A stretch of DNA of 64,000 nt from Microbacterium oxydans (GTDB lineage Bacteria; Actinomycetota; Actinomycetes; Actinomycetales; Microbacteriaceae). Location of the stretch: contig NZ_CP092891.1 in NCBI RefSeq assembly GCF_026559675.1, forward strand, positions 186,001 to 250,000, read 5' to 3'. Of the stretch, positions 1-64,000 are shown one piece after another. The position numbers and the translations under genes were made by a program. Under the pieces are notes generated by a model. The model saw nothing but the letters and a program-made list of their open reading frames with translations, did no database searches and had not been told where the DNA came from. How positions within the stretch are numbered: position 1 is the first letter of the stretch; every line of letters starts with the position of its first letter.

Positions 1-705
1 CGCCGGTGACATGTCCTTCTCCAGACGCTTCCACAGCCACCGCGCGGCACCCAGGTCTGCGGTGGCGACGGCGGTCGAGAACGCCGCCACGCCGTCGGAG
101 TAGGCGATGGTCGAAGACCCGGGTTCGGCTTTGTACGGCGAGTAGATGTCGACGAACGGAAGCGTCGGATCCGGGCGCAGGTAGAGGACGTCCCCGGGTG
201 CGATCGGCTCAAAGCCGCGCACATGGTTGAAGCTGCCCACGGTGACATAGTCGACGCAGAAGCGCTCGCCGATCGCGATGAGGCTGTCGCCGGCCTGCAC
301 TTCGTACGAGAAGATCTCTCCGTCGGCATCCAGGGTCACGGGTCCGCGCGCCAGCTCCGACTCGCCCATCTCGACGAGCTCGCCCAGGAGCTTGGCATGC
401 ATCGTTTCGCCGTCGTCGCTCCCGATGTTGATGAACGCGTTGGTGGTGCAGTCGCCGGGACCGCCGGCGGGAACGCTGATGCCGTCGCCGAGGGAGACGA
501 GGTTCTCCCGGGCCGGATCCTCGGCGTCCGCGGCGCGACTCGTGGGGGTCGTGGAGGGCTCGGCGGCGGCGAAACGCTCCGATGCCCAGGAGGCGACACC
601 GAACACTGCGGGCGCGGCGCTGACCACAGCGGGGGCGGCAGCAGCGACCAGCCCGGCGACGGCCACGACGACGACGGCGGTGGTGATCTTGGTGGAGCGT
701 TTCAT
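1..705 (-). CDS. Exported LysM-domain protein, C-terminus cut by window edge
   Basis: The frame opens at ATG 705 and stays open to the window edge, giving at least 235 residues, so the gene is partial. The N-terminus (MKRSTKITTA, then an Ala/Val-rich run to about residue 32) is a signal peptide or anchor. A LysM motif follows at about residues 134-178 (YEVQAGDSLIAIGERF, later IAPGDVLYL), the usual form of a peptidoglycan-binding repeat. Two cysteines (C86, C150) could form a disulfide outside the cell. It likely binds cell wall; whether a catalytic domain follows cannot be seen. It lies 50 bp downstream of, and codirectional with, the response regulator gene. No strong Shine-Dalgarno precedes the start. 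Confidence 0.8.
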   Translation of the reverse strand, partial: MKRSTKITTAVVVVAVAGLVAAAAPAVVSAAPAVFGVASWASERFAAAEPSTTPTSRAADAEDPARENLVSLGDGISVPAGGPGDCTTNAFINIGSDDGETMHAKLLGELVEMGESELARGPVTLDADGEIFSYEVQAGDSLIAIGERFCVDYVTVGSFNHVRGFEPIAPGDVLYLRPDPTLPFVDIYSPYKAEPGSSTIAYSDGVAAFSTAVATADLGAARWLWKRLEKDMSPA

Positions 706-755
706 CCCCGTCAGCTTGGCATGCGCCGCACCGGGGCGCTAGGGCACGAGTCCGG

Positions 756-1394
756 TCAAGTGCGCAGGTACGCGAGCACGGCGAGCACACGCCGATGGCC
801 GCTGTCGCTGGAGGCGAGGCCGAGCTTGCCGAAGATGTTGCCGATGTGCTTGCTCACCGCGGTCTCGGTGACGAACAGCCGCCCGGCGATGGTGGCGTTG
901 TCGAGTCCCTCCGCCATGAGGCCCAGCACCTCGCGCTCGCGGGGTGTGAGCGTCTGCACCGGGTCGTCGGCGCGGCGGCGACTCATCAGCTGCGAGATGA
1001 CCTCGGGATCCATCACCGTGCCGCCGGCGGCCACGCGGTGCAGGGCATCGACGAACGACGCGACCTTGCCGACGCGCTCCTTGAGCAGGTAGCCGAGGCC
1101 GTCGGCGCCGGCCGCCAGCAGCTCGCCCGCGTATCGATCCTCGACGTACGCCGACAGCACCAGCACCGGGAACCCGGGGCGGCGGGCGCGGGCTTCGGCC
1201 GCGGCCTTCAACCCCTCGCTCGTGAAGGTGGGCGGCATCCGCACATCGACCACCGCCGCGTCCGCCTGATCGAGGAGGTCGAGGAAGGCGTCGGCGTTGT
1301 CGACGGCCGCGACGACCTCGAATCCCTCGCTGCGCAGCAGCAGCGCCAGACCCTCCCGCAGCAGGGTGTCGTCTTCGGCGATCACGATCCGCAT
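756..1394 (-). CDS. LuxR/NarL-family response regulator
   Basis: 212-residue two-component response regulator. The N-terminal receiver domain carries the acidic pocket (E7, D8, D9), a phosphoacceptor Asp at about residue 50 (AVVDVRMPP) and the conserved Lys at about 105 (YLLKE). The C-terminal GerE/LuxR helix-turn-helix starts near residue 150 (LTPREREVLGLMAEG; recognition region ETAVSKHIGNIF). It should dimerise on phosphorylation and bind DNA. Its start lies inside the histidine kinase gene (13-bp overlap), so both come from one transcript. The divergent ABC exporter starting at 2723 is the obvious candidate target, which is an inference from context. Confidence 0.95.
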   Translation of the reverse strand: MRIVIAEDDTLLREGLALLLRSEGFEVVAAVDNADAFLDLLDQADAAVVDVRMPPTFTSEGLKAAAEARARRPGFPVLVLSAYVEDRYAGELLAAGADGLGYLLKERVGKVASFVDALHRVAAGGTVMDPEVISQLMSRRRADDPVQTLTPREREVLGLMAEGLDNATIAGRLFVTETAVSKHIGNIFGKLGLASSDSGHRRVLAVLAYLRT

Positions 1395-2599
1395 GGCAGC
1401 TCCGCTCTCAGGATGGTGGGTCCGCCGGTGGGACTCGTGAGGTTCAGTGTCCCCTCGAAGGCTTCGATGCGACGACGGATGCCGGCGACCCCGCCACCGG
1501 GACGCTCGACCGCGCCGCCCACGCCGTCATCCTCGACCGTGATGAGCAGGAGTTCGCCCTCGCGCTCGACCCGCACGGCCGCCCGCGTCGCCTCGCTGTA
1601 CTTGCTGACGTTCGTGAGCGCCTCGGCGACGACGAAGTAGCTGGCGGACTCGACGGCCGCCGGCACGCGCCCCACCTGGGTCGTCTCGATCGTGCACGGG
1701 ACGACGCTGCGCCCGGCGAGGGATGCCAGCGCCCCCTCGAGTCCGAGCTCGTCGAGGATCGGCGGATAGATGTCGTGCACGGTGCGGCGGAGTCCCGCGA
1801 GTGCATCGGTCGCGGCATCCTGCGCTCGCCGGAGAGGCTCGAGCACGTCGCCTCCGGTCTCCTGAGCACGCTCCGCGATCCCGAGCATCATGACCACGTT
1901 GACCAGGCGATTCTGCGCGCCGTCGTGCAGGTCGCGCTCGATGCGGCGGAGCTCGGCCGCATGCGCGTCGAGCGCGGCGGCGCGACTGAGGGTCAGGGCG
2001 TCGACGCGGGCGGCGAGGCGGGACTTCTCCGGTGTCGCGAGCAGGTTCGCCGAGACGAACGACACCAGGCGTGCGACGGCGGGGATCAGGAAGACCGAGA
2101 GGGCGGCGTAGACCGCCGCGAGCAGCGGCATCGTGGCCGCGAGTTCCCAGGACGTGACGGGGTAGACCGAACCGACGGGGTCATCGGCGGGGGCGAACTG
2201 CCAGTAGTAGGTGATGGCGAGGGTGTTGACCGCCGCGACGGGCAGCGAGATCGTCAGCAGTGAGACGAACAGCACGGGGAGTCCCTGCACCGCGAGCCAC
2301 AGGACGTCGCGGCCGGTGGTGCGCGAGAACGCGAAGCGCAGACGGTCCTCGATGGTCGACGAGGGCGGAAGCGCACGGCCGATCGGCGCCAGCTCCTCGC
2401 CGCGGTAGGCGCCGACCCGGCGGCGGCTGAGATCCGTCCACCGGTGCAGGCTCTGCACGGCCTCGGGCATCAGCAGCACACCGCCGGTGATGATCATGAA
2501 CGGGAGCAGGACGATTCCCAGGCAGAGGAACACCACGGACGCGATCGACACCACCGCCTCGACGGCCAGGTATCCCCACGCGCGCAGCCAGCGCCGCAT
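1382..2599 (-). CDS. Two-component sensor histidine kinase (HisKA_3 type)
   Basis: 405 residues from ATG 2599. The frame stays open far upstream, but protein-like sequence begins only here; GTG 2614 and 2620 are alternatives. The first ~185 residues hold about four or five membrane segments (around 12-32, 33-50, 100-130, 155-185). A HisKA_3 dimerisation domain follows with the phosphoacceptor H225 in ERDLHDGAQ, then a HATPase_c domain with the N box (EALTNVSKYS, about 326-335) and G box (VEDDGVGG, about 355-362). This architecture is typical of DesK/LiaS-like kinases that sense envelope or membrane stress and pair with LuxR-type regulators. It is divergent from the exporter starting at 2723. 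Confidence 0.93.
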   Translation of the reverse strand: MRRWLRAWGYLAVEAVVSIASVVFLCLGIVLLPFMIITGGVLLMPEAVQSLHRWTDLSRRRVGAYRGEELAPIGRALPPSSTIEDRLRFAFSRTTGRDVLWLAVQGLPVLFVSLLTISLPVAAVNTLAITYYWQFAPADDPVGSVYPVTSWELAATMPLLAAVYAALSVFLIPAVARLVSFVSANLLATPEKSRLAARVDALTLSRAAALDAHAAELRRIERDLHDGAQNRLVNVVMMLGIAERAQETGGDVLEPLRRAQDAATDALAGLRRTVHDIYPPILDELGLEGALASLAGRSVVPCTIETTQVGRVPAAVESASYFVVAEALTNVSKYSEATRAAVRVEREGELLLITVEDDGVGGAVERPGGGVAGIRRRIEAFEGTLNLTSPTGGPTILRAELPCGS

Positions 2600-2722
2600 C
2601 CGTCCGTCCTTCACTCCCACAGTCTGCCCGAGCGGCCCGGGCAGCGCGGTATAGCCAGCACCACCATCGATGCGGCAGAGAGCGGGATGGGATGCCGCGC
2701 CGGCCGTCCCTAGCGTCGAAGC

Positions 2723-3489
<767 letters not shown>

Positions 3490-3490
<1 letters not shown>

Positions 3491-6009
3491 TGGCCAAGCA
3501 GTTGGGTACCGGCCGGCTCGTCCGTGCGGATCTGCGCCACCACCGGGGAAGCTTCGTCGGCGTCGCGGTCGCAGTGTTCGTCGCGAGCGCGCTGGTGACC
3601 GGCCTCGGCGTCCTCGTCGAATCCGGCATGCGCGGCGGCCTGGCCCCCGAGCGCTATGCGGCGGTCGACGTCGTGGTCGGCGCGCCGCAGCAGGTGGATG
3701 TGCCGGAAGATCTGCCGGTGCCGCTCCGGGAGCGCGTGCCTCTGCCGGACGAGGCGCCGCGTGACGTCGCCGCCGTCCCGGGCGTCGACCGCGTCGTGAT
3801 CGACGTGACGGTCCCACTCGGCGTGCACGGGGCGGATGCCGGAGCCGGGGAGTCCGCCCCGGTCGAGGCCCACCCGTGGGCGGCCACCGCGCTGACGGGC
3901 TTCGAGCTGCGTGAAGGCCGAGAGCCCGCGGCGGCGGACGAGGTCGTCGTCGGCGCGGGAAACGGTCATGCCGTGGGGGACACGGTCGTGCTCGCGCACG
4001 GCGGCATCCCGTCGGAGTACCGGGTGGTCGGCGAGGTCGCGGCGCCCGTCGCGCCCACCAGAGCGACGCCGGTGTTCCTGACCGAGCAGCGGATCCACGA
4101 GCTCGATCCGCACGACGGCGCCGCGCAGGCGCTCGGCGTGTTCACCGCGGATCCGGAGCGGACGGCGACCGCGATCGAGGAGGCTTTCCCCGGGCTGATC
4201 GCCCGCACGGGCGACGGCCGCGGCGACATCGAGTTCCTCGACTCCGGGGCAGCGCGGTCCACACTCGTCGCCATCGGCAGCGCCTTCGTCGGCACGTGCA
4301 TCCTCGTCGCGATGTTCATCGTGGCGGGCACGCTGTCGTTGTCGGTGCAGTCGCGGCGTCGCGACTACGCACTGCTGCGGGCCGTCGGAGCGAGTCCTGC
4401 TCAGGTGCATTCGCTCGTCGCCCGCGAGGTGCTGACGGTCGCAGCGGCCGCCGTGCTGCTCGGTATCGTCCCCGGCTACCTCCTCTCAGGCATGCTGCAG
4501 TCCGCGTTCGTGGCCGGCGGTGTGATCCCGGGCGACTTCGCTCTGGCGGTGGGCCCGCTTCCCGCGGTGGGCGCGGTGCTGCTCGTGCTCGCGTCGGCCT
4601 GGGGTGCGGCCCGTATCGCCGCCGCTCGGGTCGCGAAGCTCGATCCGGTCGAGGCGCTGCGCGAGTCGGCGACGGGTGCACCCGCGATCGGTCTGCCGCG
4701 CATCATCACCGGGCTCATCCTGGCGGGCGCGGGTGTCTCTGTCTCGACCGTGCCTCTCGTCGTTCGCGGCCAGCTGGCTGCGGGCGCAGCTGCGGGTGCG
4801 GCCATGCTGCTGATCATCGCGCTCGCCGTGCTCGGCCCGTGGCTGGTGGCGTTGAGCGTGGGCGCGGTCGGCGCGGTACTGCGTCGACTGTCCTCCGCGG
4901 GGTTCCTCGCCTCGGCCAACGCCGTGGCGAACAGCCGACGCCTGGCGTCGGCGATCCTTCCCATCGCCCTCGGCATCGGGCTCGGGCTCGTGCAGATCGG
5001 GGCACCGTCGATCATCGCCGCGGAGGCGGCGACTCAGGCGAGCGCCGGAGTCATCGCCGACCTTCGCGTGACGGCGCCGACCGGGCTCGCATCCGAGGCC
5101 ATCGACGTGATCCGCTCGACCCCGGGGGTGACGGAGGCGTCCGGCGTCGCGATGAGCACCGCGGTGCTCGACTCCCGCGACCTCGAGGGGAAGCTGGAGA
5201 GGGCGGAGCACGTGCTGCAGGGTATCGATCCGGACGAGGTGGGGAACAGTCTCGACCTGCGGGTACGAGAGGGCTCACTCACGGAGCTCGACGGTGTGAC
5301 GACGGTGGCCGTGAGCACGGATGCCACCCAGTCGCTGGGCGTGGACCTCGGCGACACGGTCACCGGCCACCTCGGTGACGGCTCTCCGCTGCAGGCGACG
5401 GTGGTCGCGGTTTACGAGCGCGGGCTCGGCTTCGGCGATCTCACCATGGCCGCCGATGCGGTCCGGGCGCACACCACGGCGGGCCTCGACGCGTTCGCGC
5501 TCGTGGCGGTCGCTGACGGTGCCGCGGACGATGTGCGCGCCGCTCTGGGCGAGCTCGGCCTCGTCGTCACCGACGGGCCGGGCCAGAAGGCCGCAGGGGC
5601 CGGAGCGCAGTCGCAGCAGGGGTGGGTGAATCTCATCGCCCTGCTCGTGATCCTCGGCTACATCGCGATCGCCGTCGTCAACACCCTCGTGATGGCGACG
5701 GGCGAGCGGTCTCGTGAGCTGGCGCTGCTGCAGCTGATCGGCTCCTCCCGCGGTCAGGTGCGCGCGATGATGCGGATCGAGGCCGTGCTCGTTGCGGTCG
5801 TCGCGATGGTGTTCGGCGTCGTGGTCGCGATCCCTCCGCTCATCGGAGTGAGCATGGGCATCTCGGGGCAGCCGGTGCCTGCCCTCCCCGTGGTCGGGTC
5901 GCTCGCCATCATCCTGTCCATGGGGGCACTGGCGCTCGTGGCCCTGTGGATCGGGACGACGGCGACGATGCGCACCCGTCCGATCGACGAGATCGGCTCG
6001 CGCCAGTAG
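3490..6009 (+). CDS. FtsX-like ABC transporter permease (two FtsX domains)
   Basis: 839-residue membrane partner of the upstream ATPase. ATG 3490 is chosen because it forms an ATGA overlap with the ATPase stop; GTG 3484 and 3487 are possible. There is an N-terminal membrane segment (about 15-38) and a large extracytoplasmic region (about 40-250). A first FtsX block follows (about 255-390, with RRRDYALLRAVGASPAQVHSLV), then two central membrane helices and a second extracellular domain. A second FtsX block ends the protein (about 705-835, with RSRELALLQLIGSSRGQVRAM). This duplicated 4+4 layout is standard for the DUF214/FtsX exporters of Gram-positives. Substrate cannot be read from the sequence. 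Confidence 0.93.
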
Positions 6010-6123
6010 CGCTCCGGGCCGCCGTCGGCTACGTCTTTCGGACGTCGAGCACTCTTGTCGCGGCAGCCGTCGAGACGCTTCCCCCGTGAGTTGGGTTGTG
6101 CGCGCTTGACGTCTCGATCGCGA

Positions 6124-6570
6124 TCACGGTCTCATCGCCTTCGGCTCCCGACGCGTCGGTGGCCGCAGATGCATCGTGGCGAATGCCAGCACGAAGAGTG
6201 AAGGAACGAAGAGACGATCGTCCGGCGCGTAGCCATTCGTGGAGGGCCACTCGGGCTCGGCGTCGTGAACGGGCCCGGCATCGCCCACGAAGTACGACAG
6301 GACCATGCCGATCGCAGCCAGGCCGAGAAGAGCGAGGAACCACGCCCCATGGTGGAACCACCACCGACGCGCCGACCGCACGATGCGCAGAGGAAGGCCG
6401 ATCACGAACGCGGCAACCGTGACCAGGGCCGATCCGATGGCGAAACCGATGACCTGCAGCCCTTCCGTGTACCCGGATGCGGTGGTCGCCCAGAACGCGA
6501 TCGCGATGTACGTGATCAGACCGGTGAGAAAGATCTGCGCCGCCACCAGGCCCCAGTCCCGGGCAGACAT
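6124..6570 (-). CDS. Small multi-pass membrane protein, unknown function
   Basis: 148 residues from ATG 6570, chosen because AGGAAGAG sits 6 nt upstream; a longer GTG start at 6633 has no such site. Three hydrophobic stretches are visible (about 8-28, 37-61 and 73-95), the middle two separated by a basic loop (RIVRSARRW). The hydrophilic segment after them has EPEWPSTNGYAPDDR, and a last hydrophobic patch (about 120-135) precedes a basic tail. I do not recognise a family. It lies downstream of thrE on the same strand but 172 bp away, and is convergent with the exporter permease ending at 6009. Confidence 0.7.
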   Translation of the reverse strand: MSARDWGLVAAQIFLTGLITYIAIAFWATTASGYTEGLQVIGFAIGSALVTVAAFVIGLPLRIVRSARRWWFHHGAWFLALLGLAAIGMVLSYFVGDAGPVHDAEPEWPSTNGYAPDDRLFVPSLFVLAFATMHLRPPTRREPKAMRP

Positions 6571-6742
6571 CGACGTCTCTTCCTGAACTGGCGCTCCGGG
6601 CTCCACGGACTCGAGCTGATTCTGGGCGGGCACAGTCGAATCGTAGAGGACAGGATGTCCGAGCAGAAGAACGATGCCCGCGCTCCGCAGGGGTGAAGAG
6701 CAGGGATGAAACCATCCGATGCCGCTCGTCGTTCCGCGGCGT

Positions 6743-8089
6743 CTACCTCCGGCGATCGTCCCGGTCCATGCCCCGTCGCCGCCACGGTCCGGTGATCCGC
6801 GCCCAGAGGCTCGGCGGCGCATCCTCGGCGTCGGACGGGGCGGGCAGCGCGACAGCGAACTGCACGAACTCCTCGGCGCCGTGATGCACCACCCGGTAGA
6901 GCGCGGTGCCGATCAGCACCCCGAGCGCGATCGACATGACGGAGATGAGGGCGGTGGCGAAGTCGGCGAGGCCGTTGTCGGTGGCGACGGCCTCGGTGAG
7001 CCCGACCAGTCCGGCGGCACCGGGCACCAGCAGCCAGAACGCCGGGAGGAACGTCAGCTGCGACGGAGCGCCGTGCCGGAGACCGGCGATCCAGAACACG
7101 ACCGGAGTGACGGCGACGGCGCCGATGAACCCGCCGACGGTCGGGTCGATGAACTCGGTGCCCGCCCACTGGCCGACGTACGCGACGACCAGTGCGAGCA
7201 GCACCCAGCCGAAGGTCGAGGGCGGCGCGGAGAAATGCAGGTAGTTGCCGAGGGCGAAGATCAGGATGCCGATGGCGGGAACCCACCACGGCAGGAACGA
7301 CGACGCGTCGAGCGGTTCGTAGGAATGCGACTCCACCCCCACGACTGCACCCGCGGCCAGGATGCCGAAGGCGAGCAGGGCGAGCTGCACGAAGCCGTAG
7401 ACGAGTCGCGAGGCGCCGGAGATCATCTGCCCCGCGGCGAGCTCGACGGTCGCGGTCGTCAGCACACCGCCGGGGAGGAACGTCACCAGCGGCGCGATGA
7501 GCAGACGGATCGGGTCGCCGATCTCGATCACCTCGGCCAGGAGGAAGACCGCCGCCGCGCACACGAACGCCGCGGCGATGGGCAGGATCAGCTGCAGGGT
7601 CGGCGAGCGCACGAGCTTCAGCAGGCCGATCCCGAAGCCGAGGATGAACGCGACGATCACTCCCTGCCAGGTCGGGGCGAGCAGCAGCGCGAGACCGGTG
7701 GTGAGGATGGCGTGCCCGAGCGTGCGGGTGAACCAGCCGAGCCGCGGCTTCATCGCGCCGATCTCGTTCAGTCGTCGGATGCCGTCGATCGGCGGGACGG
7801 CCCCGGCACGCGCCCGGCCGATCAGCTCGTACAGTGCGGCGATCTGGTCGAAGCGGAACGACGCGTTCGTCGCGGAGCGGATCGCGACCCGGGACTCGTC
7901 CGACTCCCCCGTCTCCACGATGATGATCGTCGGCAGCACCACGAAGTCGGTGTCGTCGCCGCCGTTCGCCCGCGCGACGTCGGTGATGGTGTCGCGGATG
8001 CGGTCGACCGACTCGGCGGACGCGTTCATCCCCTGCGCCAGCCCGAGCAGGAACTGGCGCAGGGCGGAGCGGTCGACGACCTCGGTCAT
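6743..8089 (-). CDS. ThrE-type threonine/serine exporter family protein
   Basis: 448 residues. The cytoplasmic N-terminal domain (about 1-125) and roughly ten membrane segments after it match the fused ThrE architecture (DUF1212 followed by a DUF3815-like half). Family motifs are seen at FLPGGVLTTATVELAAG and PAFWLLVPGAAGLVGL. ThrE of Corynebacterium exports threonine and serine using the proton gradient; the substrate here is inferred from family. It is the last gene of a three-gene operon (PepE, Dcu-like carrier, this gene), starting one base after the carrier's stop. The C-terminus is basic (RRRGMDRDDRRR). Confidence 0.88.
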   Translation of the reverse strand: MTEVVDRSALRQFLLGLAQGMNASAESVDRIRDTITDVARANGGDDTDFVVLPTIIIVETGESDESRVAIRSATNASFRFDQIAALYELIGRARAGAVPPIDGIRRLNEIGAMKPRLGWFTRTLGHAILTTGLALLLAPTWQGVIVAFILGFGIGLLKLVRSPTLQLILPIAAAFVCAAAVFLLAEVIEIGDPIRLLIAPLVTFLPGGVLTTATVELAAGQMISGASRLVYGFVQLALLAFGILAAGAVVGVESHSYEPLDASSFLPWWVPAIGILIFALGNYLHFSAPPSTFGWVLLALVVAYVGQWAGTEFIDPTVGGFIGAVAVTPVVFWIAGLRHGAPSQLTFLPAFWLLVPGAAGLVGLTEAVATDNGLADFATALISVMSIALGVLIGTALYRVVHHGAEEFVQFAVALPAPSDAEDAPPSLWARITGPWRRRGMDRDDRRR

Positions 8090-8090
8090 G

Positions 8091-9446
8091 TCACGCGAAC
8101 AGGAACGACAGCGTCACCCCGACGATGATGGCGACGCCGATGTAGACGAGGTTCGGCAGCTGGAACGAGTGGTCGAAGACGAACTTGCCCATCTTCGTCG
8201 TCCCGGTCTGGTCGAACGCCACCGTGGCGACCTGGCTGCCGTTGGCCGGCAGCGTGTAGATGCCCATGGTCGCGGGCCAGAGGCCGACGAGGAGCGATGC
8301 CGGCAGTCCGATCGTGATGCCGATCGGCACGATGGCGTTCGTGGCACTCGACTGGCTCGTCGTGAGCATCGCGACCGCGAACAGCGCGAGCGCGAAGAGC
8401 AGCGCGCCGAGGAACGCCGACGATCCGGAGACCACCGAGCCGAGCCCGTCGACGATGAGCTTCTGGTTCGCCGCGACGAAGGTGTTGGCGAGCCACGCGA
8501 TACCGAAGAGGGCGATGGCTCCGACGATGCCGGCGGGGAAGGTGGGCTGCTTGGGGACGTCAGCCGCCTTCACCTTGCAGAAGACGAAGATCAGGGCGGC
8601 GATGATGCCCATCGTCACCTCGATGATGACCGTGACGCTGAGCCGCACCGGGTCGCCCGCATCGTCGGTGCCGATCACCGGACGCAGGTTCTCGAACAGG
8701 CCGAAGAACACGATCACCGCGACGCCGGCGAGGAACAGTGCGGCGGACAGCACGGCGGTCGGCGCGAGCTTGTTCTCGTGGGCATCGACCGTCGGCGGCT
8801 TGATCTGGTGGTCGGCCAGGCGGCGCTGGAACTCCGGGTCTTCCTCGAGATCCTTGCCGTGGCGCATCATGACGAGCGCGGCGACGAAGAGACCGGCGAT
8901 GGAGGCCGGCCACATGATGAGCAGCAGCCCGCCGAGGTCGACGCCCTGCGGAGCGAGCAGCACCACCATCGAGGCGGTGGCGGCGGAGACGGGCGAGCAC
9001 AGGATGCCGACCTGCGAGGCGACGGCCGAGACCGAGAGCGCCCGCTCGGGACGGATCTTCTGCTGGTACGAGACGTCGTAGATCACGGGCAGCAGCGGGT
9101 AGAAGATGTTGCCCGTGCCGGCGCCGACCGTGAAGAGGAACGACATGGCCGGAGCGAGGAACACCACGGATTTCGGCTTGCGGCGGATGACCTTCGCGGC
9201 GACCGACACCATCCAGTCGATGCCGCCCGCCGCCTGCATGGTCGACGCCGCGGTGATCACGGTGATGACGATGAAGACCGCGTCGACCGGAGCGTTGCCC
9301 GGTGCCTCGCCGAAGAAGAAGATGAGGATGGCGACGCCGACCAGTCCCCAGACGCCCAGGCCGATCCCGCTCGTGCGGGTGCCCATGTAGATGGCGCCGA
9401 TGACGATGATCAGCTGCGCGATGAGGATCCACACGTTGTCGTTCAT
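8091..9446 (-). CDS. Anaerobic C4-dicarboxylate transporter, DcuA/DcuB family
   Basis: 451-residue membrane carrier with about 11-12 hydrophobic segments. Its start (MNDNVWILIAQLIIVIGAIY) and the motifs GTGNIFYPLLPVIYDVSYQ, LCSPVSAATASMV and TSQSSATNAIVPIGI are characteristic of DcuA/DcuB. These carriers exchange aspartate, fumarate, malate or succinate. ATG 9446 is chosen because it overlaps the pepE stop as ATGA and an open upstream frame does not look like protein. Sitting directly after a dipeptidase that can release aspartate, it may import or exchange that aspartate (inference). A short loop (about 185-220) is hydrophilic and presumably cytoplasmic. Confidence 0.92.
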   Translation of the reverse strand: MNDNVWILIAQLIIVIGAIYMGTRTSGIGLGVWGLVGVAILIFFFGEAPGNAPVDAVFIVITVITAASTMQAAGGIDWMVSVAAKVIRRKPKSVVFLAPAMSFLFTVGAGTGNIFYPLLPVIYDVSYQQKIRPERALSVSAVASQVGILCSPVSAATASMVVLLAPQGVDLGGLLLIMWPASIAGLFVAALVMMRHGKDLEEDPEFQRRLADHQIKPPTVDAHENKLAPTAVLSAALFLAGVAVIVFFGLFENLRPVIGTDDAGDPVRLSVTVIIEVTMGIIAALIFVFCKVKAADVPKQPTFPAGIVGAIALFGIAWLANTFVAANQKLIVDGLGSVVSGSSAFLGALLFALALFAVAMLTTSQSSATNAIVPIGITIGLPASLLVGLWPATMGIYTLPANGSQVATVAFDQTGTTKMGKFVFDHSFQLPNLVYIGVAIIVGVTLSFLFA

Positions 9447-10183
9447 GACGACGGTCCCTTCACGATCGGGGCGTTCCCGGTGAGCACGGTCGTGGGCAGC
9501 TCGGTCTCGACGATCTTCCCGTCGATGGCCTCGACCCGTAGCGCGAGCGCGTTCTCGACCGGGCTGATCGCGGTGACGAACTCGGAGTTCTCGAAGTGCA
9601 GCGACTGCAGGTTGCCGACTGCGTAGCCCGTGGAGAGCTCGCCGCTCAGCAGGGACGCGTGGAAGAGCGGGCGGCGCTGGTCCTCGGCGTCGTAGTGCGG
9701 GCAGAAGCTGCCGTGCAGGAACCCGAGTCCCTCCGGCAGGACCTGGAGGGTGGGGCCGTAGCTGTCGGTGGTGCCGCCCTCGAACCAGCAGATGCCGCCG
9801 GCGCTGCCGCCCGTGAAGACGACGTTCGAGTCGGGGTCCTCCCACATCTCGCGCATGATCTCGTCGAGGCCCTGGCGCTTCCAGACGTCGAGCATGTTCG
9901 CCGTATTGCCGCCGCCGACGTGGATCACGTCGAAGCCCTTCACGTAGCCCGCGAGATCGTCCACCGCCCGATGGAAGAGCGGCAGGTGGTGCGGCGCGCA
10001 GCGGTCGGAATCGTAGGTGGAGTAGAAGCTCACGATGTACGCGGCGTCATCGCCGGTCGCCGTGCCGACGAAGAGCACCCGGGGGCGCTCCTTGCCGGTG
10101 AGTTCGAGGATGTAATCGTGCGTCGGATCGTTCCGCCGCTCCATCATGGCCTTGCCGGCCCCGGTTGCCACCACGTGAGACAT
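9443..10183 (-). CDS. Peptidase E-like dipeptidase (S51 family)
   Basis: 246 residues, a class I glutamine-amidotransferase-fold serine peptidase. The nucleophile Ser lies in GGSAGGICWF (about residues 125-134), a Gly-rich strand precedes it (VIHVGGGNTANML), and a conserved HGSFCPHYD segment follows. Peptidase E cleaves N-terminal Asp-X dipeptides; this longer form resembles the Gram-positive YgaJ group, so Asp specificity is probable but not certain. It is the first gene of the operon with the Dcu-like and ThrE-like transporters. No signal peptide, so it acts in the cytoplasm. Confidence 0.88.
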   Translation of the reverse strand: MSHVVATGAGKAMMERRNDPTHDYILELTGKERPRVLFVGTATGDDAAYIVSFYSTYDSDRCAPHHLPLFHRAVDDLAGYVKGFDVIHVGGGNTANMLDVWKRQGLDEIMREMWEDPDSNVVFTGGSAGGICWFEGGTTDSYGPTLQVLPEGLGFLHGSFCPHYDAEDQRRPLFHASLLSGELSTGYAVGNLQSLHFENSEFVTAISPVENALALRVEAIDGKIVETELPTTVLTGNAPIVKGPSS

Positions 10184-10285
10184 GCCCCCACCTCTCGACG
10201 ACTGCGAATGCGCTCAACCTACTGGTGCGCCGCGGGCGGCGTCCAGAGCGAGTTCGCCCCGCGCGGGTGAGGGCTGCGGCGGCTG

Positions 10286-11023
10286 TCAGCCGTTCAGGCG
10301 CGCCGTCGCGATCAGGCCCTCGAGCAGTGCGGTGGTGCGTGCGCGCGGTCCTTCGGGACGGATGCCGAGGGCGGCCGCCAGCTCGAGCGCGAGGACGGCG
10401 TGACCGGTCGTGTTCGGGTGGAACGGGTCGTTCATCAGCCCCCACGGCACTCCGCCGGCACCGAGCTCGGCGAAGCGGGCGTACTGATCCACGAGGATCA
10501 CGTCCTCGCTCGCCGCGACCTCGCGCACGGCGTCGGCGAACTCGCCGATCCGGGCGCGCTCCGGAGCGTTGCGCACATCGATCGCGGGCGGCGTCTGCAG
10601 CACCGGGACGGCGCCGATGGCCCGCACGCGGGCCACGAACTCCCGCAGCGACGCGGCGTAGTCGGACGCGGAGATGACCTCGCGCGGCCCGCCGTCCGAG
10701 GCGTCGTTCGTGCCGATCATGAGCGTCACGACATCGGGGTTCCAGTCCGCGACGCGGCGGTCCCAGTCGTCGAGGAGGTCGACGATGCGGTTGCCGCTGA
10801 TGGCCGTGTTCAGCACGATGTCGCGCACGCGCTCCAGCTCGCCGCGGATCAGCTCGTGCAGGTGCTCCGGATAGCTGCGACCACCCTGGGTGTGCACGAG
10901 GCCGTGGGTGATGGAGTCGCCCGTGATGATCCAGTTCCGCGGCGCGGGGTCCGCGAGTGCGGCGGCGATGCGGCGGAGGTCGGAGACGGCGGATGCGGTG
11001 GCGGGGGATTCGGCGTTCGACAC
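10286..11023 (-). CDS. SGNH/GDSL-type hydrolase
   Basis: 245-residue esterase-like enzyme. All four SGNH blocks are present: the nucleophile in ITGDSITHG (about 35-43), Gly in the AISGNRI region, Asn in MIGTNDA, and the Asp/His pair in NDPFHPNTTGHAVL (about 205-218). There is no signal peptide, so an intracellular acyl or acetyl esterase, perhaps acting on a carbohydrate ester, is likely. It is a single gene divergent from the epimerase gene at 11225, with 201 bp between them that must hold both promoters. Substrate unknown. Confidence 0.88.
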   Translation of the reverse strand: MSNAESPATASAVSDLRRIAAALADPAPRNWIITGDSITHGLVHTQGGRSYPEHLHELIRGELERVRDIVLNTAISGNRIVDLLDDWDRRVADWNPDVVTLMIGTNDASDGGPREVISASDYAASLREFVARVRAIGAVPVLQTPPAIDVRNAPERARIGEFADAVREVAASEDVILVDQYARFAELGAGGVPWGLMNDPFHPNTTGHAVLALELAAALGIRPEGPRARTTALLEGLIATARLNG

Positions 11024-11224
11024 GGCTCCGAGCCTAGTGGCCGCGGTGCTTCTGCCGACGTATGCCGGAACGTCGATATGCGTGCAGAGATGGGCACGGG
11101 CGATGGGGAAGACGGCGGGTACTGTCGGTTCCTCATTGCCCGCGGCGCGTACCGCACCGCAGGCACCTCACAACTCATCACGTCGGCCACGGGGTCCACC
11201 CGGGGGCTGATCGAGGTACCCAAA

Positions 11225-12364
11225 ATGAAGCTCTCCACACCGCCCGAGGCCGTCGAACTGCCGAAGTCTTCGGTGATGATCGTGTTCGGCACCCGGCCCG
11301 AGATCGTCAAGCTCGCCCCGCTGGTGCGCTGCCTCGGCGACGCCGCGTACGTCGTCCACACCGGCCAGCACTACGACCGCGGGATGTCGGAGGTGTTCCT
11401 GCACTCGTGCGGGATCGAGCGGGTGCATCGACGGCTCCGTGTCGGTGGTCTGCCGCGGGCGGCGCAGATCGGACGCGGCGCGGAGCAGATCGCGGAGGCG
11501 ATCGCCCAGGTCGAGCCGCAGTACGTCGTCGTCCAGGGGGACACGAACGCGACGATCGCCGCCGCGCTCGCCGCGAACGCCGCCGGTGTGCGGCTCGGAC
11601 ACGTCGAAGCAGGGCTTCGCGCGGACGACCGCCGCATGCCGGAGGAGCACAACCGGGTGATGGTCGACCACATCGCCGATGACCTGTACGCCGCGACCGA
11701 GGCCAACCGTGACAACCTCCTCGCCGAGGGCATCGACGACGACCGCATCCTCGTCACGGGCAACCCCGTCGTCGAGGCCGTCCGGATGCAGCGGGCCGCC
11801 GCCGGGCCCGACCGCGACGAGCTCGAGCGACTCGGTCTCCGGTCGGCGCACTACGTGCTCGCGACGCTGCACCGGCAGGAGAACGTCGACACCCCGGACA
11901 ACCTCCTCACCACGCTGCACGCGTTCAACGAGATCGCCGCGTCGGGGTGGCCGGTGATCTTCCCCGTGCATCCGCGTACGCGGGCGATGCTGACCGCGCT
12001 CGACGCCGAGCACCTGCTGGACGGCCTGGTCTCCGAGGAACCGTACACGTACGAGCGGTTCCTCGCCCTCGCGGCCAATGCCGCGCTGCTGGTCTCGGAC
12101 TCCGGCGGTATCCAGGAGGAGGCCACGGTGCTCGGCCGCACGGTCCTCGTGGTCCGGGACTCGACCGAACGACCGGAGGCCCTGGGCTCCTTCACGCGCC
12201 TGGTCACGCCGCAGACGCTCGCGGGCGAGGCCGCCGCCGTGCTCTCCTCCGTGGAGAAGAACCTCGCCGGGCTGGTCGCCCTGCCCTCCCCGTTCGGCGA
12301 TGGCCACGCGACGGAGCGCATCGCGGAGCACATCCGCTCCGCGATCACGGCCGAGGCCGCCTGA
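11225..12364 (+). CDS. wecB: UDP-N-acetylglucosamine 2-epimerase (non-hydrolysing)
   Basis: 379 residues. Interconverts UDP-GlcNAc and UDP-ManNAc, feeding cell-surface polysaccharide. Motifs of the family: VFGTRPEIVKLAPL at about 20-33, GQHYD, QGDTNATIAAALAA (catalytic Asp), HVEAGLR (Glu), MPEEHNR (Glu), TLHRQEN (His) and SDSGGIQEEATVLG for UDP binding. ATG 11225 lies at the end of an otherwise non-coding leader. The next gene, a GT2 glycosyltransferase, begins 40 bp downstream, so the two probably form a glycan operon. A short ATG frame (10 codons) overlaps this stop at 12364. Confidence 0.93.
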   Translation: MKLSTPPEAVELPKSSVMIVFGTRPEIVKLAPLVRCLGDAAYVVHTGQHYDRGMSEVFLHSCGIERVHRRLRVGGLPRAAQIGRGAEQIAEAIAQVEPQYVVVQGDTNATIAAALAANAAGVRLGHVEAGLRADDRRMPEEHNRVMVDHIADDLYAATEANRDNLLAEGIDDDRILVTGNPVVEAVRMQRAAAGPDRDELERLGLRSAHYVLATLHRQENVDTPDNLLTTLHAFNEIAASGWPVIFPVHPRTRAMLTALDAEHLLDGLVSEEPYTYERFLALAANAALLVSDSGGIQEEATVLGRTVLVVRDSTERPEALGSFTRLVTPQTLAGEAAAVLSSVEKNLAGLVALPSPFGDGHATERIAEHIRSAITAEAA

Positions 12365-12403
12365 TGTCCGTGTCGTCCGCCGCCCCTGCGCGCTGAGGCC
12401 GCC

Positions 12404-13752
12404 GTGCTCGCCATCGCCGGGACGTACTCGCTCCTCATCACCCTCGCGTTCATCGTCTACGTGATCCTGATCGTGGTCCCCTTCCTTCGCCGCACGCCCG
12501 ACCCGGAAGGACCGGTCGATGCGTTCGAGTGGCACATGTTCGTGCCGTGCCGCGACGAGGAGGTCGTCATCGGGCGCACGATCCGCATGCTCCGCACCAC
12601 GGTTCCGCAGGCCCATGTCTGGGTGATCGACGACGACAGCGACGACGGGACGGCGGCGATCGTGCAGGCGGCCGCCGACGCGGACACCTTCGTGCATCTC
12701 GTGCAGCGGCGTCGGCCGGAAGCCCGGACCGGAAAGGGCGATGCGCTCAACGCCGCGTACTTCGCGATGAACGCCTTCCTCCCCGCCGGCACCGACCGGT
12801 CGCGCGTCGTCGCCTGCGTGGTCGACGCCGACGGCGAGGTGGCCGAGAACATCCTCCGGCAGGCCGCCTCCCCGAAAGCGTTCGGGGATCCCGAGGTCGG
12901 CGCGGCGCAGGTCACCGTCTACATGAAGAACCGTGATGACCGCCGGCCCGTGGCGGGTGCCGGGCGTGCGAGGAACGCCTTCGGCCGCTTCCTCATCCGG
13001 ATGCAGGACATGGAGTTCCGGGGCCAGATCGCCGCGGTCCAGGCGCTTCGCGGGTGGACGCAGACGGTGGGTCTCGGAGGGAACGGCCAGTTCACGCGCC
13101 TCTCCGTCCTGGACGACATCGCCGCGCGGTCCGATCGGCCCTGGCACGGCTCCCTCCTGGAGGACTACGAGCTGGGGATCCACATCCTGCTCGCGGGGCA
13201 CAAGAACCGTCATCTGCACGACACGTACGTCGCTCAGGAGGCCCTGCACGACTTCCGGAGGTTCGCGGTGCAGCGCACCCGGTGGGCGCAGGGGAACATG
13301 CAGTGCATCCGCTACATCCCCGAGATCGTCCGCTCCCGGAAGCTCTCGATCGTCGGCGTCCTCGAGGTCTGCTACTACCTGCTGCTTCCGGTCTTCCAGG
13401 TCCTCGCCTGCGTCGCGGCGGTGACCCTCCTCATCGGCGCGACCGTGGGGCTCCTCACCGGGACGCTCGTCGTGCCGTTGACCTCCCTCCTGCTCTTCGT
13501 GGTCCTGTATCTCGTGCTGGGCATCGGCCCGTTCGTCGTGTGGGGGCCGATCTACCGCCGTCACAGCGAGCCCGGGATCGGGTTCTGGCGTGCCGTCCTC
13601 TGGGGGATCGGGGTGTGTGGCTGTACGACTACTACGTGTACGTGGCGGGAGCTCGCGCGGTCTATCGGATCGTACGCGGACGCAACGGGTGGGCGAAGAC
13701 CCGGCGCAATGATGAGGTCGACGTGGCCGGCCTGGTCGCGAAGGACGCATGA
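12404..13752 (+). pseudogene. GT2 membrane glycosyltransferase with a 3' frameshift
   Basis: Family-2 processive-type glycosyltransferase. An N-terminal membrane helix (about 8-28) precedes the GT-A domain with WVIDDDSDDGT (about 74-84), VVDADGE, LLEDYELG (catalytic ED) and QRTRWAQGN (QxxRW). Two or three C-terminal membrane helices follow. After LWGIGV (about 13615) the reading frame runs into Cys/Thr/Arg-rich nonsense, while the frame shifted by one base continues with VWLYDYYVYVAG and ends at TGA 13752. One base therefore appears to be missing around 13608-13617, in or next to a G run. Either a sequencing/assembly error or a true mutation; function is probably glycan polymerisation with WecB. 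GTG 12404 is a weak start; ATG 12364 would need a further frame change. Confidence 0.82.
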
Positions 13753-13815
13753 GGGGCGCGTGGGATACGGTGGGCGGGTGAGCCCTGAGTCGGATAGACG
13801 CTAGATCGCGGGTGT

Positions 13816-13834
13816 GAGCGCACGTCGTGCGCTC
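13816..13834. repeat. 19-bp inverted repeat upstream of MFS gene
   Basis: Arms GAGCGCACG and CGTGCGCTC around a single T. It lies between the GT2 stop (13752) and the MFS start (13914). It could be a regulator site or part of a terminator; there is no U-run. Confidence 0.5.
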
Positions 13835-13871
13835 CCCGCATCCTCGTCGACCTCTCTCACCTGCCGCTCGG

Positions 13872-13887
13872 CGCGCTCCGGAGCGCG
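13872..13887. promoter_or_regulatory. Perfect 16-bp palindrome, possible operator
   Basis: CGCGCTCCGGAGCGCG is perfectly self-complementary and ends 26 bp before the MFS start codon. Placement fits a repressor site for an efflux gene, but no adjacent regulator gene is present and GC-rich palindromes also arise by chance. Confidence 0.4.
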
Positions 13888-13913
13888 TGCGGCTCTGCGC
13901 GTCTGGATGCACC

Positions 13914-15046
13914 ATGCCGTTCCTCGTTCCCGTCCTCGCTCTGGCGATCTTCGCCCAGGGCACCAGCGAGTTCATGCTCGCCGGCCTTCTCCTCCCTCTG
14001 TCCGCCGATCTCGACGTCGATCCGTCCACCGCCGGCCTCCTGACCTCCGCCTTCGCGGTCGGCATGGTCGTCGGCGCCCCGCTGATGGCCGTTTTCGCCA
14101 GCCGGTGGCGTCCGCGGTCGGCCCTCGTGCTGCTGCTCGCGGCCTTCATCACCGCGCACGTGGTCGGCGCCGTCGCGTCATCGTTCGCGCTGCTCCTCGT
14201 CACTCGAATCCTCGCCGCGCTGGCCAACGCCGGCTTCCTGGCGATCGCCCTCGCCACCGTGCGGAGTGTCATCACCCCGGCGCAGACGACCCGCGCGGTC
14301 GCGGTCCTGCTCGGGGGCACGACGTTGGCGACGATCGTGGGGGTCCCGCCGGTGCGATGCTCGCCACGGCCTTCGGCTGGCGCTCCACCTTCTGGGCCGT
14401 CGTCGTGCTGTGCCTTCCCGCCGTCGTGGCGCTGCTCCTGGACCGGACGCTCGGCGCCGTTCCCCGTGCGCCGCAGGTCCATCTGCGTGGGGAGCTCGTG
14501 GAGCTGCGACGCCGCTCGGTATTGGTGGCCGTGGTGCTCGCCGTGCTCGTCAATGCGGCGACCTTCGGGGTCTTCACGTTCCTCGCCGTCATCGGGGCGG
14601 ATGCCGGCATCGACGCATCCTGGATCCCGCTGCTGCTCGCCGTCTTCGGGGTCGGCGCCTTCCTGGGCGTGACGGCCACCGGGCGATGGGCCGCGCGCTT
14701 CGATCGCGCCTGGGTCGTGATCGGCTCCGTGGCGACCACCGCGGTCTGGGCGCTGTTCGGGCTCGCGGTCGGATCGGTCCCGGCGGTCTTCGTCGGTGCG
14801 CTGATCGGCGGGATGCTGTCGTTCGCGGTCGGCTCCTCGCTGATCGCGCGCATCGTCGGCCAGGCGTCGGGGGCGCCGGTGCTCGGCGGTGCCTATGCCA
14901 CGGCGGCACTGAACCTCGGGGCGGTCGGCGGACCGGTGCTCGCCGGCATCGCGTACTCGGGCGCCGGCGCATCCGGCATCCTGTCCGTCGCGGCGATCCT
15001 CACCGCCCTCGCCGTGCTCCTCTCACCTCTGCTGCCACGAGGATGA
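13914..15046 (+). pseudogene. MFS drug-efflux protein (Cmx/CmlR-like) with internal frameshift
   Basis: DHA1-type MFS transporter, about 378 residues when the frame is repaired. The first part (13914 to about 14350) gives MPFLVPVLALAIFAQGTSEF, LLTSAFAVGMVVGAPLMA and LGGTTLATIVGVP. The expected continuation AGAMLATAFGWR is found only in the frame shifted by one base, which then runs cleanly to TGA 15046. One base (probably a G in CCGGCC) is missing near 14348-14354. With the frame restored there are 12 membrane helices and close resemblance to chloramphenicol-efflux family members. As written, the protein would be truncated after about six helices. Confidence 0.85.
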
Positions 15047-15084
15047 CCGCCCCGGGGCCGCGACGGATGCGAAAGACTGGGGGT

Positions 15085-15624
15085 ATGACTTCGTCTGCAC
15101 TCGACACGCTCCTGGCCCGCATCGTCGAAAGCGGCCTGCTCGAAGACCCCGTCGCCGAGAACGGCCTGGTGTACGGGCGTGCCAGCATCGACGCCGCCGG
15201 AACCGTCGTGAACGTGAACGTCGACCCCGAGCTCGAGGACGACGACGAGCACGGCGAGGATCTCGACCACGATGCCCTGATCGCGGCGCTCGCCCGCATC
15301 CTCTCGGTAAGCGAGTCTCGCTGGCGGGCCGTGATCGACGAGGTCGCGACCGACATCGACGATGCCGTCGAGGATGAGCCCGTGGTCGAGCAGATCGACC
15401 TGCGTGACGACCTCGAGGCCACCTCCGTCGTGGTGTTCGCCGATGCCGCGCTGCTCGCGTTCCTCGCGCCGAAGCAGTTCCCCGACTCGCGGATCCTCGT
15501 GCAGCTGGATGAGGAGCTGGAGGTCGAGGGCGTCGAGGTGCGGGATCTCGACGGCGTCGAGACCATCGAGTTCGACACCCTCGACGAGCTGCTCGACGAG
15601 ATCAGCCGCGCCGACGAGAACTGA
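15085..15624 (+). CDS. Highly acidic cytosolic protein of unknown function
   Basis: 179 residues starting at ATG 15085. Extremely rich in Asp and Glu (for example ELEDDDEHGEDLDHD near residue 50 and DEVATDIDDAVEDEP near 87-101), with no signal peptide or membrane helix. Alternating hydrophobic/acidic segments toward the end (VQLDEELEVEGVEVRDLDGV) suggest a beta-rich fold. I do not recognise the family. It precedes the GH15 gene by 25 bp on the same strand, so cotranscription is likely, but no functional link is evident. Confidence 0.75.
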   Translation: MTSSALDTLLARIVESGLLEDPVAENGLVYGRASIDAAGTVVNVNVDPELEDDDEHGEDLDHDALIAALARILSVSESRWRAVIDEVATDIDDAVEDEPVVEQIDLRDDLEATSVVVFADAALLAFLAPKQFPDSRILVQLDEELEVEGVEVRDLDGVETIEFDTLDELLDEISRADEN

Positions 15625-15649
15625 TCGACGGCAGAAGCGGCGCGACGCC

Positions 15650-17467
15650 ATGGTGACTCTCGCTCCCGATGCGGGCACGCGCATCGAGGACTACGCCCTT
15701 CTGAGCAACTGTCGCACGGCGGCGCTGGTCTCCACGGCGGGGAGCATCGACTGGCTGTGCCTGCCGCGGCTCGATTCGGCGTCGACGTTCGGGGCGGTGC
15801 TCGGCGACGAGTCGCACGGGCGATGGCTGCTGCGTCCGACGGATCAGGCGGCGGTGCGCACGCGGCGATACGACGGCGATACTTTCGTGCTCATCACCCG
15901 CTGGGAGAGTCCGGATGCCGTCGCCGAGGTGCACGACTTCATGCCGATCGGACTCGACCCGGATGCGACGATCCGGCGGACCGACCTGATCCGCCGGGTC
16001 GTCGGCATCCGCGGGACGATGACCTTCGAGCAGCGTCTGAGCATCCGTTTCGACTACGCCAGGGTGATGCCCTGGGTGCGCCAGGTCGGGACGGACGCCG
16101 AACCGTGCCTGGTCGCGATGGGCGGACCGGACGCCGTCGCCCTGCGCGGTGCGGCGCTGAAGGCCGTCGATCATCAGCACCGGGGCGAGGTGACGGTTGA
16201 GGCGGGTGAGGTGCGAGACCTGCAGCTCACCTGGTTCCCCTCGCATCTCGAGGTTCCGCCGACGCTCGACGTCGAGAAGGAGGTCGCCGAGACGAAGGCC
16301 TGGTGGCAGGAATGGGCGGAGCGGATCTCGCACGACGGCCCTCACCGGGATGAGGTGGTCAGGTCGCTGCTGATCCTGCGGGCGCTCACCAACCACGAGA
16401 CGGGCGGTATCGCTGCGGCGGCGACCATGGCGCTGCCCGAGGAGATCGGGGGCGTGCGCAACTGGGACTACCGGTACGTCTGGCTGCGCGATGCCGCCCT
16501 CACCCTCGAGGCGTTGCTCGCCCACGGGTTCCTCGCGGTGGCGGGGCAGTGGCGCGAATGGCTGCTGCGGGCGGTCGCCGGGGACCCGGCCGATCTCCAG
16601 ATCATGTACGGCCCGGCGGGAGAGCGGGACCTCCCGGAGCGCATCCTCCCCGGATTCCCGGGATACGAGGGTTCGGCGCCGGTGCGGATCGGCAACGGCG
16701 CGGCGGAGCAGTACCAGGCGGATGTCGTCGGGGAGGTGCTGGTGACGCTGTCGGCAGCGCGGGCGGCGGGACTCGACGAGTCGGCCTTCTCGTGGCCGCT
16801 GGAGCGGGAGCTGGTGCGGTTCGCCTCCGAACAGATCGAGCGCCCGGATCAGGGGCTGTGGGAGATCCGCGGGGAACCGCAGCTCTTCACGCACTCGCGG
16901 GTGATGATGTGGGCGGCGTTCGACCGAGCGGTGGTCGCGGTGGAGGAGTTCGGCCTCACCGGTCCCGTCGAACGGTGGCGCGGACTGCGCGACCGGATGC
17001 GCGAGGAGATCGACCGGCACGGCGTCGTCGACGGCCACTTCGTGCAGCACTACGGAACGACGGAGGTCGACGCGTCGCTGCTGCTCCTTCCGCAGGTGGG
17101 GTACTGCCCGCCGGACGACCCGCGCATGCTGGCGACGGTCGAGCGCATCGAGCAGACGTTGATGGCGGACGGGCTGGTGCGCCGCTACCGCACCGGTACC
17201 GGTATCGACGGCCTCTCCGGGTCTGAGGGTGCGTTCCTGGCGTGCTCGTTCTGGCTGGTCGAGCAGTACGCCGTGACCGGTCGGCTCGACGAGGCCCATG
17301 CGCTCATGGGGCGGCTGTGCGGGCTGGCGAATGACGTGGGCATGCTCTCCGAGGAGTACGACCCGGTGTCGGCGCGGCAGCTTGGCAACACCCCGCAGGC
17401 GTTCTCGCACCTCGCGCTGGTCCGCGCAGCCGATGCCCTGGCACGGACCGAGCACCGGTCGCGATGA
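15650..17467 (+). CDS. Glycoside hydrolase family 15 protein (glucoamylase/trehalase-like)
   Basis: 605 residues. The N-terminal beta-sandwich (about 1-210; IEDYALLSNCRTAALVSTAGSIDWLCLPR) is typical of bacterial GH15 enzymes. It is followed by an (alpha/alpha)6 barrel with RNWDYRYVWLRDAA at about 278-291 and LSEEYDPVSARQLGN near 565-580, which hold the general acid and base glutamates in the family. Actinobacterial members include trehalases and glucoamylase-like enzymes; which one this is cannot be told here. No signal peptide, so the substrate is intracellular (trehalose or glycogen-derived). It is followed by a strong bidirectional terminator. Confidence 0.9.
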   Translation: MVTLAPDAGTRIEDYALLSNCRTAALVSTAGSIDWLCLPRLDSASTFGAVLGDESHGRWLLRPTDQAAVRTRRYDGDTFVLITRWESPDAVAEVHDFMPIGLDPDATIRRTDLIRRVVGIRGTMTFEQRLSIRFDYARVMPWVRQVGTDAEPCLVAMGGPDAVALRGAALKAVDHQHRGEVTVEAGEVRDLQLTWFPSHLEVPPTLDVEKEVAETKAWWQEWAERISHDGPHRDEVVRSLLILRALTNHETGGIAAAATMALPEEIGGVRNWDYRYVWLRDAALTLEALLAHGFLAVAGQWREWLLRAVAGDPADLQIMYGPAGERDLPERILPGFPGYEGSAPVRIGNGAAEQYQADVVGEVLVTLSAARAAGLDESAFSWPLERELVRFASEQIERPDQGLWEIRGEPQLFTHSRVMMWAAFDRAVVAVEEFGLTGPVERWRGLRDRMREEIDRHGVVDGHFVQHYGTTEVDASLLLLPQVGYCPPDDPRMLATVERIEQTLMADGLVRRYRTGTGIDGLSGSEGAFLACSFWLVEQYAVTGRLDEAHALMGRLCGLANDVGMLSEEYDPVSARQLGNTPQAFSHLALVRAADALARTEHRSR

Positions 17468-17534
17468 GACCTCGCCGGTCGGGCGAGAGCCGCCGACCCG
17501 TCGCCCCAGACGGGGCGTCTGCTCCGAAGAACGA

Positions 17535-17564
17535 CGCCCCCACCTGATTCCGCAGGTGGGGGCG
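17535..17564. terminator. Bidirectional rho-independent-like terminator
   Basis: A perfect 12-bp stem CGCCCCCACCTG / CAGGTGGGGGCG with a 6-nt loop, set between the convergent GH15 and corA genes. It lacks a clear U-run, as is common in actinobacteria. Confidence 0.8.
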
Positions 17565-17581
17565 CGACATCGTGCGGCCGG

Positions 17582-18586
17582 TCAGAGCCACTTCTTGTAC
17601 TTGAACACCCCGAAAAGGCCGACGGCGAAGGCGGCCATCGCGCCGATGGCCATCGGGTAGCCGAAGGCCCAGTGCAGCTCGGGCATCACGTCGAAGTTCA
17701 TCCCGTACACGGTGCCGACGAGCGTCGGGGCGAAGATGATGGCCGCCCACGAGGAGATCTTCTTGATCTCGTCGTTCTGTGCGAGACCGGCCTCGGTCTG
17801 ACGGCGGGCGACCAGCGCCGAGTGCACGGTCAGCGCGTTCTCGAGGATCGCCCGGAAGGAGTCGATCTTCTCGTTGACGCGGATCGTGTGGTCGAGCACA
17901 TCGCGCAGGGAGCGCTGCAGCTCCTCGTCGATGCGGTACTTCTCCGACCCGCGACGCAGCCACTCCAGCATCCCGTTCAGCGGGTGCACCGCACGCTGGA
18001 AGTTGATGACCTCGCGGGAGAGCTCGTAGATGCGACGCGAGAGCGCGCTGTCGTCGTCGCCGTCGCCGAAGAGCTGGTCCTCGATCTCGTCGATGTCGTT
18101 CAGCAGCCCGGCCACGATCGGCTCGTACCCGTCGACGACCTCATCGAGGATCGCGTAGAGCACGGCCTCCGGACCCATCGCGAGCAGCCCGGGGTTCGCC
18201 TCCATGCGGGCGCGCACGGCGGCGAGGTTGGGCGACTCGGCGTGCCGGATCGTCACCACGAAGTCGGGGCCGACGAACAGGTGCAGCTCGCCGAACTCGA
18301 TCGACTCCTGCTCGTCGCGATAGCGGGCGGGCCGCAGCACCGCGAACAGGGTGTCTCCGTAGCGCTCCACCTTCGAGCGCTGGTGTCCGGAGAGCGCGTC
18401 CTCGACGGCGAGCGGATGCAGGTCGAACTCGCGAGCGACGGACGCCACTTCCTCAGGGCTCGGCCGGTACAGGCCGATCCACGCGATTCCCCCGGCAGCG
18501 TCCAGCATCCGGTAGGTCTCGTCCAGGTTCTTGGGGGTCTCCACGCGACGTCCGTGGACGTACACGCCGTTGTCGATGAGCGCCAT
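17582..18586 (-). CDS. corA: CorA-family magnesium/cobalt transporter
   Basis: 334 residues from ATG 18586 (GGAG 7 nt upstream; a longer in-frame start at 18613 lacks support). The long N-terminal cytoplasmic domain carries acidic and helical segments (about 1-270). The C-terminus has the two CorA helices separated by the signature YGMNF (GMN at about 295-297) and MPELHW. It ends in a basic KYKKWL tail. It forms a homopentameric Mg2+ channel in the membrane. A single gene, convergent with the GH15 gene. An 8-bp inverted repeat lies 22-49 bp upstream of its start. Confidence 0.94.
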   Translation of the reverse strand: MALIDNGVYVHGRRVETPKNLDETYRMLDAAGGIAWIGLYRPSPEEVASVAREFDLHPLAVEDALSGHQRSKVERYGDTLFAVLRPARYRDEQESIEFGELHLFVGPDFVVTIRHAESPNLAAVRARMEANPGLLAMGPEAVLYAILDEVVDGYEPIVAGLLNDIDEIEDQLFGDGDDDSALSRRIYELSREVINFQRAVHPLNGMLEWLRRGSEKYRIDEELQRSLRDVLDHTIRVNEKIDSFRAILENALTVHSALVARRQTEAGLAQNDEIKKISSWAAIIFAPTLVGTVYGMNFDVMPELHWAFGYPMAIGAMAAFAVGLFGVFKYKKWL

Positions 18587-18919
18587 GATGCGGCTCCGTT
18601 CTCGCAGGTGCACGGCAGCAGAGAGCTCCGTGCACGGATTCGTCAGGGGGCGGATGACGCCGCCGACGGCTGCGGAGAAGGACGTGCGAAAGCGGACCGG
18701 AAGGTCAACGCGCTAGCGCAGGGAGTCGCGACGCAGCGAAGGCGGCGTCGTAACTATCATCGGACATCGCCATCACCGCCTTTCGGGACTCTTCGGGGTC
18801 GAGCGACCCAACGGGTCAGCATACTCCTGCCACCTGGGCGCCGAGCACAGGATGACGAAGTCGCGGGGGGATCTTCGGGCGAGGTGTGACCTTCCGTGGG
18901 GCCGCGGACACTATGGAGT
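18587..18919. other. Intergenic region between divergent corA and ECF sigma gene
   Basis: This is the only gap above 300 bp. It holds the corA leader repeat (18608-18635), a GCGCTAGCGC palindrome (18710-18719), and presumably both promoters. No convincing ORF, tRNA or conserved RNA is visible. Confidence 0.6.
18608..18635. promoter_or_regulatory. Inverted repeat in the corA leader
   Basis: Arms GTGCACGG and CCGTGCAC with a 12-nt spacer, 22 bp upstream of the corA ATG. The same octamer recurs in the intergenic element at 33334-33411. It may be a leader hairpin or protein site; no Mg-sensing riboswitch is recognisable. Confidence 0.45.
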
Positions 18920-19489
18920 ATGGAACCAGTGGATGATCGGGGCGTCTGGCAGCAGGTGCTCGCGGGAGACGGCGATGCCTTCGGTATCGTCTGGGATCGG
19001 CATCGGGATCGCGTCTTCCGTCGTCTGCTGTCGGCGGGAAACACTCCGTCCGATGCCGAGGATCTGACCGCCGCCGTGTTCCTGGAGCTCTGGCGGAAGC
19101 GGACCGGAGTGAGGTTCGTCGACGGATCCCTGCTGCCGTGGCTCCTGGTGACGGCCCAGAACGTGCACCGCAACGCGAGCCGCGCTCGCCGCCGCTACCG
19201 GAGCTTCCTCGAGCGGATCCCGCGCCCGGAGCACGCGCCCGACCCGGCGGAGCTGATCGCCGAGAAGGACTCCGCCCGCACCCGCCGGGTCCGCGAGGTG
19301 CTCGGCGCAGCCCGGGAGCAGGATCGCCACCTCGCGGTGCTGACCGCGCTCGAGGGGTTCACCATCCGGGAGGCGGCAGCAGCCATCGGGATCAGCGAGC
19401 CGGCCGCGAAGATGCGGCTGTCCCGGCTCCGTGCCCGTCTCTCATCTTCTTCCCCTGACCTGACGCCGACGGAAGGAAGCGCATCATGA
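18920..19489 (+). CDS. ECF-type RNA polymerase sigma factor
   Basis: 189 residues. Sigma-70 region 2 lies at about 10-85 (WDRHRDRVFRRLL, DAEDLTAAVFLELW) and region 4 at about 128-178 (LTALEGFTIREAAAAIGISEPAAKMRLSRLRARL). Regions 1 and 3 are absent, as in ECF factors. The start ATG 18920 is chosen by homology of the N-terminus; its GGAG sits unusually close, so a leaderless or upstream start (GTG 18896) is possible. The stop overlaps the ATG of the next gene as ATGA, implying translational coupling with a membrane-anchored partner that may control it. Confidence 0.9.
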   Translation: MEPVDDRGVWQQVLAGDGDAFGIVWDRHRDRVFRRLLSAGNTPSDAEDLTAAVFLELWRKRTGVRFVDGSLLPWLLVTAQNVHRNASRARRRYRSFLERIPRPEHAPDPAELIAEKDSARTRRVREVLGAAREQDRHLAVLTALEGFTIREAAAAIGISEPAAKMRLSRLRARLSSSSPDLTPTEGSAS

Positions 19490-20364
19490 CTCCCTCGTTC
19501 TCCCCCGAGCGATCCGACGCCATCCGCGCGGAGCTGATCACCACGGCGGCACGTGCCCGGCCGGCCCGACGACGGGGCCTGTGGGCCGTGTCGCTCGTGC
19601 TCGCCGGATCCCTCGCCGGAGCCGGCATCTCCACGGCTGCCTTCGCAGCGAGCGGATCGTTCTCCGCGCGGCAGGCTCCCCAGGCTCCCGCCGGGCAGCC
19701 GGTCCCTGACCTCGGCGAAGCCGTCACGGCGCCGCCGGGGACCGTGCCGGGCAGTCCCGTGATCTCGGTCCTCGGCGACCCGCACAGCATTCCCGTCGAT
19801 GGGGCCGTCACCTTCCCCCTCGACCACCGTCCGGAGGACGCGACGCACGTGCGGGTGACGCTCACGCTCACCGCGCCCGGAAAGGTCACCTGGGGCACCG
19901 ACGCCGGCGGCGACAATCCGTCGTCGACCGCGTCCGCCGCCGATGTCGCGGCAGGGACCACCATGGCCTGGTACGACTTCCCGCTCGACGACACGACGCC
20001 GGATCTGACCTTCGCGACCTCGGGCGGGGCGACCGCGACCGCGACGATGCAGTACCTCACCTATGTGCCGACGTACCTCGGTGTGAACGAGCACGGCGAG
20101 ACGTTCGGGGTCGAGGGCGGTCCGGACGGGGCGCCCGATCTCATCGCCGTATCGGGTGTCGGGGATGACGGGACCGCGGTCGAGGGATACGCCTGGGCCG
20201 CGGAGCTCGACGCCTTCTCGCCCGATCACCCGACCCTGCCGAACAACCCCGAGGAAGCTCTCGAGTGGCAGGCGGAACGCGATGAGAAGTATCCGACGGG
20301 CTGGGACATCCGCATCTACGAGAGCGACGGACGCACCGACGTCGGCACCTTCCACATCGGTTAG
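19486..20364 (+). CDS. One-TM exported protein cotranscribed with sigma factor
   Basis: 292 residues. A short cytoplasmic N-terminus (about 1-32) with a basic patch PARRRG is followed by one hydrophobic helix (about 33-55) and then a large extracytoplasmic region. The outside part is rich in Asp, Thr and Gly and probably beta-sandwich (VTLTLTAPGKVTWGTD, GATATATMQYLTYVP). The topology is that of an anti-sigma factor, but the cytoplasmic segment is much shorter than usual and no zinc-binding HxxxCxxC motif is seen. It could instead be a secreted target expressed with the sigma factor. Family not recognised. Confidence 0.75.
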   Translation: MTPSFSPERSDAIRAELITTAARARPARRRGLWAVSLVLAGSLAGAGISTAAFAASGSFSARQAPQAPAGQPVPDLGEAVTAPPGTVPGSPVISVLGDPHSIPVDGAVTFPLDHRPEDATHVRVTLTLTAPGKVTWGTDAGGDNPSSTASAADVAAGTTMAWYDFPLDDTTPDLTFATSGGATATATMQYLTYVPTYLGVNEHGETFGVEGGPDGAPDLIAVSGVGDDGTAVEGYAWAAELDAFSPDHPTLPNNPEEALEWQAERDEKYPTGWDIRIYESDGRTDVGTFHIG

Positions 20365-20370
20365 TCCGGG

Positions 20371-21396
20371 CTAGTCGAGGGCGACGACCTCGCCGCCGCG
20401 GGCCGCCGACGCCTGGGCGGCCTTGGCGATCTCGACCGTGCGGATGCCGACGCCGGCATCCGGCTGCGGCTGTCGACCGGCACGGACGGCGCGGACGAAC
20501 TCGTCGAGCAGCAGCGCGTCGAGGTCGGCCCCGACCGGGTTCCAGGTCTCGCCGTGCGCATCGTGCCCGGCGACCCCCTTGGCGAAGGGGCTGACCGTGA
20601 CCGTGCCGCGCTCGGCGACGACCTGCAGGGTGAGCCCGCCCCACGTGGCCGAGCTCATCGGCCAGCTCCAGGAGCAGTCGATCGTGGCGGTGACCCCACT
20701 CGGATACTGGATCGTGACGAGCCCGCCGGTCTCGACCTCGAGGTCACGCTCGGCGTGCAGGATGCTGTTGGAGACGGCGCGGACGGTCTGGGCTCGCTCG
20801 CCCAGCAGCTCGTCGAGCAGGTCGGCGCAGTGCACGACGTGGTCGACCAGGGCGCCCCCGCCCGCGAGCTCGGGGTCGGTGAACCAGGCCCGGTCCTGCG
20901 GGAGCTTGCCGTTGTTGATGCCCGTGACGCCGAGCACCCGTCCGAGGCGGCCGCTGCGCAGCTCGGCGATCGCGTCGCGCACGCTCGGCGCGAAGCGCAC
21001 CGGGTACGCCACCATGAGGATCACACCGGCGCGCTCGCACGCCTCGCGCATGGCGATCGCGTCTTCGACCGTCGTCGCCAGCGGCTTCTCGCACAGCACG
21101 TGCACCCCGGCGGCGGCCGTGCGCTCGACGAGGGTGCGGTGGCGGGAGTTCTCGGCGGCGATGACGACCGCATCCGGCTTCCAGGCGAAGGCCTCGTCGT
21201 AGGTCTCGACATAGGCGACACCCAGCTCCGCGGCGAGGGCGGCACCGCGCGGTGCGTCGTCGGGGGCCGCGGCGCCGTCGGGGTCGGCGGCGATCAGCTC
21301 GATGCCCGGCGTCGCCTTCAGCGCGTGCACGTAGCTCAGGGCATGCGTGTGCGCGAACGACAGGACAGCGATCCGCAGCGGGGCGGGAGCGGTCAT
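20371..21396 (-). CDS. Gfo/Idh/MocA-family oxidoreductase (variant NAD loop)
   Basis: 341 residues. N-terminal Rossmann fold with the family's EKPLA (about 100-104) and a C-terminal alpha/beta domain with the GGGALVDHVVHCADLL segment. The dinucleotide loop reads SFAHTH instead of GxGxxG. It presumably oxidises or epimerises a sugar or polyol with NAD(P). Last gene of the minus-strand operon ROK, Gfo/Idh, this gene; its ATG overlaps the upstream stop as ATGA. Convergent, 6 bp away, with the sigma-coupled gene. Confidence 0.88.
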   Translation of the reverse strand: MTAPAPLRIAVLSFAHTHALSYVHALKATPGIELIAADPDGAAAPDDAPRGAALAAELGVAYVETYDEAFAWKPDAVVIAAENSRHRTLVERTAAAGVHVLCEKPLATTVEDAIAMREACERAGVILMVAYPVRFAPSVRDAIAELRSGRLGRVLGVTGINNGKLPQDRAWFTDPELAGGGALVDHVVHCADLLDELLGERAQTVRAVSNSILHAERDLEVETGGLVTIQYPSGVTATIDCSWSWPMSSATWGGLTLQVVAERGTVTVSPFAKGVAGHDAHGETWNPVGADLDALLLDEFVRAVRAGRQPQPDAGVGIRTVEIAKAAQASAARGGEVVALD

Positions 21397-22412
21397 CGGG
21401 CGGCCTCCTCGGCGATGGCGGTGCAGCGTTCGGGGGAGGGGAGGGCGATCGGTGCACCGGCGGCGATCGAGGCATACGCGGCCTCGGCCACGGCGACGGC
21501 TTCGATCCCGTCCGCCGGGCTGACCCGGGCGTCGCGCCCCTCGCGCAGCGCCACGACGAAGTCGACGATCTCGGCGTAGTACGGGCTCTCCTGCGGCGAC
21601 ATCGGCGGCAGGTAGTCGGTGTCGCCCTCGGGGAGCACCGCGTCCGTGCGCTGCGCGTTGTCCTCGGCGCTGTCGTAGCGCAGCCGTCCCTCGGAGCCGG
21701 AGACCTCGACGCTCGTGCGGAACGGCATGCCGGGCGCGACCCAGCTGCCGTGGATGTGGCTGATGACGCCGTTGCGATGCGTGAGCACGAGGTGCGAGGT
21801 CACGGGCGCGGGCACCCGGTCATCGACGGTCGGCGGATTCTGCACCGCGTAGACCGTGGCGACCGGCCCGGCGAACCAGACCGCCTGGTCGATGTCGTGG
21901 ATCATCAGGTCGCGGATGACGCCGCCGCCCGTGCTCTCCGAGAAGAACCACGGCGTCTGCGGTGCGGAGCCGGCGCGGCTGAACCGCTGTACCGCGAGCG
22001 TGCCCACGTGTCCCGCCTCGATGCCGGCCTTGATCTGGGCGTACTCGCCCATGTAGCGCACCACGTGGGCGGGGAAGAGCCGCACGCCGGCGTCTTCGGC
22101 AGCGCGCGCGACCGTGGCCGCGGCCTCGGCGGTCGCCGCGAGCGGCTTCTCGCAGATCACGTCGCGCCCCCGGGCGATCGCGCGCAGAGCGAAGTCGGCG
22201 TGCGTGCTGCTCGGCGTCACGATGTCGACGATGTCGACGAGCTCGATGAGGGCGTCGACATCGGCGACGAGCTCGAACCCGTACTCCTCCGCGATCTCCT
22301 CGGCTCCGGCGAGCGACGTCACGTACCCCTCGGCGCCGAGTGCGCGCCAGGCATCGGCGTGCACGCGCGAGATCCCGCCCGCGCCGATGAGTCCGACCTT
22401 CAACGTGCTCAC
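21393..22412 (-). CDS. Gfo/Idh/MocA-family dehydrogenase
   Basis: 339 residues from GTG 22412, which overlaps the ROK gene stop (GTGA). Classical NAD-binding motif VGLIGAGGISRVHADAW at the N-terminus, CEKPLAAT near residue 92, and a GGGVIRDLMIHDIDQAVWF segment with the catalytic-type His of inositol dehydrogenase-like enzymes. Likely oxidises a cyclitol or sugar imported by the divergent ABC system starting at 23783. It acts in the cytoplasm and is coupled to both neighbours. Confidence 0.9.
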   Translation of the reverse strand: MSTLKVGLIGAGGISRVHADAWRALGAEGYVTSLAGAEEIAEEYGFELVADVDALIELVDIVDIVTPSSTHADFALRAIARGRDVICEKPLAATAEAAATVARAAEDAGVRLFPAHVVRYMGEYAQIKAGIEAGHVGTLAVQRFSRAGSAPQTPWFFSESTGGGVIRDLMIHDIDQAVWFAGPVATVYAVQNPPTVDDRVPAPVTSHLVLTHRNGVISHIHGSWVAPGMPFRTSVEVSGSEGRLRYDSAEDNAQRTDAVLPEGDTDYLPPMSPQESPYYAEIVDFVVALREGRDARVSPADGIEAVAVAEAAYASIAAGAPIALPSPERCTAIAEEAAR

Positions 22413-23593
22413 TGCTTCTCCTCGGTGTTGTCGCTGGCAGTGTCGTCCGCCGCAGCGGGTTCGTGCGGCAGCGGGGTGATCGGCGGGGCCGGCATGTCCT
22501 CGATGCCGTAGATCTCGGCGGCGTGCCGCTGGAACGCATGCACCACGGCGCCGTGCGCCGCGGCCTCCGCGCCCAGGCGGGCCTCCGCGATCGGCACCTG
22601 GAACGGCAGGCCGAGGTGCGCGGGGAGCGCCGCCCGCAGCGGGTCGAGCAACTGCTCGTGCGCCGCGGAGAGCCCGCCGCCGATCACGATCATCGCCGGG
22701 TCGACCGTCATGGTCAGGGTCGCGATCCCGTGCGCGAGCTCGTCGATGAAGCCGTCGAGCTCCTGCTGGGCCGCGCCGTCGCCGCCGCGAGCCATCGCGA
22801 AGACCTCGGCGGCGGTCGCTGCGGTGCGCCACGAGATCTGCCCGGTCTCGGTGTTCAGCCCGCGGAAGGCCAGGCGGCCGATGTCGCCGGCGGCGTTGTG
22901 GATGCCGCGGCGCGGACGACCGCCGAGGATGAGTCCCATCGCGATGCGGTTGCCGACCGAGAGGTAGATGACGTCGTCCACGAGTTGCGCGACACCGAGG
23001 TGGTGCTCCGCGACCGCGGCCAGGCGCACGCCGTTGTCGACGGCGACGGGGCAGCCGAACGCCTGCCGCAGCTGCGAGCCGATGTCGATGCCCGACCACT
23101 CCGGGATCACGACCGACGTGGTCACCCGGCCGGAGTCGTCGACGATGCCGGGGAGCGAGACCCCGACCGCGCGCACCTTCGACGCCGGGATCGAGACCGC
23201 GGCGAGCGTGCGGCGCACATCGTCGATCACCGCGGCGAGCTTCGAGGCGCCGTCGGGCTGCGCGGCGACGCCGGAGTAGCTGCGCTGCGCGATCACGAGT
23301 CCGGCGAGATCCGCCAGCACGACGCGGACGCTGGCGACCCCGATGTCGACACCGACCACGGTCCCCGCAGCCGCATGGAAGGAGTAGCGGCGAGCCGGCC
23401 GCCCGGCGCCGCCGCCGTTCTGCACGGGGGCGTCGACGATGAGGCCGGATTCGCCCAGGGCGGTCACGGCGTTCTTGACGGAGGTGCGGGAGATCTCGAG
23501 CGAACGCGACAGGTCGTTGACGGTCGCGGGACCCGTGTCGCGCAGCTGCAGGGCGGATCGCGCAACGATCGAGAGTGGACTGGTCACGGCCAT
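22409..23593 (-). CDS. ROK-family transcriptional regulator lacking the zinc motif
   Basis: 394 residues. An N-terminal MarR-like winged helix-turn-helix (about 8-62; ATVNDLSRSLEISRTSVKNAV) is followed by a ROK sugar-kinase fold (VGVDIGVASVRVVLADLAG, about 80-98; VAVDNGVRLAAVAEHHLG). The usual CxCGxxGCxE zinc-binding motif after the GDIGRL segment is missing; the sequence there is AFRGLNTETGQISW. A polar tail (APPITPLPHEPAAADDTASD) ends the protein. It likely represses the divergent sugar operon and its own operon. A promoter is visible upstream: TTGATC (23654-23659) and TAATTT (23632-23637), 16-bp spacing. Confidence 0.9.
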   Translation of the reverse strand: MAVTSPLSIVARSALQLRDTGPATVNDLSRSLEISRTSVKNAVTALGESGLIVDAPVQNGGGAGRPARRYSFHAAAGTVVGVDIGVASVRVVLADLAGLVIAQRSYSGVAAQPDGASKLAAVIDDVRRTLAAVSIPASKVRAVGVSLPGIVDDSGRVTTSVVIPEWSGIDIGSQLRQAFGCPVAVDNGVRLAAVAEHHLGVAQLVDDVIYLSVGNRIAMGLILGGRPRRGIHNAAGDIGRLAFRGLNTETGQISWRTAATAAEVFAMARGGDGAAQQELDGFIDELAHGIATLTMTVDPAMIVIGGGLSAAHEQLLDPLRAALPAHLGLPFQVPIAEARLGAEAAAHGAVVHAFQRHAAEIYGIEDMPAPPITPLPHEPAAADDTASDNTEEKQ

Positions 23594-23631
23594 GTGCTGT
23601 CCCTTCTTCTTCTCCGTCGTCGGGTGCGATC

Positions 23632-23659
23632 AAATTAGCACACCGAATTCTCAGATCAA
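23632..23659 (-). promoter_or_regulatory. Promoter of the ROK/Gfo-Idh operon
   Basis: On the minus strand TTGATC is followed after 16 bp by TAATTT, about 39 bp upstream of the ROK start. The AT-rich ATCAA/TTGAT repeat around 23655-23667 overlaps the -35. Confidence 0.55.
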
Positions 23660-23715
23660 GCTTTGATGTTCTCGAACGGGAAACACGCCTGAAACAAGCC
23701 TCTGCGAACTTGTAC

Positions 23716-23746
23716 TTGACGAATTATCCCATCCCAGTGTCATAAT
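23716..23746 (+). promoter_or_regulatory. Promoter of the ABC importer operon
   Basis: TTGACG (23716-23721) and CATAAT (23741-23746) with 19-bp spacing, directly before the inverted repeat at 23747-23767. Spacing is long, so activity may depend on a regulator. Confidence 0.55.
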
Positions 23747-23767
23747 GAACCGTACTCAGCACGGTTC
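23747..23767. promoter_or_regulatory. Inverted repeat, candidate ROK operator
   Basis: GAACCGT and ACGGTTC are perfect 7-bp arms with a 7-nt spacer, just downstream of the -10 element and before the AAAGGAG ribosome-binding site (23772-23778) of the SBP gene. This position would block transcription start. Confidence 0.6.
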
Positions 23768-23782
23768 AAGCAAAGGAGCACC

Positions 23783-25024
23783 ATGCGCGTCAGCAAGTTC
23801 ATCGGCGTCGCCGCGGGAGTCGCGGCCGCCACCCTGTTGGCCGGATGTTCGGCCGGCGGAGGCAGCACCGCAGAGGGTGAGCAGGACATCACGGTCTGGC
23901 TCTACCCCGTCATCGCCGATGAGGCGGTGCACAAGGACTTCTGGGACTCGACGATCGCCGACTTCGAAAAGAAGAACGAGAACATCAACGTCACCTACGA
24001 GATCTTCCCGTGGGCGAACCGCGACGAGGCGCTCCAGACTGCGATCGCGGCGGGCAAGGGCCCGGATGTCGTCTACCTCGTCCCCGACCAGCTCGCGGCG
24101 TACCAGAAGTCGATCCTGCCGCTCGATGACCTGCTGAGCGAGGAGCGCCAGGGCGACCTGCTGCCCAACGTGAAGAAGTCGGTCACGCTCGACGGCGACA
24201 TCCTCGGCGCCCCGATGCTCACCAGCGCCCAGCCCCTCATCTGCAACGCGGCCGCGTTCGAGGCCGCCGGCGTCACCGAGTACCCCGAGACCTGGGACGA
24301 CATCGCCGAGATGGCCCCGAAGTTCACGGCGAAGGGCATGTACGCCCTGAACTACCCGGCCTCCGCCGAGAACACCCTGAACCTCACCTACTACCCCCTG
24401 CTCTGGCAGGCCGGTGGTGAGGTCTACACGAAGGACGGCGACGTCGGCTTCGACAGCAAGGCCGGCGTGAAGGCGCTCACGTTCCTGACCGACCTGGCCG
24501 AGGCGGGTGCCCTCGACCCCGAGGCGCTCACCACCAACGTCCCGCTCGAGCAGACGGCCGTCGCCCAGGGCAAGGTCGCCTGCACGTGGAACAACGCGGT
24601 CCCCGAGGTCCTGCCCTTCTGGGGCGAGGAGAACGTCAAGGTCCTCGCACCGTTGACCGAGAAGGAGACCGTGGCCTACGGCACGGTCGGCTCGCTCTCG
24701 GTGCTCAAGGGCTCCAAGTCGCAGGAGGCCGCGGCGAAGTTCGCCGAGTACGCCACCGGCGCCGAGGTCGTCGAGCCGTACCTGAAGGCGGCGGGCTACT
24801 TCTCCGCTCTCAGCACCACCGAGCCGCTCTACGCGGACGACCCGCTGCTCGGCGAGGTCGAGAAGTACGTCCCGGACACCACGGTCGGCGAGCTGAACGC
24901 GTCGTCGCGTGCGCTGATGGGTGTGCTGGCTCCCGAGATCCAGGCCGCTCTCCTCGGGGACAAGTCTCCGGAGGACGCGCTGAAGGATGCCGCGACCGCT
25001 GCGGCACCGCTCATCAAGAAGTAA
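23783..25024 (+). CDS. ABC sugar-importer substrate-binding lipoprotein
   Basis: 413 residues. The lipobox LLAGC puts the lipidated Cys at residue 22, after a signal peptide starting MRVSKFIG. The mature part is a family-1 (MalE-type) solute-binding fold with IAAGKGPDVVYLVPDQ and SVLKGSKSQEAAAKFAEY segments. It delivers a sugar or related solute to the two permeases that follow. No ATPase gene is nearby; as in many actinobacteria, a shared MsiK-like ATPase elsewhere probably serves it. A stem-loop separates it from the permease genes. Confidence 0.93.
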   Translation: MRVSKFIGVAAGVAAATLLAGCSAGGGSTAEGEQDITVWLYPVIADEAVHKDFWDSTIADFEKKNENINVTYEIFPWANRDEALQTAIAAGKGPDVVYLVPDQLAAYQKSILPLDDLLSEERQGDLLPNVKKSVTLDGDILGAPMLTSAQPLICNAAAFEAAGVTEYPETWDDIAEMAPKFTAKGMYALNYPASAENTLNLTYYPLLWQAGGEVYTKDGDVGFDSKAGVKALTFLTDLAEAGALDPEALTTNVPLEQTAVAQGKVACTWNNAVPEVLPFWGEENVKVLAPLTEKETVAYGTVGSLSVLKGSKSQEAAAKFAEYATGAEVVEPYLKAAGYFSALSTTEPLYADDPLLGEVEKYVPDTTVGELNASSRALMGVLAPEIQAALLGDKSPEDALKDAATAAAPLIKK

Positions 25025-25036
25025 GCAGCACCGGGG

Positions 25037-25062
25037 GCGTGCGGAGCCCGAACTCCGCACGC
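25037..25062 (+). terminator. Intercistronic stem-loop after the SBP gene
   Basis: A perfect 10-bp stem GCGTGCGGAG / CTCCGCACGC with a 6-nt loop, 12 bp after the SBP stop. Likely a partial terminator or mRNA-stabilising hairpin that keeps SBP expression above permease expression. Confidence 0.6.
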
Positions 25063-25099
25063 TCCCGTTCCCTTCACTCCCCCACGTGAGGAATCACTG

Positions 25100-26005
25100 A
25101 TGACGACGGCAACCACGGCCGAGAGGCCCGCAGGGCGGGTCGCACGGGTGCTCGCACGGCGAGAGGCGCGGGTCGCCTTCCTGTTCGTGCTCCCCGCGTT
25201 CCTCCTCTTCATCGCCTTCCGCTTCGGCCCCAGCATCGTCGGCGTCGCCCTGAGTTTCTTCGACTACGACATCACCGGCGAGATCTCCTGGCGTGGCCTC
25301 GACCACTTCCAGCGCATGATCGCCGACCCGCTGTTCTGGCGGGCGATGGGCACCACGCTGATCTACACGGTGTTCGCGGTGCCGATCGCGCTCGTGCTCT
25401 CCACCGTGATGGCGCTCGGCGTGCGCCGCGCCTTCCGGGGTGCGCGCTTCTTCCGCTCGATCTTCTTCCTCCCCGTCATCACCTCGCTCGTGCTGGCCGG
25501 ATCGATCTTCGTCTGGATCTTCTCCGCCAACGGTCCCTGGTCGGCGCTGATGACCCCGCTGGGTCTCGGCGGGTCCTGGCTGGGCAGCACCGTGCTCGTC
25601 ATCCCGGCCATCATCGTCGTCGGCGTCTGGTCGCGGTTCGGCTACGGGATGATGATCCTCATCGCCGCGCTGCAGGACGTTCCGCGCGAGCTCGAGGAGG
25701 CCGCCCTGGTCGACGGTGCCAACGCCTGGCAGCGGTTCCGGTACATCATCCTCCCGGTGCTGCGCCCGACATTCTTCTTCCTCGCGGTGATCGAGACGAC
25801 CGCCGCGTTCCAGGTCTTCGACGTCATCTACGTGATGACCCAGGGCGGGCCGGCGAACGCCAGCTACTCCCTCGTCTACATGCTGTACGACCAGGGCTTC
25901 CGCTACTTCGACTACGGCTATGCGGCCGCCATCGGTGTGGCCCTGTTCGTCATGACCCTCGTCGTCGCGCTCATCCAGCGCCTGGTGATCGGAAAGCAGA
26001 AATGA
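25100..26005 (+). CDS. ABC sugar-importer permease (MalF type)
   Basis: 301 residues with six membrane segments (first at about 24-46). The EAA loop ELEEAALVDGANAWQRFRYI (about 194-213) contacts the ATPase. It pairs with the next permease, whose ATG overlaps its stop as ATGA. A GTGAGGAAT sequence precedes the ATG. CUT1-type importer, so oligosaccharide or monosaccharide derivative transport is expected. Confidence 0.93.
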   Translation: MTTATTAERPAGRVARVLARREARVAFLFVLPAFLLFIAFRFGPSIVGVALSFFDYDITGEISWRGLDHFQRMIADPLFWRAMGTTLIYTVFAVPIALVLSTVMALGVRRAFRGARFFRSIFFLPVITSLVLAGSIFVWIFSANGPWSALMTPLGLGGSWLGSTVLVIPAIIVVGVWSRFGYGMMILIAALQDVPRELEEAALVDGANAWQRFRYIILPVLRPTFFFLAVIETTAAFQVFDVIYVMTQGGPANASYSLVYMLYDQGFRYFDYGYAAAIGVALFVMTLVVALIQRLVIGKQK

Positions 26006-26919
26006 CCGCTCTGTTGCAGCCTCCGACACAGCCGCCGACGCAGTCCCCGGTGATGCCGCCGAAGATGTCGACCAAGCAGCGCCGCGCCTACCGCGCGCTC
26101 CAGCCCACCGGGTGGGGGATCGTCGGCCGCTGGGTCTGGCTGAGCCTCGCCGGCCTCCTCAGCTTCTTCCCCTTCTACGCGATGGTCGTGCTGAGCCTGA
26201 AGCCCGGCATGGTCGTCGAGCTCCCCGGGTCCCTGCTGCCCTGGAAGGACATCTCCTTCGACGCCTACGAGCAGGTGCTCGCGGGACAGAACATCCTCGG
26301 CTGGCTCGGCAACACCCTCATCTACTCGCTCGTCTCGGTCGTCGCGGTGCTGTTCCTCTCGGCGCTCGCGGGCTACGCCTTCGCGAAGAAGCGCTTCCGC
26401 GGCAAGGAGGTGATGTTCTGGTCGTTCCTCGCGATGGTGATGGTCCCGTTCCACGTCACCCTCATCCCGACGTTCATCCTGATGGCGAACCTCGGCGGCG
26501 TCGACACGTACTGGGGTCTGATCCTGCCGTCGCTCGCGAACGCGCAGGCCGTGTTCCTGATGCGGCAGTTCATCTCCGGGCTGCCCGACGAGCTGTTCGA
26601 GGCCGCCCGCATCGACGGCGCCGGAGAGTTCCGCATCTTCCTGCGGATCGTGCTGCCGCTGTGCAAGCCGATCCTCGCGACCCTGGGCATCTTCGTCTTC
26701 CTGTGGCACTGGAACGACTTCCTGTGGCCGCTCATCATCGCGAAGTCCAACGCGATGTTCACACTCACCGTCGGCATCTCGTCGCTGCAGCAGCAGAACG
26801 TCCCGCTGAGCACCATGCTCGCCGGATCCGTCGTCGCGCTGCTGCCCATCTTCCTCGCGTACCTCATCGCTCAGCGGTACGTGCAGGAGGGCGTGGCCGG
26901 TACGGGCATCAAGGGCTGA
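26002..26919 (+). CDS. ABC sugar-importer permease (MalG type)
   Basis: 305 residues. A Pro/Gln-rich cytoplasmic N-terminus (about 1-35) precedes six membrane helices. The EAA loop is ELFEAARIDGAGEFRIFLRI (about 196-215), and FVFLWHWNDFLWPL is a hallmark of MalG-type permeases. It completes the membrane channel with the preceding permease. Ends KG just before a GAAGGGAAA site that serves the next gene. Confidence 0.93.
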   Translation: MTALLQPPTQPPTQSPVMPPKMSTKQRRAYRALQPTGWGIVGRWVWLSLAGLLSFFPFYAMVVLSLKPGMVVELPGSLLPWKDISFDAYEQVLAGQNILGWLGNTLIYSLVSVVAVLFLSALAGYAFAKKRFRGKEVMFWSFLAMVMVPFHVTLIPTFILMANLGGVDTYWGLILPSLANAQAVFLMRQFISGLPDELFEAARIDGAGEFRIFLRIVLPLCKPILATLGIFVFLWHWNDFLWPLIIAKSNAMFTLTVGISSLQQQNVPLSTMLAGSVVALLPIFLAYLIAQRYVQEGVAGTGIKG

Positions 26920-26938
26920 GAAGAAGGGAAAGCACCAC

Positions 26939-27973
26939 GTGACTCAGCACCAGTTCAGTTCAGAGGCGGAGCTCGAGGAGGCGCTCGCGACACCGAGCGC
27001 CGGCCTGATCGAAGACCTCTCCCGCGGCTCGGGCGACCTCGTGATCCTCGGGGCGGGCGGCAAGATGGGCCCGACCCTGGCGATGCTCGCACGGCGCGGG
27101 ATGGATGCCGCCGGCCGTCAGGACGACGCGGTCTACGCCGTCTCCCGCTTCGGCGACGCCGCGATCCGCGAGCGCCTGGAGACCGCAGGGGTGAAGGTCG
27201 TCCCGTTCGACCTGATCGAGAACGACGACTTCTCCGCGCTGCCGGACGCCCCGAACGTGGTGTTCATGGTCGGCGCGAAGTTCGGCGCCGCGACCAACGC
27301 CTCCTGGGCGTGGGAGGTCAACGCTGCTCTGCCCGACCGCGTGGCCCGCCGCTACCGCGACAGCGCGATCTCGGTGCTGTCGACCGGCAACGTCTACCCC
27401 TTCCTCCCCGCCTCCTCAGGAGGAGCGGCCGAAGAGGTCCAGCCCGCGCCGATCGGCGAGTACGCGCAGTCGTGCCTCGGCCGGGAGCGCGTGTTCGAGT
27501 TCGGAGCGCAGGAGCGCGGCACGAAGGTCGCGATCATCCGCCTGAACTATGCGGTCGACCTGCGCTACGGCGTGCTCGCCGACATCGGCAGCGCCGTGCA
27601 CGCGGGCGAGCCCGTGTCGGTCGCCACCGCCAACGTCAACGTGCTCTGGCAGGGCTACGCCAACGAGGTCGTCCTGCGCAGCCTCGTGCACGCCTCGCCC
27701 GCGCCGTTCACGATCAACCTGACCGGCCCAGAGCTGCTGAGCGTCGAGTCCATCGCCCGCCGCTTCGGCACGCTGTTCGACCGTGAGATCACGATCGTCG
27801 ACGAGCCCCAGCCGACCGCGCTGCTCAGCGACGCACGCCGCTGCATGGCCCTGTTCGGCTACCCGTCCGTCTCGGCCGAGACGCTGATCGGTATGCAGGC
27901 CGACTGGATCGAGAAGGGCCTCCCCATGATCGCCAAGCCCACCAAGTGGGCCGTGCGGGACGGGAAGTTCTGA
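26939..27973 (+). CDS. NAD-dependent epimerase/dehydratase-like protein
   Basis: 344 residues from GTG 26939 (GAAGGGAAA upstream). Atypical Rossmann fold: VILGAGGKMGPTLAMLARRG at about 37-56. A conserved Ser/Thr strand (AISVLSTGNVYPF) occupies the usual SDR position, but the extended-SDR YxxxK is replaced by IGEYAQSCLGRERVF. It fits the NAD(P)-dependent epimerase/dehydratase superfamily members found in sugar catabolic loci. Placed between the importer and the DapA-like aldolase, whose ATG overlaps its stop, it probably oxidises the imported sugar derivative. Confidence 0.8.
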   Translation: MTQHQFSSEAELEEALATPSAGLIEDLSRGSGDLVILGAGGKMGPTLAMLARRGMDAAGRQDDAVYAVSRFGDAAIRERLETAGVKVVPFDLIENDDFSALPDAPNVVFMVGAKFGAATNASWAWEVNAALPDRVARRYRDSAISVLSTGNVYPFLPASSGGAAEEVQPAPIGEYAQSCLGRERVFEFGAQERGTKVAIIRLNYAVDLRYGVLADIGSAVHAGEPVSVATANVNVLWQGYANEVVLRSLVHASPAPFTINLTGPELLSVESIARRFGTLFDREITIVDEPQPTALLSDARRCMALFGYPSVSAETLIGMQADWIEKGLPMIAKPTKWAVRDGKF

Positions 27974-29034
27974 TGCCCGTCCCCACCCTGCGACCGGAAG
28001 CCGCCGCGACCCTCGCCCGCGGTGCGGTGATCCCGGCGCACCCGCTCGCGCTCACCGCCGAGCGGCGCATCGACGAGCGTCGCCAGCGGGCCCTCTCCCG
28101 CTACTACCTCGACGCCGGCGCCGGAGGCCTCGCCGTCGGGGTGCACACCACCCAGTTCGAGATCCGCGATCCGGAGCACGCCCTGTTCGAGCCGGTGCTC
28201 GCGCTCGCGGCGGAGGAGATGGATGCCCGCGGCGATGCGCGTCTCGTGCGCATCGCCGGAGTGGCCGGTGACACCGCCCAGGCCGTGGCCGAAGCCGAGC
28301 TCGCACGCTCGCTGGGCTACGACGCCGTGCTGGTGAGTCCCCGCGTCGCGGGCGCCGACGAGCGTGCCCTGCTCGAACGCGCCCGCGCCGTCGGCGAGGT
28401 GCTGCCGCTCGTCGGCTTCTACCTGCAGACCGCGATCGGCGGCCCCGTGCTCGACCGCGAGTTCTGGCGCGAGTTCGCGTCCATCCCCGCGGTCGTCGCG
28501 GTCAAGGCCGCGCCCTTCGACCGCTACCGCACGCTCGAGCTGGTGCGCGGGGTCGCCGCGTCCGGCCGTGCCGATGAGATCGCCCTCTACACCGGCAACG
28601 ACGATGCGATCGTGGCCGACCTGCTCTCCGAGTTCCACGTGGATTCGCCGTCGGGCGCGCGCACGCTGCGCTTCGTCGGGGGGCTGCTCGGCCAGTGGGC
28701 GGTCGGCACGCGTGCCGCGGTCACTCTGCTCGAACGCGCACAGCGCGCGATGGCCGGGGATGCCGAGGCCTACCGCGAGCTCGGGCTCCTCGCCTCCGAC
28801 ATGGTCGACGTCAACCAGGCCGTGTTCGACCCGGGCAACGACTTCCACGGCGTGATCGCCGGTGTGCACGAGGTGCTGCGTCAGCAGGGGCTGCTCGAGG
28901 GCACCTGGTGCCTCGACCCCGCGGAGGGCCTCTCGCCCGGGCAGGCCGAGGAGATCGAGCGGATGCGCCACGCGTACCCCTCCCTGAACGACGACGCCTT
29001 CATCGCCGAGAACCTCGAGGCCTGGCTGCGATGA
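27973..29034 (+). CDS. Dihydrodipicolinate synthase-family aldolase/lyase
   Basis: 353 residues. TIM-barrel class I aldolase of the DapA/NAL family: VIPAHPLALTAERRIDERRQ near 22-41, GYDAVLVSPRV, LVGFYLQTAIGG, and the likely Schiff-base Lys in VVAVKAAPFDRY (about 178). Members in sugar loci cleave or dehydrate 2-keto-3-deoxy sugar acids or similar keto compounds. It overlaps the epimerase gene (TGATG) and the next dehydrogenase gene (ATGA). The substrate is not evident from sequence. Confidence 0.82.
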   Translation: MPVPTLRPEAAATLARGAVIPAHPLALTAERRIDERRQRALSRYYLDAGAGGLAVGVHTTQFEIRDPEHALFEPVLALAAEEMDARGDARLVRIAGVAGDTAQAVAEAELARSLGYDAVLVSPRVAGADERALLERARAVGEVLPLVGFYLQTAIGGPVLDREFWREFASIPAVVAVKAAPFDRYRTLELVRGVAASGRADEIALYTGNDDAIVADLLSEFHVDSPSGARTLRFVGGLLGQWAVGTRAAVTLLERAQRAMAGDAEAYRELGLLASDMVDVNQAVFDPGNDFHGVIAGVHEVLRQQGLLEGTWCLDPAEGLSPGQAEEIERMRHAYPSLNDDAFIAENLEAWLR

Positions 29035-30056
29035 GCGCCACGACGAGCGCCACGACCAGCGCACCGACCGTGGTCGCGGTCGTCTCGGAGGAGCTCTTCG
29101 CGGAGTTCTTCTCGACGGACGATGCCGCGCGGCTGCGGGCTGCCGCCGAGCGGTCGGGCGGGACGTTCGTGCGGGTCGACCGGCTCGCGGATGCCGCGCT
29201 CGCGGAGGCGCGGATCGTCGTCACGAGCTGGGGCGTGGGCCCCTTCGACGCCGCGGTGCTCGCGACGCTGCCGAAGCTCGAGCTGATCGCGCACACGGGC
29301 GCGACGATCAAACCCTTCGCGACCGATGAGCTGTTCGACCGCGGCGTCGTGGTCACCCAGGCCGGCGCGGGGATGGCGCGGTCCGTCGCGGAGGTGTCGC
29401 TGACCTTCACCCTCGCCCTGCTGCATCGGGTGCCGGAGATGCACAACGCGCTGCGGGCGGGCGACGGCTGGCACGACGCGGAGGCCGCGGGCGTGCAGCA
29501 CGAGATCCTCGGATCGCCCATCGCCGTGATCGGTGCCTCGCGCACCGGACGCGCCTACCTCGAACTGATCCGTGCGCTCGGGGCCGAGCCGCTGCTGGTC
29601 GACCCCACCATCGACGCCGAGACCGCCACAGCTCTCGGCGCCGAACTCGTGCCGCTCGACGAGGCCCTGCGCCGTGCGCAGATCGTCGCCGTCCACGCCC
29701 CCACGCTCCCTGAGACGCACCACATGATCGGTCGCCGTGAGCTCGCCCTGATGCGCGACGGCGCGGGGCTCGTGAACACGGCGCGCTCCTGGCTGGTCGA
29801 CGAGGCTGCGCTCCTCGAGGAGGTGCAGCGGGGCCGGCTCAGCGCCGCGGTCGACGTGTTCGACGAGGAGCCGTTCGCCGCCGACAGTCCTTTCCGTGCG
29901 CTCCCCGGCGTCCTGGTCACCCCGCACCGGGCGGCCGGCACGAGGCAGGGGCGGCTGCGTCAGGGGCGGATCGTCGCCGACGAGCTCGACGCCTTCATCG
30001 AGGGCCGACCGCTCTCGCACGCCGTCGACCGCGACCAGCTGTCCTCGATGGCATGA
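29031..30056 (+). CDS. D-isomer 2-hydroxyacid dehydrogenase family protein
   Basis: 341 residues. The NAD-binding loop IAVIGASRTGRAYLE (about 162-176) is a variant of GxGxxG. The catalytic triad of the family is seen: Arg in NTARSWL, Glu in FDEEPF and His in TPHRAAGT. It probably reduces or oxidises a 2-keto/2-hydroxy acid made by the preceding aldolase. Last gene of the tight operon starting at 23783; a Thr/Ser-rich stretch (MSATTSATTSAPTV) opens the protein. Confidence 0.87.
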   Translation: MSATTSATTSAPTVVAVVSEELFAEFFSTDDAARLRAAAERSGGTFVRVDRLADAALAEARIVVTSWGVGPFDAAVLATLPKLELIAHTGATIKPFATDELFDRGVVVTQAGAGMARSVAEVSLTFTLALLHRVPEMHNALRAGDGWHDAEAAGVQHEILGSPIAVIGASRTGRAYLELIRALGAEPLLVDPTIDAETATALGAELVPLDEALRRAQIVAVHAPTLPETHHMIGRRELALMRDGAGLVNTARSWLVDEAALLEEVQRGRLSAAVDVFDEEPFAADSPFRALPGVLVTPHRAAGTRQGRLRQGRIVADELDAFIEGRPLSHAVDRDQLSSMA

Positions 30057-30114
30057 CCGGGTCGGCGCCGTGGTGCTCGCTGATGCGCGCCGCCGGGGGA
30101 GCAGGGGACGAGCG

Positions 30115-31047
30115 GTGAGCGCGCCGACCGTCCGGGTGGCACGCACCGCGGACGTCGCCGGACTCACCGCACTGTGGGCGACGGCGTTCACGCCTCCGCT
30201 CCGTCCCGACCAGTGGCTCCTCGACGACGAGCGCCTCGCGCACACGTTCGTGGCCGAGGACGCGGAGGGTATCTGCGGCTCGATCCACGGCCTGCCCAAG
30301 CGACTGCGCGAAGACGGAGGCGGTGTCGCCGCGGTGCACGCGATCGGGAGCGTCGCGGTCGCCGAGCGCGCCCGGGGTCACGGCCTCGCGCGTCAGCTGG
30401 TCGCCGCGAGCCTGGACGCCGGGAGGGATGCCGGTGCCGACTGGGCGCTGCTGTTCACGGGCACACCGGACGTGTACCGCTCCAGCGGTTTCGAGACCTT
30501 CTCGATGCCCCGCACCCTGACCGGGCGCTGGGTGGCTCCGACGCTCGCCGGGGCGCCCGATCGGGTGGTGCGCGAGAGCGTCGGCCCCGGAGCGATGGGC
30601 CCGCTGCGAACGGTGTACGCGGACTCGCGTGAGGGACGGGTGGTCCTCGCGCCGGTGCGGAGCGACCGTGACTGGGCGATGGCGGAGGTGCGGCTGGGCG
30701 GCGCGACCCTGTACCGGCGGAGCGAGGGCTCGACGACGCTCGGCTACGCGGTCGCCGACATCGACGGCGAGGTCGGCACGCTCCTGGAGTGCGCCGTGAC
30801 CCGCGACGCCGAGCACGCACCGGGTGTGCACGGCGACCTTCTCGCCGCCGTCGCCGCGGACTGGGCGACCGCCCAGGTGAGGTCCTGCGATCTGGCGGTC
30901 CCCGCCGTGCCGGAGGAGGAGCACGCCCTGCGGGCCTTCGCGCCCGACGCCGTGCGGCAGGACGATCGCACCGGGATGATCCGTCCGCTGCGGCGGGCGG
31001 CCCGACTGCACGGCATCCGCCATTTCACGGCGGCCGACTACTTCTGA
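30115..31047 (+). CDS. GNAT-family acetyltransferase, two-domain form
   Basis: 310 residues from GTG 30115 (a GGGGA tract upstream); the frame is open further upstream, so the start is uncertain. The N-terminal GNAT domain has the acetyl-CoA loop RARGHGLARQLV (about 82-93) and the GTPDVYRSSGFE segment. A second domain of about 150 residues follows, as in Eis-like enzymes. It lies 58 bp after the sugar operon and probably is not part of that pathway. Substrate unknown. Confidence 0.78.
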   Translation: MSAPTVRVARTADVAGLTALWATAFTPPLRPDQWLLDDERLAHTFVAEDAEGICGSIHGLPKRLREDGGGVAAVHAIGSVAVAERARGHGLARQLVAASLDAGRDAGADWALLFTGTPDVYRSSGFETFSMPRTLTGRWVAPTLAGAPDRVVRESVGPGAMGPLRTVYADSREGRVVLAPVRSDRDWAMAEVRLGGATLYRRSEGSTTLGYAVADIDGEVGTLLECAVTRDAEHAPGVHGDLLAAVAADWATAQVRSCDLAVPAVPEEEHALRAFAPDAVRQDDRTGMIRPLRRAARLHGIRHFTAADYF

Positions 31048-31096
31048 GCATCCGCTCGGAGAACAGCACTGGGGTCTGGGGATCGATCGGAGGACG

Positions 31097-31119
31097 CGGT
31101 TCGGCCGGAAGGCCGACCG
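31097..31119 (+). terminator. Hairpin between GNAT and beta-helix genes
   Basis: CGGTTCGGCC and GGCCGACCG pair around a GGAA tetraloop with one bulged T. It can end the upstream transcript. A second 5-bp hairpin (31127-31142) directly precedes the AAGGAGG site of the next gene. Confidence 0.5.
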
Positions 31120-31155
31120 CCTGAACGCGGCGATGAAGCCGCAAGGAGGATGACC

Positions 31156-33303
31156 ATGACCCAGCAGGAGAAGATCGAGACCGCGGCCCTGCGCAGCAGG
31201 CGCATGCTGCTCGCCGGATTCGGCGCGGCGGCGATCGGCGGTGTGGCCGCGGTGGGCGCCTCGTCGTCAGCGCAGGCCGCAGGACCCGTGGCGCCCCTGA
31301 GCTCCACGGGTTCGGCGAACGTCGCGAACGGCGGCACGGCGACGGACCTCGCGAAGCGCAAGGGTAAGGACGGCGACCTCGTGCACATGTCCGGTTACGC
31401 CGCGGCGGGCGACGGTGGCGCGGGCCTCTACCGCTTCGTCAAGAAGGGCGCCCCGGCGGCGAACGGCGGCACGGTGGTGGCAGGGCCCAAGGGCGGAGCA
31501 TGGCTGCTCGTGCACGACGGGGTCGTCGACTTCCGGAAGTTCGGCGTCATGGACGCGACCGCGAACGCCGACGACGCGCTCGACGCGATGGTCGCCGACG
31601 CGAGCATCCACCGCATCGAGGCACACAGCGACCTCAACTTCGTGCGCCGCCACAGGTTCTCGCGGTCGCACATCGCGTTCGACTTCGGGGGCCACCTGAT
31701 GACGACCGACGGCATCGAGAACGCCGGCAAGGACGACCCGTTCGCGGCCGTCATGTTCTTCCGCGGCGAGGTGACGGATGCCGTGCAGGAGGCGCGACTG
31801 AACGAGGTCGTGCCGGACCTCGGCGATGTCTTCCCGGTCGCGGATTCCTCCTTCTTCACCGTCGGCGACTGGTACGCCGCCGAGGTGAACGCGCTCTCCG
31901 GTCGCTGGGAGCGCGAGCTGCAGCGGCTGGTCCAGGTGACGCAGATCGTCGACGGCACGCACATCCGCATCAACTACAAGAACGGCTGGCCGCTCGGCAA
32001 GGACCGCACGATGACCTGGCGGCGGGTCGTGCCGGTGCAGGACGTGACGGTGTCGAACCTGGCCTTCCTCGGCACCGGCACCGACGAGTACACCGGCTCG
32101 CACCCGCTGGCGTTCGAGTACGCGGTGCGCTGCGACGTCGACCACATCGACGGCACCGGCACGTTCTGGCCGCTCATCCAGCGCCGGTGGAACACGTACT
32201 ACTCGACCGTGAGCTGCACGCTCAAGAACCCCACCTCGGTCACCTGGGGCGGCGCCGGCTACCTGACGCAGCAGATCTACTGCCTGTACGGATACGTCGC
32301 GAACTGCCACACCGCGAACGCCCGACACCTCAACGACTTCACCGCGAGCGCGTACTGCCTGGTGGAGAACTGCCACGGCGACGGCGATGACCAGGGGCCG
32401 TTCGTCACGCACGGCCAGTACGAGCACGACCTCACCTACACCGGCAATTCGGGGCTCATGACCTTCGCGAACTCCGGCGCGGCCTGGGGTTCCGCGGCCA
32501 AGCGCATCACGGTGCGCAAGCACATCTGCTCGTGGTTCGTGGCGCGTGTGCGCATCACCGACCTCACCCTGGAGGACGTGCAGGTGATCGGCAAGCCCTC
32601 GCTCGAGGGGTCCGGGATGCTGTGGATCAACGCCGACGGTGCGCAGCTGCGCGGGTGCACGGCATCCGACACCCTCATCATCACCCAGTCGTCCGACAAC
32701 TCGGCACGGCCGACCGTCATCGCGGACTCGCACTTCACGTTCGTCGCGCCGGGCGAGCTCACCAACGCCACGGTGAAGACGCCCGTCACGTTCGTCGACA
32801 CGGTGCTCGACCGCGTGGGCGGCATGAAGATCGCGGGGTCGGGAGCGGTCACGTTCCGCGGGTCGACCCTCACCGCGGCGGATGACGCCGCGCCGATCGT
32901 GTCCTCCTCCGCGCACCTGCGGTTCGAGGGATCGACGCTCCGCAACGCCCGCATCGCGGCAGCTCGCGGCGAGCGCCAGGTGATCGAGATCGCTGGATCG
33001 GATGTCGCGATCAAGGGCGGCACGGGCATCGCGCGGACCGGCGACGGGGAGCTGCACCTCACCCTGACCGACACCACCTTCCGCGCCGACGGGGCCGCCA
33101 CCCACGTCGCGGTCCCAAAGGGTGCGACCCACTACCGCGCGGTCGGCAACCGCTTCGAGGGCGGGAAGATCGAGCTCGCGGATGCCGCGTTCGGCACGGC
33201 ATCCACCCTCCTGCACACCGGCAACGTCGAGTCCGCGGTCACGCGCACCGCCTTCCCCGCCGAGGGCGACCGCGTCGTCGACACGTCCAACCTCGTGCTC
33301 TGA
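31156..33303 (+). CDS. Tat-exported right-handed beta-helix protein
   Basis: 715 residues from ATG 31156, chosen because AAGGAGG lies 6 nt upstream (ATG 31150 abuts it). The twin-arginine signal SRRMLLAGFGAAAIGG (about 14-29) is followed by AQAAGP as a likely cleavage region. The mature part has a short N-terminal domain (GDLVHMSGYAAAGDGG) and then repeated beta-helix turns from about residue 270 to the end, like pectate-lyase-3 or phage tailspike folds. It likely binds or cleaves a polysaccharide outside the cell. Catalytic residues cannot be assigned. It stands alone on its transcript. Confidence 0.8.
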   Translation: MTQQEKIETAALRSRRMLLAGFGAAAIGGVAAVGASSSAQAAGPVAPLSSTGSANVANGGTATDLAKRKGKDGDLVHMSGYAAAGDGGAGLYRFVKKGAPAANGGTVVAGPKGGAWLLVHDGVVDFRKFGVMDATANADDALDAMVADASIHRIEAHSDLNFVRRHRFSRSHIAFDFGGHLMTTDGIENAGKDDPFAAVMFFRGEVTDAVQEARLNEVVPDLGDVFPVADSSFFTVGDWYAAEVNALSGRWERELQRLVQVTQIVDGTHIRINYKNGWPLGKDRTMTWRRVVPVQDVTVSNLAFLGTGTDEYTGSHPLAFEYAVRCDVDHIDGTGTFWPLIQRRWNTYYSTVSCTLKNPTSVTWGGAGYLTQQIYCLYGYVANCHTANARHLNDFTASAYCLVENCHGDGDDQGPFVTHGQYEHDLTYTGNSGLMTFANSGAAWGSAAKRITVRKHICSWFVARVRITDLTLEDVQVIGKPSLEGSGMLWINADGAQLRGCTASDTLIITQSSDNSARPTVIADSHFTFVAPGELTNATVKTPVTFVDTVLDRVGGMKIAGSGAVTFRGSTLTAADDAAPIVSSSAHLRFEGSTLRNARIAAARGERQVIEIAGSDVAIKGGTGIARTGDGELHLTLTDTTFRADGAATHVAVPKGATHYRAVGNRFEGGKIELADAAFGTASTLLHTGNVESAVTRTAFPAEGDRVVDTSNLVL

Positions 33304-33333
33304 GTCCCCCCTCCCCCCCGCCCCCCGTGCCGC

Positions 33334-33411
33334 CGAGTGCACGGGATGTCGCCGGGTGCACGGCTTCTCGACGCGAAGAGGCCGTGCACTCGTCGAGTAC
33401 CCGTGCACTCG
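33334..33411. repeat. Nested inverted-repeat element between convergent genes
   Basis: Outer arms CGAGTGCACGGG (33334-33345) and CCCGTGCACTCG (33400-33411) are perfect over 12 bp. Inner arms GTGCACGGC (33356-33364) and GCCGTGCAC (33381-33389) are perfect over 9 bp. Four copies of GTGCACGG thus sit in 78 bp. It follows a C-rich run (33305-33328) and lies between two convergent genes, so it can act as a bidirectional terminator; it may also be a dispersed intergenic repeat. Confidence 0.7.
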
Positions 33412-33429
33412 ACGGCGCGACGGCGCGGC

Positions 33430-34284
33430 TCAGCGCGGGGGGAGGGCGACGAGGGCGGCGCTGCGTTGCCAGAGGGCCTCGGCGAGGGCGGGGTCGTTCA
33501 CCTGGGGGTTGACCTTCGTGGTCAGCTGGCGCTCGTCGTAGTAGGCGCCGGAGAACCAGGTGTCGCCGGGCGTGCCGTCGATGAACCACCGCAGGGTGGC
33601 GCCGCCCTTGTCCGGGCCGATGAGCAGCAGGTGCTTGAGCGGAGTGCGGTAAAGCAGCCGCATGATGCTCGATGAATCCGAGGCGAAGTTCGTCTGCACG
33701 GTGCCGGGGTGGAAGGCCACCGCGTTCAGACCGTCGGCATGGAACCGGGTGTGCAGGCTCTTCGTGAACAGCACGTTCGCGAGCTTCGCGTCGCCGTAGG
33801 CCTTGTTCGGGCTGAAGCGGCGGGCGTTGTCGAGGTCGTCGACGTCGATGTGGCCGAACAGGCGGTGGGCGATGCTCGATGTGTTGATGACCGAGCCCTG
33901 TGCCGCCAGCAGGCGGGGGAGCAGCAGGTTGGTGAGCAGGAACGGCGCCAGGTGGTTGACCTGCATCGTCTTCTCGAACCCGTCGACGGTCGGGGTCCGG
34001 TCGCCGAAGATGCCGCCGGCGTTGTTCGCCAGCACATGGATGCCGTCGTCGCCGACAGCCGCGTCGAGCTTCCCGGCGAGCTCGCGCACCTCGTCGAGGC
34101 GCGCGAAATCGGCGGTGAACCACTCCGCCCCGGCCTCCTGGGCGACGGCACGGGTCTTCTCGACCGAGCGCCCGACGAGGATCAGGCGGTGCGGCGACGC
34201 GGCGAGCTGACGGGCGGCCGCGGCTCCGATCCCGTCGGACGCCCCGGTGAGGACGATCGTCTTCCCGGCCACGGGCGTGCTCAC
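33430..34284 (-). CDS. SDR-family oxidoreductase (retinol dehydrogenase-like)
   Basis: 284 residues from GTG 34284, overlapping the GntR stop as GTGA. Classical short-chain dehydrogenase: TGASDGIG (about 13-20), NNAG (87-90), a Ser in INTSSIAH and catalytic Y163/K167 in AYGDAK. The longer tail (about 200-284) resembles the retinol dehydrogenase/WWOX-like group common in actinobacteria. It is translationally coupled to the GntR regulator and so may belong to its regulon. Substrate unknown. Confidence 0.9.
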   Translation of the reverse strand: MSTPVAGKTIVLTGASDGIGAAAARQLAASPHRLILVGRSVEKTRAVAQEAGAEWFTADFARLDEVRELAGKLDAAVGDDGIHVLANNAGGIFGDRTPTVDGFEKTMQVNHLAPFLLTNLLLPRLLAAQGSVINTSSIAHRLFGHIDVDDLDNARRFSPNKAYGDAKLANVLFTKSLHTRFHADGLNAVAFHPGTVQTNFASDSSSIMRLLYRTPLKHLLLIGPDKGGATLRWFIDGTPGDTWFSGAYYDERQLTTKVNPQVNDPALAEALWQRSAALVALPPR

Positions 34285-34937
34285 TCGGGTGCCGCGGAGG
34301 GCGTGATGCGCTCGACCGCCCGGGTCACGTGCTCGGCGATCACGGCCTGCGCCCGATCGGGGTCTCCGCTCGCGATGGCGTCCACGATCTGCTGGTGGCT
34401 GCGCACGTGCTCCTCCTGCTCATCGGGGTCCAGCGCGGAGTTGGCCGCATGGATGAACCCGGTGATGCGGCCGCGCAGCTGTCCGCTGACCTCGTCGAGG
34501 AAGCGGTGCTCGGCGAGGTCGGCGAGCGTCTCGTGGAAGAGGCGGTCCTGCCGCAGCACCTCGTCGATGTCACCGGGTGCCGCATCCGACATCGCCTGGA
34601 TGATCGCGCCGAGCCGGGCAGCCGACTCCTCGTTCCAGCGCTCCTGCACCCGGATCGCCATGAACTGCTCGAGGACGATCCGCAGGCTCGAGATCTCCTC
34701 GAGATCCTGCGCGCTCAGCTGGGCGACACGGGCGCCGCGACGCGGTTCGCGCGTGATGAGCCGCTCCTCGGCGAGGCGGGTCAGCGCCTCGCGCACGGGG
34801 ATGTGGCTCACGCCGAGGCGGTCGGCGAGCTTCCTCTCGACGAGGCGCTCCCCGGGGGCGAGTTCGCCGGAGTGGATGGCCGAACGCAGCTCGTCCGTGA
34901 CCTGTTCGGCGATGTTCTGATCCGAGACGCTGCGCAT
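34281..34937 (-). CDS. GntR-family (FadR/FCD type) transcriptional regulator
   Basis: 218 residues. The N-terminal winged helix (about 8-74) has LADRLGVSHIPVREALTRLAEERLI and RRGARV. An all-helical FCD effector domain (about 85-210) carries metal-ligand-like His residues in DRLFHETLADLAEH and EEHVRSHQQIVDAI. Such regulators bind 10-14 bp palindromes and release them on binding a carboxylic acid or sugar acid. The palindrome TGCTATAGCA before the neighbouring operons, with a near copy at 35003-35012 before this gene, makes it the prime candidate for their control and for its own. Confidence 0.92.
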   Translation of the reverse strand: MRSVSDQNIAEQVTDELRSAIHSGELAPGERLVERKLADRLGVSHIPVREALTRLAEERLITREPRRGARVAQLSAQDLEEISSLRIVLEQFMAIRVQERWNEESAARLGAIIQAMSDAAPGDIDEVLRQDRLFHETLADLAEHRFLDEVSGQLRGRITGFIHAANSALDPDEQEEHVRSHQQIVDAIASGDPDRAQAVIAEHVTRAVERITPSAAPE

Positions 34938-35002
34938 TCGGGTGCCCTTCTCGATCTGCGGCGCGGTCAGCTCGTCGAGCGGGCGCGTGATCGTTCGCTC
35001 GA

Positions 35003-35012
35003 TGCTATGGCA
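35003..35012. promoter_or_regulatory. Degenerate GntR operator before the gntR gene
   Basis: TGCTATGGCA differs by one base from TGCTATAGCA. It lies 65 bp upstream of the regulator start, consistent with autoregulation. Confidence 0.5.
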
Positions 35013-35102
35013 GATTTCTCCCGAGTGGCGGGATGACGACCCGCGGAGACGTGACGAGAACGTGATCGCATCCGCTCGATTCGCTCTAGACGTATCTGTG
35101 GT

Positions 35103-35121
35103 TTTGCTACATGCTATAGCG
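35103..35121. promoter_or_regulatory. GntR operator before the ABC importer operon
   Basis: TTTGCTAC is followed by ATGCTATAGCG; the core palindrome GCTATAGC is at 35113-35120. The TATAGC part could double as an extended -10 (TGC-TATAGC). The importer gene starts 47 bp further on. The layout TTTGCTA[C/G]ATGCTATAGC is repeated at 49476-49492. Confidence 0.7.
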
Positions 35122-35167
35122 AAACCCTTACCTACCCGAACGCACCACCCGACCCTTGGAGGCACCC

Positions 35168-36706
35168 ATGTCGCGTCGTCGTGTATTGCTCGGCGGAGCA
35201 GCGTTGCTCACCGCCGCGCTCCTCACCGCTGGCTGCAGCAGCACCCCGTCGAACTCGGACGGCCAGGCGCAGGAAGGCGGCACCCTGACCGTCGCCGCCG
35301 CGCAGGGCATTCCGCAGCTCAACCCCGCCATCCGCACCTTCGCCTGGGAGGAGGTGCTGTTCCCCCTGCTCTGGAACGGCCTGACCAAGACCGACGAGTC
35401 CGGGGAGATCGTCGGCGACCTCGCCGAGAAGTGGGAGGCCTCGCCCGACCAGAAGACCTGGACTTTCACGCTCCGCGACGGCGTCACCTTCTCCAACGGC
35501 GACGCGTTCACGGCCGAGGACGCGGTCGCCTCCTTCGAGTACTACCTCGACCCGGAGACCGCGACGCAGGAGAAGAACAAGATCGACATGGTCACGGATG
35601 TCACGGCATCCGACGACAAGACCGTCGTCATCACCCTCTCCGAGCCGATCGCGACCTTCGCCGCCGGCATCGTCTGGGTCAAGATGATCGACGTCGATGC
35701 GCTCGACACCATCGACAAGGAGCCGATCGGAACCGGCCCGTACATCGTCGACAAGTTCACGCCCGACGACAGCCTGACGCTGGTGCCGAACCCGGAGTAC
35801 TTCGGCGAGGCCCCTGCGCTCGACGAGATCACCCTCGTCAAGGCCGCCGAGTCCACCGCCGCCGTCACCGGTCTGCGCTCGGGCGACATCGACGTGCTGT
35901 GGTCCGTTCCGCAGGGCGACGTCGCGGGGCTCGAGGGCGGCGGCGACATCGCGCTCGTCACGCCCGACAACCCGAGCCAGTGGCCGTCGTGGGAGGTCGA
36001 CACGCAGTCCGCGCCGTTCAACGACGTGCGCGCCCGTCAGGCTCTCGCCTATGCGACCGACCGGGAGGCGATCCTCGAGGCCGCGTACTACGGGCAGGGC
36101 ACCGTCTCGCCCACGAACAACGCGCTCGGCGAGGTCAACCCGTGGTTCGGCGGCGACCTGACCGACTACTCCTACGACCTCGACAAGGCGAAGGAGCTGT
36201 TCGCCGAGGCGGGCATCACCGAGGGTGACACGCTCACGTGGTGGGGCATCGCCGGGCAGTACCCGGAGTGGAACACGAGCGGCGAGATCCTGCAGGCGAG
36301 CCTGAAGGAGATCGGCATCACCCTCAAGATCGACAACAACGACATCGGCACCTGGGTCGACTCGTTCTACCCCGCGGGCAAGAGCTTCCCCGGGTACATC
36401 GTGCCGAACTTCCAGTCCACGCCCCCGGAGCCCGCGTACTCGCTGAACTTCTACCTCGAGGGCCGTTGCGAGTGCAACTGGGTCGACCCCGACTTCCAGA
36501 CCGCCTTCGCCGACGCCGTGGCCGAGCCGGACGAGGCTGCCCGTGCCGAGAAGTGGGGCACCGTGCAGACGATCATCAACGAGCAGGTTCCGCTGATCGT
36601 GCCGCTGCAGTCCACGGTCGTCACGGCGACGAGCACCAAGGTCGACGGCGTCTGGGTCGAGGGCGGCGGCCAGCTGCACCTCGAGAACGCGCAGCTCAAG
36701 GGCTGA
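35168..36706 (+). CDS. ABC importer substrate-binding lipoprotein (SBP_bac_5)
   Basis: 512 residues from ATG 35168 (GGAGG 5-6 nt upstream). Signal peptide with RRR and lipobox LTAGC, lipidated Cys at residue 23. The family-5 (DppA/OppA) fold is recognised by LAEKWEASPDQKTWTFTLRDGVTFSNGDAFTAEDAV (two adjoining motifs, about 85-120) and GTGPYIVDKF. Such proteins bind peptides, opines, nickel or oligosaccharides; with sugar-acid catabolic genes in the regulon, a sugar-derived ligand is plausible but inferred. First gene of a five-gene operon. Confidence 0.93.
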   Translation: MSRRRVLLGGAALLTAALLTAGCSSTPSNSDGQAQEGGTLTVAAAQGIPQLNPAIRTFAWEEVLFPLLWNGLTKTDESGEIVGDLAEKWEASPDQKTWTFTLRDGVTFSNGDAFTAEDAVASFEYYLDPETATQEKNKIDMVTDVTASDDKTVVITLSEPIATFAAGIVWVKMIDVDALDTIDKEPIGTGPYIVDKFTPDDSLTLVPNPEYFGEAPALDEITLVKAAESTAAVTGLRSGDIDVLWSVPQGDVAGLEGGGDIALVTPDNPSQWPSWEVDTQSAPFNDVRARQALAYATDREAILEAAYYGQGTVSPTNNALGEVNPWFGGDLTDYSYDLDKAKELFAEAGITEGDTLTWWGIAGQYPEWNTSGEILQASLKEIGITLKIDNNDIGTWVDSFYPAGKSFPGYIVPNFQSTPPEPAYSLNFYLEGRCECNWVDPDFQTAFADAVAEPDEAARAEKWGTVQTIINEQVPLIVPLQSTVVTATSTKVDGVWVEGGGQLHLENAQLKG

Positions 36707-36707
36707 C

Positions 36708-37670
36708 GTGGCTCTGTCCATCCTTCGGCGGGTGGCGATCAGCATCGCGATGCTGATCGCCACCTCGCTTCTCGTCTTCATGGTCCTCCGGCTCCTGCCG
36801 GGCGACCCCGTCATCACCCGCCTCGGCTCGATCCCGGGCGTGGATGCCGAGATGCTCCAGCGCCTCCGCGAGGAGGCCGGCCTCGACGCCCCCATCATCG
36901 AGCAGTACTTCCGCTGGATCGGCGGCGTCTTCACCGGCGACTTCGGACAGTCGTACTTCAACCAGTACTCGGTGTCCGAGCTCATCGCGCAGCGGCTTCC
37001 CGCCACGCTCGAGCTCACGCTGATCGGCATCCTGCTCGCCGTGGTCATCGCGACGCCCGCCGCCGTGATCGCCTCCCTGCGTCCGCTCGGCATCGTCGAC
37101 CGCATCCTCACCGCGGTCTCCACCGCCGGCATGGCGCTGCCGCAGTTCCTGATCGGCATCGTGCTGATCGTGATCTTCGCCGTGCAGCTCAAGGTGCTCC
37201 CCGCACGCGGATACACCCCGTTCAGCGAGGACCCGGGCGACAACCTCGTGCGGATGATCCTCCCCGCCTTCACCCTCGCCTTCGCCGCCGCGCCGCTGCT
37301 CATGCGGTTCCTGCGGGCGTCGATGGTCGAGGTGCTCGACGCCCCGTACATCCGCACCGCCCGCGGCAAGGGCCAGTCGGCGAGCGGCGTCGTGATCGGC
37401 CACGCGCTGCGCAACGCGCTGATCCCCGGGCTCACGATGCTCGGCCTCATCGTCGGCTACACGCTCGGCGGCGTCGTCATCGTGGAGTACGTGTTCGGCG
37501 TCCCCGGGCTCGGCTCGCTCGCGATCGATGCGGTCTTCAAGCGCGACTACGCGGTGCTGCAGTCGGTCGTGCTGCTGATCTCCGCGATGTTCATCCTCAC
37601 GACGCTCATCGTCGACCTCCTCTACGGCGTGCTCGATCCGCGTCTTCGTGCAAGGAGCAGCCGTGGCTGA
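36708..37670 (+). CDS. ABC importer permease, DppB/OppB type
   Basis: 320 residues from GTG 36708, one base after the SBP stop. Six membrane helices. The N-terminal LLVFMVLRLLPGDPVITRLG is typical of DppB permeases, and a binding-protein-dependent transport motif is seen near 215-240. The stop overlaps the next permease gene by 8 bp. Confidence 0.94.
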   Translation: MALSILRRVAISIAMLIATSLLVFMVLRLLPGDPVITRLGSIPGVDAEMLQRLREEAGLDAPIIEQYFRWIGGVFTGDFGQSYFNQYSVSELIAQRLPATLELTLIGILLAVVIATPAAVIASLRPLGIVDRILTAVSTAGMALPQFLIGIVLIVIFAVQLKVLPARGYTPFSEDPGDNLVRMILPAFTLAFAAAPLLMRFLRASMVEVLDAPYIRTARGKGQSASGVVIGHALRNALIPGLTMLGLIVGYTLGGVVIVEYVFGVPGLGSLAIDAVFKRDYAVLQSVVLLISAMFILTTLIVDLLYGVLDPRLRARSSRG

Positions 37671-38507
37671 CACCCTCACCCTCGCCCTGCGCTCCGCCCG
37701 TCCGCGTCGCCGGGTCGCCCTCGCCTCGTGGATCCCGCTCGGTCTCCTCGCCGTGATCGTGCTGGCCTGCGTGCTCGCGCCGCTCATCGCGCCGTACGAT
37801 CCGTCGGCGCAGTCGCCCGACCGGTTCGCCGCGCCCTCGCTCGCGCACCTGTTCGGCACCGACGAGCTCGGCCGCGACCTCTTCAGCCGCGTGCTCTACG
37901 GCGGACAGCTGACGATCTTCATCGCCGGAGGCGCCACCCTGGTCGCCATGGTGCTCGGCATCGCGTGGGGGATGGCGGCGGCGTTCGCGCGCGGCATCCT
38001 CGACGAGATCCTGATGCGTCTCGCCGACACCGTGATGGCGATCCCGCAGATCCTGTTCGCCCTGGTCTTCATCTCGGCGTTCGGGGCCGATCCGGTCAAG
38101 TTGGCCGTGATCATCGGTATCCTGCTCACCCCGACGACCGCGCGACTCGTGCGCTCCTCGGTGCTGAGCGAGCTGCAGGAGGACTACTTCACGGCCGCGG
38201 TGGCCTTCGGGTCGAGGCGCAGCCGCCTGCTGTTCGCCGAGGTGCTGCCGAACGCCCGCGGGCCGATCGTGGTGCAGGCGGCCATCAACGCCGCCAATGC
38301 CATCCTGCTCGAGGCCTCGATGAGCTTCGTCGGGCTGGGCATCGCGCCGCCCGAGGCGACCTGGGGCACCCTCGTGCAGCAGGGCTACCAGAAGATGTAC
38401 CAGTCGATCGGCTACGTGCTGTTCCCCGCACTGTTCATCTTCGTCACCATCTGGCTGCTCAACGTGCTCGCCGATCAGTTCGGCGGCGATCGGAAGGGGA
38501 AGGGCCG

Positions 38508-38511
<4 letters not shown>
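37663..38511 (+). CDS. ABC importer permease, DppC/OppC type
   Basis: 282 residues from GTG 37663 (AAGGAG 6 nt upstream). The N-terminal OppC-type segment (LAPLIAPYDPSAQSPDRFA) is followed by LFGTDELGRDLFSRVLYGG and five further helices. Loop motif EVLPNARGPIVVQAAINAANAI. It pairs with the preceding permease; its stop overlaps the ATPase start as ATGA. Confidence 0.94.
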
Positions 38512-40258
<1,747 letters not shown>

Positions 40259-40262
<4 letters not shown>

Positions 40263-41641
40263 TGACGAGCACGGCGATCGGCGATCGCATCCGCATCCCC
40301 CGCACCCGGGCGCGCATCGGCGTGGCCCGGCGCGACATCACGCCGCCCGTCGGCATCCGTGCGAAGAACTGGGGTCCCGCCGACTGGGAGCGCTCCGAGG
40401 GGGCGCACCGTCCGTTCGAGCTCACCGCGCTCGCCGTCATCGGGGGCGACGATCGTCCGCGCGTGCTGCTCGCGGTCGACGGAACCTGGTGGCGTCGCGT
40501 GGCCGACGAGCGGAGCGTGCGCGGGGCGATCCTCGACGGCCTCGGGCTCCAGCCCGACCAGCTGATGCTCTCGCTCTCGCACACCCATGCCGGTGCGGTG
40601 CTCTGCGCGGCCGACGCGCACCTGCCGGGCGGGGAGCTGATCCCGGGGTACCTCGAAGCGCTCGCCGCGGCGGGCATCGCGGCAGGACGCGAGGCACTGG
40701 ACGGCGCGGTTCCCGGACTCATCGAGTGGACGACCGGCACCTGCACTCTGGCCGCCGACCGCGAGCTCGATGTCGACGGCCGACCGCTGGTGGGCTACAA
40801 CCCCGCGGGAGCGGCCGATGACACGGTGACGGTCGGGCGCCTCAGCGTCGACGGCGCGGTGCGCGGCACGATCGTCAACTACGCGTGCCACCCGACCACG
40901 CTCGCCTGGCAGAACCGCGAGGTGTCGCCGGACTACGTCGGCGCCATGCGCGAGATCGTCGAGGCCGCCACCGAGGCGCCGTGCCTGTTCGTGCAGGGGG
41001 CCTCGGGGGAGCTGGCCCCGCGTGAGCAGTACACCGGCGATGTCGCGGTGGCGGACCGTCACGGACGCTCGCTCGGCCATGCGGTGCTCGCGGCGCTGGA
41101 CGCGCTGCCGGTCCCGGGGGAGGAGTTGACGCTCGAGGGCGTCGTCGAGTCCGGTGCGCCGCTCGCGATCTGGGCCGGACGCGCAGCCGCCGGCGGGGAG
41201 GGCGCGGCGGGTTCCGTGACGCGCGTCGAGCTGCCCCTGCGCGACCTGCCGACGCTCGACGAGCTCGCCGAGGAGTGGAAGGACATCGACCCGCGCTCCC
41301 GCGAGGAGCGCCTCGGTCGTGCGCGCAACCTGCGTGACGGGTACATCGACGGCCCGACCGTGCAGCATCCGGTGTGGGCCTGGCGTCTGGGCGATGCCGT
41401 GATCGTCGGGCATCCCGGCGAGGCGTACTCGCGGCTGCAGACCACGTTGCGGGCGCGCTTCCCGGAGACGCCGATCGTCGTGATGAACCTCACGAACGGC
41501 CCCGGCTTCGTGTATCTGCCGACGCGCGACGCCTACGAGCGCGGGGCCTACCAGGCCTGGCAGACCCCGCTCGCGCCCGGAGCGCTCGACCTGCTCGAGG
41601 AGCACGCCGTCGTGGTCGTCGCGGCCCTGCTCGACCGCTGA
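40259..41641 (+). CDS. Neutral/alkaline ceramidase-like hydrolase (N-terminal domain only)
   Basis: 460 residues (ATG 40259 overlaps the ATPase stop; ATG 40262 is equally possible). It matches the catalytic domain of neutral ceramidases: GVARRDITPPVG near 20-31, LSLSHTHAGAVL (zinc-binding His, about 102-113), NYACHPTTL (about 207-215) and FVQGASGELAPRE. The C-terminal immunoglobulin-like domain of true ceramidases is missing and there is no signal peptide, so it is cytoplasmic. Proteins like this in catabolic operons are probably amidases or esterases of a modified sugar; true substrate unknown. Confidence 0.82.
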
Positions 41642-41658
41642 TCGCGCCCCGACTACAC

Positions 41659-41670
41659 TTGCTATAGCAA
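41659..41670. promoter_or_regulatory. GntR operator before the SDR-enolase-SDR operon
   Basis: TTGCTATAGCAA is a perfect 12-bp palindrome, 24 bp before the SDR start and just after the hydrolase stop. Its TGC-TATAGC half can serve as an extended -10, giving an internal promoter; GAGGAG follows as the ribosome-binding site. Confidence 0.75.
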
Positions 41671-41694
41671 ATCTCGCCGACCCTGAGGAGAGCC

Positions 41695-42450
41695 ATGACC
41701 GCCCCCGTCGCCATCGTCACCGGAGGATCCGCCGGCATCGGCTGGGAGATCGGCCAGCGCCTCGCGGCGGACGGGTATCTCGTCGTCGCGGCCGACCGCG
41801 TGCCCGGTCTCACGGCGCAGGAGAACCCCGCCGGCATCCTGTGGCGCGAGCTCGACGTGACCGACCATGCCGGTGTCGACCGGGTGTTCGGCGAGATCGA
41901 GGCCGAGCTCGGCCCGATCGAGGTGCTCGTCAACAATGCCGGCATCCAGCGCCACCGCGGCATCGAAGACCTCAGCTGGGACGAATGGGCTGCGGTGGTC
42001 GACGTCAACCTGCACGGCGTCTTCTCGGCGCTGCAGGCCGCAGGCAAGCGGATGCTGGAGCGCGGCGAGGGCCGCATCGTCAACATCTCGTCCATCTCGT
42101 CGCGCGGCTCGGCGGGACGCGCGCCCTACGCCACGACCAAGGCCGCGGTGATCGGGCTGACCTCGACCGCGGGTGCCGAGTGGGCCTCGCGCGGTGTGCG
42201 GGTCAACGCCGTCGCCCCCGGCTACGTCGACACCGGGGTGTTCCGTCAGGGTGTCGAGGCGGGCACGCTCAGCCTCGACACGATCCTGTCGCGCATCCCG
42301 GCGAAGCGCCTGGCCGAGGCGAGCGAGATCGCCGCGGCGGTCAGCTTCCTCGTCTCCGACCAGTCGCGCTACATGAACGGCCAGACGCTCTACGTCGACG
42401 GCGGCTTCATGGTCGACTACGGCGTGCCGCTGGCGAAGAAGCCCGAATGA
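41695..42450 (+). CDS. SDR-family sugar (acid) dehydrogenase
   Basis: 251 residues. TGGSAGIG (9-16), NNAG (80-83), Ser in INISSISS-like strand (about 131-136) and Y145/K149 in APYATTK. The tail YMNGQTLYVDGGFMVDYGV is typical of the glucose/fucose dehydrogenase-like SDRs. ATG 41695 follows GAGGAG. The stop overlaps the enolase-family start (ATGA). In acid-sugar pathways such an SDR oxidises the sugar or the 2-keto-3-deoxy acid; this assignment is inference. Confidence 0.9.
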   Translation: MTAPVAIVTGGSAGIGWEIGQRLAADGYLVVAADRVPGLTAQENPAGILWRELDVTDHAGVDRVFGEIEAELGPIEVLVNNAGIQRHRGIEDLSWDEWAAVVDVNLHGVFSALQAAGKRMLERGEGRIVNISSISSRGSAGRAPYATTKAAVIGLTSTAGAEWASRGVRVNAVAPGYVDTGVFRQGVEAGTLSLDTILSRIPAKRLAEASEIAAAVSFLVSDQSRYMNGQTLYVDGGFMVDYGVPLAKKPE

Positions 42451-43523
42451 GCACGATCGCCCGCATCGACACGGCCACGGCTGTGCTGCCGCTTCCGGCG
42501 CCCCTGCAGCTGGGCGCGATGACAGTGACGCGTCGCGAGTACAGCGCGGTGCGGGCGACCGCTGACGACGGCACGACCGGGGTGGCCTACTGCCTCTCGC
42601 GCGAGGCGCCGATGGCCGAGATCGTCGAGCGGCTCGTCGCAACGCACGCGGTGGGGGCGGATGCCGACGACCCCGCTGCGACGTGGGAGCGGATGCTGCG
42701 CGGCAGTGCCATCGTCGGACGGGTGGGTCTGGTGCGGCGGGCGATCGGCCTGGTTGACATCGCCCTGTGGGACATCGCGGCGCGGCGTGCGGGTGTGCCG
42801 CTGTGGTCGCTGCTCGGCACCGGCGATGCTCCCCGTGAGTCGATGCTGGTCGCCGCCTACCCCTCGCCGTCGCGCACCCCGCGCGAGGTCGCCGACGAGG
42901 TGCTGGCACAGGCGGACGGTTGGACGAACGTGAAGATCTCCCGCTCGCCCGACCCCGCCTACATGCGAGAGCTCATCGCGACCCTGAACGCGGAACTCCC
43001 CGCCGACACGGGACTCGTGGTCGACGTCGGCTTCGGCTGGCCTGACGCGGACGCCGCCTTGGCCGAGATCGCGCAGTGGGGCGATCCGCAGCTCGCCTGG
43101 CTCGAGGACCCCCTGCTCCCCGAGGACGCCGCGGGCGTCGCCCGCATCCGTCGCGAATCGGGGCTGACCGTCTCGGTCGGCGATGAGGTGACCGACCCCG
43201 CCGTGCTGAAGGCGCTGGTCGAGGTCGGCGGCGTCGACGTGCTGCGCCTCGACGTCGTCGCGATCGGCGGTGTGACCCCTGCCCGCGAGATGATCGCGTG
43301 GGCCGTGGAGCGCGGCGTGCCGGTGTCGGGGCACGTCTATCCTGAGGTCACCGCGCACCTGGGCATCGGCGTCGAGACCTTCGCGCGCGGCATCAACCCG
43401 TACGACCCGGCGCCCTCGTTCATCCTCGGCGGTCCGTCGTTCGAGGGGCGGGTGCACCCGACGGATGCCGTAGGCCTCGGCTTCGACCTCGACCCCGCCG
43501 TCTTCCGATTCGAGAGGGACTGA
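42447..43523 (+). CDS. Mandelate racemase/enolase-superfamily sugar-acid dehydratase
   Basis: 358 residues. N-terminal capping domain (about 1-130) and a barrel with metal ligands D193 (VVDVGFGW), E220 (WLEDP) and D246 (VGDEV). A catalytic His (H296, SGHVYPE) fits the mandelate-racemase subgroup. The usual KxK base motif reads K163-I-S165, so the second Lys is missing. Members dehydrate acid sugars such as fuconate, rhamnonate or galactarate to 2-keto-3-deoxy acids. Lies between two SDR genes; the next gene starts one base after its stop. Confidence 0.88.
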   Translation: MSTIARIDTATAVLPLPAPLQLGAMTVTRREYSAVRATADDGTTGVAYCLSREAPMAEIVERLVATHAVGADADDPAATWERMLRGSAIVGRVGLVRRAIGLVDIALWDIAARRAGVPLWSLLGTGDAPRESMLVAAYPSPSRTPREVADEVLAQADGWTNVKISRSPDPAYMRELIATLNAELPADTGLVVDVGFGWPDADAALAEIAQWGDPQLAWLEDPLLPEDAAGVARIRRESGLTVSVGDEVTDPAVLKALVEVGGVDVLRLDVVAIGGVTPAREMIAWAVERGVPVSGHVYPEVTAHLGIGVETFARGINPYDPAPSFILGGPSFEGRVHPTDAVGLGFDLDPAVFRFERD

Positions 43524-43524
43524 G

Positions 43525-44370
43525 ATGACAGACTCCCCGCGCAGCGTCGTCACGAACCGCAGCGTCGTCACGAACCGCAGTGTCGTCACGAACCGCAGTG
43601 TCGTCGTGACCGGCAGCGGCAAGGGCATCGGCCGAGCCATCGCGGAGCGCCTGACCGCCGACGGCTGGATCGTGGTCGGGCTCGAGCGCTCGCCGGGGTC
43701 CGGCACGGTCGAAGAGGGCATCGTGGCGGAGGTCGTGCTCGGCGACGCCGCCGACCGCGCGACGCATGAGCGCGCCGCCGCAGCCGCCCGCGCCCGGGCG
43801 CCTCTCGCCGGCTGGGTGAACAACGCCGGCATCACGAAGCGCACGCCGCTGCACGACCTTGACGAGGACACCGTGCGCGAGATCCTCGGCATCAACGGCT
43901 TCGGATACATCTGGGGCTGCTCGACCGCGGTCTCGGCCTTCGTGGATCAGGGCGTCGCGGGGGCGATCGTGAACATCGGCTCGATCCACGGCCGCGCGTC
44001 CTTCACTGATCACGCGGCCTACGAGTTCACGAAGGGCGGCATCGACGCGCTGACCCGCAGCGTCGCCGTGACTTACGGCGGACTCGGCATCCGCGCCAAC
44101 ACCGTCGCGCCGGGCGGCGTGCGCACCCCGCACCTCGAAGCCCAGATCGCGCGGGCCGCCGACCCGGCCGCCGAGGAGCGCGCACTCGCCGAGGGACCGC
44201 CCATGGGGCGCATCGCCCGTGCCGAGGAGGTCGCGGCCGTCACGGCGTTCCTGCTCTCCGACGAGGCTCCGTATCTCTCGGGGCAGTCCATCGCGGTCGA
44301 CGGCGCCTGGACGGCATCCTTCGGCGACATCGCGGTCGACCACGCGCTGCGGGAACGGTTCGGGGCCTGA
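43525..44370 (+). CDS. SDR-family dehydrogenase with repeated N-terminus
   Basis: 281 residues. SDR core: TGSGKGIG (29-36), NNAG (99-102), INGFGYIWG, Ser in NIGSIHG and Y166/K170 in AYEFTK. Its N-terminus is built from an 18-bp unit repeated about four times (RSVVTN three times, the fourth becoming strand beta-1, RSVVVTG), adding about 18 residues. It ends VDHALRERFGA; the last codons and 12 bases beyond the stop recur at 45653-45713. Likely a 2-keto-3-deoxy sugar acid or hydroxyacid dehydrogenase of the same pathway. Confidence 0.88.
   Translation: MTDSPRSVVTNRSVVTNRSVVTNRSVVVTGSGKGIGRAIAERLTADGWIVVGLERSPGSGTVEEGIVAEVVLGDAADRATHERAAAAARARAPLAGWVNNAGITKRTPLHDLDEDTVREILGINGFGYIWGCSTAVSAFVDQGVAGAIVNIGSIHGRASFTDHAAYEFTKGGIDALTRSVAVTYGGLGIRANTVAPGGVRTPHLEAQIARAADPAAEERALAEGPPMGRIARAEEVAAVTAFLLSDEAPYLSGQSIAVDGAWTASFGDIAVDHALRERFGA
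43540..43611 (+). repeat. Four 18-bp tandem repeats in SDR 5' end
   Basis: Units at 43540-43557, 43558-43575, 43576-43593 and 43594-43611. Units 1 and 2 are identical, unit 3 has one change and unit 4 diverges toward the SDR beta-1 strand. In-frame, so copy-number changes would lengthen or shorten the protein by six residues. Confidence 0.9.
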
Positions 44371-44382
44371 CGGTCGGGCAGC
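44322..44382 (+). repeat. Direct repeat A flanking the toxin-antitoxin module
   Basis: 61 bp covering the last 15 sense codons and stop of the SDR gene plus 12 bp downstream. It matches 45653-45713 with three mismatches. Confidence 0.9.
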
Positions 44383-44436
44383 AAGAGGGACCGAGGCGAT
44401 GGAGAGGTCCGTCACGGGTGACCTCGACGATCTTCC

Positions 44437-45009
44437 TCAGAGGAGAGATCGCACGACCGCATGAGCACCTGTCATGGCGTAGCGATCGCGAAGCTCGTCG
44501 AGCAGCGCGCCGGGAGTCGTGTTGCGTCGTGTCGACAGCTGCAGGAGGGACCGAGCCCCCGCATGTGGATGTGCTGCGACCGTGTTCGCCGCGAATTCTG
44601 CGGGGTTGAGCGTCTCGATATTGGCGTCGCGGAGAGCTCGCGACGTCCGGAATCCGGCTCGCTCGTCGTCCGTCACGATGGCGTCCGCCTTCCCGATGAT
44701 CGCGGCGTGCGCGACATGTCCGTCGTCGCGATCCTCGAGCTGATAGTCGTACGCCCTGTTCTTCGGTGCCGTGATGGTCGACCCCGGGAAGGCTTTCGTC
44801 ATCTCCTCGAACAGGTGGGCGCGAGCGTGATCGCTGTCGCCGGGATCGACGCCCCGCCGGTCATCGATCCGCGCGAGGACGTAGTCGAGTTCGAACAGGA
44901 TCCCCGTGCCCCATAGGGGTGCGTATGCTCTCTCTGCCGCGAGCTGGAGCAGGAAATCACGCTGAAGGCCAGGCACGAGGGCGCAGGTGTCGAGGACGGC
45001 CGTGTACAC
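44437..45009 (-). CDS. PIN-domain toxin (VapC-like ribonuclease)
   Basis: 190 residues from GTG 45009. Acidic PIN residues: D7 in VLDTCAL, E40 in ILFELDY, D96 in EDRDDGHVAHAA and D114/D115 in IVTDDERAGF. It should be a Mg-dependent RNase. The start is uncertain: the antitoxin stops at 45050 and no good Shine-Dalgarno precedes GTG 45009 (CTG 45027 is possible), so translation may depend on coupling. A ~60-residue tail beyond the PIN core (LSTRRNTTPGALLDELRDRY) is unusual for classical VapC. Codon use is less GC-rich than in neighbouring genes. Confidence 0.82.
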   Translation of the reverse strand: MYTAVLDTCALVPGLQRDFLLQLAAERAYAPLWGTGILFELDYVLARIDDRRGVDPGDSDHARAHLFEEMTKAFPGSTITAPKNRAYDYQLEDRDDGHVAHAAIIGKADAIVTDDERAGFRTSRALRDANIETLNPAEFAANTVAAHPHAGARSLLQLSTRRNTTPGALLDELRDRYAMTGAHAVVRSLL

Positions 45010-45049
45010 CCGATGAGTGTTCCACAGCCGCTGCGCGTCTATCGCTGCG

Positions 45050-45559
45050 TCAGCGAGCTTTGCGGGCTTCTGTGAGCAATTCCGAGATGTCGTCGACGTC
45101 TGCGTCGCTGTACCGGGCGGAACTCTCCGCGATGAAAGCACGGCGACGCGACTGAATCTCATCCCGGTATGCCAGGACGTCGGAGAGGTAGAGCTTCCGC
45201 CTCACCGTTCCGGGGACGTGTGCAGGGAGTTCGCCGGCCTCGATCAGCTGCACGACGGTGGGCCGACTGATACCGAGGATCTCGCCGGCCTGCTGAGTCG
45301 TGAGCTCCTGATCACGAGCGGAGATGCTGACGGACTGACCGTGACTCAACGCAGCTGCTGCTTGTCTGAGGACGGCGTAGAGCTGTTCACTGAGCTCGAC
45401 ACGGTCATGTTCGCCCGCACCGCTGAGGAAGAAGCTCGGCTCCGGTGCTCCGCCGCGGCGCGCCTCGTGCGCTTCCATGAAGCTGAGCAGCGTGGCGATC
45501 TGATCCGCCTGTTCGGGTACCGGGGAAACGGTCGTGTCCTGCGCGCGTGATGCAGCCAT
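45050..45559 (-). CDS. Antitoxin with excisionase-type helix-turn-helix
   Basis: 169 residues from ATG 45559, with GAGGAG upstream. The first ~80 residues are hydrophilic and helical. An Xis/MerR-like winged helix follows at about 86-130 (LTTQQAGEILGISRPTVVQLIEAGELP, in which T88-P112 is the DNA-binding unit, then RKLYLSDVLAYRDE). The acidic C-terminus (SDADVDDISELLTEARKAR) is likely the toxin-neutralising part. Promoter-proximal position and DNA-binding domain suggest autoregulation. Such HTH-PIN pairs are common in actinobacteria. Confidence 0.82.
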   Translation of the reverse strand: MAASRAQDTTVSPVPEQADQIATLLSFMEAHEARRGGAPEPSFFLSGAGEHDRVELSEQLYAVLRQAAAALSHGQSVSISARDQELTTQQAGEILGISRPTVVQLIEAGELPAHVPGTVRRKLYLSDVLAYRDEIQSRRRAFIAESSARYSDADVDDISELLTEARKAR

Positions 45560-45652
45560 GAACTTCTCCTCGGCCCGCCGGCTTGATGTGAACGGGACGT
45601 TTACAGGTTATCGCTGAAACGAAAGAAACGAAAGATGCGTAAGAAACGAAGG

Positions 45653-45713
45653 CGGCGACATCGCGGTCGACCCCGCCCTGCGGGAGCGGTTCGGGGCCTG
45701 ACGGTCGGGCAGC
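45653..45713 (+). repeat. Direct repeat B flanking the toxin-antitoxin module
   Basis: 58 of 61 bases match 44322-44382. It would encode the same SDR C-terminus (VDPALRERFGA and stop), but it is not preceded by the rest of an SDR gene. Short purine-rich GAAACGAAA-like repeats lie just before it (45614-45650). Confidence 0.9.
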
Positions 45714-45725
45714 CGCAGGCCGTCG

Positions 45726-46541
45726 TCAGCGGAGATACGCGTCCACGAGCAGCGCACCGCGGATGACGCGCAGCTCGTCGAGGATGCGCCTCAGGCTCTT
45801 CGCGCTCACCGAGGACAGCGCGAGGTCGTGCGGACCGAGAGGTTCGAGCTTTCCGGTCCGGATGCGGATGACCTCCCAGCCCGCGGCGCGGAGGGCGCGG
45901 TCCTTGCGCAGGTCGGCGTCCTGCCGCTTGCCGACGTGCTCCAGACCGTGGCGCCCGACGGTGTCGTACTCGAGCGCGACGCGCAGCTCCGGGGGCACGA
46001 TGTCGGGCCAGACCTCGGTGTGACGGAAGAACGGGCGCGAGACCTTCACGGCGTTCACGGCCGGGTCGAACTCGATCAGGCTCTCGAGTTCCGCCCGCAG
46101 GCGTCCCTCCGCGGCGGAGGCAGGGCGCGGTGCGCACGCGCTCTCGAACGCAGTCCCCGCGGGCAGGTCGGGCGTCTTCGTGCAGATCGCGGGCGCCGGG
46201 CGACGGGGCTTGCGGGGCAGGGCGCGGGCTTCGCCGAGCACGACCGGCTGCGGGCGGGCGAGCGCGGAGCACTCCGGGCACCAGGCGGAGCGGCGTCGCA
46301 CCTGTCCCGGACGCTCGCGCTGCTCTGCCGGGGTCGCGGCGAACCGGTGCCCGACCGCGCACTCCCAGCAGAGGAGCACATCGGCCGCGAGCGGGATCTG
46401 CGACAGGACGATGCCGTGGTTCAGCTCCGGATGGTACTGCCGAATCAGTTCCGGATACGCCGCCCACCCGGCACGGTAGGTGCCCACGTCATGTGGAACA
46501 GCGCGACCGCGGGAGAACTGCCGTCGCGCCCACCACTGCAT
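45726..46541 (-). CDS. Zinc-ribbon protein with Vsr/DUF559-like nuclease core
   Basis: 271 residues from ATG 46541 (GGAAG 5 nt upstream); GTG 46556 is an alternative. An N-terminal zinc-ribbon uses C58/C61 (CWEC) and C88/C91 (CPEC) around GHRF. The C-terminal domain (about 140-265) looks like a PD-(D/E)XK nuclease of the Vsr/DUF559 type: VWPDIV (D180), LEYDTVGRHG (E191, D193), K213 and a final GWEVIRIRTGKL strand. It may cut DNA in repair or defence; it is divergent from dinB. Function is inferred from fold only. Confidence 0.75.
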   Translation of the reverse strand: MQWWARRQFSRGRAVPHDVGTYRAGWAAYPELIRQYHPELNHGIVLSQIPLAADVLLCWECAVGHRFAATPAEQRERPGQVRRRSAWCPECSALARPQPVVLGEARALPRKPRRPAPAICTKTPDLPAGTAFESACAPRPASAAEGRLRAELESLIEFDPAVNAVKVSRPFFRHTEVWPDIVPPELRVALEYDTVGRHGLEHVGKRQDADLRKDRALRAAGWEVIRIRTGKLEPLGPHDLALSSVSAKSLRRILDELRVIRGALLVDAYLR

Positions 46542-46603
46542 CACCGCTTCCGGCACGCGCCGACCATACCCGCCGTCACAGACACCGCCTCGTGCCAGCT
46601 GAC

Positions 46604-46651
46604 ACCGATACCGATACCGATACCGGCACCGATACCGACGCCGATACCGCT
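46604..46651. repeat. Hexanucleotide tandem repeat (ACCGAT)n
   Basis: Eight consecutive 6-bp units, four of them exactly ACCGAT, the rest one or two bases off. Lies in the 160-bp divergent promoter region between the nuclease-like gene and dinB. Confidence 0.9.
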
Positions 46652-46701
46652 TCCGGTGTCCCCGGTCCGTGCGACGATCCGCACGTCGACGGGAGAACGG
46701 G

Positions 46702-47898
46702 ATGCGTGGGGAAGCCACGGTGCTGCATGCCGACCTCGATGCGTTCTACGCCTCGGTCGAGCAGCGTGATGCGCCGGAGCTGCGGGGCCGGCCCGTCATC
46801 GTGGGCGGCGGGGTCGTGCTGGCGGCGAGCTACGAGGCGAAGGCCCGCGGCGTGCGCACCGCCATGGGCGGACGGCAGGCGCGGGAGCTCTGCCCCGATG
46901 CGATCGTGGTCCCACCGCGCATGGACGCCTACTCTGAGGCCAGCAAACAGGTGTTCGCGATCTTCCGCGACACCACCCCGCTCGTGGAGGGGCTGTCGAT
47001 CGACGAGGCGTTCCTCGAGGTCGGGGGTCTGAGGCGGATCGCGGGCAGCCCCGAGCAGATCGCGGCGCGGCTGCGCGAGCGCGTGCGCACGGAGGCCGGA
47101 CTCGCCATCTCGGTCGGAGTCGCGCGCACGAAGTTCCTCGCCAAGGTCGCCAGTGCCGTGAGCAAACCCGACGGCCTGCTGGTCGTGGAGCCCGAGCGCG
47201 AGGAGGAATTCCTGCTTCCCCTGCCGGTGGAGAGGCTGTGGGGCGTGGGGGCGGTGACGGCGGAGAAGCTGCACCGCTACGGCGTCCGCACGGTGGGGCA
47301 GCTCGCCGAGCTCGAGGCGGCCACCGCCGAGCGGATGCTGGGCAAGGCGACCGGGGCCCATGTGCACGCGCTGGCCCGGCTGCGGGACCCGCGCCCGGTC
47401 GACACCACTCGGCGACGCGGGTCCATCGGCTCGCAGCGGGCGCTCGGCAGCCGACCGCGATCGGCCGAGGAGCTCGACCTCATCCTCACCCAGATCGTCG
47501 ACCGGCTCGCTCGGCGGCTGCGCGACGGCGGCCGTGTCTGCCGCACCGTCGTGCTGCGTCTCCGGTTCGGCGACTTCTCGAAGGCCACGCGCTCCCGCTC
47601 GCTCCGCGCGCCGACCGACCGCACCGCCGTGCTGCTGACCCTCGCGCGCACGCTGCTCGCGGCGGCGCAGCCCGAGATCGCCGACCGCGGCATCACCCTG
47701 CTCGGCATCTCTCTGTCGCAGCTCGACCGCGCCGACCGTGTGCAGCCCGAGCTGCCGATCGACTGGGGCGACGAGGCGCGCCTCGACGGGGTGCTCGACA
47801 CCCTGCGTGATCGCTACGGCGCGAGCTCGGTGTCGCGGGCGGCCCAGCTCGGCCGCGACCCGGGCTGGTCGTCCCCGATCCTGCCCGAGCACGAGTGA
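46702..47898 (+). CDS. dinB: DNA polymerase IV (Y-family translesion polymerase)
   Basis: 398 residues from ATG 46702 (GGGAG upstream; an earlier in-frame start at 46669 overlaps non-coding repeat). Catalytic acidic residues: HADLDAFYASVEQ (about 9-21) and SIDEAFLEV (about 104-112). Little-finger domain at the C-terminus after a thumb with WGVGAVTAEKL. Performs translesion synthesis. No SOS-box-like CGAACrnryGTTCG is visible upstream. The C-terminal clamp-binding motif QLx(S/D)LF is not obvious. Confidence 0.95.
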   Translation: MRGEATVLHADLDAFYASVEQRDAPELRGRPVIVGGGVVLAASYEAKARGVRTAMGGRQARELCPDAIVVPPRMDAYSEASKQVFAIFRDTTPLVEGLSIDEAFLEVGGLRRIAGSPEQIAARLRERVRTEAGLAISVGVARTKFLAKVASAVSKPDGLLVVEPEREEEFLLPLPVERLWGVGAVTAEKLHRYGVRTVGQLAELEAATAERMLGKATGAHVHALARLRDPRPVDTTRRRGSIGSQRALGSRPRSAEELDLILTQIVDRLARRLRDGGRVCRTVVLRLRFGDFSKATRSRSLRAPTDRTAVLLTLARTLLAAAQPEIADRGITLLGISLSQLDRADRVQPELPIDWGDEARLDGVLDTLRDRYGASSVSRAAQLGRDPGWSSPILPEHE

Positions 47899-47977
47899 AC
47901 CGGCACGATGCGCAGGGTTCCCGGGCCGGTCCGGTACCGTGAGCTCGACGCGCCGAGCCGAAGAAGGACGCAGCTGC

Positions 47978-48286
47978 ATGAACGCACTCAGCCGGACGGG
48001 ATGGTACCTGGTGGTGCTGGTGCGCGGGCTCCTGCTCTGGGTCCTGATCCCGTTCGCCGTCCTCGCCTGGCTTCTCGTCCATTCGTGGGCGCAGAAGGCC
48101 TCCCGCCGGCAGACGCTGTGCTGGTACGACACGCATCTGACCGTGGCGCTCGTGAAGGGTCCGTTCCGCCTGATGATCGCTCCCGAGCATCGGCGCTTCG
48201 AGCGGATTCCGAGGATGGCGGCCATGGAGTCCCGAAAGACCAGCTTCGTCGGCATGGACGCCGTCGAGCTCTTCGACCTGGTGTGA
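47978..48286 (+). CDS. Small membrane-anchored protein
   Basis: 102 residues from ATG 47978 (GAAGG upstream). One strong hydrophobic segment (about 8-36) is followed by a soluble tail with WYDTHLTVALVKGPFRLMI and KTSFVGMDAVELFDLV. It follows dinB by 79 bp in the same direction. Family not recognised. Confidence 0.72.
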   Translation: MNALSRTGWYLVVLVRGLLLWVLIPFAVLAWLLVHSWAQKASRRQTLCWYDTHLTVALVKGPFRLMIAPEHRRFERIPRMAAMESRKTSFVGMDAVELFDLV

Positions 48287-48320
48287 TGGCGGGCGGTCCA
48301 GGACGGAGACGTGCTGCGGT

Positions 48321-48671
48321 TCAGGCCTTGAGCATCGACGCCCGCGCGATCAGGCCGTCCACCACGTCGAAGGTCGCGATGGTCTCGGTCGCGACGCCCG
48401 CGTTGATGACCTGCTCCTGCGCGACGACCCACCGCGTGCCGAACAGCACGCTGGTCTCGATCACGCACGACAGCTCGGGGTTCTGCAGCCGCGGCTCGTA
48501 GAAGGCGCGGATCGCGTCGGTACCCACCACGGGTTCCGGCGCGACGCCGGTGATCACGGCATCCGCGGCGTAGGTCGCGACGAACGCGTCGAGGTCGTGC
48601 GCGTTGAAGGCGTCGAGCTGCGCCTGCACGGTATCGAGGGCAGAGCGGTCGAGGGCGGTGCGGTCAGTCAA
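48321..48671 (-). CDS. SnoaL/NTF2-like nuclear transport factor 2 fold protein
   Basis: 116 residues from TTG 48671, chosen because GGAGGAG lies 6 nt upstream inside the end of the SDR gene. The sequence has AQLDAFNAHDLDAFVATYAADAV (helix 1, two adjoining pieces), FYEPRLQNPEL and RWVVAQEQVINAG, a typical SnoaL-like steroid isomerase/NTF2 fold. Coupled to the upstream SDR gene, it may be an isomerase or lactonase-like partner. Function unknown. Confidence 0.82.
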   Translation of the reverse strand: MTDRTALDRSALDTVQAQLDAFNAHDLDAFVATYAADAVITGVAPEPVVGTDAIRAFYEPRLQNPELSCVIETSVLFGTRWVVAQEQVINAGVATETIATFDVVDGLIARASMLKA

Positions 48672-49413
48672 TGCGAACTCCTCCGTTGACGTCGTAGGTG
48701 GCGCCGGTGATGAACCGGGCCCGCTCCGACGCGAGTGATGCGATGATCCAGGCGACGTCTTCCGGCTGCCCGAATGCACCGAGCGGGATGCCGGCCTCGA
48801 GCTTCTCGCGTCCGGCGCCCTGCAGCTGGTCGGTGATGGCGCTCGCGACCGGGCCCGGCGTGACGGCGTTCACGCGGATGCCCTCGGCGGCGAGGTGCCG
48901 GGCGAAGCTGCGTGTGATGGCGAGGATCGCGCCCTTGCTCGCGGCGTAGTGGATGCCGGTCTGCAGCGCGCCGACCTGGCCGGCGATCGAGGCGATGTTG
49001 ATCACCGAGCGGTCGCCCTCGGCGGCCCGGAGCAACGGGAGAGCGCCGCGGGTCAGGAAGAAGGTGCCGCGGGCGTTGGTCTCGAGGACCATGTCCCATT
49101 CGTCGAACTCGATGTCGTCGTAGGGGGTGTACGGGCAGACGCCGCCGTTGTTGACGAGCACGTGCAGCGAGCCCCACGCGGCCGTGACCTCGGCGATGAG
49201 CGCGTCGATCGACGCGCGCTCGCGCAGGTCGAGGCGGGAGACGTGCACCTCGGGTGAGCCTGCGTCCCGGCACTCCTCGGCGATGCGGAGGGCTTCGGCC
49301 TCGCGCCCGGCATACGTGATCCAGAGGGCGGCGCCCTCGCGGGCGAGTTCGAGGGCGGCGGCGGTTCCGATACCGGAACTCGCCCCCGTGATCAGAGCGC
49401 GGCGAGCAGTCAT
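48664..49413 (-). CDS. SDR-family oxidoreductase
   Basis: 249 residues. TGASSGIG (9-16), NNGG in place of NNAG (88-91), Ser in INIASIAG and Y156/K160 in HYAASK. C-terminus ITGATYDVNGGVRID is typical of FabG-like dehydrogenases. The operator TGCTATAGCA lies only 7 bp upstream of the ATG, so the transcript is probably leaderless. Divergent from the hydroxyacid dehydrogenase gene that carries the same operator. Confidence 0.9.
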   Translation of the reverse strand: MTARRALITGASSGIGTAAALELAREGAALWITYAGREAEALRIAEECRDAGSPEVHVSRLDLRERASIDALIAEVTAAWGSLHVLVNNGGVCPYTPYDDIEFDEWDMVLETNARGTFFLTRGALPLLRAAEGDRSVINIASIAGQVGALQTGIHYAASKGAILAITRSFARHLAAEGIRVNAVTPGPVASAITDQLQGAGREKLEAGIPLGAFGQPEDVAWIIASLASERARFITGATYDVNGGVRID

Positions 49414-49420
49414 GACTCGA

Positions 49421-49430
49421 TGCTATAGCA
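49421..49430. promoter_or_regulatory. GntR operator and -10 before the minus-strand SDR
   Basis: TGCTATAGCA. Read on the minus strand, TATAGC (49427-49422) ends 8 nt before the ATG at 49413, so operator and -10 coincide and the mRNA should be leaderless. Confidence 0.7.
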
Positions 49431-49475
49431 AATTGTGAGGCTGTCCAGGATGTGCGGCTCGCGCTGTACAAGCAT

Positions 49476-49495
49476 TTGCTAGATGCTATAGCATC
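49476..49495. promoter_or_regulatory. GntR operator and -10 before hydroxyacid dehydrogenase
   Basis: GATGCTATAGCATC (49482-49495) is a perfect 14-bp palindrome preceded by TTTGCTA. TATAGC (49487-49492) ends 9 nt before ATG 49502; a -35 like TGTACA lies at 49465-49470 with 16-bp spacing. Confidence 0.75.
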
Positions 49496-49501
49496 GCTGT
49501 C

Positions 49502-50476
49502 ATGACCGAGCCCTTCATCCTCGTCAGCGACTGCGACCTGCCAGGAACCGTCATCGAAGACACCCTCCGCCAGGCGGGACTGCGCGCCGAGCGTGCCGCA
49601 TCCGGCAGCCTCGACGACATCGCCGCCGCCGGTGCCGACGCCGAGGGCCTCGTCGTCCAGTGGGCCCAGATCACCGGCGAGGTGATGGATCGGATGCCGA
49701 ACCTCCGCGTCATCAGCCGCGTCGGCATCGGCTACGACATGGTCGACGTCGAGGCGGCGACCGCCCGCGGCATCGCCGTCGCGAACACCCCGAGCTACTG
49801 CATCGAGGAGGTCGCCGCGCACACCATCGCGATGATCATGACCCAGGCCCGCGGCCTCCCGGCCTACGACCGCGCCGTCCGCGCCGGCACCTGGAAGGCC
49901 GTCGACGCCCGTCCGCTCGCCGTCCGCCCGTCGACCACCACCGTCTCGGTGCTCGGCTTCGGTCGCATCGGCTCGATCGTCGCCCGCGGATGCCGGGCGC
50001 TGGGCTTCCGGGTGCTGGTCGCCGATCCCTACGCTCCCGCGGACGCCGTGCGCGAGGCCGGATGCGAGCTCGTCGAGATCCCGGACGCCGTGGCGCAGGC
50101 TGACATCCTGACCCTGCACGTGCCGCTCACCGACGCGACCCGGCACCTGATCGACGCCGCGGCCCTCGCGACCATGAAGCAGGGCGCGGTCGTGGTGAAC
50201 ACCTGCCGCGGTCCGCTCATCGATGAGGAGGCGCTCGCCGCCTCGCTGCGCGCCGGGCATCTGGGCGCCGCCGCGCTCGACGTGTTCGCGGGAGAGCCGC
50301 TCGCCGCGGACTCCCCCCTGCGCGACCTCGACGAGGTGCTGCTGACCCCGCACGCCGCGTGGTTCTCCCCCGAGGCGCTGGAGGATCTCCCCGTGCACGC
50401 GGCGGAGAACATCATCCGCTACCTGGCCGGCGAGTCCGTGCCGATCGTCAACCCGACCTACGCCGCCGCGCGCTGA
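49502..50476 (+). CDS. D-2-hydroxyacid dehydrogenase (phosphoglycerate dehydrogenase-like)
   Basis: 324 residues. NAD-binding VLGFGRIGSIVARG (about 150-163); catalytic Arg in NTCRGPL, Glu in FAGEPL and His in TPHAAWF. It probably handles a 2-keto/2-hydroxy acid intermediate of the regulon. Cotranscribed with the FAH hydrolase 13 bp downstream. Lacks the ACT domain of SerA, so it is not the serine-pathway enzyme. Confidence 0.9.
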   Translation: MTEPFILVSDCDLPGTVIEDTLRQAGLRAERAASGSLDDIAAAGADAEGLVVQWAQITGEVMDRMPNLRVISRVGIGYDMVDVEAATARGIAVANTPSYCIEEVAAHTIAMIMTQARGLPAYDRAVRAGTWKAVDARPLAVRPSTTTVSVLGFGRIGSIVARGCRALGFRVLVADPYAPADAVREAGCELVEIPDAVAQADILTLHVPLTDATRHLIDAAALATMKQGAVVVNTCRGPLIDEEALAASLRAGHLGAAALDVFAGEPLAADSPLRDLDEVLLTPHAAWFSPEALEDLPVHAAENIIRYLAGESVPIVNPTYAAAR

Positions 50477-50489
50477 CCGAAGGATCATC

Positions 50490-51344
50490 ATGGAACTGCT
50501 GCGACTCGGTCCCGTCGGCGACGAGCGTCCCTTCGTCCGTGACGAGGGCGTCGTGTACGACCTCTCGCCCCTCACCGTCGACATCGACGGTGCCTTCCTC
50601 GCGGCCGATGGCATCGCCCGCGTGCGCGAGGCTCTGGCCCGCGGTGAACTGAGCGCGGTCGCCGTCGACGGGCTGCGCATCGGCGCGCCCGTCGCGCGTC
50701 CGACCGCCGTGGTCTGCATCGGCCAGAACTACGCGGCCCACGCGGCCGAGTCGGGTTCGCTGCCGCCCGAGCATCCGGTCATCTTCTTCAAGCACCCGAA
50801 CACGGTCGTCGGGCCGAACGACGTCGTGCTGCTGCCGCCGGGCGCCGAGAAGGTCGACTGGGAGGTCGAGCTGGCGGTCGTGATCGGCAAGACCGCGCGG
50901 TACCTGCCGTCGCCGGAGGCCGCGCGCGACGTCATCGCCGGTTACACGATCTCGAACGACGTGTCGGAGCGCGCGTATCAGCTCGACGTGTCGGGCGGAC
51001 AGTGGTCGAAGGGCAAGTGCTCCGAGACGTTCAACCCGCTCGGACCCGCGCTCGTCCCCGCCGACGAGGTCGACCCGCAGGCGCTGCGACTGCGTTCGTC
51101 CGTGAACGGCGAGCCGCGTCAGGACTCCTCGACGGCGGACATGATCTTCCCGGTGCTGCAGATCGTCCACGAGCTGAGCCAGTACCTGGTGCTCGAGCCC
51201 GGCGACGTGATCAACACCGGCACCCCGCAGGGCGTCGCGCTGTCGGGCCGCTTCCCGTACCTGCAGGACGGCGACGAGATGACCATCGAGATCGAGGGAC
51301 TCGGCCGTCAGCACCAGCGCACCGAGCGGGTGCACCTGGGCTGA
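50490..51344 (+). CDS. Fumarylacetoacetate hydrolase-family (diketo acid) hydrolase
   Basis: 284 residues. FAH fold with CIGQNYAAHAAESG (about 73-86), metal-ligand segment DWEVELAVVIGK (about 127-138), TISNDVSERAYQ and NTGTPQGVAL. FAH enzymes of acid-sugar pathways cleave 2,4-diketo-3-deoxy acids to pyruvate and a hydroxy acid; others are acylpyruvases. With the enolase-superfamily dehydratase and SDRs in the same regulon, the former role is favoured (inference). Convergent with the SMP-30 gene; a weak hairpin (CACGGT/ACCGTG, 51379-51406) lies between. Confidence 0.9.
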   Translation: MELLRLGPVGDERPFVRDEGVVYDLSPLTVDIDGAFLAADGIARVREALARGELSAVAVDGLRIGAPVARPTAVVCIGQNYAAHAAESGSLPPEHPVIFFKHPNTVVGPNDVVLLPPGAEKVDWEVELAVVIGKTARYLPSPEAARDVIAGYTISNDVSERAYQLDVSGGQWSKGKCSETFNPLGPALVPADEVDPQALRLRSSVNGEPRQDSSTADMIFPVLQIVHELSQYLVLEPGDVINTGTPQGVALSGRFPYLQDGDEMTIEIEGLGRQHQRTERVHLG

Positions 51345-51450
51345 TCCGCAGTTCCCTCCCGGCGGCCTGTGTCCGGGGCACGGTTCCTTTTGCTGAGTGC
51401 ACCGTGTCTCGGTCAGAGGCCGTCGGGGCGTCTCGGGGGCGGATGTCGCG

Positions 51451-52299
51451 TCAGCCCGCGAACGGCGTGACCGGGATGCCGCGCACGCCGGGCTGCACGG
51501 CGAAGACCGAACCGGCCTCGGTGCCGTGGTCCGCGGGCAGTCCCTGCGCGGACGTCGTGATGTAGAGCGTGTCGAGGTCGTCGCCGCCGAACGTGCAGGC
51601 GGAGGCCTGGGGCACCGGGAGCTCGATGGTCGCGATGAGCCCGCCCGTCGCGTCGTAGCCGTGCACCGCGCTGCCACCCCAGAGCGCGACCCACACGCTG
51701 CCGTCGGCGGCGACCGTCAGGCCGTCCGGCGAGCCCTGGTCGGCGGGGATCACGGCGAACGCGCGGCGGCCGCGAAGCTCGCCCTCGGCCACGTCGAACA
51801 CATCGATCCGGTGCGTCGCGGTGTCGACGTAGTACGCCCGCCGGCCGTCCGGGGAGAACCCGACACCGTTGGAGATCGTGGCCCGCGGGAGCACGGTCGT
51901 GACGTTCAGGTCGGCGTCGAGGCGCAGCACGCTTCCGGCGTCCGCCGCCGCGTCGTAGGCCATGGACCCCGCGAGCAGGCGGCCGCGAGGGTCGCAGCAT
52001 CCGTCGTTCATGCGCACGCACGGATCGTCGCCCAGCGAGGCGACCGCGCGGACGTCGCCGTCCACGTCATCCGCGAGGTACAGGGTGCGCGCCCCCACGG
52101 CCACGAGGCCGCCACCGGCGCGCGGCCGGGCGAAGGCGAGGTACTCGTCGTCGATGTGCTGACGGGTCACCCCGTCGGTGCGCAGCGTGAGCAGGTCGCC
52201 GGCGTTCCCGTCGACCCAGCGCAGTCCACCCCAGCCCGTCGACCACACGGGGCCTTCGGCGTGGTGCGCGACCGGGCCGGTGACGTTCTCGGGGGTCAT
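51451..52299 (-). CDS. SMP-30/gluconolactonase-like protein
   Basis: 282 residues from ATG 52299, which overlaps the upstream stop as ATGA. Six-bladed beta-propeller with metal residues: Glu in AEGPVW (about 15-20), Asn/Asp in RMNDGCCDP, Asn in ISNGVGFSPD and Asp in GSPDGLTVA. Such enzymes hydrolyse aldonolactones. No signal peptide. It may open a sugar lactone made by the dehydrogenases nearby; its operon partner is unrelated by sequence. Confidence 0.9.
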   Translation of the reverse strand: MTPENVTGPVAHHAEGPVWSTGWGGLRWVDGNAGDLLTLRTDGVTRQHIDDEYLAFARPRAGGGLVAVGARTLYLADDVDGDVRAVASLGDDPCVRMNDGCCDPRGRLLAGSMAYDAAADAGSVLRLDADLNVTTVLPRATISNGVGFSPDGRRAYYVDTATHRIDVFDVAEGELRGRRAFAVIPADQGSPDGLTVAADGSVWVALWGGSAVHGYDATGGLIATIELPVPQASACTFGGDDLDTLYITTSAQGLPADHGTEAGSVFAVQPGVRGIPVTPFAG

Positions 52300-53177
52300 G
52301 CTTCTTCGCGGGGCTGCGCGCGCGGCGGGGCGGGGCGCAGCGGATCGGCGACCGGGATGCGCTCGGGCTCCGGCTGCGGGGCGGTCTCGGCTGCGGGTGC
52401 GGCGGCGGGCGCGGACGCTGCCGACGGGGCGGTACCGGCCTGTGCCGGCAACTCCCGGGCCACCTGCTTCTCGAGCACGGTGACGGCCTCGTCGGAGAGC
52501 AGGATGAGCCCGTCGAGTTCCTCGCGGACGCGCTTGTAGGCGACGTTGCGCTCGGCCTGCGTGGCCGAGTCGTCGACGGCCACCTTGAGCAGCTGCTGCG
52601 CCCGCTCGAGCCGCTTGCGCTCCGGCTCGGTGAAGGTGGAGTCGCGCAGACGTCGCGCGTCCTTCTCGGCGATCTCGAACGCGACCGCGTAGTCGCCGAC
52701 CGCCTGCAGGTACTCGGTGATCTGCTGCTCGGACACCTTCGCGTCGGGGGATGCCGGGCGCAGGGCGTCGGCGGTCTTCTTCGCCCGCAGGAAGGCGGCG
52801 GTCAGCGGCTGGCGTCCGTCGCTCATGGCCGGGAACGCGATGAGCTTCGCGACATCGAGCTCGTAATCGAGCCAGCGCGCGGTGATCTCGTCGTGCTCGG
52901 CGAACAGTCGCGCGACCAGGTCGTTCGGGGCGACGGATGCCGTCGTGTCGACGACAGAGGGCCCGCGGCGCTTGGACTGCTGGGTGAGGGCTCGGGCCTC
53001 GATCTCTGCGGTCTTCAGCTGCGCCTTCATGCGAAGGGTCTCCAGGCGGCGCTCGTGACGGCGCTTGGAGCCTTGCTCCCACGCCTTCGCCGCACCGCCG
53101 GCCATCCCCATGATGGGGAAGATGAGCCACCAGTAGTGCCCCGCGAAGGTCCAGAAGCCCTGGATGAACTCTTCCAT
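52296..53177 (-). CDS. Membrane-anchored coiled-coil protein of unknown function
   Basis: 293 residues. An N-terminal hydrophobic helix (about 8-30, HYWWLIFPIMGMAGG), a long basic/acidic helical region (about 35-235, e.g. RRHERRLETLRMKAQLKTAEIEA split around residue 50) predicted as coiled coil, and an Ala/Pro-rich low-complexity tail (about 245-293). Actinobacterial proteins of this shape are often annotated as hypothetical. Cotranscribed with the SMP-30 gene. I do not assign a function. Confidence 0.75.
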   Translation of the reverse strand: MEEFIQGFWTFAGHYWWLIFPIMGMAGGAAKAWEQGSKRRHERRLETLRMKAQLKTAEIEARALTQQSKRRGPSVVDTTASVAPNDLVARLFAEHDEITARWLDYELDVAKLIAFPAMSDGRQPLTAAFLRAKKTADALRPASPDAKVSEQQITEYLQAVGDYAVAFEIAEKDARRLRDSTFTEPERKRLERAQQLLKVAVDDSATQAERNVAYKRVREELDGLILLSDEAVTVLEKQVARELPAQAGTAPSAASAPAAAPAAETAPQPEPERIPVADPLRPAPPRAQPREEA

Positions 53178-53245
53178 GATGGGTTCAGCCTACTGCGGAG
53201 GGCCGTCGCGCCCGAGTGCAGTTGCGGGCGTGACGACCCTCGGGG

Positions 53246-54484
53246 TCACCAGTCGTGGACGGTGCCGTCGTGGAGGCGGTTGTAGGGGAGGTAGGCCTGC
53301 TCGTACGGGTACTTGCCCGCTTCGTCGAGGTCGAGGTCGACGCCGAGTCCGGGTTTGTTGCCGGGGTGCAGCATCCCGTCGGTCCAGGTGAACGACTGCT
53401 GGAACACCTGGTCGGTGCGGGAGCCGTGCTGCATGTACTCCTGGATGCCGAAGTTGTGGATCGACAGACCCAGGTGCATCGCGGCGGCCATCCCGACCGG
53501 GGAGATGTCGGTGGGGCCGTGCATCCCGGATTTGATCTGGTACATGGCCGCGTAGTCGAGAGTCTTCTTCAACGCGCTGATCCCACCCATGTGGGTGACC
53601 GCGCCGCGGACGTAGTCGATGAGCTGGTCGCGGATGATGTCCTTGAAGTCCCAGACCGTGTTGAAGATCTCCCCGATCGCGAGCGGCGTCGTGGTGTGCT
53701 GGCGCACCAGACGCAGAGCTTCCTGGTTCTCCGCCGGGGTGCAGTCCTCCAACCAGAACAGGTCGAACGGTTCGAGGTCCTTGCCCAGCCGTGCGGCCTG
53801 GATCGGTGTCATCCGGTGATGCCCGTCATGCAGCAACGGCAGGTCCGCCCCGAACTCGTTGCGCACCGCCTCGAACACCCCGGGCAGATGGTTCAGGTAC
53901 GCCCGGGTGTCCCAGTCCTCCTCCACCGGACGCGCACCGCGGCGGGCGGGCTCGTGGTCGTACCGCGCCTCCCCACCCCCGGCGTCCGCGGCCTGCGACG
54001 CGATCCCGTAGATCGCCTTCAGGGTCGGCACCCCGGTCTGCACCCGGATCGCCCGGTATCCCTGCGCCTGGTGCGCACGGATCGAGTCGAACAGTTCGGG
54101 CAGCTCCTTCCCAGACGCGTGCCCGTAGGCGAGGAGTCCGTTCCGGCTCGCACCGCCCAGCAGTTGGTACACGGGGAGCCCGGCGACTTTCCCCTTGATG
54201 TCCCACAGGGCCATGTCGACCGCGGCGATCGCGGCCATCGTCACCGGACCCCGCCGCCAATAGGCGCTGCGGTAGAGGAACTGCCAGGTGTCCTCGATCC
54301 GCGACTCATCCGCCCCGATCAACAGCGGCACCACATGCTCGGTCAGATACGCGACCACCGCGAGCTCCCGCCCGTTCAACGTCGCATCCCCCAACCCCGT
54401 CACCCCATCCGCGGTCGTGATCTTCAACGTCACGAAATTCCGATCCGGACTGGTGACGATCACCTCAGCCTTATCGATGCTCAT
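53246..54484 (-). CDS. manD: D-mannonate dehydratase family protein (ManD/RspA)
   Basis: 412 residues from ATG 54484, overlapping the nagA stop as ATGA. Enolase superfamily, ManD subgroup: IRVQTGVPT (about 146-154), metal and catalytic residues D220/H222 (LLHDGHH), E246 ([11 protein letters not shown]), E272 (GEIFN) and H322 ([10 protein letters not shown]), with NFGIQEYM near 355. Length matches the family. ManD converts D-mannonate to 2-keto-3-deoxygluconate; some members prefer gluconate or are nearly inactive. Its place behind nagB and nagA is unusual. Confidence 0.9.
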
Positions 54485-55668
54485 CGGGTGCCTCCTACGG
54501 TGGTGCGGGCGTCGGTCGTGTCGGACGCGGGTTCCCCGGCGATGAGCACCTCTCGGGGAGTGATCGAGCGGTCGCCGGGGGCCCAGTCGAAGAGCAGCAC
54601 GTCGGCACGCGCGCCGACGGTCCAGTGGGGTCCGTCGTCGAGGACGGCTGCCGGGGCCGAGGTCGCGAGCCGCACGGCGGCGGCCAGAGACCCCGTCAGG
54701 CGCGCGACGGTCGCGACGCCGACGTCGAGGGTCTGTACGGACCCCGCGAGGAACCCGGTCGACACGTGCCGGAGGGCGCCGTCGTCGGCGAAGTGCACGC
54801 CGCCGCCCACGGTCGAGACGCCGCCGTCGAGCAGGGCTGCCGGTGTGGCCACGGCGTCGCTCACCAGGAAGAGGCCGTGATCGCGCTTGGCGGCGATCAT
54901 GGTCGCGAGGGTGGCGTCGGGAAGATGATGGCCGTCGGCGATCACGCCGGCTGCGAGCCGCGGCTCCGCGAGCTGCGTCCACAGATAGTTCGGATGCCGG
55001 GGGAGCACCGCGTGGGCGCCGTTGCCGAGGTGCGTGGAGAGCGTGGCCCCGGCGTCGACGACCGCGGCGATCTCGGCATCCGAGGCGTGGGTGTGGCCGA
55101 CCGCGACCCGCACGCCGTGCGCGACGAGGAAGCGCGTGGCCTCGACGGAGCCGGGGTGGTGCGGAGACAGCGTCACGATGCGCAGCAGGCCCGGGGCGGC
55201 GTCGAGCCAGGACTGCAGCTCGGCGATCGACGGCGGGCGGATGTGCTCGAGCGGATGCACCCCGCGAGGACCGTCCTGGTCGGACAGGCTCGGGCCTTCG
55301 ACGTGGATCCCTGCGACCGCGCGGGAGGTCGTCGTCGAGTCGCGCACGGCCTCGGCGATCGCGCGGATGCGGGCGACCATCTCGGCGGGCGACGCGGTGA
55401 TGACGGTGGGCAGGAAGCGGGTGACGCCGTGCCCCGCGAGTGAGCGGGCCATCGCGGCGATGTGCTCCGGGTCGGGCTCGGCGGCGTTGGCATCCCCCTC
55501 GAGATGCCCGTTCACCTGCAGGTCGATCAGTCCGGGGCCGATCCAGGGTGCGCCGTCGCCGGGGTCGGCGATCCGCGCGAGGGAGCCGATGCGGCCGTGC
55601 TCCACGACGAGTTCGAGTCCGCCGGAGCCGAGGGCGTCGCGTCCGCGCAGGACGGCCGCCGCGGTCAT
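54481..55668 (-). CDS. nagA: N-acetylglucosamine-6-phosphate deacetylase
   Basis: 395 residues from ATG 55668, overlapping the nagB stop. Amidohydrolase fold: [14 protein letters not shown] (about 46-59), metal ligands E124 (HVEGPSLS), H192 (GHTHAS) and H213 (STHLGNGAH), substrate loop ADGHH (about 244-248) and catalytic D271 (LVSDAV). Produces glucosamine-6-phosphate and acetate in amino-sugar catabolism. Operon nagB-nagA-manD under a LacI-type operator. The long open frame 5' of this start is antisense-like and not coding. Confidence 0.92.
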
Positions 55669-56447
55669 CGTGCCGCCTGCACGGCCTCGACGGGAGAGGG
55701 GTGCAGCAGCGAGGCGGCGTCGCGGTCCACGTGCACCTCGCAGTGGGAGTGCCGGCGCAGCACGGTGCACGGCCAGTGGGCGCTGATGGGCTCCTCGACG
55801 AGGGCGCGGACGGCTTCGGCCTTGCGCGCATCGGGGACGGCGCACACCAGGTGGGCACCGTTCATCAGGGCGGGGATGGTCAGCGTCAGCGCATGGGTGG
55901 GCACGGCGTCGAGGGTATCGAAGCACTCGTCGTCGACCTGCTGCACGCGGCTCGCCAGGTCGAGCTGCACGGTGCGCACGGGGCAGGGGTCGGTGAGGTC
56001 GGCGTCGGGCGGGTCGTTGAACGCGATGTGCCCGTTGACCCCGATGCCCAGGCACACCAGGTCGATGGGGCCCTCGGCGAGCAGCGCGGCGTACTCCTCG
56101 GTCGCGGCCTCCGTGCCGAGCTCGGTGCGCATCGGGTGGAAGGCGGCGGGCTGCACCGCGTCGACGAGGTGCGCGCGGAGCCAGTTGCCGAAGCGCTGGG
56201 GAGCCGCGACGTCGAGACCGATGTACTCGTCCATGTGCAGGATCGTGATGCGGTCCCACGGCACGTCGACCTCCGCGGCGAGGGCGCGGTAGACGTCGAG
56301 CTGACTCGGGGCGGCGGCGGCGATCATCCGTGCAGAGCCTCGCGCGGCCACGGCCTCGCGCAGCGTGTGCGCAGCCGATCGTGCGGCGGCGGCGCCCATC
56401 GCGGGGCGGTCGGGGTGGGCGTGCAGGGCGAACGTCGTCGTGCTCAT
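55665..56447 (-). CDS. nagB: Glucosamine-6-phosphate deaminase
   Basis: 260 residues. [10 protein letters not shown] (about 70-79) and [14 protein letters not shown] (about 134-147) are the NagB active-site motifs. Converts glucosamine-6-phosphate to fructose-6-phosphate and ammonia. First gene of the nagB-nagA-manD operon. The promoter (-35 TTGACT, -10 TACTCT) ends 8 nt before the ATG, so the mRNA is probably leaderless; a LacI-type operator fills the spacer. Confidence 0.92.
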
Positions 56448-56455
56448 GATTCGCA

Positions 56456-56483
56456 AGAGTAATGCAACCGCTTGCAAAGTCAA
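56456..56483 (-). promoter_or_regulatory. nagB promoter with LacI-type operator in the spacer
   Basis: Minus strand: TTGACT (56483-56478), 16-bp spacer, TACTCT (56461-56456). The palindrome TGCAACCGCTTGCA occupies 56463-56476, exactly the spacer. ATG follows after 8 nt. Confidence 0.75.
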
Positions 56484-56585
56484 GCCCCGGATCGCGATCG
56501 GATGCGGGGTGCGACGGGCGCGTCCGTGCTCCGCGCGCCCCTCCGATCGCGCGCGGCGGCGGTGCACGGGCTTAGTGTGTGTGAC

Positions 56586-57602
56586 GTGACAGGCAATAGG
56601 AAGCCGGCATCCGGTTCGGTGACGATCGGCGACATCGCGCGCGTGGCCGGGGTCTCGCGCTCGACGGTGTCGCGCGCGTTCAGCCGCCCCGAGCTGCTCA
56701 ACCCCGAGACGGTCCGGCGCGTGAAGGCGGCGGCCGAAGAACTCGGGTACGTCGTGAACCACGCGGCCCGAGCGCTGTCCACCGGACGCTTCGGCAACGT
56801 CGCCGTGGTCGTGCCCGATATCGCCAACCCGTTCTTCCCGCCGCTCGTGCGCCGCGTGCAGACCCTGGCCGACGCCGCCGGGTACGCGGTGTTCCTCGGC
56901 GACTCCGACGAGATCGCCGACCGCGAGGCCAACCTCACGTCGCGGCTCAGCGCCCAGGTCGAGGGCTTCGTGCTCGCCTCGCCGCGACTCGACGAGGAGC
57001 GCATCCGCGAGCTCGATGCCGCGCGGCCCGTGGTGCTCGTGAACCGCGACATCGACGGCCTGGCGCGGGTGCTCATCGACCCCAGCGGCGGGCTCGACGA
57101 GGCCGTGGCGCACCTGCACCGCCTCGGCCACCAGCGCGTCGTGTACCTCTCCGGGCCCCGCGAGTCGTGGTCCGACCAGCAGCGTCGGTCGGCTCTCGCC
57201 CGGGCCGCCGAGCGTGCGGGTCTCGAGGTGATCGTGCAGGAGCTCGGGCGTCCGAGCTCGGCCGCCGGGCGCGACGCGGTGGGCGGCATCCTCGCGTCCG
57301 AGGCGACCGCCGTCATCGCGTTCGACGACGTGGTCGCGCAGGGCGTCATGGCCGGGCTGGCCCTTCGCGGCATCGACGTGCCGCGCGACATCAGCGTGAT
57401 CGGATGCGACGACACCCTCGCCTCCGGCACGCATCCCGCACTCACCACGATCTCCGCGGCATCGGCTGCGGCGGGGGATGCCGCGGCCGAGCTGCTGCTC
57501 GGCATCCTCGCCGGCGGGGAGCGGTCGGATGCCCGCGTCACGATCGCCACGCACCTGGTCGTCCGGGCCACGACGGAGGCCGTGCACAGCATCGGCGGTT
57601 GA
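56586..57602 (+). CDS. LacI-family transcriptional regulator
   Basis: 338 residues from GTG 56586 (start uncertain; GTG 56577 is in frame, GTG 56619 would be too short). HTH and hinge at about 12-62: VTIGDIARVAGVSRSTVSRAF, split by the turn at G22, and ALSTGRFGNVAVVVPDIANPFF. The effector domain follows with FDDVVAQGVMAGL and ISVIGCDDT. It likely binds the TGCAACCGnTnGCA sites at 56463, 57606 and 60726 and releases them on an amino-sugar or sugar-acid signal. Divergent from nagB. Confidence 0.92.
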   Translation: MTGNRKPASGSVTIGDIARVAGVSRSTVSRAFSRPELLNPETVRRVKAAAEELGYVVNHAARALSTGRFGNVAVVVPDIANPFFPPLVRRVQTLADAAGYAVFLGDSDEIADREANLTSRLSAQVEGFVLASPRLDEERIRELDAARPVVLVNRDIDGLARVLIDPSGGLDEAVAHLHRLGHQRVVYLSGPRESWSDQQRRSALARAAERAGLEVIVQELGRPSSAAGRDAVGGILASEATAVIAFDDVVAQGVMAGLALRGIDVPRDISVIGCDDTLASGTHPALTTISAASAAAGDAAAELLLGILAGGERSDARVTIATHLVVRATTEAVHSIGG

Positions 57603-57628
57603 CCATGCAACCGGTCGCATGATTTACT
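57599..57628 (+). promoter_or_regulatory. Promoter with LacI operator before Gfo/Idh gene
   Basis: TTGACC (57599-57604), overlapping the regulator stop, and TTTACT (57623-57628), 18-bp spacing. TGCAACCGGTCGCA (57606-57619) lies inside. ATG 57636 follows after 7 nt, so the mRNA is probably leaderless. Confidence 0.65.
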
Positions 57629-57635
57629 GTCGCCC

Positions 57636-58637
57636 ATGCCTCGGATCGCGATCATCGGTGCCGCCCATCCGCACGTCGACTATGTGCTCGACGAGCTGAC
57701 CCGGGCCGACCGCGCCGACTTCGTGCTCGTCGGGGTGCAGGACTCCGACCGTGCGGTCGCCGAGCACCACGCCGCCCGATTCGGCGTCCCGGCGTACGAC
57801 CGGGCCGACGATCTGCTGGCCGAGGGCGTCGACATCGCGGTCATCGCCGGCGTGTACGGAGCTCGCGGCTCCGACGTCGTCGCCGCGCTCCGCGCCGGGG
57901 CCCACGTGCTCGCCGACAAGCCGCTGTGCACGACGCTTGACGAGCTCGACGAGATCGAGGCGGTCGCGGCGGAGGTCGGGCGCACCGTGAACCTGCTCCT
58001 CGAGAAGCGCGGCTACCCGGAGACGCTGGCCGCCCTCGACGTGGTCAGGGCGGGGGAGCTGGGCGACATCGTCGGCATCACCTCCTCCGGACCCCACAAG
58101 CTCAACCGCGACCAGCGTCCGGCGTGGTTCTTCGACCGCGCGCAGTACGGCGGCATCCTCACCGACCTCTCGGTGCACGATCTCGATGCCGCGCTGCTGT
58201 TCGCGCCCGCCGACGAGGGCGTCGTGCGCGGCGCCGTGTCCGCCCCGCTCGGCGGTGCGGAGGGATTCACCCGCTACGGGGCCGCGACTCTCACGACCCC
58301 GAACACGGTGGTCAGCGCGGAGGTCAGCTGGCTCACGCCGCAGGCCTCCGATGTGCACGGCGACTACCGCCTGCGACTGATCGGCACCCGCGGCACGGCG
58401 GAGATCTTCTGGGCACGCGGTCGCGTCGAGGTGACCACCGAGGACCGGGCGACGCGGGATCTCGATCTTCCGCCGGGTCTGCGTCCGGCGGAGGAGGCCC
58501 TCGACGCGTTCGCCGCCGGCCGCACCCCCGCGGTCGGCACGCGCGACTCCCTCGCGGCGACCCGGCTCGCGCTCCTCGCCCAGGAATCCGCCGACCGCGA
58601 CGGCGCCGCGCTCCCCTGGTCGCGCCTCTCAGACTGA
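57636..58637 (+). CDS. Gfo/Idh/MocA-family oxidoreductase (variant loop)
   Basis: 333 residues. The NAD loop reads IIGAAHPHVDYVLDEL, a variant of GxGxxG also seen in the genes at 59723 and 20371. DKPLC replaces EKP (about 90-94); a GGILTDLSVHDLDAALLF segment holds the expected Asp/His. Acts on a sugar or cyclitol. First of three dehydrogenase genes that lead into the importer at 60821. Confidence 0.88.
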   Translation: MPRIAIIGAAHPHVDYVLDELTRADRADFVLVGVQDSDRAVAEHHAARFGVPAYDRADDLLAEGVDIAVIAGVYGARGSDVVAALRAGAHVLADKPLCTTLDELDEIEAVAAEVGRTVNLLLEKRGYPETLAALDVVRAGELGDIVGITSSGPHKLNRDQRPAWFFDRAQYGGILTDLSVHDLDAALLFAPADEGVVRGAVSAPLGGAEGFTRYGAATLTTPNTVVSAEVSWLTPQASDVHGDYRLRLIGTRGTAEIFWARGRVEVTTEDRATRDLDLPPGLRPAEEALDAFAAGRTPAVGTRDSLAATRLALLAQESADRDGAALPWSRLSD

Positions 58638-58675
58638 CCCCGACGGACGCCCCGACGTCCATGACAGGAGACATC

Positions 58676-59707
58676 ATGACCGAAACGCTGCGCATCGCGA
58701 TCGTCGGCGCGGGGGTGATCGGCGCCGTCCACGCGCGTCTCGTCGCGGCCCTCGGCGACGCCGGTGCTCTCGCCGCGATCATCGACCTCGACGAGGTGAG
58801 GGGGCGGGCACTCGCCGAGCAGTACGGCGTCCCCTTCCACACCTCTGCGGCGGAGGCGTACCGCACGGAGGAGCTCGACCTCGCGGCGGTGTGCCTGCCC
58901 AGTGCCTTCCACGCGGACGCGGTGGTCGAGGCGCTGGAGGCCGGGCTGGACGTGATCGTCGAGAAGCCGATCGACGTCACCCTCGACGCGGCGGACCGCA
59001 TCCGCGCCGCGGAGCAGGCCTCCGGGCGCACGGTCTCCGTCATCAGTCAGCGCCGGTTCCAGCCGGTGGCCTCGTTCATCCGCCGGTCGATCGATGCCGG
59101 TGCGCTCGGACGCGTCACCTCGGGTGTCGTGGAGTCGGCCTTCTTCCGTCCGCAGGAGTATTACGAGTCCGGCGACTGGCGTGGTACCGCGGCGATCGAC
59201 GGCGGCGGGGCGCTCATGAACCAGGGCATCCACGCGCTCGACCTGCTGCTGTGGATGCTCGGCACCCCGGTGTCCGTGAGCGCGAAGACCGGTCGACTCG
59301 CCCACGAGGGCATCGAGGTCGAAGACGTCGCCGGCGCCACGATCGAGTTCGAGAGCGGAGCCATCGGGCTCCTGCTGGCCAGCACCGCCGCCTACCCCGG
59401 CCTGCCCGTGCGCCTCGCGGTGCACGGCTCGGAGGGGACCGCGGTGATGGAGAACGACGGGCTGTCGTTCTTCGCCTCGGCGACCGCGGACCAGCCGGAG
59501 GCGGACGCGCTGATCGAGCACGACGTCCCCGAGGGCTGGAGCGACGTCGACATGGCGCACCGTCGGCAGTACCTCGACGTGATCGAGGCGATCCGCGGCG
59601 GAAGCCGTCCCGCGATCACCACGGACGACGGGCGCCGCGCGCTGCAGGTCGTGCTCGCCGTGTACGAGTCCGCCCGCACCGGTCGTCCCGTCGACCTCCA
59701 CGAGTGA
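58676..59707 (+). CDS. Gfo/Idh/MocA-family dehydrogenase (inositol dehydrogenase-like)
   Basis: 343 residues from ATG 58676 (AGGAGA upstream; ATG 58661 is less likely). Classical IVGAGVIGAVHARL loop, EKPIDVT (about 96-102) and GGGALMNQGIHALDLLLW with the catalytic-type His. Likely oxidises the imported sugar or its acid. 38 bp after the preceding dehydrogenase. Confidence 0.9.
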   Translation: MTETLRIAIVGAGVIGAVHARLVAALGDAGALAAIIDLDEVRGRALAEQYGVPFHTSAAEAYRTEELDLAAVCLPSAFHADAVVEALEAGLDVIVEKPIDVTLDAADRIRAAEQASGRTVSVISQRRFQPVASFIRRSIDAGALGRVTSGVVESAFFRPQEYYESGDWRGTAAIDGGGALMNQGIHALDLLLWMLGTPVSVSAKTGRLAHEGIEVEDVAGATIEFESGAIGLLLASTAAYPGLPVRLAVHGSEGTAVMENDGLSFFASATADQPEADALIEHDVPEGWSDVDMAHRRQYLDVIEAIRGGSRPAITTDDGRRALQVVLAVYESARTGRPVDLHE

Positions 59708-59722
59708 AAGAGGATGAGAGAC

Positions 59723-60586
59723 ATGGAAACGAAGAACGTCGCGATCGTCGGCATCGAGAACAGCCACGCCGAGGAGATCATCCGGTATCTCAACGTCGAG
59801 CAGCCTGCCGATGTCCCGGTGCGCGTCGTCGCGCTCGTCGCCGGTGAGGACGAGCGCACCCGCGAGCTCGCGGAGCTCGGCGGCATCGAGCGGATCGTCG
59901 CCGCGTCGTCGGACCTGCTCGGGAGCATCGACGCCCTCATCGTCACGTCCCGCGACGGGGCGCAGCATCGCGCCCACGCGGTCCCCTTCCTCGAGGCCGG
60001 CACTCCCGTCTGGGTCGACAAGCCGCTCGCGGCGAGCGTCGCAGACGCGCAGGAGATCGTCGCCGCGGCCGAGCGCGGGGGCGTCGCCCTCACCTCGTCG
60101 TCCGCGCTGCGGTGGGTGGCCGACACGGATGCGGTCGCCGAGAGCCTGCGCTCGATCGGTGAGCTCCAGGCCGTCACCGTGACCGGACCGGCGGACGCCT
60201 CCAGCCCGCACAGCGGCATCTTCTTCTACGGCATCCACATCGCCGACGTCGCGCAGCGGCTGGTCCCCGGGGAGCCGGAGGATATCGACGTGCAGCGCCT
60301 TCCCGGGGGCGTCGTCGCGCGCTACCGGGTCGACGGGGTGCTCGTGACGCTGGAGTTCATCCGTCCCGACGGCGACGGTCAGGTGCCGTTCCGGGCGACG
60401 GCCGTCGGCGGCCACGGCGTGGTCGGTCGCGACATCGTGCTCGGCGCCGACTACGTGCAGCCGGGGGTGGACGCCTTCGCCCGGATGCTCGCATCGGGAG
60501 AGCGCCCGATCCCCGAGGCGCAGCTGCTGGCACCGATCGCGGTGCTCGAAGCGGTCGCCCGCGCGGAGGCCACGATCTCGGTCTGA
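59723..60586 (+). CDS. Gfo/Idh/MocA-family oxidoreductase, short variant
   Basis: 287 residues from ATG 59723; ATG 59714 abuts an AAAGAGG site and is less likely. Variant loop VGIENSHAEEII, then DKPLAAS (about 100-106). Shorter than family norm (330-380), chiefly in the C-terminal domain, where a GIFFYGIHIADVAQRL segment keeps the His. May be a partner or a diverged enzyme of the same pathway. A 234-bp gap with a LacI-regulated promoter follows. Confidence 0.84.
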   Translation: METKNVAIVGIENSHAEEIIRYLNVEQPADVPVRVVALVAGEDERTRELAELGGIERIVAASSDLLGSIDALIVTSRDGAQHRAHAVPFLEAGTPVWVDKPLAASVADAQEIVAAAERGGVALTSSSALRWVADTDAVAESLRSIGELQAVTVTGPADASSPHSGIFFYGIHIADVAQRLVPGEPEDIDVQRLPGGVVARYRVDGVLVTLEFIRPDGDGQVPFRATAVGGHGVVGRDIVLGADYVQPGVDAFARMLASGERPIPEAQLLAPIAVLEAVARAEATISV

Positions 60587-60719
60587 GAGTCTGCAACGCG
60601 GTGCAGAGAGTTCGCGCCGCGGTGCTCGGGTCGGCTGCTCCGCGCGCTCCGAGAGCGCGAAAACTGCCTGGTAATCAAACAGAAACAAAACCGTTACACC
60701 CTCTTCAACGAAGAAGCCC

Positions 60720-60748
60720 TTGTAATGCAACCGATTGCACGTTAGCGT
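60720..60748 (+). promoter_or_regulatory. Promoter with LacI operator before the second importer
   Basis: TTGTAA (60720-60725) and TAGCGT (60743-60748), 17-bp spacing, with TGCAACCGATTGCA (60726-60739) in the spacer. Unlike the other two LacI sites, a ~65-nt leader with GGAGGAAC follows. The region before it (60661-60720) is AT-rich. Confidence 0.75.
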
Positions 60749-60820
60749 GAGATTCGGTTGGACCACCCGTTCATCGGGCTCCTGTCGGAGCCCGTCGAAG
60801 AAGACCATGGAGGAACGAGA

Positions 60821-62101
60821 ATGGCAAGACGCACCCTGATCGCGGCCGCTGCTTCACTGGCCGCGGTGCTGGCCGTCACCGGCTGCAGCTCCGGCGCCGG
60901 GAACGACTCGGAAGGCGATGCCGAGAGCGGAGACCTCCGCGTGTGGCTGATGCAGGACTCCGTGTCCGAGGATGCGGTCGCGTGGCTCGAAGACGAGTTC
61001 GCCGCCCAGAACCCCGGATCCACGCTGACCGTCGAGATGCAGCCCTGGGACGACATCGTCTCGCGGCTGCAGACCTCGCTCGCGAGCAAGTCCGAGACGC
61101 CCGACATCGTGGAGATCGGCAACACCAAGACCGCCACGTTCGCCAACGTCGGCGCTCTCGCCGACATCTCCGACCTGTACGAGGAGGTCGACGGCGATGA
61201 CCTGATCCCGAGCTTCATCGACCAGGCGACCCTCGACGGCAAGACCTACGCCTACCCGCTCTACGCGGGCACCAGCGTCGTGTTCTACCGCACCGACCTG
61301 CTCGAGAAGGCCGGCATCCCCGCTCCCGAGACGCTCGACGACCTCGTCGCCGCGGCCGGTGCCGTGCAGAAGGCGAACCCCGACGGCGTCGACGGCTTTA
61401 AGGGCATCTACTTCCCCGTGGTCGACGTGCACGGGCTCGAGGGGTGGCTGTTCTCCCACGGTGCGAACTACGCCGAGGAGAAGGACGGTGCCTGGGTCAG
61501 CGGACTCGACACCCCGGAGGCCAAGGCGGCTCTCGAGCAGATGCAGACCATCTGGCAGGGCTCCGCTCTCGGTGCGCTCGACGCCAAGGAGACCGCGGGC
61601 AACCCGTGGGTGCCGTACAACAACGGCGAGGTCGCGATGTTCTCCTACCGCGTCTTCGCGCAGGACAGCATCTCGCCCGAGCTCGCCGACGTCACCGGCG
61701 TCATGGCGCTCCCGCCCGTCGAGGCCGGCGGCGAGAGCCACCAGTTCCTCGGCGGATCGAACGTCGGCATCGCGGCGAACTCCTCCCAGCAGGGACTCGC
61801 CAAGAAGGCGATGAAGCTCATCCTCAGCAAGGACTTCATGAGCCAGCTCGCCGAGGACTCCGGATGGGTCCCGGGCAACACCACGTTCGCGTCCGCCATC
61901 CCCGACGGCATCGTCGACGCGGAGCTGCAGCAGCAGATCGCCGAGACGAGTGCGCTCACCCCGGCCGCCCCGAACTGGGCGATCGTGGAGGGCAACAACA
62001 TCCCGGTCGATCTCTACTCGGCGATCGCGAAGGGTGAGGACATCGACGCGGTCGTCACGCGCATCGGCGCGAAGATCGAAGCGACCCTCAACGCCGACTG
62101 A
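60821..62101 (+). CDS. ABC sugar-importer substrate-binding lipoprotein
   Basis: 426 residues. Lipobox AVTGC, lipidated Cys at residue 22. Family-1 solute-binding fold: SEDAVAWLEDEFAAQNPG, PDIVEIGNTKTATFAN, FLGGSNVGIAANS. It delivers a sugar to the two permeases that overlap downstream. GGAGGAAC precedes the ATG. LacI-controlled; ligand probably a chitin- or uronate-derived sugar given nagAB and manD nearby (inference). Confidence 0.93.
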   Translation: MARRTLIAAAASLAAVLAVTGCSSGAGNDSEGDAESGDLRVWLMQDSVSEDAVAWLEDEFAAQNPGSTLTVEMQPWDDIVSRLQTSLASKSETPDIVEIGNTKTATFANVGALADISDLYEEVDGDDLIPSFIDQATLDGKTYAYPLYAGTSVVFYRTDLLEKAGIPAPETLDDLVAAAGAVQKANPDGVDGFKGIYFPVVDVHGLEGWLFSHGANYAEEKDGAWVSGLDTPEAKAALEQMQTIWQGSALGALDAKETAGNPWVPYNNGEVAMFSYRVFAQDSISPELADVTGVMALPPVEAGGESHQFLGGSNVGIAANSSQQGLAKKAMKLILSKDFMSQLAEDSGWVPGNTTFASAIPDGIVDAELQQQIAETSALTPAAPNWAIVEGNNIPVDLYSAIAKGEDIDAVVTRIGAKIEATLNAD

Positions 62102-63081
62102 TGATGGCCACTCCCGTGATCGACCTCGAGGTCGCCCCCGAGGCACCTCCGCAGCAGTCCGTTCCCCGCGCGCGCGCCCGCCGCGCGCGGGGAGCGCTGC
62201 TCCCGTACCTGCTGATCACGCCGCTGCTCGTGGCCGTGATGATCGCGCTCGGCTGGCCGCTGCTGCAGCAGTTCCTGATGTCGCTGCAGAAGTTCGGGCT
62301 CGCCCAGCAGTTCGGCAAGGAGCCCGAATGGGTCGGCCTGGCGAACTACGGACGCATCCTAGCCGACCCGAACATGTGGGTCGTGTTCTTCCGCTCGGTG
62401 CTCTTCTGCGCCGTGTGCGCCTCGCTGTCGATGGTGATCGGGATGCTGCTCGCGCTGCTGCTGACCAAGGTGAGCAGGTGGGCGCGGATCGCCCTGCAGA
62501 TCACACTGCTGCTCGTGTGGGCGACGCCGGCGCTGGTGACGATGGTCATCTGGCAGTGGCTGTTCGACGCCCGCTACGGACTGGTGAACTGGATCCTGGC
62601 GCGCATCGGCTTCCCCGACATGGCCGGCTTCCCGTGGACGTCCACCCCGATGGGAGTGTTCACGATCGCGGCGATCACCGTGATCTGGGGCAGCCTGCCG
62701 CTGATCGTGTTCATGATCTACTCCGCCCTCACCCAGGTGCCCAACGAGGTGCTCGAGGCGGCGCAGCTCGACGGCGCCGGGCCCTGGACGCGCTTCCGTC
62801 ACGTCACGCTGCCGCTCATCACCCCGGCGGTAATGATCGTCGGACTGCTGCAGATCGTGTGGGACCTGCGCGTGTTCACGCAGATCTACGTGCTGCAGCA
62901 GGCGGGCGTCTCGATCGAGGAGACCAACCTCCTCGGCACCTACATCTACCGGATCGGCATCGGGCAGGGCGAGTACGGCGATGCGTCGGCCCTCGCCACG
63001 ATCGTGCTGATCCTCACCCTGCTGCTCACCTGGAAGTACATCGCCAAGATGTTCGCCCAGCAGAAGGAGGTCTCGGAATGA
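62101..63081 (+). CDS. ABC sugar-importer permease (MalF type)
   Basis: 326 residues; ATG 62101 overlaps the SBP stop (TGATG), ATG 62104 is possible. A ~35-residue Arg/Ala-rich cytoplasmic start precedes six membrane helices. EAA loop VLEAAQLDGAGPWTRFRHV (about 218-236). Pairs with the next permease, overlapping as ATGA. No ATPase gene in the locus. Confidence 0.93.
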   Translation: MMATPVIDLEVAPEAPPQQSVPRARARRARGALLPYLLITPLLVAVMIALGWPLLQQFLMSLQKFGLAQQFGKEPEWVGLANYGRILADPNMWVVFFRSVLFCAVCASLSMVIGMLLALLLTKVSRWARIALQITLLLVWATPALVTMVIWQWLFDARYGLVNWILARIGFPDMAGFPWTSTPMGVFTIAAITVIWGSLPLIVFMIYSALTQVPNEVLEAAQLDGAGPWTRFRHVTLPLITPAVMIVGLLQIVWDLRVFTQIYVLQQAGVSIEETNLLGTYIYRIGIGQGEYGDASALATIVLILTLLLTWKYIAKMFAQQKEVSE

Positions 63082-63983
63082 GCGTCCCGACCATGACCAG
63101 GACCACCGACATCCCCGCCGTCGTCCCTCCGCGCTCGCGGCGGACGATCGGCAGCCGCAACGACACGCGGCGGCGCACCTGGAACGGTGTCGCGGTCGTC
63201 GCCGCGTTCTTCCTCGTGTTCCCCATCTACTGGATGGTGAACACCGCGCTCTCCGAGAACGAGGAGCTCTTCTCGCGCACACCGCGGTTCTTCCCCTTCC
63301 CGCTGAGCTTCGACAGCTTCGCCGGCATCCTCGCCGACCGCGGCTTCTGGTCGGCGCTCGGGATGAGTGCCGGAGTGACCGCCGTCGTGGTGGTCGTCGC
63401 GGTGCTGTTCGGGTTCTTCGCGGCGATCGCGGTGAGCCGGTTCCGCTTCAAGGGCGGCGGCTTCATCATCCTGCTCGTGCTCATCGTGCAGATGATCCCC
63501 ACCGAGGCGCTGTTCATCTCGCAGTTCCGCATGCTGGACGGCTGGAACCTGCTGAACTCGGTCGGCGGTCTGTCGCTGCTCTACATCGGCGCGGTCGTGC
63601 CGTTCACGGTATGGCTGCTGCGCGGCTTCATCCACGGCATCCCCGCGGAGCTCGAGGAGGCCGCGATGGTCGACGGATGCAGCCGCTTCGGGGCGTTCAT
63701 GCGGGTCACGCTGCCGCTGCTCGGACCGGGCATCGTCACGGCGTCCGTCTTCTCCTTCCTGCAGGCGTGGAACGAGTACACGCTCGCCCTCGTCGTCATG
63801 ACGAAGCCGGGCAACGCCACCCTGCCGCTGTGGCTGCAGACCTTCAGCAGCGAGCTGTCGGCCACCGACTGGGCGGGCATCATGGCCGGTGCCACGCTGA
63901 TCTCGGTGCCCGTCGTCATCCTGTTCCTGTTCGTGCAGGGGCGCCTCGGTGCCGGGATGATGGCCGGAGCCGTGAAGGGCTGA
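63078..63983 (+). CDS. ABC sugar-importer permease (MalG type)
   Basis: 301 residues from ATG 63078. Six membrane helices after a polar N-terminus (about 1-38). EAA loop ELEEAAMVDGCSRFGAFMRV (about 192-211) and FLQAWNEYTLALVV near 230. Completes the second sugar importer. The window ends 17 bp after its stop, so further operon genes cannot be seen. Confidence 0.93.
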   Translation: MSVPTMTRTTDIPAVVPPRSRRTIGSRNDTRRRTWNGVAVVAAFFLVFPIYWMVNTALSENEELFSRTPRFFPFPLSFDSFAGILADRGFWSALGMSAGVTAVVVVVAVLFGFFAAIAVSRFRFKGGGFIILLVLIVQMIPTEALFISQFRMLDGWNLLNSVGGLSLLYIGAVVPFTVWLLRGFIHGIPAELEEAAMVDGCSRFGAFMRVTLPLLGPGIVTASVFSFLQAWNEYTLALVVMTKPGNATLPLWLQTFSSELSATDWAGIMAGATLISVPVVILFLFVQGRLGAGMMAGAVKG

Positions 63984-64000
63984 CGCGCCGGACACGTCGA

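Follow-up and report, generated by a model that had tools for sequence, protein, structure and literature searches.

How toxin-antitoxin (TA) pairs spread through chromosomes without transposases is a long-standing question. The locus described here raises it in a concrete form: in Microbacterium oxydans, a PIN toxin gene and an HTH antitoxin gene lie behind a gene for an SDR-family oxidoreductase, and the 3' end of that gene is present on both sides of them. The question is how the pair came to be there. The window that we analysed is a stretch of 64,000 nucleotides (positions 186,001 to 250,000 of contig NZ_CP092891.1), and the genome that carries it is called G000 below. The SDR gene (43525..44370, plus strand; Pfam adh_short_C2, 2e-43) is open, has orthologues in relatives, and is the host of the duplicated end.

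A first-pass annotation of the window had placed the pair between two 61-bp direct repeats with 58 of 61 bases identical, and our repeat search bore this out. The copies, at 44322-44382 (copy A) and 45653-45713 (copy B), both in plus orientation, are 95% identical and are spaced 1331 bp apart (E ~1e-22). A whole-genome search at E <= 0.001 found no third place with the 61-bp sequence in the 3.78-Mb genome, and the 1270 bp between the copies likewise occurred a single time. Copy A is, as the annotation had it, the genuine end of the SDR gene: it comprises the last 49 bp of the open reading frame, including the stop codon, and 12 bp beyond. Copy B is an orphan duplicate of this end, with native context on its right. 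It had been described as having the same codons and the same 12 bp. The stop codon and the 12 bp that follow are indeed of identical kind in both copies, and so are the codons, save two with silent differences and codon 273, which is CAC (His) in copy A and CCC (Pro) in copy B. The differing positions are 44342, 44346 and 44355.

The segment between the copies (44383..45652, 1270 bp; 1331 bp as a unit with one repeat copy) holds two genes only, the HTH_17 antitoxin and the PIN_3 toxin, both of them open. Past copy B, the native spacer between the SDR end and the next gene resumes (45714..45725). It leads to a gene on the minus strand (45726..46718) whose product has a treble-clef zinc-finger-like domain (DUF4379 at 24.3 bits, against a cut-off of 24.5).

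The annotation had proposed that a unit of about 1.33 kb was inserted and regenerated the gene end, and had suggested a comparison of the SDR/zinc-ribbon junction in close relatives. We used 366 genomes of the genus, one genome per species. The SDR gene was matched in many of these and, among the matches listed, the pair was found at the SDR gene only in G000 and in one other genome, G002. Seen from the other side, of 85 TA-family loci (two from G002 and one from the window among them), the SDR gene was present only at the G000 and G002 loci. Six relatives that we compared were 80-91% identical over the flanking genes. The comparison yielded 12 cassette-free relatives with a single gene end, in which the SDR gene is followed by the same zinc-finger-like gene. 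Eleven of these empty sites were read base by base (G071, G125, G170, G167, G029, G151, G150, G234, G339, G191 and G087) and one, G173, by coordinates alone. The possibility that all relatives share the arrangement and the repeat, which the annotation had raised against its own reading, thus does not hold.

Copy B together with the 12 bp after it aligned with the native spacer of G071, which lacks the TA pair, and the right flank is collinear with the native junction. Since copy A is native on its left and copy B on its right, the DNA between them was inserted. The insert is flanked by direct copies of a sequence that is single at the empty site, the arrangement by which insertion with long target duplication is recognised. 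Another reading, also named in the annotation, made copy B a piece of a longer, ancient SDR remnant. This was ruled out, as the sequence adjoining copy B on the left is TA upstream DNA common to G002. An insertion of the TA pair with duplication of 61 bp is thus very probable. In the window lineage, a 1.27-kb segment with the pair is a recent addition downstream of the SDR gene. The final 49 bp of this gene and the 12 bp that follow were duplicated with it, 61 bp around the stop, so that the SDR gene was kept whole.

The DNA after the SDR gene is a variable site. We found no second 61-bp copy at 30 SDR loci from 29 relatives (the search reached ~1.5 kb downstream in 26 of the 30 and up to 4 kb in the rest), and a 25-bp tandem repeat follows the SDR stop at L056. 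Other relatives have, as the gene after SDR, dinB, a SnoaL-like gene resembling 48321-48779 of the window (by eye), or an unrelated insert of ~1.8 kb (G233).

The toxin gene (44437..45009, minus strand) is convergent with the SDR gene. We read it from the GTG start at 45009, which gives a PIN_3 protein of 190 aa, and not as the longer open reading frame reaching 45162. The antitoxin gene (45050..45559, minus strand) encodes 169 aa with an HTH_17 domain, an excisionase-like HTH. In an alignment of 25 proteins, the toxin residues D7, D93, D96 and H98 were invariant and E40 nearly so. The AlphaFold model of the toxin had a pLDDT of 96.8, and its top Foldseek matches were PIN/VapC structures (E 0.013 or weaker, with a probability of 1.00 for VapC4); the PDB held no sequence match. 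Against the NCBIfam model of the RSP_2648-type PIN, the toxin stayed below the cut-off (76 vs 170 bits). The two genes are adjacent, open and of recognised families, and the toxin keeps the PIN fold and the acidic residues, as is expected of a type II TA system. Judging from its families, the pair is probably an ordinary type II module, in which the antitoxin binds DNA, restrains a PIN nuclease and regulates its own expression at 9-bp direct iterons. These iterons (45620..45655) lie upstream of the antitoxin gene, match the reference copy at 72-78%, and form its probable operator; the last one overlaps copy B by 3 bp. The third-position G+C of the pair (0.72-0.76) is below that of the two neighbouring genes (0.84-0.91). 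A defence-system label was considered and rejected, the antitoxin matching mad1 weakly (2.2e-05) and the toxin matching nothing.

We then compared the two copies with the 29 best-matching relatives. At 44342, the base of copy B (C) was present in 29 of 29 and that of copy A (A) in none, and at 44355 the copy A base occurred in 2 of the 29. Position 44346 says nothing on polarity, as 18 of the 29 carry the base of copy A and 8 that of copy B. By overall likeness, copy B was closer to 23 of these relatives and copy A to two, with four ties. On this sequence comparison, it is copy A, the end in use by the SDR gene, that carries the change at both informative sites, and the polarity is read from these two sites only. 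An altered copy A is unexpected if copy B simply drifted as an idle copy after a plain duplication; it is expected if copy A arrived with the insert.

The most likely route, to which we would give an even chance, is a one-sided, homology-anchored capture of a fragment made up of the gene end and the TA pair; we infer this mechanism. The incoming DNA would have come from a relative already carrying the SDR gene and then the pair, as G002 does, and homology to the SDR 3' end would have anchored it. At the other end the joining may have been illegitimate; alternatively, the DNA may have circularised and entered by a single crossover. Copy A, as the new gene end, would have come with the donor DNA and the resident end would have been left as copy B, with the SDR gene whole. 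Such rare products may be retained because of the addictive effect of the pair. The genome contains a ComEC-family gene. Against capture, no sampled donor joins an A-like SDR end to the pair, and a single crossover within 61 bp that contain three mismatches would be poorly served by RecA. We also saw no mosaic signal toward another species in the SDR gene.

G002 has an HTH_17-PIN_3 pair behind its SDR gene, the antitoxin being 92% and the toxin 83% identical to those of the window. This is the donor-like arrangement, although the gene end in G002 is not of the A type: it differs from copy A at 14 of 49 sites, and G002 itself is therefore not the donor. No second SDR end was detected in G002. 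A decayed copy B was rejected by comparisons of the gap past the pair, which gave no trace of it against copy B of the window (p 0.94 and 1.0) or against the SDR end of G002 itself (p 0.12 and 0.51), and a global comparison gave p 0.16. In trees of the flanking genes, G002 was sister to the TA-less G150 and G151, and G000 was placed near the TA-less G071 with moderate support (65/92 and 92/94). A clade of G000 and G002 was rejected (p-AU 0.0035 with 20 rows and 0.0003 with 13 rows). As the two are not sisters, the pair was gained twice at the SDR end, was exchanged, or was lost several times.

The third of these outcomes belongs to an account that ranks next after one-sided capture and that we hold possible, if clearly less probable. 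The pair would have been inserted with target duplication before the split of G000 and G002, several exact losses would have occurred between the repeats, conversion would have kept copies A and B alike in G000, and copy B would have decayed in G002. Such an ancestral insertion accounts for the shared gene end, and deletion between direct repeats would give back the exact empty site. The gap past the pair is similar in length in the two genomes (74 vs 75 bp as cut), and the spacers on the SDR side are weakly alike (global p 0.04, local p 0.10). The DNA identity of the pair between G000 and G002 (87% and 83%) is also near that of the flanking genes (86-89%), as expected if the pair was ancestral at the site, and this counts against capture. 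However, the gap in G002 holds no trace of copy B, and the trees call for several losses. Furthermore, copies A and B differ by 5%, whereas the divergence between G000 and G002 is 11-13% for the flanking genes and 13-17% for the pair. The duplication is therefore younger than the split of the two lineages, unless gene conversion intervened, which the ancestral account requires. One-sided capture would explain the same site in both lineages by homology-guided delivery into the SDR gene.

A second insertion was found among antitoxin relatives in the genus, which were present in 35 of the 366 genomes at E 1e-15. In G154 (locus L094), a distant pair, whose antitoxin is 38% identical to that of the window, lies in a 1438-bp insert between exact 22-bp repeats (E 7e-06). 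The 22 bp are the overlap of the stop of a 3-hydroxyacyl-CoA dehydrogenase gene with the start of an aldehyde dehydrogenase/MaoC gene. Each copy completes one of the two overlapping genes, so that both stay whole. Nine relatives were displayed at this site; the clearest three (G012, G017 and G010) have an empty site with one diverged copy, and the remaining six have altered or longer spacers. Within the insert, upstream of the cut-off gene, lies a stretch that matches at 81% the DNA preceding a second gene in the same operon. This stretch is promoter-like, and we take a promoter role as its probable function; it looks like donor DNA of the cut-off gene, which supports one-sided homology. The circle route fits G154 badly, 22 bp being under the 30-bp threshold given in the consulted part of PMC2884548.

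The window and G154 are two clean cases of TA insertion with duplication and do not make a law. In the genus, flanking repeats at E < 1e-10 were observed at 7 of 33 TA-family loci and at 4 of 133 shifted controls (p 0.0013). With a cut of 1e-06, the counts were 9/33 and 5/133, and two loci, L114 (paralogue-like) and L119 (tRNA-like), passed at this cut only. A family-wide habit of flanking repeats was nevertheless rejected in view of what the seven loci contain. The repeats of L097 and L098 are presumably tRNA-Ser-like ends, that of L111 is what we take to be a DUF326-like paralogue pair, and the stretch by which L094 passes the stricter cut is the promoter-like repeat, not its 22-bp insertion repeat. 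Gene-end duplications amount to at most 4 of 33 (the window, L092, L093 and L094; p 0.05), a generous count in which L092 and L093 are one region. G009 has a duplicated pyruvyl transferase end. G197, a draft of 580 contigs that is 87% complete, has perhaps a 194-bp duplication at the end of an ABM-domain gene; the insert there carries a truncated pair as well as an AbiJ_NTD4 gene. These two, L092 and L093 (G009 and G197), resemble the clean cases and are candidates only: among 58 genomes, none was listed with both flanks next to each other as an empty site would have them.

Beyond these, 18 named loci carry related antitoxins, 13 of them from the mycobacterial group at 64-68% identity. Sixteen could be tested, and 15 of these had no flanking repeat; the remaining one had a weak 73% repeat, and the controls gave 2 of 52, both being one repeat of L134. 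The TA family as a whole does not need flanking repeats. A family scan at E 1e-30 detected the antitoxin in 6 of 398 genomes, and the other members of the TA family sit at targets other than the SDR end. The annotation had suggested a search for the pair at other gene ends. In G154 a distant pair lies at a gene overlap, with a different target and repeat length, and most family loci have no repeat.

Is the unit then mobile by itself or with a helper? The annotation had stated that no integrase or transposase is present, and we too found no transposase or recombinase among the 16 proteins scanned within ~8 kb of the unit. The window of 64 kb contains no tRNA. Terminal inverted repeats were detected neither in the G000 unit (p 0.88) nor in the G154 unit (p 0.24). 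A transposon, IS or MITE is not supported, as there are no such repeats and the duplications (61 and 22 bp) have no fixed length. Judged by the presence of an integrase, an integrative element or genomic island is not supported either, the unit having two genes only and no integrase being among the neighbours scanned. The 1270-bp segment had no DNA match in plasmids or phages, and no antitoxin relatives were found in viral contigs; distant protein relatives (<60% identity) occur in 7 plasmid records.

The annotation had gone further and suggested a minimal cassette moved at gene ends by a helper enzyme. In its fullest form, a recombinase acting in trans would recognise its attachment site in the 61-bp gene end, helped by the excisionase-like antitoxin and the iterons. 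The target is regenerated as by integrative elements, the G002 pair is at the same gene end, the iterons abut the junction, and the antitoxin HTH matches excisionase models (TIGR01764, 1.2e-10; PHROG 2907, 5.9e-07), but HTH_17 is common in ordinary regulators. The unit is also single-copy in its genome, the nearest matches to PF00589 (tyrosine type) and PF00239 (serine type) are 423 and 361 kb away, and neither the 61-bp core in plasmids nor a 36-base part of it in viral contigs gave a match. The cassette is not supported by the wider comparison either. G002 has no repeat, and the targets and the duplication lengths (22 bp in G154, perhaps 194 bp in G197) differ. With such varied lengths and targets, no inverted repeats and 15 of 16 named loci without a repeat, one-sided homologous or illegitimate capture fits better than site-specific integration, and we consider the cassette unlikely.

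The variation in targets and lengths and the lack of inverted repeats would also suit an insertion during repair, in which 61 bp of the gene end were copied a second time through template switching or end joining and donor homology was unneeded. This leaves unexplained why G002 has the pair at the same site and why the changes are on the SDR gene's own copy A, and we hold it to be as unlikely as the cassette. A bolder idea is that this TA family enters chromosomes without a recombinase because the module, perhaps through its iteron-bound antitoxin, promotes insertion with a variable duplication that spares the neighbours, and that it can leave by recombination between the copies. If true, the pair would count as a selfish element of two genes that borrows repair in order to move, but we regard this as very improbable.

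The inserted pair can be compared with several known systems. Integrative elements that enter at gene 3' ends regenerate the gene end by a duplicate, and the duplicate does the same here; in contrast, the present unit has no integrase, and no repeated use of one core was seen. One-sided capture resembles homology-facilitated illegitimate recombination and the circle route in that homology anchors one end, and the second end is attached by a non-homologous joint or by way of a circle (PMC3240628, PMC2884548). Those cases, in the portions of the papers we drew on, concern DNA supplied in experiments to competent bacteria and to E. coli, whereas ours are natural and have shorter duplications (61 and 22 bp). 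In E. coli, circularised DNA entering by a single crossover gave partial duplications of 109-950 bp in 14 sequenced clones, and the illegitimate route was predicted to delete, not duplicate (PMC3240628, consulted portion). Direct repeats beside small variable segments were reported at 10-18% in three species, mostly short (PMC2884548, same portion). Such repeats are therefore not rare, which counts against the capture reading.

For T6SS effector-immunity modules of Vibrio cholerae, the section used of PMC5361080 proposes gain by homology-facilitated illegitimate recombination. There too, toxin and immunity modules are added behind a conserved stretch, with the old genes orphaned downstream. 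In V. cholerae, however, the old effector is displaced, whereas at the present locus the SDR gene remains intact and has no relation to the toxin pair behind it.

The closest parallel is the insertion with long target duplication of restriction-modification genes in Helicobacter pylori (Nobusato, Uchiyama, Ohashi and Kobayashi 2000, as cited in extracts of PMC1643837 and PMC3031569). In both, a selfish, addiction-type block is present in one genome, with a direct target duplication at both sides; the H. pylori blocks are restriction-modification genes, as far as these extracts go, and ours is a PIN/HTH TA pair. A literature search of titles and abstract openings found no TA pair inserted with long target duplication. 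By analogy, the best reading of the present locus would be the TA counterpart of this kind of insertion. Within this genus, one TA family was inserted on two separate occasions, in each case with an empty site for comparison and with the neighbouring genes left whole. This links TA pairs to the insertion route known from restriction-modification genes and hints at a way in which such selfish pairs can spread while carrying no recombinase.

We observed that the DNA 3' of the gene for the SDR-family oxidoreductase (43525..44370, forward strand), spanning 44371-48320 in the window and the orthologous sites in relatives, is a hotspot within the genus. Depending on the species, it holds a zinc-finger gene, dinB, a SnoaL-like gene, the TA pair (an HTH_17 antitoxin with a PIN_3 toxin) or, as in the relative G233, inserted DNA some 1.8 kb long. 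At the SDR locus of another relative (L056, G087), a 25-bp tandem repeat was seen directly 3' of the SDR stop. An ACCGAT-type tandem repeat of 6/12 bp is also present at 46603-46661, between the zinc-finger-like gene and dinB.

The SDR gene itself carries an 18-bp tandem repeat at 43540-43611, which lies in frame in three copies and encodes SVVTNR. This region differs among the relatives: G002, G150 and G151 had other repeat units, and G071 and others had none. It is a variable coding repeat, N-terminal in the protein.

When we examined TA-family loci in other genomes, we observed that L093 (G197; 6736-9663, with the antitoxin set forward) contained a truncated TA along with an AbiJ_NTD4 defence-type gene, flanked by 194-bp copies of the 3' end of an ABM-domain gene. 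Members at L097 (G174), L098 (G089) and L119 (G081) were adjoined by repeats (GGTTCAAATCCCTCCGTCTCCGC) which we take to resemble the tRNA-Ser 3' end, and at L070 (G069) a tRNA-Ser was found about 0.4 kb away from the TA pair. The members at these last four loci are possibly carried by islands integrated at tRNA-Ser.
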